Origin: a virus
DNA length: 33,980 nucleotides
Direction: 5' to 3' (one strand)
Virus record (IMG/VR): IMGVR_UViG_3300009079_000062
Coordinates: 1 to 33,980 of that record
Shown here: one piece after another, positions 1 through 33,980 of the stretch
How positions within the stretch are numbered: the stretch's first letter is position 1
Layout: every line of letters begins with the position of its first letter
Made by a program: the position numbers and the translations under genes
Notes under the pieces: generated by a model
Database searches by the model: none
The model's input: only the letters and a program-made list of their open reading frames with translations
Told to the model about the DNA's origin: nothing

Positions 1-437
1 AGTTTACCCAAGGCACTGTTCTGCGTTGCTAGTTGTTTTTTCTTTTCTCTTTTTTCTTCTTCGGACTCAACACCCTCTTTTAGAGAGTCTATCATATCTG
101 TTTGATCAGGTGTAGCAACACCACCACTTGCAGTGATGGCATTTTGAAGTGCTGTAAACTGCTCTCTTAAAGCAGCAGCATTTTCTGTAGAAGCACCTAA
201 TAGCCCACCTTGAAGCGCAGCAATCTTTTTATCCATCTCAGCAAGATCTAGCTGACCTTGAGCAACCTTTTTACCTTGCTCGGTCTGATCCTTGAGGTTT
301 TCTATGACCTCTTTTAACGATGAATTAACTGCTTTCGAATCTTTTTTCTCTTCCTTAAATTGAGCGTCGAGTTCTGTTTGATCTACAACAACTTCAACTT
401 CCTTTCCTTTAGATTCGTCGGTGGGCTTTTTAGCCAT
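1..437 (-). CDS. Coiled-coil virion protein, probable tail tape measure N-terminus (partial)
   Basis: This is the N-terminal 145 or so residues of a protein that continues beyond the left edge. The start ATG is at 437-435, just after the stop of the 53-aa gene, with an AGAGGA ribosome site about 8 nt upstream. The visible part is very rich in Glu, Lys, Gln and Ala and looks helical and coiled-coil. It has an acidic/basic N-terminus (MAKKPTDESK), a Gln/Ala-rich middle and a highly charged EEEKREKKK stretch. In marine T4-like phages the tape measure gene usually follows gp26 and a few small genes, which fits this position. The tape-measure assignment is inference from position and composition. 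A scaffold or other coiled-coil structural protein is possible. Confidence 0.55.
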   Translation of the reverse strand, partial: MAKKPTDESKGKEVEVVVDQTELDAQFKEEKKDSKAVNSSLKEVIENLKDQTEQGKKVAQGQLDLAEMDKKIAALQGGLLGASTENAAALREQFTALQNAITASGGVATPDQTDMIDSLKEGVESEEEKREKKKQLATQNSALGK

Positions 438-440
438 CTA

Positions 441-602
441 TTAGTCCTCTTTAACTACAAAGGTCGCAATACCGTAGATCAATCCAGCCCATGCTAGCAA
501 CTTAGCGATGCCACCAAATAGGATAACTGATCCGCAGATTACGACAAGTGAAATACCATCGATACTAGTTCTTTCTAGCAATCTAGATTTTAACCACTTC
601 AT
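441..602 (-). CDS. Small membrane protein, 53 aa
   Basis: The product begins MKWLKSRLLE, a basic head, followed by a long hydrophobic region (about residues 17-50, with Gly/Ala-rich turns) that could form one long or two short membrane helices, and ends in KED. An in-frame ATG exists seven codons upstream at 623. The ATG at 602-600 is preferred because AAGGAG lies at 614-609, at normal spacing, whereas the upstream ATG has no such site and lies inside the previous gene. It sits between a 38-aa membrane peptide and the coiled-coil protein. Function is unknown. Membrane insertion is inferred from hydrophobicity only. Confidence 0.6.
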   Translation of the reverse strand: MKWLKSRLLERTSIDGISLVVICGSVILFGGIAKLLAWAGLIYGIATFVVKED

Positions 603-612
603 AATATACTCC

Positions 613-729
613 TTATTTTCCAAACCATTGATCGATTAAGTTTTTACCATAATATAAAATACCTAACCATACCGTAAATAGAATACCGTCAACATACGAT
701 AAACTTTCCCAAGCACTCAAAGGATCCAT
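613..729 (-). CDS. Very small membrane peptide, 38 aa
   Basis: A short reading frame runs from the ATG at 729-727 to TAA at 615-613. The start overlaps the stop of the EF-hand gene as TAATG, a translational-coupling arrangement. It begins MDPLSAWESL, has a hydrophobic segment about residues 15-27 (ILFTVWLGILYY) and ends KNLIDQWFGK. Its stop overlaps the ribosome site of the next gene. The coupling on both sides and the tight fit between neighbours support it being real. Function is unknown; it is probably a single-pass inner-membrane peptide. Confidence 0.55.
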   Translation of the reverse strand: MDPLSAWESLSYVDGILFTVWLGILYYGKNLIDQWFGK

Positions 730-1046
730 TACTTCTTACCTTTCATAGCTTGAGTACCAAAGAATGCAGCAACAATACCAGCAACAGCAACAAAGTATGT
801 TGGTGCCATATCGCCTAGTGTATCCTGTGCCTGATCTAAACCAGCTAATGAAGCAGTAACGACAGCAAAGGGATATAGTAACATACCACCTAACGCAAAC
901 CAAGCCATATTACGCTGTGCATCACGCATAGCATCCGCATCTTCTAACTCTTTGCGTTTAAACTCGAGGTACATCGCTTCTTCTTCTTTTGTTACATGCC
1001 CATCGCCATTAGTATCGGCTGGGTGAAATTTTTGTTCATCACTCAT
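729..1046 (-). CDS. EF-hand membrane protein, 105 aa
   Basis: The N-terminus carries one canonical EF-hand loop, residues 11-22, with Asp11, Asn13, Asp15, His17, Thr19 and Glu22 at the calcium-coordinating positions. A charged helix with AMRDAQRN follows, then two predicted membrane helices at about 47-68 and 79-99, and a basic tail (KGKK). A ribosome site AGGA precedes the ATG. Proteins of this shape recur in marine T4-like phages beside the hub/tape-measure genes, as I recall. A role at the host inner membrane during ejection or assembly is speculation. Calcium binding is inferred from the loop residues. Confidence 0.75.
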   Translation of the reverse strand: MSDEQKFHPADTNGDGHVTKEEEAMYLEFKRKELEDADAMRDAQRNMAWFALGGMLLYPFAVVTASLAGLDQAQDTLGDMAPTYFVAVAGIVAAFFGTQAMKGKK

Positions 1047-1055
1047 TTTATATTC

Positions 1056-1193
1056 CTATCTACTTAAATTTCTACGTTTAATCTCTTCGTTTTGTTCTTT
1101 TACATGCTCATTAAGTAAAGCAGTGTATATCTGTCTTTCCCATGGTAGCATATCTTCAATCTCTGTTAACGAATATTGATGAAACTGCATCAT
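1056..1193 (-). CDS. Short gp51-position ORF, possibly start-damaged
   Basis: The frame from ATG ATG at 1193-1188 to TAG at 1058-1056 gives 45 residues ending EEIKRRNLSR, with the core EIEDMLPWERQIY. The same frame stays open upstream as ESLENFYKTNFA. That reads like the missing beginning of the protein, but it has no ATG in frame. An ATG at 1231-1229 would start MSLENFYK if the CT pair in ATGAGTCTCTGG were absent; as written that ATG reads MSLWRIF and stops. No good ribosome site precedes 1193. The place after gp26 is where short hub-assembly (gp51-like) genes occur in T4-like marine phages. It may be a genuine short protein, a frameshifted gene or a sequencing error. Confidence 0.5.
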   Translation of the reverse strand: MMQFHQYSLTEIEDMLPWERQIYTALLNEHVKEQNEEIKRRNLSR

Positions 1194-1216
1194 AGCAAAA
1201 TTCGTTTTATAAAAAT

Positions 1217-1262
1217 TCTCCAGAGACTCATGAGAAAGACAAATTAGAAAAAACTCTGGAGA
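1217..1262. repeat. Perfect 9-bp inverted repeat at the gp26/gp51 junction
   Basis: TCTCCAGAG at 1217-1225 is the exact reverse complement of CTCTGGAGA at 1254-1262, with a 28-nt spacer. The right arm lies in the end of gp26; the left arm lies at the beginning of the short ORF and contains the extra CT pair discussed there. On the mRNA it could form a hairpin enclosing the gp26 stop codon. Confidence 0.7.
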
Positions 1263-1948
1263 CCCTCTAGTTTAATTTCGTTTTTAATACCGCAATGTGT
1301 ACAATTAAATTCCACATCGTGCCTTACCATAGGCATTTCGTTAAACAATTCAACAACGTCTTTAAATTGCTGTGAAGAGAAACTCTCTACAAAATCACGT
1401 AACTCTGCTGGCGATTGCTCATTAGCAGGATAAACGTCATCCTTGTCGTAGATAGAATCAATACATGAGATAATCATATCTACTGTTGTATCGTATTGAC
1501 TCTTTCCTTCCGAAACGCTCTCTGCAGCACCTTTTACAGTTGGGTACTTTAGGATAACGCCAACCTCTTCTGACAGTTGTGTCTTTAAATTTCTTTTTAC
1601 TTCGCCTTGTACTTCAACATCGTCAAGGTTTACTGTGTATTCGTTTTTACCATCACAACCTTTACACTTAAATAATAGATCTGATCCTTCACCTACAGAA
1701 CGTGATCTAATTTTTAAGAAGATATATTCAAAGTCAAAAGAAGCCATTCCCATGGAGTCTACTGATTTAAACGTACATTCGTCGATTAGGTCTCTTACAG
1801 CCATGATCATTTGCTTCTGATCTTTACTTTCGACCGCTATCAATAATGCCTTTTCTTCTCTAACCGTGTATGGTCTATATTCAATCTCTTTACCTGACGA
1901 TGGTACTGTCAGGACATATTTGGGTGTCCCCAGTTTAGGTAATGCCAT
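1244..1948 (-). CDS. 26: Baseplate hub protein gp26
   Basis: At 234 aa it is close to T4 gp26 (208 aa) and matches the T4 baseplate gp26 family in its opening: a short LPKLGTPKY head, a VPSSGKEIEYRPYTVREEK strand/helix, and the helical core with VRDLIDECTF. Two CxxC pairs, Cys95/Cys98 and Cys216/Cys219, could form a zinc-binding knuckle joining the middle to the C-terminus. A GAGGTGA ribosome site precedes the start. gp26 is part of the central hub in T4 baseplate assembly. It follows gp54 after 43 nt and precedes the gp51-position ORF. The family call is from recognised sequence pattern; zinc binding is inferred. Confidence 0.8.
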   Translation of the reverse strand: MALPKLGTPKYVLTVPSSGKEIEYRPYTVREEKALLIAVESKDQKQMIMAVRDLIDECTFKSVDSMGMASFDFEYIFLKIRSRSVGEGSDLLFKCKGCDGKNEYTVNLDDVEVQGEVKRNLKTQLSEEVGVILKYPTVKGAAESVSEGKSQYDTTVDMIISCIDSIYDKDDVYPANEQSPAELRDFVESFSSQQFKDVVELFNEMPMVRHDVEFNCTHCGIKNEIKLEGLQSFF

Positions 1949-1991
1949 AGTTATTATTTCACCTCAATTTGTAAAAACTATAAAAAAATCA

Positions 1992-2831
1992 TTAGAATCC
2001 TAATCTATTTAGGCTCTTGCCTAGAGTGCTTATTGACTCCGAAGTACCGCTTATTCCGCCCTGAGCTGCATCAATAGACTTAATGCCTTTCAAGCCGTTA
2101 ACATTAGCTTTCAAATTTCTCGCATTTTGTCTGTTAGTATTGAAACTATTTACTGCTTTATTCAATGTAGAAAACTCTCCATTTAAATCGGAAAGAAATC
2201 CAAATATACCGCCAAATCGACCGCCTGCTAATCCGTTTAATGCGCTAGGAACATTAACTATCGGTGGTGGTGTATTTTTAAAATCTCCAGCAGCAAACTC
2301 GAATCTATCATAAGCAAAAGAAACTTGGAACTTACCAATAGTATTTTCATTAGCATTAGACAGCTGTATATCTCCAACACTAATCGGGTATGCATTTATT
2401 AGGTTTATTTTGTATACGTTATTATCATTTATATCCTGACCATAAATCTGGATATCTGCAACGAAATTCTTTTTATATTGTGCTACAAAACCATCGGGTT
2501 GAAGGATAGATTCAATCCAATTATCCATAACTAACTTTGGGTAGTAATCTCCAGAGAGATTAAATTCCATTACTACATCTTCATCGATATAGGTATATGG
2601 TATTTTCTTAGTCTGAGTCCCATTGGTATATTCGTTTGTAGACAAAGCACGGCTGGGTAAAGTTACAGACTCGCAAAGCATATTTATTTGCTCTAAACTG
2701 TACCCACTAATAATTTGACTGCTGACTAATGGCGGTAAATTTACATCAACACGGTATCTGTTTGACTTAGCATAACCTTTCCGTGCTACCACCATGCCTA
2801 ATTGTTTATCAAAATTTAGATAATCTGCCAT
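1992..2831 (-). CDS. 54: Baseplate tail-tube junction protein gp54
   Basis: This 279-aa protein has the tail-tube fold pattern. It contains CESVTLPSRAL and TKKIPYTYIDEDV in the N-terminal half, FNLSGDYYPKLVMDNWIESI in the middle, and INAYPISVGDIQLSN followed by GKFQVSFAYDRFEF. The last part closely resembles the T4 gp54 region ISVSAPELSY...FDVTFAY. The C-terminal 80 residues are Asn/Gly/Ser-rich and look flexible. gp54 sits with gp48 on top of the hub and starts tube polymerisation. Its ATG overlaps the stop of the 197-aa gene (TAATG). gp19 (tail tube, about 163 aa in T4) has the same fold, but the length and place favour gp54. Confidence 0.75.
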   Translation of the reverse strand: MADYLNFDKQLGMVVARKGYAKSNRYRVDVNLPPLVSSQIISGYSLEQINMLCESVTLPSRALSTNEYTNGTQTKKIPYTYIDEDVVMEFNLSGDYYPKLVMDNWIESILQPDGFVAQYKKNFVADIQIYGQDINDNNVYKINLINAYPISVGDIQLSNANENTIGKFQVSFAYDRFEFAAGDFKNTPPPIVNVPSALNGLAGGRFGGIFGFLSDLNGEFSTLNKAVNSFNTNRQNARNLKANVNGLKGIKSIDAAQGGISGTSESISTLGKSLNRLGF

Positions 2832-3424
2832 TAGCTACTAAACGACCTCTTAGATTCTCCCCAAACACGGGATTTACTTTGTTTACGGAATTGCTCTGTG
2901 GGTAAGAATACTGCGATCTCCCACTCAGGTGGGTCAACACGAACAATCCTTGAGTCTACATGTTTTGTCAAGTAATGCTTAAAACAAGGTTTAAATTCTC
3001 TATACTTTTTAGCACCTTGTAACATATTATAGGTTAATTTTAATCTGGTCGTCTCATCGTTATTTTTATTATTTTGTAGCGCCATTAATTTATCTAAGAA
3101 TCTTGCCCTTACCATTGGAGATAGGTAGTGTAGGTTCAACCCATAGAACCCTCCAGGAGCAGGACTTATCATAATGGTCAAAGGAAACGCATCATAGTAA
3201 GGTAACGTCTCACGATACTTTGGATCGTAGAAGAACATAAACATCTTACCAGTAACAAATCTCTTTTGCGTATCCAGTAAAGGATCTTTTAAAATCTGTT
3301 GTCGGTTTACTTTACCCATCTGTTGAATTTTTTGACGAAACCACTTACGTGATTCATCTGTTCGTGGAGTTACTCCCGCACGAAACGCTTGTGATTCTAA
3401 GTTTTGAAACAATGATTCAGCCAT
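2831..3424 (-). CDS. Conserved T4-like virion or assembly protein, 197 aa
   Basis: I recognise this as a family common in marine T4-like phages but cannot name its role firmly. Visible features are a charged helical N-terminus, FVTGKMFMFFYDPKYRETLP followed by YYDAFPLTIMI, GFYGLNLHYLSP, and a basic C-terminal half with KHVDSRIVRVDPPEWEIAVF and an Arg/Ser-rich tail. It lies between gp4 and gp54. In T4 the gene beside gp4 is gp2, the DNA end protector, so a head/neck or DNA-end role is possible but unproven. A perfect late promoter TATAAATA lies only 5 nt before its ATG, and there is no recognisable ribosome site. Confidence 0.65.
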   Translation of the reverse strand: MAESLFQNLESQAFRAGVTPRTDESRKWFRQKIQQMGKVNRQQILKDPLLDTQKRFVTGKMFMFFYDPKYRETLPYYDAFPLTIMISPAPGGFYGLNLHYLSPMVRARFLDKLMALQNNKNNDETTRLKLTYNMLQGAKKYREFKPCFKHYLTKHVDSRIVRVDPPEWEIAVFLPTEQFRKQSKSRVWGESKRSFSS

Positions 3425-3429
3425 AGCAC

Positions 3430-3437
3430 TATTTATA
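3430..3437 (-). promoter_or_regulatory. T4-type late promoter
   Basis: The minus strand reads TATAAATA, an exact match to the T4 late promoter consensus read by a gp55-type sigma factor. It ends 5 nt before the ATG at 3424-3422. A normal late-promoter start site would fall at or next to the start codon, so the transcript may have almost no leader. Confidence 0.7.
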
Positions 3438-3504
3438 AGATTTCCCTTTACTTTTATTCAATAATAAGGTATAATATAACACCCCTGCTGGGGATGGTCT
3501 ATCT

Positions 3505-3978
3505 CTATTTTTTCTTCTTACGCTTTACCTTTCCGCCAAGTATCTTTATCCCAATACCCTTTAATACATCCTCTGTCCATATTTGGAATATGCATCCATT
3601 GTCCTGAGCAAACTCTGTGGCAGCTTTCCATTTAGAAGTGTTCTTGATGTAGGTCAATGATTCTGTGATGAAACGTTTTGTTTGGCGTTGACCTTTTTTG
3701 GGCGGTACTGTCTGCGACTTTGGTTTAATCTCTATCAGATACTTCTTGCCATCTGCGGTCTTAAAATACATGTCTATATAGTATCGGTGGACTTTATTAT
3801 CTGTAGCGCAAACATAGGGAATGACGACTTCCTCCGATCCCCACTCGAGGATAGCAGGGTTATCATCTGCCCATCTGAACGTTTGCCTCTCCCAGAGAGA
3901 ACGATAAACGATATTTTTTACATCACCCACGTATTTACTCTTATTTTTGGGTGTGTATTTTCCTTTGTATGTTTTCAT
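3505..3978 (-). CDS. 4: Head completion protein gp4
   Basis: At 157 aa it is near T4 gp4 (150 aa). It shows the family's nuclease-like core: Glu30 in YRSLWERQTF, Asp69 in HRYYIDMYF, and Glu83/Lys85 in KKYLIEIKPK. This is the spacing of TnsA-type PD-(D/E)xK nucleases, to which gp4 is related. The product is very basic and ends in a Lys/Arg-rich tail. In T4, gp4 with gp50 completes the packaged head before tail joining. Here the gene is the first of the minus-strand run, divergent from gp48. Its ATG at 3978-3976 overlaps a plus-strand late promoter by one base. Confidence 0.88.
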   Translation of the reverse strand: MKTYKGKYTPKNKSKYVGDVKNIVYRSLWERQTFRWADDNPAILEWGSEEVVIPYVCATDNKVHRYYIDMYFKTADGKKYLIEIKPKSQTVPPKKGQRQTKRFITESLTYIKNTSKWKAATEFAQDNGCIFQIWTEDVLKGIGIKILGGKVKRKKKK

Positions 3979-3985
3979 ATAAATA
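3978..3985 (+). promoter_or_regulatory. T4-type late promoter for the gp48 operon
   Basis: An exact TATAAATA lies 40 nt upstream of the gp48 ATG at 4026. It overlaps the first base of the gp4 start codon on the other strand. It is the only consensus late promoter before the long plus-strand baseplate operon. Confidence 0.75.
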
Positions 3986-4005
3986 ACACTATAATACTTT
4001 AACTC

Positions 4006-4013
4006 TATTTATT
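4006..4013 (-). promoter_or_regulatory. Probable late promoter for gp4
   Basis: The minus strand reads AATAAATA, one mismatch from the late consensus, 27 nt upstream of the gp4 ATG. It faces the plus-strand promoter at 3978, so the two transcripts would overlap at their 5' ends by roughly ten bases. Confidence 0.45.
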
Positions 4014-4025
4014 CGGGTAAAAAAC

Positions 4026-4805
4026 ATGGCAACATATAGATTTCCTGCTAATCTCAGCGATGAAAAGCATAACTACGTTAGATTTAAAGGATACGAAAAG
4101 AAAGGTGATGGAGAAGTTGTTAACATATGCCTTTATATGCCACCCACTGTCGCTGTGTCTGATGGGGCATCTTATGGTAATCTAGATCTTGGGATTATTG
4201 GTGGGGGTGAAGATGGCATCCAAGGATTAATCGACAAAGATGGAAAACTCGACACAAAAGGATTAAAACAATCTTTAGAAGATTCAGCAAACACTGGCAA
4301 TAAGGCTCTTGATTCAGCAGTTTTGCAAAAGGCATTTTCTAACTTTGGTCTTGGGGGTGGCGTTGGTGATAGAGTTTCTGACCTTGTCCTATCAAACAAA
4401 AGTAAGGCGATTAATCCCAATACAGTATTACAATATACAAACTCAGAGATACGTCAACATAACTTTACATTTAAGATGGTAGCAGAGAGCTCAGATGATG
4501 CTGCTGTTATTAATAAAATAGTAAATAATTTTAGAAAATATATGTATGGCGTGAAGGATGGGATTACTGTAACATATCCTGCCGAATGGACTATAAATTT
4601 TATGGCTATAGGTGGTGGGGTAAATAAGTTTATCGCTCAACCATATAAGTGTTTTCTTGAAAGTTGTCAGGCTACTTACAATACATCTTCTGGTCTAACT
4701 CATAAAGATGGTTCTCCTATTGAGGTTGATGTAACCCTTGCTTTCCGTGAGATTAAGGCTCTACAACGTGATGAAATCGTAGCACTAGCACCGAAGGAGG
4801 AGTAA
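4026..4805 (+). CDS. 48: Baseplate tail-tube cap gp48
   Basis: The 259-aa product has a tail-tube-like C-terminal domain: NSEIRQHNFTFKMVAESSDD, a helix with INKIVNNFRKYMYG, VTYPAEWTINFM, then KPYKCFLES-type and VDVTLAFREIKALQRDEI segments that match gp48 of T4-like phages. An Ala/Gly/Asp-rich stretch at about 45-115 is likely mobile. gp48 caps the hub and, with gp54, provides the platform for the tail tube. T4 gp48 is longer (364 aa). The gene heads the plus-strand operon, and its last codons contain the AAGGAGGAG ribosome site for gp53. Confidence 0.75.
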   Translation: MATYRFPANLSDEKHNYVRFKGYEKKGDGEVVNICLYMPPTVAVSDGASYGNLDLGIIGGGEDGIQGLIDKDGKLDTKGLKQSLEDSANTGNKALDSAVLQKAFSNFGLGGGVGDRVSDLVLSNKSKAINPNTVLQYTNSEIRQHNFTFKMVAESSDDAAVINKIVNNFRKYMYGVKDGITVTYPAEWTINFMAIGGGVNKFIAQPYKCFLESCQATYNTSSGLTHKDGSPIEVDVTLAFREIKALQRDEIVALAPKEE

Positions 4806-4810
4806 CAGTA

Positions 4811-5557
4811 ATGTTTTTTGATAGTTTTCCTACAATAGAGTACAATTTTGGTAATGGCGGTGTCAAAATCGCTGACCTATTCCGACAAGTAAAAATAGTT
4901 GATAGAAGATTTGATTCGGCAACGCCTTACCAGTTTTATGAGGTTCAAGATGAAAGACCCGATCAGTTATCAGAAAGATTATATGGAGACCCGAACTATC
5001 ATTGGTCTTTCTTTATAATTAATGATACTCTTAAAGGTGGTCATAAAGAATGGCCATTGACTTCTATAGAACTTCGTGATTATATACAAACAAAATATCC
5101 AGAAAATCTATATGCAATTACCATGTATAGAGATGAAAGTCAAGTTTATAATGCTAACTCTATTCATAATAAATTTCTTGAAGGTAGAACTTTAAGGGGT
5201 CTTGATTCTGGTGCGGAAGCTACTATTATTAAAAGAAACCCAGAAATAAATCAGCTAGTAGTTGAGTATAAAACCTCTACCAAATTTTCAAGCACAGAAC
5301 AGATTATTGAAGTAGCAGGTACTGGTATTATAGGGTCGAATAGGGATTTATTGCCTTATGCTGAATCGACCGCATATTATAAAGATTCAAATGATGAATT
5401 GTTTTCTAACTCTGAAAATATAAGGAGACCAGACTTATCCGTGACTTACAGACAATCCGAAGAAGCTATTAATGATAGTAAAAGGTTCATACGAGTGCTG
5501 AGAAGTTCATATATCCGTGATTTCGCTATATCGTTTAGAAAGTTGATCAATGGCTAA
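4811..5557 (+). CDS. 53: Baseplate wedge protein gp53
   Basis: Recognised by its opening FFDSFPTIEYNF and the LysM-like segment RPDQLSERLYGDPNYHWSFF, a hallmark of gp53, followed by ELRDYIQTKYPE. At 248 aa it is longer than T4 gp53 (196 aa); the C-terminal part adds a beta-rich region (residues about 120-180) and a helical tail. gp53 clamps neighbouring wedges around the hub. A strong ribosome site (AAGGAGGAG) precedes the ATG. The 3' end overlaps the next gene by 8 nt (ATGGCTAA). Confidence 0.88.
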   Translation: MFFDSFPTIEYNFGNGGVKIADLFRQVKIVDRRFDSATPYQFYEVQDERPDQLSERLYGDPNYHWSFFIINDTLKGGHKEWPLTSIELRDYIQTKYPENLYAITMYRDESQVYNANSIHNKFLEGRTLRGLDSGAEATIIKRNPEINQLVVEYKTSTKFSSTEQIIEVAGTGIIGSNRDLLPYAESTAYYKDSNDELFSNSENIRRPDLSVTYRQSEEAINDSKRFIRVLRSSYIRDFAISFRKLING

Positions 5558-6872
5558 TTCTCAATATTACTCAAAACCAGGAAGATACGAGCTGCAGGAG
5601 TGCGTCTTAACAGACTTCAGCGGTGAAACTGTCGACATGGCATACCTAATCTCGAGCTTTACTGTCCTCGAGTCCATCAATAGCATGTTTAATATTTATG
5701 AGTTTACTATTGTAGATGCTGTTAATATTCTTGAAAGGTTTACTGTGTCGGGTAATGAAAAAATAGAACTCACTCTGGTTAAAAAAGATACGCCTGATGG
5801 CTCTGAAGAACAGATAACTAAGTACCTTATACTTACTAAAATTGAAGCATATGCTCGACCAAGTAATGAAGGACAGGCATATAAGTTCAAAGCTATTACT
5901 GATACTGCGTTTAAGACTAGCATAAAGAGAATCTCTAGATCAGACAGCGACACCCCCACCGAAATGATTTCAAGACTATGGGATGAGGTATCATTTAAGA
6001 CTGACCTAGTTGTCGGTGATGATGCTGTGGGTAATATGAAAATAGTGTATCCAAATCATACATATATGGATACCTTTGGGTTGTTATTATCCCGTGCGGC
6101 AAACGCTAATGGAAGTCCTTTTTATCTTTATGATACATTGTGGGGAGATGCTAATCTAATCACTGACGAAAAGTTAGTTGGAGAATCTCCTGTCGATAAG
6201 TATGTTTTCCTCTCAGAAGATCAGTCATCTCCTCACGAAGAAGAATTTGATAAAAATAGACTACGCATAAAAAGTTTTAATTCTAAACTTGGCGTGTCTA
6301 ATTACGAAGGAATAAAACGAGGTGCGTTTTTTAGTACGGTGTATTCCTTGGATATATCGAACAAATCCTTTGTTGTTCAAGACTATCATATCGATGGTAG
6401 TAGTGCAACTCCTATGGATTCTGCTGGTAGGTTTACCCTTGATTCTGGCTTTACTATCGGTGATGAACCAGCAACAGAATTTTTAGATTCTAAGCAAATA
6501 TTTCTAGCAACAAACTTAACAGGGTTTGAAGAGGGTACTACAAACTTACACCAAGAATCAGTAAACTATATTGCTGATAGAAATTTTGTAGGCGAAACTC
6601 AATTTGCTGCGTCACACTCCATTGATATTTACGGAGACTCTAGAGTACAAGCTGGTAAGATGATTGAGATAGAAATACCTCCAGCAATGGATCCTGAAGA
6701 TGTTACAGTTCCTATTGATGAATATATTTCAGGGGTATACCTAGTGGCGACAGTTATGCATACATTTGACAAAGACGGCTACTACAATCAAACATTAGGA
6801 TTAAGGAAGAATTACGTGAAAGATGCTGGATCTAAATTTAGTTCTTTAAGATCTAGTAAAGGTTATGGCTAG
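5550..6872 (+). CDS. gp27-like baseplate hub protein
   Basis: This 440-aa protein lies between gp53 and gp5, where marine T4-like phages carry a hub protein of the gp27 type (sometimes labelled VrlC). The sequence is beta-rich: ELQECVLTDFSGETVDM and SFTVLESINSMFNIYEFTI near the start, YLILTKIEAYARPS and YKFKAITDTAFK in a barrel-like first domain, then PSEMISRLWDE-type helices (TPTEMISRLWDEV), and a second barrel late in the protein with GKMIEIEIP and SGVYLVATVMHTF. The size is near T4 gp27 (391 aa). Hub trimer formation beneath gp5 is inferred from family and place. Confidence 0.7.
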   Translation: MANSQYYSKPGRYELQECVLTDFSGETVDMAYLISSFTVLESINSMFNIYEFTIVDAVNILERFTVSGNEKIELTLVKKDTPDGSEEQITKYLILTKIEAYARPSNEGQAYKFKAITDTAFKTSIKRISRSDSDTPTEMISRLWDEVSFKTDLVVGDDAVGNMKIVYPNHTYMDTFGLLLSRAANANGSPFYLYDTLWGDANLITDEKLVGESPVDKYVFLSEDQSSPHEEEFDKNRLRIKSFNSKLGVSNYEGIKRGAFFSTVYSLDISNKSFVVQDYHIDGSSATPMDSAGRFTLDSGFTIGDEPATEFLDSKQIFLATNLTGFEEGTTNLHQESVNYIADRNFVGETQFAASHSIDIYGDSRVQAGKMIEIEIPPAMDPEDVTVPIDEYISGVYLVATVMHTFDKDGYYNQTLGLRKNYVKDAGSKFSSLRSSKGYG

Positions 6873-7044
6873 AATGAAAAAATTATGGAGAATCTGGGCA
6901 AAGTCGCTCGGAGAAAAAGTCGGCGAAACCGATAAACAGGCAGACATGGTTGCTGGTATTAGAACCTTTTGGTGGATTGCTCATATGATAGCATGCTTTA
7001 TGATTATAATACATAATGGCGCTAAATTAGGATGGTGGTTATAA
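6865..7044 (+). CDS. Conserved small membrane protein, 59 aa
   Basis: The frame starts ATG GCT AGA ATG and ends in TAA at 7042-7044. The product has a Trp/Lys-rich head (KKLWRIWAKSLGEK), an acidic stretch ETDKQAD, and one membrane helix at about 33-50 (TFWWIAHMIACFMIII). Short proteins of this pattern sit just before gp5 in many marine T4-like phages. The first ATG overlaps the stop of the previous gene (ATGGCTAG), like the gp53/gp27 junction. The second ATG at 6874 has better spacing (11 nt) from the AAAGG at 6858-6862 and may be the true start (56 aa). Function is unknown; a membrane role near the hub is speculative. Confidence 0.7.
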   Translation: MARMKKLWRIWAKSLGEKVGETDKQADMVAGIRTFWWIAHMIACFMIIIHNGAKLGWWL

Positions 7045-8033
7045 TGCAGAGTGCGTTTAATAAACAATTTGTGTGGTTTACTGGGGTTGTAGAGGATATT
7101 CTAGACCCTCTTATGGTTGGTCGTGTTAAGGTGCGAGCATATGGATATCACACAGACGTAAAAACTGACTTGCCTACGGAAGATCTTCCATGGGCTACTG
7201 TAATGGGTCCAACAGACTCAGCGCATACTTCGGGGATTGGTAAGACTAGTCATGCATTGGTAAATGGATCTTGGGTCGTAGGATTTTTCCGTGACGGTGC
7301 TGCTGCGCAAGATCCTATTGTTATGGGGACGGTGGGCTCTACCTTTCAAGAGAAGCCACCAGCTGATAAAGGTTTTTCAGACGCTTCTGAAACCTATCCA
7401 AAGTTTCAGCAAGATACCGATGGTACAGATTTAGAAGAAGTCTATAACGACACTAACTTGTTAGCACGTGGCACCAACACTATCATACGAGAACTTGATA
7501 CTGTAACTGAAGAACCTGTCACAGCTTATGCCGCAGAGTATCCAAATAATAAAGTAACACAAACGACTTCTGGTCATATTATCGAGATAGACGATACTCC
7601 AGGGGCAGAGAGAATTAATGTAAGGCATCGTTCAGGTACGTTTGTAGAGATGCATCCGAATGGCGATGTTGTACAGCATAATGGTAATCGCTTCCATATT
7701 ACTACAGGCAACGATAACGTCCACATTACAGGTGTTTGTAATTTAACGATCGACCAAGATTGTAATACAACTATTTTAGGTAATTGGAATATTGATGTTA
7801 CTGGTGATAAAACCGAAACGATTGGCGGTAATTTTACTGAGACTATTACTGGCAATTTGACAGAAGAAGTTTCTGGTGAAGTATCTGAAACTTATAGTAA
7901 AAGTAAATCAACAGAAGTCGGGCAGAATATATCAGAAAAAACAGGTGGTACTGTAACTGAAACTTATGGCGGTGCTCAATCCACCAAGGCTGCGACTGTG
8001 AAAGTTAAAGCGTCTAGGATTGATCTAAACTAA
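7044..8033 (+). CDS. 5: Baseplate hub spike gp5, lysozyme-less form
   Basis: Residues 1-110 form the OB-fold hub domain (FTGVVEDILDPLMVGRVKVR, DLPWATVMGPTD, GSWVVGFFRDG). From about residue 170 the chain becomes a repetitive triple-stranded beta-helix with HPNGDVVQHN, NVHITGVCNLTI and GNFTETITGNLTEEV. T4 gp5 (575 aa) has a lysozyme domain between these parts. At 329 aa this protein has none, and no lysozyme motif is visible. The ATG at 7044 is chosen over 7032 because it forms a TAATG overlap and begins MQSAFNKQFVWF like the family. The spike pierces the outer membrane and is tipped by the PAAR protein. Confidence 0.85.
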   Translation: MQSAFNKQFVWFTGVVEDILDPLMVGRVKVRAYGYHTDVKTDLPTEDLPWATVMGPTDSAHTSGIGKTSHALVNGSWVVGFFRDGAAAQDPIVMGTVGSTFQEKPPADKGFSDASETYPKFQQDTDGTDLEEVYNDTNLLARGTNTIIRELDTVTEEPVTAYAAEYPNNKVTQTTSGHIIEIDDTPGAERINVRHRSGTFVEMHPNGDVVQHNGNRFHITTGNDNVHITGVCNLTIDQDCNTTILGNWNIDVTGDKTETIGGNFTETITGNLTEEVSGEVSETYSKSKSTEVGQNISEKTGGTVTETYGGAQSTKAATVKVKASRIDLN

Positions 8034-8881
8034 TGACCATAAATGTAACTCCAACAGTAGTTTCTGATGTACTGAGGGATACAAATTTCTCTATTTCATT
8101 TAGTGCCACGTATATGCCTTTGCAAGCGACTGGGATAGAAAGTGTCCGTGCCTATCCATCTGGAATGGGCGGTACTAATAGTTCGGTGTACGATAGTTGG
8201 GATACTGGAGTAACTTTTACAAGCGGTAGTAATTCCGTGACGATATCTGGTCAACATAATAGCGCATTCGGGGGTGATGAAATAATCCATATCCCCAAGG
8301 GTGCAAGTACGAGAATGACTACAATATATGCACCGTTTACTATTTTAGAAGATTCTCAGAATATTGAGATACCTGATGGCGCAAGAGGCGGTGACTTTCT
8401 TTATCAGGCGCATACAGATGGAGACGGGGATGATTCAACTCTTATAACTTACAGTCTATCGGGGGATAGCGGACTTGCTGTTGATTCTAAAACTGGTAGA
8501 GTAACAATGACTGCTACTCCTAGCCTCATAAAGACTCATTTTAATTTTACAGTAATTGCTACAGAAATGAAACCTAATGGCGAGAGACCTATGACTTCTG
8601 CCGAGTTTGCTGAGGCAAAAACAGAATTCCCAGACCTAGCCAAACCCCAAGTAACTGCTGGTGTAGCTAATGTACCGCCAAACCAAGAGATAGTATCTTT
8701 TAAAGCCGACAGTTCGAATTTTGTAGACAGAAATATTACTATTGAGGTTAAATATTTAGATTCTGATGGCGATGTTTCGTATTACACAACAAATAGAACG
8801 TTGAGGGTAAGAAACAACCTAAACAAATTTTTAACATGGATAGAAAATTACCTTGAAACGTATTCGCCATTGGAAGAATAA
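8033..8881 (+). CDS. Cadherin/Ig-like domain virion protein, 282 aa
   Basis: The start overlaps the gp5 stop (TAATG). The protein is beta-rich. Residues about 104-185 resemble a cadherin-like module, with DGDGDDSTLITYSLSG followed by GLAVDSKTGRVTMTATP, the typical strand-turn pattern. The C-terminal part has EVKYLDSDGDVSYY and a short terminal helix, FLTWIENYLETY. Asp-rich turns could bind calcium. The place between gp5 and PAAR suggests a spike-associated or hub-decorating protein. I do not recognise a named family for the whole protein. Confidence 0.65.
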   Translation: MTINVTPTVVSDVLRDTNFSISFSATYMPLQATGIESVRAYPSGMGGTNSSVYDSWDTGVTFTSGSNSVTISGQHNSAFGGDEIIHIPKGASTRMTTIYAPFTILEDSQNIEIPDGARGGDFLYQAHTDGDGDDSTLITYSLSGDSGLAVDSKTGRVTMTATPSLIKTHFNFTVIATEMKPNGERPMTSAEFAEAKTEFPDLAKPQVTAGVANVPPNQEIVSFKADSSNFVDRNITIEVKYLDSDGDVSYYTTNRTLRVRNNLNKFLTWIENYLETYSPLEE

Positions 8882-8883
8882 CT

Positions 8884-9078
8884 ATGCATGAGTTTGTCAT
8901 ATTATTGAATGGAGAGAAAAGGGTGTATAATAAGTTTGAAGATATACCCATGAAGTTTGACAATTTATTAAAGTTTAAACCTGTTCATATTCCTGGACCG
9001 CATACCGAGGAAGAGCATGAGATAAACTCTCAATGGACAGATAAATTACTAGAACTAATGAAAAGGGAGACACGATAA
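8884..9078 (+). CDS. Small conserved protein, 64 aa
   Basis: The product opens with a beta-hairpin-like segment (FVILLNGEKRVYNKFEDIP), has a proline/histidine centre (HIPGPHTEEEHE), and ends in a helix with WTDKLLELMKRE. It lies between the cadherin-like gene and PAAR, and its stop overlaps the PAAR start (TAATG). No function is recognised. The compact coupling with spike genes suggests a co-expressed assembly helper. Confidence 0.6.
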   Translation: MHEFVILLNGEKRVYNKFEDIPMKFDNLLKFKPVHIPGPHTEEEHEINSQWTDKLLELMKRETR

Positions 9079-9362
9079 TGCCAGCAGTAGCAAGAATCGG
9101 AGACGCAAACGCAGATCATTGTTCGCCTATGGTACAGGCTGCAGGAAGTGGTAATGTATTCTGTAATGGCAGAGGAATTTCAAGATCTGGAGATGCTAAT
9201 ACTCCACATGACCTTCCAGGATCTCCATGTCCTGGGCACAATACCCCAATAGGTTCTGGGTCTGGTTCTGTGTACGTTAATGGTAAGCAATGCGGTAGAG
9301 TTGGAGACCCAACCTGCACAGCAGTTGCCGCAGGAAGTCCAAATGTTTTCGCTGGGGGCTGA
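9078..9362 (+). CDS. PAAR-domain spike tip protein
   Basis: At 94 aa it is a complete PAAR protein: ARIGDANADHCSPMV at the start, SGNVFCNGRGISRSGD in the middle, GSGSVYVNGKQCGRVGDP, and a Gly-rich end with GSPNVFAGG. Conserved His and Cys residues (His18, Cys19, His44, His54, Cys67, Cys75) are candidates for the zinc site at the tip. PAAR proteins sharpen the trimeric spike of contractile tails; T4 gp5.4 is the counterpart. It is encoded downstream of gp5, consistent with pairing to it. Confidence 0.9.
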   Translation: MPAVARIGDANADHCSPMVQAAGSGNVFCNGRGISRSGDANTPHDLPGSPCPGHNTPIGSGSGSVYVNGKQCGRVGDPTCTAVAAGSPNVFAGG

Positions 9363-9370
9363 TAAACCAG

Positions 9371-9378
9371 TATAAATA
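9371..9378 (+). promoter_or_regulatory. T4-type late promoter upstream of gp25
   Basis: An exact TATAAATA sits in the 21-nt gap between PAAR and gp25, ending 5 nt before the gp25 ATG at 9384. There is no ribosome site in the gap. The spacing to the start codon is the same as at 3430-3437. Confidence 0.7.
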
Positions 9379-9383
9379 AACGT

Positions 9384-9827
9384 ATGAGCACAGAACTAAT
9401 TTCAGATAAAAACCTTCGGGATACCAGATCTAAGATCACTGGTACTACTAGGCAATACAGAGACCTTTCTTTGGGGTTCAGGGCGCACCCTGAGTATGGC
9501 GATATATCGCCTGTTAAAGATTTAGAGGCAATCAAAAACTCTATTAGAAATATCTTAAAAACGAATCGTGGAGAGAAACCATTTAATCCCAAATTTGGTT
9601 GTGGTCTGAAAAACTATTTGTTCGAACCAGCGGACGGAATTACAAAAGCATCTATACGTGACGAGATAATGTATTCTCTTGGAATTCAAGAGCCCAGAGT
9701 TCAAGTAACTGATGTTGCTATTGAAGATTATCCAGACAAGAACGCATATGCAATTACTATATTCACCACCGTAGTGAATACGCAACAGCAATTTGACCTA
9801 CAACTACTATTAAAGAGATTAAGGTAA
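9384..9827 (+). CDS. 25: Baseplate wedge protein gp25
   Basis: At 147 aa it is close to T4 gp25 (132 aa) and belongs to the GPW/gp25 family. Typical features are YRDLSLGFRAHPEYGD, then DLEAIKNSIRNILKTNRGEK and FNPKFGCGLKNYLFEP, and a QEPRV segment (the conserved Glu-Pro-Arg) before the final strands. gp25 links the wedges to the inner baseplate and helps trigger sheath assembly. No Shine-Dalgarno sequence is visible. Its stop overlaps the gp6 start. Confidence 0.92.
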   Translation: MSTELISDKNLRDTRSKITGTTRQYRDLSLGFRAHPEYGDISPVKDLEAIKNSIRNILKTNRGEKPFNPKFGCGLKNYLFEPADGITKASIRDEIMYSLGIQEPRVQVTDVAIEDYPDKNAYAITIFTTVVNTQQQFDLQLLLKRLR

Positions 9828-11662
9828 TGTCGCAAACAGACCTAACAAAGCTAGACTTTGATCAGATAAAAGATTCTATCAAAGAATTTCTAAAGAGCCA
9901 AGACGAATTCACAGATTACGATTTTGAAGGTTCTGGTCTGAATGTGTTGATGGATGTACTAGCTTACAACACGCATTATAATGCGTTACTAGCACATATG
10001 ACTCTTAATGAGTCTGACCTTGCTACCGCTCAAGTTAGGTCTAATGTGGTTTCACGTGCTCAGTCTTTGGGTTATATTCCAAAATCTAAAAAGTCTTCTA
10101 GTGCGATCATAGATATCACAGTTACAGGTGCCGCAGATAGCCCAAATAGGATTACGCTGAAGCGTGGATACAAGGTAAGTGGTAAAATTAATAACAAGAC
10201 ATATTACTTTGTAGTTCTGTCTGACGCAACAGCTGTGAAGTTATCTAACAACACCTATAAGTTTACTAATATTCCAGTGTATCAAGGTGCGTTAAAAACA
10301 GAAACTTATCGTGTTGATGGATTATCGCCATTCCAAAGGTTTGAGATATCTTCTGAAGCTGTAGATACTGAAACGCTATCAGTTTCTATAACCGAAACTG
10401 ATAATCAGCTTGCTGGAGAATCGTATGCTTATTATGAAAAAATAAACGATACCAAATCAACTTCTAAAGTTTTCTTCTTTAACGAGAACAATTTCGGGAG
10501 ATACGAGTTATATTTCGGGGACAATTTCTTAGGTCGTAGACCGACAAGTGGCTCTAAAGTAACTGTAGAATATCTTGTTACGGATGGACCAGAATCGAAT
10601 GGTATAACTACGTTTGCTTCAGCTGGTTCTATAGAAGGATTGCCTTCAATATCAGTTTCTTTAGCTGAAGGTCATCTGAGATCTAATGGTGGTACTGATA
10701 AAGAAACTGTTGACTCTATCAGGTTCAATGCTCCGATTAACTATGCAACTCAAGACCGTGCCGTAACTGCTGATGATTATCGTTCTTTGCTTATTCGCCA
10801 GTTCACAGACATTCAAGATATATCGGTGTGGGGCGGTGAGGACAATGATCCTCCAATTTATGGTAAGGTGTTTGTAGCAGTTGCGCTCAAGGATCAAGAA
10901 AGGGTTACAGAAACATTTATTAATTCTGTAAAATTGTTCTTAAAAGATAAAAATGTTGGTGCTATTACTCCAGATATAGTTGAAGCCGAATATACTAATA
11001 TAGCGTTGGAAGTAGATTTTAAATATGATAGTAACAAGTCTAAACTTACGGCAGGGCAAATAGAATCTAAGGTTTCTGACACAGTAGTAAAATATAATAA
11101 TGATACCTTACAAACATTCAATGGTGTCTTCCGTATGTCCAATCTCCTCAAGTTGATTGATGAGTCAGACCCTGGAATTATCAACTCGGTTGTAAGAACA
11201 AAAATGTATAAAAGATTCAGACCATTCCCATTGAAAGCTGAAGACTATACAATCACATTCCCAAATGCTCTTTATATATCTACAACCAACGAATCCACTA
11301 TCAATTCTTCAGTATTCTTACTAGATGGTATTGAGTGTAGGTTCCAAGACGAGCCGATAGGAGCGTCAACAACAAGAAGAATCTTTGTTATCAATCACGC
11401 AACTAGTGAAAAAATTACCAAGTATTCTGATGTTGGGCTTATTAATCCAACAAAGGGTACTGTATACATAAAGAACATAAAATTCGATTTATCCAACTTT
11501 GTTACAATTTTCGCTAAACCAGACAGCTTCGACATCAGTCCTAAATATAAGCAATTGTTGAATATACCAAGCGCAACAATTGATATTGGGTCAGAGTTAG
11601 ATACTGTTTCGCTACTAGGATCTACTGGGCTATCAAGTTATCAAACGTTTACGAGACACTAA
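9827..11662 (+). CDS. 6: Baseplate wedge protein gp6
   Basis: The 611-aa product is near T4 gp6 (660 aa). The N-terminus carries the family signature LDFDQIKDSIKEFLKSQ, then DYDFEGSGLNVLMDVLAYNT and HMTLNESDLATAQVRSNVVS. The middle has the J-like baseplate segment NYATQDRAVTADDYRSLL, and GKVFVAVALKD follows. gp6 forms the ring that joins neighbouring wedges. The gene starts on the gp25 stop (TAATG) and is followed at once by the gp7-like gene. No anomaly was seen. Confidence 0.92.
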   Translation: MSQTDLTKLDFDQIKDSIKEFLKSQDEFTDYDFEGSGLNVLMDVLAYNTHYNALLAHMTLNESDLATAQVRSNVVSRAQSLGYIPKSKKSSSAIIDITVTGAADSPNRITLKRGYKVSGKINNKTYYFVVLSDATAVKLSNNTYKFTNIPVYQGALKTETYRVDGLSPFQRFEISSEAVDTETLSVSITETDNQLAGESYAYYEKINDTKSTSKVFFFNENNFGRYELYFGDNFLGRRPTSGSKVTVEYLVTDGPESNGITTFASAGSIEGLPSISVSLAEGHLRSNGGTDKETVDSIRFNAPINYATQDRAVTADDYRSLLIRQFTDIQDISVWGGEDNDPPIYGKVFVAVALKDQERVTETFINSVKLFLKDKNVGAITPDIVEAEYTNIALEVDFKYDSNKSKLTAGQIESKVSDTVVKYNNDTLQTFNGVFRMSNLLKLIDESDPGIINSVVRTKMYKRFRPFPLKAEDYTITFPNALYISTTNESTINSSVFLLDGIECRFQDEPIGASTTRRIFVINHATSEKITKYSDVGLINPTKGTVYIKNIKFDLSNFVTIFAKPDSFDISPKYKQLLNIPSATIDIGSELDTVSLLGSTGLSSYQTFTRH

Positions 11663-14600
11663 ATGTCAAACAAAGAAATTACAAGAGTTCCTGAGATACT
11701 ACCAGATAATTTGGCAGCAGAGTCTGCAGAATTTGTCACATTCCTTAAGAAGTATTACGAATGGATGGGTCAGAAAGGCAACCCTTCCGAAGGTATTGAC
11801 CTAGCATTAAAGCAGAGAACCCTTGACAATGCTGTCGACTTCTATTTAAGTTCTCTGTACAGCGAGCTTGGGTATGGGTTTGTTCTTAATAACCAAGCCA
11901 ACCAAAAGAATATAATCGATAATCTTGCTGAAATTTATTCGGCAAAGGGTTCTTTACAGTCCATCAAGGTTATGTTCAGAGCGTTATTTGGTGAAGAGAT
12001 TGACATCAAATTACCCAAAGAACAAATTCTCAAATCATCTTCTGGTAATTGGCTCAGCGAATATTCGGTAATTGTAGAATTAAATGAAGGAGATTTATTT
12101 ACAACTGTTGGTAAATATGTAGAAGTAGAAACTTCATTCCCCAATACCCCTAAACAAACATTTGATGTCGAAGTTAAGCGGATAGAAAAGCGAGAGGGTT
12201 CTAACGTTTACGAAGTCTACGTTTCTCGATATTTTGCTGGCTTCTTCTATTTTGATAGTGTTATCTATTACGGAGATGTTAAGGCAACGTTAAAGTCTTC
12301 AATGTCTCAAATTTTAAATATCGAGGATAGCGGTACAGGGTTTAGAGTAGGCGAAACCTTTGTTATTGCAGATTTTGTAAGAGAATCTGGATTTAATGAT
12401 CTAGCGAGATTACCAAAATCCTTTAGAAGAAAAGTCCCCTCTCTATCTAAAACAAAAAGAATTGACCTTGAGGATGTCGATGTAGACGTTCGTTCTGATG
12501 GTACTATAACACGAATTATAAAACTTGAGGATACGATTACCACCCAAGTGATTCGTGGGTCTACCATGATTACTCGTGTAGAAAGAAACGGTAAAGTGAA
12601 AGAATTCACTTCCACTATCGATGGTATCCCTACACCAAATCTAGCAATCAACTGGGATGAAATCTCTAAGGCTCTTATCGAGATCGCTTCTTTTGGCGGT
12701 ACTAATGGTAGCATCCCTCTCGAATTATACAGTTTCCTGCAAGAAGTTCCCCAGCCAACATATAGTGACGGCACTACAGACCCATTATTCGATACGAATG
12801 TTGGGGCAACTCAATATAAGAGAGGGGACTGGGATAGAGATGGCGAAATCTCTATTGACGATTCAATGGCGATACTTAGGTATGTATTTGACGTTGATCC
12901 TGGACTTAATCCTGCCACAGAAGCTGTAGAAGAAATCAGATATCAAAGGATAACTGAGGTTATATCTGAGTGGAACGCATACGCAACCCGAGAGAATATG
13001 GGGGCTGAAAAAACCTTTGCGTTGCGTAGTCCAGCTACATCTGGTGACGCATGGGATCCTACTTATTACCTTCCGGTAGACGTGGGATCTGACCTTGTAA
13101 GATTATCTGTTGGCGCTGACCCAGCTGAATTTACAAGCGCATTATTGCAGTTAAATGCGGAAGCTGGTAGCACTGGCTTCAAAAAAGGGGACATCGATCA
13201 AGATGGAGAAATTGATACCGATGACCTATTGGCATTAGTTACATATCAAGACCCTTCACTTAGAAATGCTAATCCATTACCAGCTCAGTTAGACTCGACT
13301 AAGATTGCTTGGATACAGCAATACCTTGATACTGGTTCGGTAGAAGATCTTGCGCTTATGGTTTCTGCCATGGCATACAAGTATAATGCTGATAAAAGGA
13401 ACGACCTACACGAATTTTTACTACAAGTAGATGGCGATTATGCTACTGGTCGTGTTCGTGGAGATATTGATCAGTCTGGTCTTATTACGTTAGATGATGT
13501 CTCTATTTTATTGAGACGTGCTGCTGGTTACTATGATGTTCCTAGCGGTGGCATTCAGTCTGTAAACGTAAATACTCTAGTCGGTGGCTATGACTCTTCT
13601 GAAGGAAGTATTACTTTAACTAATACTATAAATGGTTCTGGTGCCGATATAGCTCCTAATGTTAGGGATGGTGTTATAACTAAATTCAACCTTACCAATC
13701 CAGGATTTGGTATTAGGGAAGCTGTTGCGATTCTTTTAAAACCCAGAGACGCAATTATCGAAAATATACCTGATGATTGGAGATTTGTAGATAACGCATT
13801 TGCTGATGGTTCTGGAGTCTATGAAGTAAAGTTAGATATTGTCGACGGTAAGATAAATAACTTATATTCCCCAGGAATAATGTACAACTTCCCTGAAGAC
13901 CCTATTGATTCAGTTCAGGCTTCATACGACAATGCTACCATTGCACCTATCCTACAAAATAGCGGTATTATTGGACGTACCAATAATGCGCCTGCAGATG
14001 GTAGTAGAGCTGAAGGTGTTTATGAAATCACTTCTAGCGATTATACCACAAATAGTGCTAGTGGTACAGGTGCTGAATTTAAAATTAGAGTACGTGAAGG
14101 TGGCGGTGCGGGTGTTAATGCTTCTGTTTCTTATGACGAAGCTAACACCTTAGACGCAAGTAGGACTGAAGGTGTTTATGATATTTTCTCTGGATATACT
14201 ACTGACGGAAGTGGTACTGGCGCAGGATTTAGAGTTAGTGTATTTGATACTGGTCGTACGATAATTTTTACTCTCCGTCAAGGTACTGGCTATGTGGTCG
14301 GAGAAACGATAACCATACCTGATTCTTTATTAGGCAGTGGCGGTGCAGCTGCACTAACTTTTGATATTGGTTCTATAAAAACTTACGATACCCTGATTTC
14401 TGTTGTAGATGGCGGTACTGGCTATTTGGCTGGCGAAACATTCACAGTAGCCGACTCAAATTTAGGTGGCGGTGGGGCACCTGCTCTAACATTTGCAATT
14501 GCCGATATTGCCGACTCCAATACTATAACAGGGTTTAACATAATAAGCGGTGGTACAGGGTACGACATTGCTGCAGCGACAGTTGAGGTTACTGATGGAA

Positions 14601-17600
14601 CTGGAGAAGGAATAATCTTCCCCACTAACCCTGTTGGGGTTAGGAATGGAGTTATTGATAAGATTTCTCTCGTGTCTGGGGGTAGTGGATATGAATTAGC
14701 CACTACTACAATATCTGTAACAAGGAATAGTGTTCCTATCACAGGCGCAACTTTGACCCCAGTTATAAACTCCTCTGGTGCTATAACAGATATCACCATT
14801 GAAGATGGGGGCGAAGGGTATAACCCAGATATTGATATCATTACAATTGCTTCTTCTGGTAGCGGTCAAGGTGCGAATGCTAGTGAGTTCCAGATAATAG
14901 ATGGCGTTGTTGACGCAATTTCAATATCTAATAATGGGGGTGGCTATAGTAGCAGAGCAACTGCAGTAATCAAGAGAGGTAACTCTAGTTCTGATCCTTC
15001 AATAGAAGCTATAGTTCAAGATGGAGTTCTCACTACAGTTACTGTAAATAAGCAAGGAATAAATTATAATCCAGCATCAACAGTATCAAATACTTTATCA
15101 AGAGTTGAGCCATCATTACAAGCGGTGTTAGATTCTAATGGTTCTATCACTGATATCATATCTGTAGGAGATAATTCGGATAGATCTTTATCTGGTTGGC
15201 AATCAGCCACTGTCTCAATTACAGAAGAACATGTATTCAAAATGACCATAGGGCAGCATTTAGGTAATCTGAATTATGTGTTTTTTGAATCTACAGACAG
15301 AAACGGTGATGTTGACGATACCACGGATCCAACGATTAATATATCTTTGGGCGATACAGTAAAGTTTGACTTGGATTATGCCGATACAAATACCGTTAAT
15401 GAATTTTATATTAAGACCTCGCAGGCTTCAGGCACTACAGATGCCATAACAGATTCTACGGTTACTGGTCGAGGGACAGAAACTGTAACATTTACTCCGA
15501 CAAGTGTTGGCACGTACTACTATCAATCTTCTGTGCACAGTAATATGAGTGGAGAAATAGTAGTATCTAACAATGGAGCATCATTCTCGGCTGATATAGA
15601 TGACGGTAAAATATCTCAGTTTTTGAAAATTGGCGGTGGTTCTAATTACGGCAACCCCATTGTTACACTAACAGGCACTAGATTAAATTCAAATATTACC
15701 ATAACTACAACGCCCGATTATGTTGAGTGGATCGATGAGGTTATCGGGGAGCCGTTGTTAGGTAGTGAATACAATCCGTTATTGATTGACGGTCCAGGAA
15801 CTGGTGCTAATGCTCGTGTTACGAAAGTCGGTAATAATGGACAACTTCAAGAACTTAAATTAACTTCTTTTGGTTTTGATTATCCTGATACATTCACCAC
15901 TACTATCTCCCCCGAGAATCCAGCAGGAACTACTGCTAAAGTTACTTTAGCATCTAGTGTTGTTGGTGTAACTTCTCCGAAATATGTTGACCGTAAAGGT
16001 TTCTTATCGGATATTATCAAGATACAAGATAATGACTTGTATCAAGAGTTCTCGTATGTTATTCAGACTGGTGTTGATTTTGACATATTTGAAGATCTGA
16101 TTAAGAAATCTGTCCACCCAGCAGGTATGAAGATATTTGGTGAGCAAAATATCAACGAGAGTTTTGCTTTACAAGTTACTCAGTTTGACTATACCTCCTC
16201 TCTGTATAATAAATTAGTTTTTGACAGAACAGATAACGACGAACTAAATCCAGGTGGTGATGGTACTTCTACCCGCAATGATGATGTCGATACCTACCAT
16301 TTAGACAAGGATATGGGACTTTTATCTGGTTATGAGGAAGAAACTGATCTAGCAGATGAAGATAATGATACTTATTTAATAATAAAAAATCTAACAGTCC
16401 CTGAGTATGCAGAAATTGCTTATGTTGAACATGATAAAGAAGATTACCATTTCGATAAAGATATGGGTCTTACGTCTGGATACGCAGAGATAACTGACTT
16501 CGCCGACAAAGACGACGATACCTACCATTTAGACAAGGATATGGGTCTTACGTCTGGATACGCAGAGATAACTGATCTAGCAGATGCAGATAATGACACT
16601 TATCACTTTGATAAAGATATGGGTCTAGATTCTGAATATTATGAAGAAACTACGTTGGCAGATGAAGATAATGATACCTACCATTTAGACAAAGACATGG
16701 GTATCTTATCTGGCTATGAGGAAATAACTGACCTTTCTGACGATGAGAATAGGTATCACTTCGACAAAGACATGGGTATCTTATCTGGTTATGAGGAAAT
16801 AACTGACTTTAAAGATAAAGATACTGACACTTACCATTTCGATAAAGATATGGGGATTGATTCTGGTCTTGAGGAAGTAATAGATTTATCGGGTGATGAT
16901 GCCCATACCTATCACTTTGACAAGGATATGGGGATTGATTCTGGGCATGAGGAAATAATAGATTTATCGGACGATGATGTTGACACTTATCGCTTCGATA
17001 AAGATATGGGTCTTTTATCTGGTTATGAGGAAATAACTGATCTAGCAGATGGAGATAATGACACTTATCACTTCGATAAAGATATGGGTCTTTTATCTGG
17101 TTATTACGAAGAAACCGATCTAGCTGACAATGAGAATAGGTATCACTTCGATAAAGACATGGGGATTGATTCTGGTCTTGAGGAAGTAACTGACCTAGCG
17201 GATGAAGATAATGATACCTACCATTTAGACAAGGATATGGGTCTTTTGTCTGGTCATGAGGAAGAAACTGATCTAGCAGATGAAGACACTGACACCTACC
17301 ATTTAGACAAGGATATGGGGCTAGAGTCTGATTATTATGAAGAAACTGACCTTAAAGATAAAGACACTGACACCTACCATTTCGACAAAGACATGGGGCT
17401 TTTATCTGGTTATGAGGAAATAACTGATCTAGCAGATGAAGACTTACATATCTTTTCATTCGGCAAACAGTTTCCAAGATCAGATGACCTTGAAGAATTG
17501 ACTGCAGACGCAAGTGACGAACGTCAACCTTTCGATATAGGTAAAGCACTAATTGATACACCCGACCCTGACGATACTCAATTTATCTTCGATCACAGTA

Positions 17601-19333
17601 AAAGTGGCACCGCATTTGACGATGGCACTCAAGAAATCTTTTCTTTGGTTAGCGTGATTAATGAAAAATTCTTTAATGACGATGATTCTCAAGAATTTGC
17701 TTACGTTACCCATACTAAAGAACTCGTTGCATACGAGAAAGACATGGGGCTTTTATCTGGTTATGAGGAAATAACTGATTTATCGGATGAAGATGTCGTC
17801 AGAAAATTGTTTGAAAAAGCCACGATTAATGAGACTTTAGAACACAATGTATCTGAATCTCACGGATTATTATTTTCAAAGCCAAGATCGTCTTCTATTA
17901 GCGATGTTAATGATGCTATAACTATTTCTAGGAATAAGTATCTTCAGGATACTGCAACTGTAGACGATGTATTCTCTACAATAGATGAAGACATCTATTC
18001 GTTTACAAAAGATTTATCGGATCTATTAGATCCACCTGTTACAGACTCAGATAGTTACAGCTTATCTAAAGCACTTTTAGACACTTTAATTTTTGGTGTT
18101 TCGGAAGATTGCGCAAAGGGTATATTCAAGTCTAGAATAACTTCTTCAACTGATTTTGAGTCAAACCCAGATGTCCAAAGAAATGCCATATCAAAGCCCA
18201 TATTGGACTTAACAGACTTCAAAGATAAAGACGTTATCAGGTCTAAGGATAGCACTAAAAGTTTAAGCGATCTTTTACAATTCGGTGCTTCTGATGATGG
18301 ATCTATTTTCTCCTTTATAAAGAGTCCGCAATCTTCAGTAGGTACTTCGTCCGATTTAGACTCGAGGTATTCTTTTGAACATCCTGAAGAAGAGACCACC
18401 GCTATATCCTCTGTAGAGGGGGGTCCTATTGAAATATATGGCGTTTTTGATATGCAGCATTCATATTATAACTCAGTACCCACACATAGCTTGAGATGGA
18501 TAGAACCAGCCGCTATTGACAATGTACATGGCAGGAATGGTGGGAATAGAATTGTAGATTTTAACGATCTTGCTTTCCAATTTAATTCTAACAAAGATCG
18601 AGATGACACAATAATACAAAGTGGATCATCTACGTTTAAATATAGGTTCTATGGAAAATCACATAATGATGATGATGATAGAACAGTTCATGTCAATTCT
18701 ATGATTAAAGCCTATATAGGCGACACAATAAAATTAGAATATAATACTTACGGTTTCAGTTCAGCATCTCCAGCTGGGGGCTTTTGGATAAAAACTTCTC
18801 CAACAGCAGATAAGGTTACAGATATTGCTACAGATGATGGTATAACTAATCAGGGCATGACTAGCCACAATGGTTTTGTTACAAATAATCAGACCCTAAC
18901 TTGGGATACTACTAACGCAACACCTGGAAGATACTACTTAATTTCTGGCGGTGAGACTGTGACCTCGAATGATCTTGATGGCGCTCATGATGATTCGTAT
19001 TTTATAATAGATGTAGTCGATTACTCGAGCGAGCAAGAAGAACTAGGTTTTGATGTTGAGAAGCCACTTGAAGATACTATTATAGATATAAGTGATTTAG
19101 GCGTACAAGACTTGTTACTCGACAAACGTCTTGATGACTCTGCTCTTGCAACAGATATATATTCTGTTCAAGACAATGATATTTATAGTATAAATAAAGG
19201 TATCCAAGAATTCTCAATCACTAGTAGTGAAAGTGGGAGTTTAACGATAACTAAACCCTATGTTGAATTAGGATATATAGCAGGGGGTTTAGACTACGAG
19301 TATTGTTCCGATATTGCGGAACGACAATTTTAA
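11663..19333 (+). CDS. 7: Giant gp7-like baseplate wedge protein with fibre-like extension
   Basis: The 2556-aa product is about 2.5 times T4 gp7 (1032 aa). Residues 1-170 match marine gp7: RVPEILPDNLAAESAEFVTF, FLKKYYEWMGQKGNPS and YSAKGSLQSIKVMFRALFGE. Three dockerin-type loops follow near 389, 510 and 601. Gly-rich GSGY repeats run about 690-1190, with a duplicated EGVYEI/EGVYDI unit. A cupredoxin-like domain lies at about 1190-1300, an Asp-rich 26-residue array at 1545-1929, degenerate repeats and one displaced copy to about 2240, a second cupredoxin-like domain at about 2255-2452, and a short repeat tail. The frame is open throughout. gp7 is at the baseplate edge, so the extension may project outward; this is inference. 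The start directly follows the gp6 stop. Confidence 0.8.
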   Translation: MSNKEITRVPEILPDNLAAESAEFVTFLKKYYEWMGQKGNPSEGIDLALKQRTLDNAVDFYLSSLYSELGYGFVLNNQANQKNIIDNLAEIYSAKGSLQSIKVMFRALFGEEIDIKLPKEQILKSSSGNWLSEYSVIVELNEGDLFTTVGKYVEVETSFPNTPKQTFDVEVKRIEKREGSNVYEVYVSRYFAGFFYFDSVIYYGDVKATLKSSMSQILNIEDSGTGFRVGETFVIADFVRESGFNDLARLPKSFRRKVPSLSKTKRIDLEDVDVDVRSDGTITRIIKLEDTITTQVIRGSTMITRVERNGKVKEFTSTIDGIPTPNLAINWDEISKALIEIASFGGTNGSIPLELYSFLQEVPQPTYSDGTTDPLFDTNVGATQYKRGDWDRDGEISIDDSMAILRYVFDVDPGLNPATEAVEEIRYQRITEVISEWNAYATRENMGAEKTFALRSPATSGDAWDPTYYLPVDVGSDLVRLSVGADPAEFTSALLQLNAEAGSTGFKKGDIDQDGEIDTDDLLALVTYQDPSLRNANPLPAQLDSTKIAWIQQYLDTGSVEDLALMVSAMAYKYNADKRNDLHEFLLQVDGDYATGRVRGDIDQSGLITLDDVSILLRRAAGYYDVPSGGIQSVNVNTLVGGYDSSEGSITLTNTINGSGADIAPNVRDGVITKFNLTNPGFGIREAVAILLKPRDAIIENIPDDWRFVDNAFADGSGVYEVKLDIVDGKINNLYSPGIMYNFPEDPIDSVQASYDNATIAPILQNSGIIGRTNNAPADGSRAEGVYEITSSDYTTNSASGTGAEFKIRVREGGGAGVNASVSYDEANTLDASRTEGVYDIFSGYTTDGSGTGAGFRVSVFDTGRTIIFTLRQGTGYVVGETITIPDSLLGSGGAAALTFDIGSIKTYDTLISVVDGGTGYLAGETFTVADSNLGGGGAPALTFAIADIADSNTITGFNIISGGTGYDIAAATVEVTDGTGEGIIFPTNPVGVRNGVIDKISLVSGGSGYELATTTISVTRNSVPITGATLTPVINSSGAITDITIEDGGEGYNPDIDIITIASSGSGQGANASEFQIIDGVVDAISISNNGGGYSSRATAVIKRGNSSSDPSIEAIVQDGVLTTVTVNKQGINYNPASTVSNTLSRVEPSLQAVLDSNGSITDIISVGDNSDRSLSGWQSATVSITEEHVFKMTIGQHLGNLNYVFFESTDRNGDVDDTTDPTINISLGDTVKFDLDYADTNTVNEFYIKTSQASGTTDAITDSTVTGRGTETVTFTPTSVGTYYYQSSVHSNMSGEIVVSNNGASFSADIDDGKISQFLKIGGGSNYGNPIVTLTGTRLNSNITITTTPDYVEWIDEVIGEPLLGSEYNPLLIDGPGTGANARVTKVGNNGQLQELKLTSFGFDYPDTFTTTISPENPAGTTAKVTLASSVVGVTSPKYVDRKGFLSDIIKIQDNDLYQEFSYVIQTGVDFDIFEDLIKKSVHPAGMKIFGEQNINESFALQVTQFDYTSSLYNKLVFDRTDNDELNPGGDGTSTRNDDVDTYHLDKDMGLLSGYEEETDLADEDNDTYLIIKNLTVPEYAEIAYVEHDKEDYHFDKDMGLTSGYAEITDFADKDDDTYHLDKDMGLTSGYAEITDLADADNDTYHFDKDMGLDSEYYEETTLADEDNDTYHLDKDMGILSGYEEITDLSDDENRYHFDKDMGILSGYEEITDFKDKDTDTYHFDKDMGIDSGLEEVIDLSGDDAHTYHFDKDMGIDSGHEEIIDLSDDDVDTYRFDKDMGLLSGYEEITDLADGDNDTYHFDKDMGLLSGYYEETDLADNENRYHFDKDMGIDSGLEEVTDLADEDNDTYHLDKDMGLLSGHEEETDLADEDTDTYHLDKDMGLESDYYEETDLKDKDTDTYHFDKDMGLLSGYEEITDLADEDLHIFSFGKQFPRSDDLEELTADASDERQPFDIGKALIDTPDPDDTQFIFDHSKSGTAFDDGTQEIFSLVSVINEKFFNDDDSQEFAYVTHTKELVAYEKDMGLLSGYEEITDLSDEDVVRKLFEKATINETLEHNVSESHGLLFSKPRSSSISDVNDAITISRNKYLQDTATVDDVFSTIDEDIYSFTKDLSDLLDPPVTDSDSYSLSKALLDTLIFGVSEDCAKGIFKSRITSSTDFESNPDVQRNAISKPILDLTDFKDKDVIRSKDSTKSLSDLLQFGASDDGSIFSFIKSPQSSVGTSSDLDSRYSFEHPEEETTAISSVEGGPIEIYGVFDMQHSYYNSVPTHSLRWIEPAAIDNVHGRNGGNRIVDFNDLAFQFNSNKDRDDTIIQSGSSTFKYRFYGKSHNDDDDRTVHVNSMIKAYIGDTIKLEYNTYGFSSASPAGGFWIKTSPTADKVTDIATDDGITNQGMTSHNGFVTNNQTLTWDTTNATPGRYYLISGGETVTSNDLDGAHDDSYFIIDVVDYSSEQEELGFDVEKPLEDTIIDISDLGVQDLLLDKRLDDSALATDIYSVQDNDIYSINKGIQEFSITSSESGSLTITKPYVELGYIAGGLDYEYCSDIAERQF
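12827..13530 (+). other. Three dockerin-type calcium-loop modules in gp7-like protein
   Basis: Three segments share the dockerin type I pattern of a GD start, Asp-rich loop and LLxY-type helix: GDWDRDGEISIDDSMAILRY (Asp at residue 389), GDIDQDGEIDTDDLLALVTY (residue 510) and GDIDQSGLITLDDVSILLRR (residue 601). Each keeps Asp at loop positions 1, 3 and 12 or nearby. They are about 120 and 90 residues apart rather than paired within 25 residues as in a classical dockerin. Calcium binding is inferred. Confidence 0.7.
16295..17449 (+). repeat. Tandem array of fourteen 75-78-nt in-frame repeats
   Basis: The DNA encodes fourteen units of 26 (eleven) or 25 (three) residues with the core DKDMG, followed by LLSGYEEITDLADEDNDT or close variants. 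One divergent 24-residue unit lies between units 1 and 2. Together they fill residues 1545-1929 of the gp7-like protein exactly. The variants (LLSGY, ILSGY, LTSGYA, IDSGLE; endings NDT or ENR) are shuffled along the array, and neighbouring units share identical stretches of about 38 nt, a sign of recent duplication and recombination. The units are strongly acidic. Confidence 0.9.
17738..17779 (+). repeat. Displaced copy of the 78-nt repeat core
   Basis: These 42 bases are identical to 17387-17428 in the last unit of the array, although about 310 nt of much more divergent sequence lie between. The copy is in frame and encodes KDMGLLSGYEEITD. Confidence 0.85.
19189..19196 (+). promoter_or_regulatory. 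Candidate internal late promoter
   Basis: An exact TATAAATA lies inside the 3' end of the gp7-like gene, 162 nt before the ATG of the 190-aa virion protein. It could give that gene extra late transcription. As it is within coding sequence (codons for Ser-Ile-Asn-Lys region) a chance match is possible. Confidence 0.4.
19305..19322 (+). terminator. Possible weak terminator hairpin at gp7-like end
   Basis: GTTCCG and CGGAAC form a 6-bp stem with a 6-nt loop at the last codons of the gp7-like gene. A T-rich stretch (ATTTTAAATTTTAATTT) follows, starting about 5 nt after the stem. The T run is broken by A residues, so read-through is likely. Confidence 0.3.
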
Positions 19334-19357
19334 ATTTTAATTTGGAGAGTATCTAAA

Positions 19358-19930
19358 ATGGCACTAATAAGAGACAATGGCGTAGCAACTGGACGCCTTA
19401 CTGTAAAGAAATCTAACGCTCAAGGCGAAACTACTCAGGAATTTACAGTTCCTAATATGGTAGTATCCACAGGTCTTAAGCACATTGCAAGACGATTGAT
19501 CGATGATGGCGCAGTGCAAACCTCAGCGAACTTTGCGCACCCAGCACAAATGAGTCATATGGCTATCGGTTCTAACAATACAGCAGCCGCACTTTCTCAG
19601 AAAACATTACTTGCTGAGAAAGGTCGTGTTCCATTAGCTGGTTCCACATCAATCGATGTAGACAATAATGAAGTAACTTTTGTTGCTACTTTCCCAGCAA
19701 CAGTTGGTACTGGCTACGAAATAGGCGATAACTCCGCTATTGATGGAGCAATTGTAGAAGCAGGTATCTTTAATGGCGATAAGAGCGATAGTGACACCCT
19801 AGTCAATGACGCAGGGGCATACAATCACAATGAACCAGTAGCTGCGATGTTATGTCGTACTGTGTTCCTACCAGTGAACAAGCAAGAGGGTGATAGCATT
19901 ACAATCACTTGGGTAGTAAAAATTAGCTAA
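19358..19930 (+). CDS. Virion protein, probable baseplate/fibre component, 190 aa
   Basis: A GGAG ribosome site lies at normal distance before the ATG. The protein has the pattern of a small beta-rich virion protein common in marine phages: TGRLTVKKSNAQGET, a helix with GLKHIARRLIDDG, SHMAIGSNNTAAALSQKTLL, NEVTFVATFPA, DGAIVEAGIFNGD and a final MLCRTVFLPVNKQEGDSITI. Similar proteins lie among baseplate and fibre genes in many tailed phages, but I cannot name its T4 counterpart. It sits between the gp7-like protein and gp8. Confidence 0.65.
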   Translation: MALIRDNGVATGRLTVKKSNAQGETTQEFTVPNMVVSTGLKHIARRLIDDGAVQTSANFAHPAQMSHMAIGSNNTAAALSQKTLLAEKGRVPLAGSTSIDVDNNEVTFVATFPATVGTGYEIGDNSAIDGAIVEAGIFNGDKSDSDTLVNDAGAYNHNEPVAAMLCRTVFLPVNKQEGDSITITWVVKIS

Positions 19931-19945
19931 TAAGGCTTTTAAAGC

Positions 19946-21634
19946 ATGGCAACTGTACTTAAAAATGACGTTCATAATAACGTTGCTCGGATATTTTATA
20001 ATGGTATATTAAATAAAACATCTAGAGCGTACTTTTTCTTAGGAAAAACATTACCATGGGATGAAGGGGATGTTACTCCACCGAACCCAAATGCTTCTAG
20101 GGAGTATGAACGTGAGACACGCTCATCTATAATTGGATTAAGATACGTTTCTATTTCTGACGTATCTTTCGCAATTGATCGAGTTGATTGGTCAGCAGGT
20201 ACAGTTTATGATATGTATGATGATAGATACTCGTCGGGATTTCCTGCGCCCTCTGGGGCGCAGGATATTGCTGATGCTACTATGTTCGTGTTAACCACGG
20301 ATTTTAATATCTACAAGTGCATATCTAATAATTATAATAGACCTTCAACGGTACAGCCAACAGGTACTAATGAGACTGGTTATCTGGAATTTTCTGACGG
20401 ATATATTTGGAAATATATGGGTACTGTGGATGAGGTGCAAAGAAGCAAATTCTTGACGCCTGATTACATCCCAGTTACTAACTCTACTAGTGGGTTTTAT
20501 CAGTCTGGTATCGATTTATCTTTAATCAAAGAGTCGGGCGGTAACTCGTATATTGCCGATAATGTTAGTGTGGTGATTCAGGGAGACGCTCCAGCTGAAA
20601 CCGTAGCTCGGTTAGGTGATGTTACAATTGATGTTGATACTGGCGAGATTACAGGAATTTCAGTACTAGATCCTGGAAGCGGTTATACGTTTGCGACAAT
20701 CACTATAACCAACTCTATTCCTGGGTTAGAGCACCCTGTAACTGGTTTAGTAGGAAATGGGGCTGTATGGAGAGCGCAGATAGATCAGGGCGATCTTGTC
20801 TTAAGCGAGGTTGGTGCTTCTGCGGTTGATGGTCAGCTGAGTTTTATCTATGTTAATGACGTAGGTAGTGGATATTCTGTAGATAATACTACAGTTACTA
20901 TAACTGGCGATGGAGAAAATGCTAGTGCAGATGCGGTTATAGTAAACGGAGAAGTTGTCGGTATATCCTTAAATAATCACGGAAGTGGGTATACATTTGC
21001 TAATGCTACTATTACAGATACTGGTAATGGTACAGGTGCAATAGCAGAAGTAATTATTTCTCCTGTTGGCGGTCACGGTAAAGATTTAGTTAAAGAATCT
21101 TTTGCGAGAACGGTAGGTTTTCAGATGACGACTGCTGATGAAATAAATCAAGGTTTCTTGTTGGAATCTGATTACAGACAGACTGGGTTGATATTTGACC
21201 CAGATGTTTATTTAACCCCTGGAGCTCAAAGGTCTAGGTTGTATTCTTCTTATGGGTCTACTTGCTATAGATTAGATATCCTAGATGCATCATTATATGC
21301 TGGGATTGATATATCTTCATTCGCACTAGATCAAAAAATATACAATCAAACGACTGATGAATATCTAGTTATTGTAGCTAAAGAACCATATCAAATTGCT
21401 GAGCAAGACGTTGGGGTTTCTTTATTATTACAATCTATAGATGGGTCTGAGCCAGAAGTTGGCGATATTTTCCAAGACGAAAATAATACAAATTTATTTA
21501 GCGTGTCTACAGATTCTATCACAAACCCTGAAGTAGACAAATTTTCTGGTTCTATGGTGTTCATTAACAACAGAACGCCTTTCAGGAAAAACGTTGAACA
21601 AATCGTCAACCTTCGTACTTTTATTGAATTCTAA
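19946..21634 (+). CDS. 8: Baseplate wedge protein gp8, enlarged
   Basis: The N-terminal 190 residues are typical gp8: VHNNVARIFYNGILNKTSRA, YFFLGKTLPWDEGDVTPP, SREYERETRSSIIGLRYVSI, and FSDGYIWKYMGTVDE. Residues about 190-365 are an insertion made of GSGY repeats (DPGSGYTFATITI, VGSGYSVDNTTVTI, HGSGYTFANATI) like those in the gp7-like protein. The C-terminal part returns to gp8-like sequence (GFQMTTADEINQGFLLESDY to NRTPFRKNVEQIVNLRTFIE). The length is 562 aa against 334 in T4. gp8 is a wedge dimer that contacts gp7 and gp10. Confidence 0.9.
   Translation: MATVLKNDVHNNVARIFYNGILNKTSRAYFFLGKTLPWDEGDVTPPNPNASREYERETRSSIIGLRYVSISDVSFAIDRVDWSAGTVYDMYDDRYSSGFPAPSGAQDIADATMFVLTTDFNIYKCISNNYNRPSTVQPTGTNETGYLEFSDGYIWKYMGTVDEVQRSKFLTPDYIPVTNSTSGFYQSGIDLSLIKESGGNSYIADNVSVVIQGDAPAETVARLGDVTIDVDTGEITGISVLDPGSGYTFATITITNSIPGLEHPVTGLVGNGAVWRAQIDQGDLVLSEVGASAVDGQLSFIYVNDVGSGYSVDNTTVTITGDGENASADAVIVNGEVVGISLNNHGSGYTFANATITDTGNGTGAIAEVIISPVGGHGKDLVKESFARTVGFQMTTADEINQGFLLESDYRQTGLIFDPDVYLTPGAQRSRLYSSYGSTCYRLDILDASLYAGIDISSFALDQKIYNQTTDEYLVIVAKEPYQIAEQDVGVSLLLQSIDGSEPEVGDIFQDENNTNLFSVSTDSITNPEVDKFSGSMVFINNRTPFRKNVEQIVNLRTFIEF
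20242..20265. other. Very stable hairpin inside gp8
   Basis: TCCTGCGCCC and GGGCGCAGGA form a perfect 10-bp inverted repeat with a TCTG loop. Nearly all stem pairs are G:C, in marked contrast to the AT-rich surroundings. It encodes the Pro-Ala-Pro-Ser-Gly-Ala-Gln segment of gp8. Confidence 0.75.
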
Positions 21635-21647
21635 TGCGAGAAGATAC

Positions 21648-21655
21648 GATAAATA
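21648..21655 (+). promoter_or_regulatory. Candidate late promoter before the DUF4815 gene
   Basis: GATAAATA, one mismatch from the late consensus, lies in the 52-nt gap after gp8. The leader to the ATG at 21687 would be about 25 nt and contains a GGAG ribosome site. A second AT-rich box, TATAAAATA at 21660, is an alternative. Confidence 0.45.
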
Positions 21656-21686
21656 CTACTATAAAATATAATTCGGAGAAACGTTA

Positions 21687-24600
21687 ATGTCGATCACCAA
21701 CAACTACAACACAGAGCCGTATTATGACGACTTTAACCCTGAGGATGATAAGAATTTTCATAGAATACTTTTCCGTCCAGGAGTTTCTGTTCAGGCTCGT
21801 GAATTAACTCAGCTACAGACTTTATTACAGAATCAGATTGCTAGACATGGTGAACACTTCTTTAAAGAGGGTTCTCCTGTAACAGGTGCTGAATTTGGCT
21901 TTACTAATAATGCTGATGCTGTAAAGTTGAATGGTACTAATGGTACATTATCCGTCGACTCTTATTCCGAACAACTTTTAGATGTAGTCGTAGTTGGCTC
22001 TAAAAGTGGTGTAGAAGCTAGGATTGTCCATGTTGAAGATGCTACTGCTGTTGACCCTTTAACAATATATGTCAATTACCTTACTAGCGGTTATGATGGC
22101 TCTACGTCAATTTTTAAAGATGATGAGTCGTTACTTTGGAAAAGAACCGAAGAAGATATTGCAGCCAGTATAACTGAGATTAGTGGGATTTCAGAAGGAA
22201 GACCATTGGCTGTTACTGCACCTACTAATGCTACAGCAAAGGGTGCAACTGCTTCTATAGAAAGTGGTATCATTTTTGTAAAAGGTTGCTATGTTCATAT
22301 CCCACGTCAAAGAGTAGTGCTATCCAAATATTCTCCTAATCCGACTGCACGTCTAGGTATTGATGTAATTGAATCTACTATTACGGCAGATGAAGATCAA
22401 AGTCTTTTAGATACTGCGCTTAATGCTCCAAACTATTCTGCTCGTGGAGCAGACCGTTATCTTATAGAGTTAAAGTTAGTCGGTAGAGAAATAACAGATA
22501 ACACTACACAGAATTTTGTTGAGCTTCAACGTATAGTTGAAGGTAAGCAACAGGCGAAAGCTAAAATCTCAGATTATGACGTTTTCGCTGACGAACAAGC
22601 CAGACGCACTTACGAGCAATTTGGCGATTATACTATCAAACCTTATGAATTAGAATTAAAAGAACAATTAAATACTGGGACAAATCAGGGGGTCTACTCT
22701 GCAGGTACTACTACAGATGACGGTAATCTAGCTTCTGAAGATTCTATGACTCTACAGATTTCCTCTGGTAAATCATATGTTAAAGGGTATGAGTTAGAGA
22801 CTACAACACCATCTTACTTAGATGTTCCAAAACCCCGAACTTTCCTCTCAGAAACAGACGCAACTTCAGTTATTCAAGTTGGTAACTACGTTAGATTAAC
22901 CAATACACACGGTATGCCAGAGACTGTAGGCGATGCGAATATTGAGGAATATGAATTAATAGAATTGAAAGATACAGGTATCGGTAATTCCGTATATAAT
23001 CCTGGTGGGGTGGGAGAAACTATCGGTCTTGCTAGAGCCAGAGATTTTACCACCCAATCTAGTGTCGATGTTGACTCTGATGGTACATTTGACCAGTCAG
23101 ATGCATCAGGACTTGGTACTCATGCATGTTACCTATTCGACATTAAAATGTTAACCCACATTGATCTTGTAGGTAGTAATGCTGCAGAATCAATTAATGC
23201 TGCGAATAATAGGTTTGCTGTGGAATTAGGTAGTTTAATCACTGGCGAAATATCTGGCGCCACTGGTTACTATTATGGTACAACTTCAAATGGTATCTCG
23301 TTGACATCTGTAGCTGGTACATTCTTAAACAACGAAAGATTAACTTCGTCAAACAGTTTCAGAGCTGGCGGGTTTATTCACGAATCTGTAGATGATACCA
23401 ATCAATTTACAGTAGCATCTGTAAAGACATTCGCATTTGAAGAAGTTAAAGCATTAAGACAAGATGATACTTTGCAGGAATTCAAAGGTGATGTTGTTTT
23501 GGATAATGTATTTACTCTTACTGGTACTGTTCAATTTACAGATAATAATGCTGGTACTGCCAATAGAGGGTTATTAGGTCTTGGTACTAAATTCTCTGAA
23601 GAATTAAGAGTAGGTGATGCTATAAGATTGCCTACAGGCACTTCTCTGGGTGGCGGTACTGCTTCAGAAACAAGGTTTGTAACTGCAGTTTTCTCAGGCG
23701 AGTCGGGCAACACAAGGGTTGACCTCAATGCTGCACCGACTACTGTTATATCTGGAGCATTCACAGCAAGAAGATTAAGAGGCGGTTTAAAAGACCAAGA
23801 AAAGAATTTAATGTTAAGGATGCTAGATAAGCCATACATTAAAACATTAAAAACTGAAGTAAACGATTTCGAGTCTCAGAATCAGGTTACAGTTTCAAGA
23901 CAATTTCAAGGGACTACAGTTTCTGGAGTTCTAACATTATCTGCTATCGGTAATGAAACATTTAAAGCTAAAAGTAATCAAAATTATTCTGTGACAATTA
24001 TGTCTCATGGAGCAACCCCACAAATTTGGTCAAGTGGTGCTCATGTAGATATCGAAAGATTGACGTTCTCAGGAGAGGGGACTGGTAGTTTGACTATTAC
24101 TGGGTTCACTAATGACGATACTAATGATCCTTTCGAAGATGGTTCTATCATTAGAGTGAATACCACTCTTCAGAAACAGTCTCAAAACGAGAAAACTAAA
24201 TCCCTACAAAGGGCTTCATTATTAAGAGTTGAGAATAAATCGGAAGAAACTCAAGGGTACATACCTTATGGTACATCAGCTCATCATAAAGATATATCAC
24301 TAGGTGTTGCTGACATATTCAAGGTTTTAGCAGTTTATGACTCTGGTACTGTGGGGCAATTAGCTTCTTCTCCCAGTTTATCGCTTACTAACCCGCAAGG
24401 GGCATTTATTACTACCGAAACTATAGTCGGATCACAATCTGGAGCTATAGCTATTTTACTTCAGATTGATGGTAATAATTTATCTTACACTCCTCTAAAC
24501 TCTCTACCGTTTATATCTGAGGAAGAAATTGTAGGTCAAACTTCTTCTGCGAGCGGATCTGTAGGTACTCTTACTGCTGGAGATAATGATATTCTTAACA

Positions 24601-27600
24601 GTTTCACTTATGACCCTGGTCAGAGAGATAACTACTATGATATCGGTAAATTAATACTTAAGAAAAACGAACGAAGTCCTCAAGGAGAATTACTAGTTGT
24701 CTTTGATTACTTTACTCATGGATTTGGAGACTTCTTTACTGTTGATTCGTATTCAGACGTCGCATATAAAGATATACCCGCATATGTTTCTACACGTGTA
24801 GACCCTGAAAGCCCAGCACCTACTGGTATCTTTGATTTAAGATCTACTGTAGATTTCAGACCCAGAGTTGCTGATGCTCCTAGTGGGTCTTCTTCTGATG
24901 GGGTTAAAACAGTAACTGGGACTTCGTTTAATATTAATAGTAGATCTTTTTCTTCTGACGGCAATAGCGGTGCTTCTTCCGTAAACACCGTTAGAGACAA
25001 CAGCAACTTCGACTTCGACTACGAATACTACCTCGCAAGGAAAGACTCTTTATACTTAACAACTCAAGGAGAGTTTGTTTTAATACAGGGTAATGATAGC
25101 GAAGATCCGAAATACCCAGATACTATCGATAATGCAATGAGATTGGCTGACTTGTCTATGCCTCCATATGTAATTGATGTTCGTGATGTTGCTGTTGAAA
25201 AATTTGCTAATAAACGTTTCACTATGAGAGACCTCAGTACTCTAGAAAAGAGGGTTAATAATATTGAGTATTACACCTCTCTAAGTTTGCTAGAGGTGTC
25301 TGCAGATACATTACAAATTAAAGACGAAAATGGATTAGACAGATTTAAGTCTGGTTTCTTGGTTGATAACTTTGGTGGTCACAAAACTGGTGATGTACTT
25401 CACCCTGACTATCGTTGTGCTATCGACATGTATAAGCGTATTCTTCGCCCAAAATATGCGATGAAGAATATAGCATTAGTAGAAAAATACGAGTTTGGTG
25501 AAGATAAACTAGCCCATGGTTATACCGTAACTGAAGGTGGTTTGGCGATGCTCCCATATGAGCATGTTAAAACTATTGAGCAAAACTACGCTTCTACTAT
25601 TGAAAACCTTAACCCAGTTCTAAACTTTGCATGGACGGGTCAAATGACTTTGTCTCCATCTTCGGATGAGTGGTTTGAGATCGAAAGACTACCTGATGTA
25701 ACTGTCAACAAAGAAGGAAACTTTGATACTCTAATTGCTCAAAATGCTGATGCGCTTGGAACTGTGTGGGACGCTGCGACTACTAACTGGACTGGTATTA
25801 CGACTACAGATTTAGTTGGTCCTAGAATCAGAGAAAATACTGGTAACTTCCGAGCCGATTTCGTAAGGGGCTTCGGTCGTCGTGTTTTACAGCAGCAACA
25901 AGAAACAGAAGTTGGTGTACTAACCAGAAATGGTATTGAGACAAATATTGTCGAGCAAATAGACGTAACTTCTAATGGTGACAAAGTTGTCGGTTCCGCT
26001 CTTATCCCATTCATGAGACAAAAGAATATTAAGTTCGAAGCCAGAGGGTTGAGACCTCATACCCAAGTTTATCCTTTCTTCGATAACGTTGAAGTTTCGA
26101 AATACTGTACAACTAGTTCTGGGGGGATAACCCCTGTAGCTGGTAAACCTGCTACAGTCCCTCAGGTAACTAATGCTGCTTGGAACTCAGTGAAACGGAT
26201 ACTTATATCTTTTGATAAGAATAGTAATGATATTACTAAATTCTCAGTGCTTGCTGGTAATCAAACAAGACGTCTTGGTGATGGGGATCCTATTGTAGAT
26301 ACAGTTTTGGAAGGAGAAGAAACTCATGCGGGTCTTCAATATCGAAGATTAGAAGCGAATACAAGCGCAAGAAATACTAAAGATAGGGATGTAATTGAAT
26401 TTATATTTGACGATAATGCGTTGATAGAACCTAGTGATAATGGAGACCTTTACTTTACTTTTTACGTTAGAAATATTGCTGATGATCCGACAACTAAGAA
26501 AACGTATCCAGATCCATATCCGAAGAGACCTACATTAGCTGGTAAAACCTTTTATAAAAAGAAACCAATGCGTGCTATGCAGATCTCTGAAGTTCAATTC
26601 TTTAATGAGAATTTTTCTCTAAGCCCTGATTTAAATTCTGGGGTTGGACCTGGAGGTGGCGGTAATCATACTAACGCAGAAAGCTGGAACTTGTATAACT
26701 CTCTTATTTCTAATATAGAATATGCTGAGATTATCGAGCATTCCTTTATTAGAACTCCAGAAGCTATTGTTGATGGCGGTGCTATGCTTGATGGTTACTT
26801 GATTGACGGTATTAACTATCGTTCAGATCAAAACCTTTATTCGGAAGGAAGAGTTGATGCGAATGCCAGAATTGCACGTTGGACAGTTAGATTGCGTGGC
26901 GGTGCAAGACAAATAGAAAACCCAGATAGTATCGAAAGGTTTGTACGGACAGAGGATGTAGACACAAAAGCACTTGTTACTGATGCTTCTGGTTTTGTTT
27001 CAGGTACGTTTACTATCCCTGATTCTAAAATAAGTGGTAATCCAGCGTTCCGGACTGGCTCTAGATTATTTAGACTTACATCGAGCTCATCGAATGCTAA
27101 GGAAACGGTAGATACTTTCGCCCAAGAAAAATACACCGCAACTGGCACTTTGAATAGTATGCAAGAAACATTCACCGCTACTCGTAACGGTCGAGTTGAA
27201 ACTAGGTCGGTTCAAGAAAACGTAGAAGTCAGTAGATCAAGAGATTTAGGTCTTGTACAAGTTGGTTGGTATGACCCACTGGCTCAATCTATTATGCCAT
27301 CTGTTCCAGGCGGTGAGTTCATCACTAAAGTAGACGTATTCTTTGCTGGTAAAGACGATCATGCCCCTGTAACTCTACAATTAAGGGAAATGGAAAATGG
27401 ATTACCGACTCGTAAAGTATTACCTAGTGCTTCGATAACTCTAGACCCTTCTGACGTTAATGTATCTCAAGTAGGTACTGCTGCTACGAGTTTCGAGTTC
27501 CCTAACCCAGTATATGTAAAAGCTAACCAAGAAATTTGTATTGTATTAATGACAGATTCTATCGGTTATACTACATGGATATCCAAGTTAGGCGATACTG

Positions 27601-29138
27601 ATATAGATGGTGTCCGAAATATTGATGAGCAGCCATATCTTGGTGTTTTGTTTAAATCTCAAAACAACTCTACTTGGACAGCATATGATTATGAAGATCT
27701 AAAGTTCACGGTTTATCGTGCTGAATTTGATACTTCTCAAGAAGGTGTTATTACCTTAGAAAATGAAGATGTCCCCCTAAAACAATTAAGAAATAATCCA
27801 TTAATTTGCTCTTCTGGTTCTTCAATTATTAAGGTACTACACCCTAATCATCATATGTATTATAATACAGGGAATTATACTAATAAAGTGAGAATCGAAG
27901 GAGCATCTAGCGGAATAACGGCAAATCTTAAATCTGATATCACAAGTTCAGCTACAACAATGATAATAAAAGATTTACACTCTAGTATGCCAACAAGCGG
28001 AGACCATTACTTCAAATTAGTAAGTAATAATAAAGATGAAATTGAAAACGAGATTATATATGGCACTATCGCTGCAACTGGTACATCTGGCGAATATTCT
28101 ATAACTGTTTCTAGCGCAACCCAAGATAGAGGGATCAATAGTCCTATTTCTTTCCATTCTGGCGAAGACGGAAGTTTCCAAACAACCACGGTAGAACTTT
28201 ATGAATCTAATGGTATTTCTCTAGTCAACGTCAATAGGGTTCATGAAATCCATGGATATGGTTTGGATCACTATACTATAGATATTTCTTCTGATTCTCT
28301 AGACTCTGCAAATAGTCCATCAGTAACAGCGGTTCAAGATTCAGCAATTGGCAGTAGTTATGTAACTGCTACAGAAAATGCCTTGGTTGATGCTTATCAG
28401 TTAATGCTCCCTGTTGTAACTTATCCAGAAACTAACATTGATACCAGAATAAAATTCGCTACTGGTACTTCAGTATCTGGTAACCAGATACCATTTGTTG
28501 CTGGTCAGTATTCGAAGACTGAACTTATTGAAAGAACAGAGTTCAAAGAACCAAAAATCATAGCTTCTTCGGTTAATGAGTCTGGAGAGATATTGGGCGG
28601 TAATAAATCTGCAGAAGTGGAATTGACGTTATCTACAAAAACATCAACTTTGTCCCCTATAGTGGATTTAGAGCGTAAATCTATAACAGCATATGCTAAT
28701 AGAATAGATTATATCTCTGAAGAATCGGACGTAGATTCTTCAACAACGTTTATACCAGCTACAGCCCCTGAAGGAGATAGTTCAGAATCTGTCTACATCA
28801 CTAAACGTGTCCAGCTTAAAAACCCTGCTACATCTATTAAGGTTATTTTAGATGCAGTCGTAAATGCTGGTTCGGATCTTGAAGTGATGTATAAGGTCTT
28901 AAGGTCTGATGATTCTTCTGATTTTGACGAACTGGGGTGGAATTACTTCAATACGCATGGCGAGACTGATATTGAAATGTCTAAATCTGTTAACAGAACT
29001 TCGTTCAAAGAGCATGAATATACTCAAGATAACATACCAGAGTTTATATCTTTCTCTATTAAGATTAAGATGAAAGGGATTAATTCTTCTCAACCACCTT
29101 TGGTAAAAGACTTAAGAGCAATAGCACTGGCGTTGTAA
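21687..29138 (+). CDS. Giant DUF4815 virion protein, 2483 aa
   Basis: The N-terminus shows the DUF4815 signature: YYDDFNPEDDKNFHRILFRP, VQARELTQLQTLLQNQIARH and FFKEGSPVTG. Later parts include barrel-like regions (GLGTKFSEELRVGDAIRLP), YDPGQRDNYYDIGKLILKK, and ANKRFTMRDLSTLEKRVNNI. A long C-terminal half has VGWYDPLAQSIMPSVPGGEF with ITKVDVFFAGKD, and YLGVLFKSQNNSTWTAYDYE. These blocks recur in large structural proteins of marine T4-like phages, which lie where gp9/gp10 lie in T4. It is probably a baseplate-peripheral or fibre-attachment protein. A GGAGA ribosome site precedes the ATG. No frame break was seen in 7.4 kb. Confidence 0.8.
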   Translation: MSITNNYNTEPYYDDFNPEDDKNFHRILFRPGVSVQARELTQLQTLLQNQIARHGEHFFKEGSPVTGAEFGFTNNADAVKLNGTNGTLSVDSYSEQLLDVVVVGSKSGVEARIVHVEDATAVDPLTIYVNYLTSGYDGSTSIFKDDESLLWKRTEEDIAASITEISGISEGRPLAVTAPTNATAKGATASIESGIIFVKGCYVHIPRQRVVLSKYSPNPTARLGIDVIESTITADEDQSLLDTALNAPNYSARGADRYLIELKLVGREITDNTTQNFVELQRIVEGKQQAKAKISDYDVFADEQARRTYEQFGDYTIKPYELELKEQLNTGTNQGVYSAGTTTDDGNLASEDSMTLQISSGKSYVKGYELETTTPSYLDVPKPRTFLSETDATSVIQVGNYVRLTNTHGMPETVGDANIEEYELIELKDTGIGNSVYNPGGVGETIGLARARDFTTQSSVDVDSDGTFDQSDASGLGTHACYLFDIKMLTHIDLVGSNAAESINAANNRFAVELGSLITGEISGATGYYYGTTSNGISLTSVAGTFLNNERLTSSNSFRAGGFIHESVDDTNQFTVASVKTFAFEEVKALRQDDTLQEFKGDVVLDNVFTLTGTVQFTDNNAGTANRGLLGLGTKFSEELRVGDAIRLPTGTSLGGGTASETRFVTAVFSGESGNTRVDLNAAPTTVISGAFTARRLRGGLKDQEKNLMLRMLDKPYIKTLKTEVNDFESQNQVTVSRQFQGTTVSGVLTLSAIGNETFKAKSNQNYSVTIMSHGATPQIWSSGAHVDIERLTFSGEGTGSLTITGFTNDDTNDPFEDGSIIRVNTTLQKQSQNEKTKSLQRASLLRVENKSEETQGYIPYGTSAHHKDISLGVADIFKVLAVYDSGTVGQLASSPSLSLTNPQGAFITTETIVGSQSGAIAILLQIDGNNLSYTPLNSLPFISEEEIVGQTSSASGSVGTLTAGDNDILNSFTYDPGQRDNYYDIGKLILKKNERSPQGELLVVFDYFTHGFGDFFTVDSYSDVAYKDIPAYVSTRVDPESPAPTGIFDLRSTVDFRPRVADAPSGSSSDGVKTVTGTSFNINSRSFSSDGNSGASSVNTVRDNSNFDFDYEYYLARKDSLYLTTQGEFVLIQGNDSEDPKYPDTIDNAMRLADLSMPPYVIDVRDVAVEKFANKRFTMRDLSTLEKRVNNIEYYTSLSLLEVSADTLQIKDENGLDRFKSGFLVDNFGGHKTGDVLHPDYRCAIDMYKRILRPKYAMKNIALVEKYEFGEDKLAHGYTVTEGGLAMLPYEHVKTIEQNYASTIENLNPVLNFAWTGQMTLSPSSDEWFEIERLPDVTVNKEGNFDTLIAQNADALGTVWDAATTNWTGITTTDLVGPRIRENTGNFRADFVRGFGRRVLQQQQETEVGVLTRNGIETNIVEQIDVTSNGDKVVGSALIPFMRQKNIKFEARGLRPHTQVYPFFDNVEVSKYCTTSSGGITPVAGKPATVPQVTNAAWNSVKRILISFDKNSNDITKFSVLAGNQTRRLGDGDPIVDTVLEGEETHAGLQYRRLEANTSARNTKDRDVIEFIFDDNALIEPSDNGDLYFTFYVRNIADDPTTKKTYPDPYPKRPTLAGKTFYKKKPMRAMQISEVQFFNENFSLSPDLNSGVGPGGGGNHTNAESWNLYNSLISNIEYAEIIEHSFIRTPEAIVDGGAMLDGYLIDGINYRSDQNLYSEGRVDANARIARWTVRLRGGARQIENPDSIERFVRTEDVDTKALVTDASGFVSGTFTIPDSKISGNPAFRTGSRLFRLTSSSSNAKETVDTFAQEKYTATGTLNSMQETFTATRNGRVETRSVQENVEVSRSRDLGLVQVGWYDPLAQSIMPSVPGGEFITKVDVFFAGKDDHAPVTLQLREMENGLPTRKVLPSASITLDPSDVNVSQVGTAATSFEFPNPVYVKANQEICIVLMTDSIGYTTWISKLGDTDIDGVRNIDEQPYLGVLFKSQNNSTWTAYDYEDLKFTVYRAEFDTSQEGVITLENEDVPLKQLRNNPLICSSGSSIIKVLHPNHHMYYNTGNYTNKVRIEGASSGITANLKSDITSSATTMIIKDLHSSMPTSGDHYFKLVSNNKDEIENEIIYGTIAATGTSGEYSITVSSATQDRGINSPISFHSGEDGSFQTTTVELYESNGISLVNVNRVHEIHGYGLDHYTIDISSDSLDSANSPSVTAVQDSAIGSSYVTATENALVDAYQLMLPVVTYPETNIDTRIKFATGTSVSGNQIPFVAGQYSKTELIERTEFKEPKIIASSVNESGEILGGNKSAEVELTLSTKTSTLSPIVDLERKSITAYANRIDYISEESDVDSSTTFIPATAPEGDSSESVYITKRVQLKNPATSIKVILDAVVNAGSDLEVMYKVLRSDDSSDFDELGWNYFNTHGETDIEMSKSVNRTSFKEHEYTQDNIPEFISFSIKIKMKGINSSQPPLVKDLRAIALAL

Positions 29139-29139
29139 A

Positions 29140-29376
29140 ATGGTAGATTTAGATAATGTTACAAAAGTTGAGGATAATCCGGATCTCGTGAGGGATCCGT
29201 ATTCTCATGCTATAGTTAATACGAATAAATCGGCATACAAAAATGCGATTGCTGCAGCCAAAGCAGCAAAAGCTAAGAATATGAAATTAGAGCATGCTGA
29301 AAAAGATATAAATAATCTTAAACAGGAAATGTCCGAAATCAAAGGACTATTGCAAGAATTACTAAACAGGGTATAA
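29140..29376 (+). CDS. Small coiled-coil protein, 78 aa
   Basis: The ATG comes one base after the stop of the DUF4815 gene. The first 35 residues hold a conserved segment (DNPDLVRDPYSHAIVNTNKS). They are followed by an Ala/Lys-rich helix (AIAAAKAAKAKN) and a heptad-like C-terminal coiled coil (INNLKQEMSEIKGLLQELL). This pattern recurs in marine myoviruses between the giant DUF4815 gene and fibre genes. A fibre hinge, chaperone or trimerisation partner is plausible but unproven. Confidence 0.7.
   Translation: MVDLDNVTKVEDNPDLVRDPYSHAIVNTNKSAYKNAIAAAKAAKAKNMKLEHAEKDINNLKQEMSEIKGLLQELLNRV
29307..29314 (+). promoter_or_regulatory. Candidate internal late promoter for the tail fibre gene
   Basis: An exact TATAAATA lies inside the 78-aa gene, 66 nt before the tail-fibre ATG at 29381. 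It could boost fibre expression. Its position within coding sequence lowers confidence. Confidence 0.4.
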
Positions 29377-29380
29377 TTTA

Positions 29381-31984
29381 ATGGCGAATCTGAATCTAAG
29401 AGTCAACAATGACGCACTTACCTTTGTGGAGGTTGACGCTAACTTCACTAACTTGAACAACGAATCTTTTTATGGCGGAATTGCTTTTTCTAGCGGTACA
29501 ATAACCTTTACCCCTATTGGTAACGACGGTATAACAGACGCATACCCTCAAGTAGAACTTGACCTATCGACTGCATTCCCTAAAGTATCTTCATCTATAG
29601 GCGGTCAATACACCCCTCATGATTGGGTTAATGGCGCTGATTTAGATTGGCAAAAGTTTGACAGTAACCTAATAATAGATGATAGGTCGAAGATTGTAAT
29701 AAAAAGTAACTATTTTGATCCTACATTAGATGGCGGTAGCCAACGTGTTTTCTTAGGGGAAACTGGAGATCCTTCTGGTGAGAAAGGACTTACATACAAT
29801 ATTAGTAATGATACTGGTTCAGCTGGACAATCAGATATAAGGTATGTCGATGGCGTTGATGAAAACTCAGCAACTCAATATATTCGCATACGAGATATAA
29901 CAGAAAATGCAGAGTTTACAAAAGCTGCTAATGATACCATGTGGCGACCCCATCACAATAAATTTTGGACTTTAATTTCCAACTTCAATACACAAGACCT
30001 AATTGGTTCTCAAATTAGCGTTTCATATGATGGTGGAGAAAGGGTGTTGGAGGTTACTGGCTTCCAGTCTGATAATTCAGTAAATGATTATGTTGTAGTA
30101 GACGAAGCCAATGATGATTACAGACCTGATGAATTACGAATTGAGGTTAACTTTGTCAGTCAAACTGGGGATGACCCAGATACCAATGATGAAGGCATCT
30201 ATAAGATAGATTTTAAAGAGTTTGATTTTATATTTCCACTATCATTGATGCCTGCGCCTGCTGACGGCACCGCTGGTAGCGTTCAGAATGATTATGGTCG
30301 GGTAATGGTTCCAAATGGTTACTTTGAAGCTGATCGATCTGATATTTCTTTAAGGTATGCGGACTTTGATGATATTGTAGTCGGTGGCCTTCGATCTCAA
30401 AAAGATATTCGTATAGCTCCTTTTGACGCCTTGGTTAGCGATGGTTTTGCCACGCATTATGACAACTTCAATGACAGAAATGGAGCAGATGTTGTAATTT
30501 CTGCTTCTAACACTACATACAGTCCACTTACTGGTCACGAAGAAAAGTACAATGGTGGTTACTTGCTTTTGAAAGGTGGTGCAACAGCAGATTGGGGTGG
30601 TGATAATAATAAGTCTATAGATTCTACATTAACAGATGCTAAACTATCTGATGCGACTATAGATGAAGTTACAAATTCAGTTATACAATTGACTCCAATG
30701 AGACATAGCGTCAGTACTGGTCAAGGTATTAGTCCAGGAATTAACATTTCTGCAGGTTTAGCCCATATAGATGGCGTAAATGATGTTGAGGGCGGTGACA
30801 TTAATATCTATATTAGTGGTGGTACAGGTGCTGGTACTCCTGGAAACCTTTATATAAGATCCCCAAAAACCCCATTTCAATCTGGCCATGGGCATAGTAC
30901 AGTAACTGCTAGCGGTGATGATATACCATCAACAGGCAGAGATAAAGCTATTCCATTAGGCATAGAATACAACCCTCAGTATGCAGCTTACCAAGTTTCT
31001 TTACCTAACGTAGTAATAGATAAGGCAGCTACAGGATTAGAGCATGAGTCTGCAGACTCTCAAGGTTTAGAATTACTCAATGGGGGTGGGATAACAAAAG
31101 AACCTTCCCATTTTAATCTAGACGGTATATCTGATGACAACCCATTTGAATGTAGTAGTCTATCTGATTCAGAAACTATTAGAAGACAACGTCAAGTTAT
31201 ACTAGGTCAAAGAGGTATAGACCCCGAAATAATAAGACGTTCTACTGTCATAAGGTCTGATGATTACACATGGGCTGGGGGGGTTGGCGCCAATCGTCAC
31301 GTCAGCGATGATGAAACATACTCACCCTATGAGAAGTTGACTACTATAAACACTAGGTTGGCTTTCTTTAAAGGTAGCACAGAAGATTTTAAGGACTATT
31401 ATGATTCAGAAACTGTTGAAGGTTTTAGGAGGGTTAGTGGTGACACATGTATTTTGGGGACATTTTACAAAAGTGACGATAGTTTCAACTCATTTAATAC
31501 CATAGATGAAGATGGTCTAGGGGAGATAGACTATTCTGAAAAATTAGTAGCTGGTTTAGTAATAGATGGAAGAGTCTTGAGGTTAGTTGCCCCTCATGGT
31601 ACAGATACCGATATAGACTCTGGCGTTGTAACTGAAGGTAACTTAAATGTTAATGGACAAATTAATGCTACTGGAGATATTACCGCATTCTCTGATGAGA
31701 GTATTAAAGAAAACGTTGAAGTAATCGAAGACGCAGTAGATAAAGTACAGCAACTTAATGGTTACACGTTTGATCGTACTGATATTGAAACTTCGAGACA
31801 AACTGGTGTTATCGCACAGGAAGTTCTTAAAGTATTACCAGAAGCTGTTGGCGAAAAAGGCGGCTTACATACTGTTGCTTATGGTAACATGGTTGGTCTA
31901 TTAATCGAAGCAATTAAAGAGCAGCAAGGTCAAATTGATTCTCTAAAAGAAGAATTACAATCAATTAAAAGTATAAATAAGTAA
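29381..31984 (+). CDS. Tail fibre with C-terminal S74 intramolecular chaperone
   Basis: The N-terminus has the marine-phage fibre signature NNDALTFVEVDANFTNLN. The long middle is beta-rich with many Asp/Asn/Gly turns and no named domain that I recognise. Residues about 766-867 form the chaperone of endosialidase (peptidase S74) domain: FSDESIKENVEVI, NGYTFDRTD, TGVIAQEVLKVLPEAV, and a terminal coiled coil QQGQIDSLKEELQSI. Ser771-Asp772 in SDESIK is the expected self-cleavage site, with Lys776 as the likely partner. Such fibres trimerise with the chaperone, which is then cut off. Probably a receptor-binding or baseplate-attached fibre. Confidence 0.88.
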   Translation: MANLNLRVNNDALTFVEVDANFTNLNNESFYGGIAFSSGTITFTPIGNDGITDAYPQVELDLSTAFPKVSSSIGGQYTPHDWVNGADLDWQKFDSNLIIDDRSKIVIKSNYFDPTLDGGSQRVFLGETGDPSGEKGLTYNISNDTGSAGQSDIRYVDGVDENSATQYIRIRDITENAEFTKAANDTMWRPHHNKFWTLISNFNTQDLIGSQISVSYDGGERVLEVTGFQSDNSVNDYVVVDEANDDYRPDELRIEVNFVSQTGDDPDTNDEGIYKIDFKEFDFIFPLSLMPAPADGTAGSVQNDYGRVMVPNGYFEADRSDISLRYADFDDIVVGGLRSQKDIRIAPFDALVSDGFATHYDNFNDRNGADVVISASNTTYSPLTGHEEKYNGGYLLLKGGATADWGGDNNKSIDSTLTDAKLSDATIDEVTNSVIQLTPMRHSVSTGQGISPGINISAGLAHIDGVNDVEGGDINIYISGGTGAGTPGNLYIRSPKTPFQSGHGHSTVTASGDDIPSTGRDKAIPLGIEYNPQYAAYQVSLPNVVIDKAATGLEHESADSQGLELLNGGGITKEPSHFNLDGISDDNPFECSSLSDSETIRRQRQVILGQRGIDPEIIRRSTVIRSDDYTWAGGVGANRHVSDDETYSPYEKLTTINTRLAFFKGSTEDFKDYYDSETVEGFRRVSGDTCILGTFYKSDDSFNSFNTIDEDGLGEIDYSEKLVAGLVIDGRVLRLVAPHGTDTDIDSGVVTEGNLNVNGQINATGDITAFSDESIKENVEVIEDAVDKVQQLNGYTFDRTDIETSRQTGVIAQEVLKVLPEAVGEKGGLHTVAYGNMVGLLIEAIKEQQGQIDSLKEELQSIKSINK
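31972..31979 (+). promoter_or_regulatory. T4-type late promoter for the downstream fibre genes
   Basis: An exact TATAAATA overlaps the last codons of the S74 fibre gene, 29 nt before the ATG at 32009. The leader contains an AAGGA ribosome site. The spacing is typical of a working late promoter. Confidence 0.65.
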
Positions 31985-32008
31985 AAGAGTTAAACAAAAA
32001 GGATAGTA

Positions 32009-32353
32009 ATGGCTGCATATGCTAATCTAGTTATCGATCAAGGTAGTACATTTACTACTGCTTTGACTGTCGAAGACGCTGACGGTAACGTTCAAGACTT
32101 ATCGGGATTCACTGCATATGCATCTATCCGTAAAACATATAGATCTGTAACTGCAACAGCGTTTGATCAGGTTACCATAGGAAATGGTCCAGCTGGAGAG
32201 GTTACTATGCGAATAGATGGCGCAACTTCTCAGGCTATGAAACCTGGAAGATATGTTTATGACGTTATTGTTATGTCGGGCGGTAATGTCCCTACGAGAG
32301 TTCTTGAGGGACAACTAGAAATAACTCCTTCAGTTACAAGGGATTACACCTAA
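32009..32353 (+). CDS. Ig/BppU-like fibre-associated protein, 114 aa
   Basis: A single beta-sandwich-like domain: NLVIDQGSTFTTALTVEDAD, LSGFTAYASIRKTYRS, GEVTMRIDGATSQAMKPGRY, then VYDVIVMSGG and TRVLEGQLEITPSVT. The pattern matches small proteins beside marine phage fibre genes that resemble the N-terminal domain of baseplate upper proteins (BppU). AAGGA precedes the ATG, and the stop overlaps the next start (TAATG). It may be an adaptor between baseplate and fibre. Confidence 0.7.
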   Translation: MAAYANLVIDQGSTFTTALTVEDADGNVQDLSGFTAYASIRKTYRSVTATAFDQVTIGNGPAGEVTMRIDGATSQAMKPGRYVYDVIVMSGGNVPTRVLEGQLEITPSVTRDYT

Positions 32354-32613
32354 TGTCATTGGTAGGTAAAATAGGTCAGCAAACAAATAATCTAAGTGCT
32401 TCTATAGGCAGGTCAAATACTATACAAGCTAGATCTGTTGCTGTAGCAGGTGGTGCTGGAACTCCAGTAATTGCTCTAACCGAGCTCACCGACGTAGATA
32501 CAGCTGCACTAGCTGATGGATCTGTGTTAATCTATAACGCAGCAACAGAAAAGTTTGAAACAAAATCAGAAGTAGAAAACGAAAATTTGCGCATCTCCGG
32601 AGGGTCTTTCTAG
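32353..32613 (+). CDS. Small fibre-associated protein, 86 aa
   Basis: It begins SLVGKIGQQTNNL, has an Ala/Gly-rich middle, and ends with the fibre-like motif ALTELTDVDTAALADGSVLI followed by YNAATEKFETKSEVENENL. The motif with ELTDVD and ADGSVL is common in tail fibre and fibre-linked proteins of marine phages. Its start overlaps the previous gene, and its end carries the GGAGGG ribosome site of the following fibre gene. A structural link in the fibre is likely; the exact role is unknown. Confidence 0.65.
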   Translation: MSLVGKIGQQTNNLSASIGRSNTIQARSVAVAGGAGTPVIALTELTDVDTAALADGSVLIYNAATEKFETKSEVENENLRISGGSF

Positions 32614-33980
32614 ATGGCGACAGTAATTAAAATTAAAAGTGCTAGTACTGCTAATGAACCAGGTGGAGATATACTAGCGCAAGCGGAACAAGCATATTCA
32701 TACGCCTCAAATAAACTCTTTATTGGTAAAACTGAATCCGACGGTTCAGGTGGGACCCAAGTTAATCCAATTGTAATTGGCGGTCAGCACTTTACCGATA
32801 TGTTGGATCATGCTGCTGGTACTACAACTGCTAGTTCTGCGCTTATTGTTGATGGCGATAGCCGTCTAGACGAACTTACAATCGGTACTGCTGCTGCTAA
32901 TTTAAAGTATCACGATGCTGATATTGCTGCGCAAAGTACTGAAGCTAACCTTTCAATTACCCTCACCCCAAAGGGCACTGGAGTTGTTAATGTTCCTTCT
33001 GGATATAAAGATCGAGCTGGATTAGGCGATGACTCATTAGTTACTAAAGAATATGTTGATTTTGCAACAAGTTCTTTGTCTGCCAGCCTTACGGTTGGTG
33101 CTGATAGTGGTACTGATGATGTCGTTACTGTTGGTACAGACACATTAACATTTGCTGGCGGTACTGGTATTGATACTACGGTTTCAAACAATCAGGTATC
33201 ATTCGCAATAGATTCATCAACAGTTGCGACATTAACTGGCACACAAACTCTTACGAATAAAACACTGACAACACCTGTAATTTCTTCTATTAGTAACACT
33301 GGTACGTTAACGCTTCCAACAGCAACTGGTACTGTTGCGCTTACAAGTGATATTCCAACAAATAATAATACGCTTACAAATGGCGCTGGATACATCACAA
33401 GTTATTCAGTAACTTCTGACGACGTTACAGCACATCAAGCAGATCTTTCAATTAATGGATCACAGTTAGTAGATGCTTCCGTAGCAAACGGAAAACTTAC
33501 TAACGATAGTGTCACAGTCGGTATAACCGAAATTGATCTTGGCGCATCAGCTACCGCACTGGCAGGACTTACTCAAGTTGATATCGATAATGTCCAAATC
33601 AAAGATAACTCGATTCTAACAACAGACACAGACGGAGACCTAATTCTCTCACCTAATGGGCAAGGTGTTGTTAAACTACCTAGTTCGTATGAAACTAGAA
33701 CTAATTTAGATGCAGACTCAGTAGTTCCTAAATCTTATGTTGACGCAATTGCTGAAGGTCTTCATGTTCATGCTTCTGCAAAAGCTGCAACAACACAAAA
33801 CTTAGCGACTGAGAGTGGTGGCACAGTAACCTATGATAATGAAGATGCTGGGGTCGGTGCGACATTAATACTTTCTACTGGAATCTCAACACTTGATGGA
33901 TATACCTTAGTAGACGGTGACAGGATTCTAATTAAAGACGAAACTGCTCAAGAGCATAACGGTATCTACATTAGAACCGA
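32614..33980 (+). CDS. Tail fibre protein (partial, C-terminus beyond window)
   Basis: The ATG follows the preceding TAG directly and has a GGAGGG ribosome site. About 455 residues are present and the frame is open at the right edge. Repeating fibre blocks are visible: VIKIKSASTANEPGGDILAQ at the start, HFTDMLDHAAGT, LTPKGTGVVNVPSGYKDRAG and later LSPNGQGVVKLPSSYETR (an internal duplication, each followed by DDSLVTKEYVD or ADSVVPKSYVD), and TLTGTQTLTNKTLTTPVIS. These are hallmarks of marine T4-like tail fibres. Receptor binding is inferred for the missing C-terminus. Confidence 0.85.
   Translation, partial: MATVIKIKSASTANEPGGDILAQAEQAYSYASNKLFIGKTESDGSGGTQVNPIVIGGQHFTDMLDHAAGTTTASSALIVDGDSRLDELTIGTAAANLKYHDADIAAQSTEANLSITLTPKGTGVVNVPSGYKDRAGLGDDSLVTKEYVDFATSSLSASLTVGADSGTDDVVTVGTDTLTFAGGTGIDTTVSNNQVSFAIDSSTVATLTGTQTLTNKTLTTPVISSISNTGTLTLPTATGTVALTSDIPTNNNTLTNGAGYITSYSVTSDDVTAHQADLSINGSQLVDASVANGKLTNDSVTVGITEIDLGASATALAGLTQVDIDNVQIKDNSILTTDTDGDLILSPNGQGVVKLPSSYETRTNLDADSVVPKSYVDAIAEGLHVHASAKAATTQNLATESGGTVTYDNEDAGVGATLILSTGISTLDGYTLVDGDRILIKDETAQEHNGIYIRT

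Follow-up and report, generated by a model that had tools for sequence, protein, structure and literature searches.

Late promoter boxes five nucleotides before the start codons of gene 25 and gene 2 suggest leaderless late messages in a marine T4-like phage

Introduction

How is a gene translated when a late promoter takes up the place of its ribosome-binding site? The question is raised by gp25 in a stretch of viral DNA of 33,980 nucleotides (the window, meaning the whole stretch analysed). A T4-type late promoter box, TATAAATA, precedes this gene with a gap of exactly 5 nt before the ATG. An earlier note on this DNA had reported this gap together with a second case on the opposite strand, which is gene 2, and had read the two as a deliberate class of leaderless late genes. 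The features concerned are as follows.

9371..9378, plus strand: late promoter box TATAAATA (T4 type) before gp25, at -13 to -6 in T4 numbering (PMC2988020, PMC7892883)
9379..9383, plus strand: 5-nt stretch AACGT, -5 to -1, with a pyrimidine at -1
9384..9827, plus strand: gp25, baseplate wedge subunit, ATG at 9384 (phrog_261, 3.5e-42); start kept in relatives
9078..9362, plus strand: PAAR-motif gene directly 5' of gp25 (phrog_281, 2.1e-21)
9827..11662, plus strand: gp6, baseplate wedge (phrog_219, 1.3e-162)
3437-3430, minus strand: late promoter box TATAAATA (T4 type) before gene 2, a perfect octamer
3425..3429, minus strand: 5-nt stretch GTGCT before gene 2, with a pyrimidine at -1
2831..3424, minus strand: gene 2, DNA end protector, ATG at 3424 (phrog_429, 4.7e-55); predicted leaderless

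Results

Two gene starts in the window carry a late box in place of a ribosome site

Both arrangements are exact at the coordinates given above. The gene caller places the gene 2 start of the window wrongly, and homology was used to fix it. Neither gp25 nor gene 2 has a Shine-Dalgarno (SD)-like motif at the usual place, which confirms what the earlier note had said of gp25. Its remark that most neighbours have a ribosome site or are coupled also holds, as an SD-like motif precedes roughly two thirds of the remaining genes in the window, and most of those without one abut or overlap the preceding gene. Because the box fills positions -13 to -6, the normal place of the SD sequence, the promoter would in effect replace the ribosome site. 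In the predicted gp25 mRNA, nucleotides 1-29 are unpaired. Upstream, the PAAR gene ends with TGA and then TAA, 21 nt ahead of the gp25 ATG; downstream, the ATG of gp6 overlaps the gp25 stop, and gp6 is likely co-transcribed and translationally coupled with gp25.

The octamer occurs 7 times in the whole window against 4.7 expected, and this unremarkable count is uninformative as evidence. The position of the octamer was different from expectation. It stands exactly 5 nt before 2 of the 24 gene starts, and when the bases upstream of the genes were shuffled 20,000 times, no shuffle gave two such starts and 83 gave one, in line with the earlier suggestion that chance is made less likely.

Two other places in the window were recorded. 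A pair of TATAAATA octamers on opposite strands lies face to face, 1 base apart, at 19180-19196, inside the 3' end of an ORF of 2556 amino acids; these are possibly divergent late promoters, or a chance occurrence. The ORF itself (11663-19333, plus strand) contains many DKDMGLLSGYEEITDLADEDNDTYHF-like repeats and dockerin-like DxDxDG segments, and is a candidate for length variation among relatives. Gene 4 (head closure; 3505-3978, minus strand) is without an SD-like site and has AATAAATA 27 nt upstream.

The same phage in a longer contig

The gp25 region of the window is identical to that of a 120-kb IMG/VR contig, G001, which contains exactly two spacing-5 cases, gp25 and gene 2. The other late promoters of this contig lie mostly 12-70 nt 5' of their genes. 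As read from the contig, the predicted leaderless class is small in the window's own phage, comprising two genes. The earlier note had named a lack of further cases in the genome as a refutation; further cases are indeed lacking in the 120-kb contig, but they occur in the relatives described below. G001 encodes the late sigma factor gp55 (phrog_234, 4e-51) and the clamp gp45 (tblastn, 45% identity, 6e-59). The co-activator gp33 gave no tblastn match in G001, the gene being short and fast-evolving and the contig maybe incomplete. Ribosomal protein bS21 was not detected in this contig.

Spacing at gene 2 and gene 25 across relatives

Using the gene 2 alignment, 80 IMG/VR loci were collected for gene 2, and the distance from the box NATAAATA to the ATG was recorded in each. 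For gp25 the alignment proved too divergent as the starting point of a scan, and a second set of 80 IMG/VR loci was obtained with HTVC008M gp25 as the query. The gene 2 spacing was 5 nt in 52 loci, 6 nt in 12, and 4, 7 or 8 nt in 6; the box was 15 or 21 nt away in 4 and absent in 6. For gp25 every one of the 80 loci has a box 5-9 nt before the ATG (5 nt in 36, 6 in 20, 7 in 3, 8 in 19 and 9 in 2), although the loci in both sets come from related contigs and the counts are not independent. The exact spacing is retained over large distances. It is 5 at both genes in G006, a diverged relative with 49% identical gp25, and also in the Pelagibacter phage HTVC008M, whose gp25 and gene 2 proteins share no more than about 35-38% identity with their counterparts in the window. 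Gene 2 of Melnitz has a spacing of 5 as well.

The spacing-5 architecture is not obligatory, since parts of the two families have the box at 6-9 nt, or at 15-21 nt with an SD-like site. The gene 2 loci with the box at 15-21 nt contain SD-like sequences, and some of the box-less loci abut an upstream stop codon, a pattern compatible with different ways of initiating the same gene once the promoter has shifted away. One gp25 subgroup with spacing 8 (e.g., L172, within L122-L201) reads TATAAATATTAGTGTT-ATG. In this subgroup a purine often stands at the sixth base past the box, so a leader of about 3 nt is predicted for it.

Size and distribution of the class in whole genomes

Whole genomes were examined for genes in which NATAAATA precedes an in-frame ATG by exactly 5 nt. 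There were 9 in HTVC008M, 8 in G011 and 7 in Mosig; 2 each in Melnitz, G001 and P-SSM4; 1 in C48C1; and none in syn9, T4 and phiM12. The spacings 3, 4 and 6 gave zero sites in the HTVC008M, G011 and Mosig genomes, and when these three were pooled, 24 of the 56 sites within 24 nt were at exactly 5 (P=3.5e-19, an indicative value because the genomes are related). The nine class starts of HTVC008M match the deposited annotation; among them are those of gene 2, gp25, gp48, csgF, a tape measure, a baseplate wedge initiator and a 2OG oxygenase. ATG is the start codon of all 31 in-frame class members, and none uses GTG or TTG. In pattern scans across the whole sequence collection, among the matches listed, spacing 5 led into an ORF of at least 60 aa in 100/118 and spacing 6 in 30/79, the value for a random ATG being about 20%.

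These genome counts indicate that the class is characteristic of SAR11 phages and their relatives and is weak or absent in cyanophages and T4. Cyanophages were considered as sharers of the class and rejected: no gene of syn9 is a case, S-CAM1 gave no raw match at all, and the raw matches of S-PM2 and P-SSM2 are close to their control levels. The raw count of P-SSM4 equals its control, yet both hits (172869-172883 and 107304-107318) open genes, one of them behind a terminator, and a weak presence of the class in cyanophages is possible. In HTVC008M (7562; L017) and G011 (124525) the curli pore gene csgF starts 5 nt past a late box; it may be expressed late in these phages, from a leaderless message.

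bS21 is encoded by HTVC008M, G011, Mosig and Melnitz, and by most of the SAR11-infecting T4-like lineage. Its correlation with the size of the class is suggestive only. Phage bS21 is not needed for the class, as the window phage has two cases on a contig where the protein was not found.

The T4 register predicts +1 on the start codon

T4 late boxes are numbered from -13 (PMC2988020), and in the gp55 structure pockets hold A-12, A-9 and A-8 (PMC7892883). With the box at -13 to -6 and its last A at -6, the A of the ATG falls on +1 when the spacing is 5. Among the gp55 residues that read the bases, N13, L54, Y97 and T99 are retained in HTVC008M and G001.

As an independent check, the initiator was tabulated at ordinary late promoters, i.e., those distant from start codons, with short-spaced ATGs excluded. 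Among the 73 promoters of the pelagi/methylophage set, 73% have A and none has C at the sixth base past the box; among the 37 of G001 and C48C1, 68% have A there. The pyrimidine-purine step is at its maximum at bases 5-6. Of 60 unique spacing-5 sequences of gene 2 and gene 25, 59 have a pyrimidine directly before the ATG, and more widely this is so in 26/28 class members versus 345/782 other genes (Fisher 1.4e-7). From the T4 register and these base-6 initiator signals, a transcription start on the start codons of gp25 and gene 2 is predicted.

Terminators and the source of the message

Of 66 gene 2 loci, 19 have a strong rho-independent terminator whose end lies 6-27 nt 5' of the box. Terminators are placed likewise at several other class members, in HTVC008M (6280, 75559), G011 (46808), Mosig (24964, 106670) and P-SSM4 (172881). 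Where a terminator lies just 5' of the box, the box should be the main source of message for that gene. Ahead of gp25, no terminator was found in any of 44 loci. Since gp25 lies inside a same-strand operon without a terminator, it could also be translated from longer messages, and leaderless and read-through messages of gp25 possibly occur together.

This operon context favours the strongest rival explanation, in which the box acts as a genuine late promoter within the operon and feeds mainly gp6 onward, gp25 itself being reached by reinitiation after the PAAR stop, which is only 21 nt upstream, and the 5-nt gap being a matter of packing. We regard this as unlikely. Packing leaves unexplained why the genome-wide spike is at exactly 5 with nothing at 3, 4 or 6, and why a pyrimidine stands at -1; moreover, the identical spacing is found in genes behind a terminator.

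The start codons are predictions, and a mis-started gene, which would really begin at a codon further downstream behind an ordinary leader and ribosome site, has to be weighed as well. This is very improbable. Homology of gene 2 reaches the first residues in most of the 80 loci and the ATG stays put; close gp25 relatives align from residue 1; no other in-frame ATG occurs in the first 80 codons of gp25; and the HTVC008M deposited annotation has identical starts. That an A/T-rich octamer fell near two ATGs by accident has in its favour that the window as a whole shows no excess of the octamer, but with no shuffle reproducing the two starts and a peak at exactly 5 kept down to 35-38% protein identity, this idea has practically nothing left and is already refuted by the comparative counts.

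Discussion

The reading that we prefer is that gp55-dependent late promoters generate leaderless mRNAs, with gp25 and gene 2 as members of the class. We consider it quite probable, on the strength of the conserved exact-5 spacing, the genome-wide spike, the match to the T4 +1, the initiator signal and some upstream terminators. The deliberate class proposed in the earlier note is thus supported by sequence comparison, and it is the comparative evidence that carries the claim; two cases alone would be thin.

In the proposed mechanism, TATAAATA at 9371-9378 would be read by the phage gp55 with the sliding clamp gp45. Transcription would begin on the A of the gp25 start codon and give an mRNA without a leader, and ribosomes would engage its 5'-terminal AUG instead of a Shine-Dalgarno sequence. 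Gene 2 appears to be built in the same manner, with a late box, +1 on the AUG and a leaderless message. Such a class, two genes here and 7-9 per SAR11-type T4-like genome, would exist beside ordinary late promoters located mostly 12-70 nt upstream. Observed directly are the boxes, their spacing and its conservation, the initiator signals, the terminators, and genes for gp55 and gp45; the position of the RNA 5' end and the leaderless initiation are the parts of this mechanism that we infer for gp25 and gene 2. More tentatively, and as a possibility rather than an expectation, the SAR11 T4-like lineage may have merged the late promoter with the start codon in a defined group of virion genes. A phage sigma factor would then govern their translation initiation too, and late in infection their leaderless messages would be used by 70S or modified ribosomes, perhaps helped by bS21.

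Should the messages lack a leader, translation initiation of key virion genes would be set directly by a T4-type sigma factor in SAR11-infecting T4-like phages and their relatives, a lineage very abundant in the ocean. The prediction is sharp for named genes, a 5' end on the A of the AUG, and is testable in cultured phages. The spacing rule also aids the choice of gene starts and the prediction of promoters in marine phage genomes. In a survey of pelagimyophage genomes, late-promoter prediction was unsuccessful (PMC7029224), and the location of many of these promoters directly against the start codon may partly explain why they are hard to find. The Melnitz paper lists late promoters, and in the part available to us the spacing is unremarked (PMC9004378). 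No report of leaderless genes in T4-like phages, cyanophages or pelagiphages was found in the searchable literature, which mostly excludes subscription journals, and priority is unproven.

Several known systems can be compared. With the T4 late promoters (gp55/gp33/gp45), the boxes described here have in common the sequence TATAAATA, a gp55 with largely conserved base-reading residues, the presence of gp45 and the predicted distance to +1. However, in the T4 and syn9 genomes no late promoter is 5 nt from a start codon, and theirs are mostly 20-40 nt upstream. Bacterial leaderless mRNAs, as in mycobacteria (PMC4633059), share the fixed distance from box to AUG, the lack of an SD sequence and, by prediction here, the AUG at +1, whereas here the transcripts are predicted, in T4-like phages, and a phage late sigma factor would drive them.

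Gene 25 of T4 itself has an odd initiation region without a well-placed SD. Its ribosome site is split, a distant SD being brought near by a hairpin, and this arrangement is lacking in distant phages (PMC3014915). In contrast to T4 gene 25, with its SD about 27 nt upstream and the hairpin, the window gp25 has a late promoter; neither a well-placed SD nor a terminator-like hairpin was found before its ATG. The nearest parallels are the pelagimyophages HTVC008M and Mosig and the methylophage Melnitz. HTVC008M and Mosig carry 7-9 such genes, the window phage two; bS21 is encoded by all three relatives and was not detected in the contig of the window phage, and gene 25 of Melnitz has an SD-led start that differs from the window gp25. 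The architecture of gene 2 is nevertheless the same in all three phages, and that of gene 25 likewise in HTVC008M.
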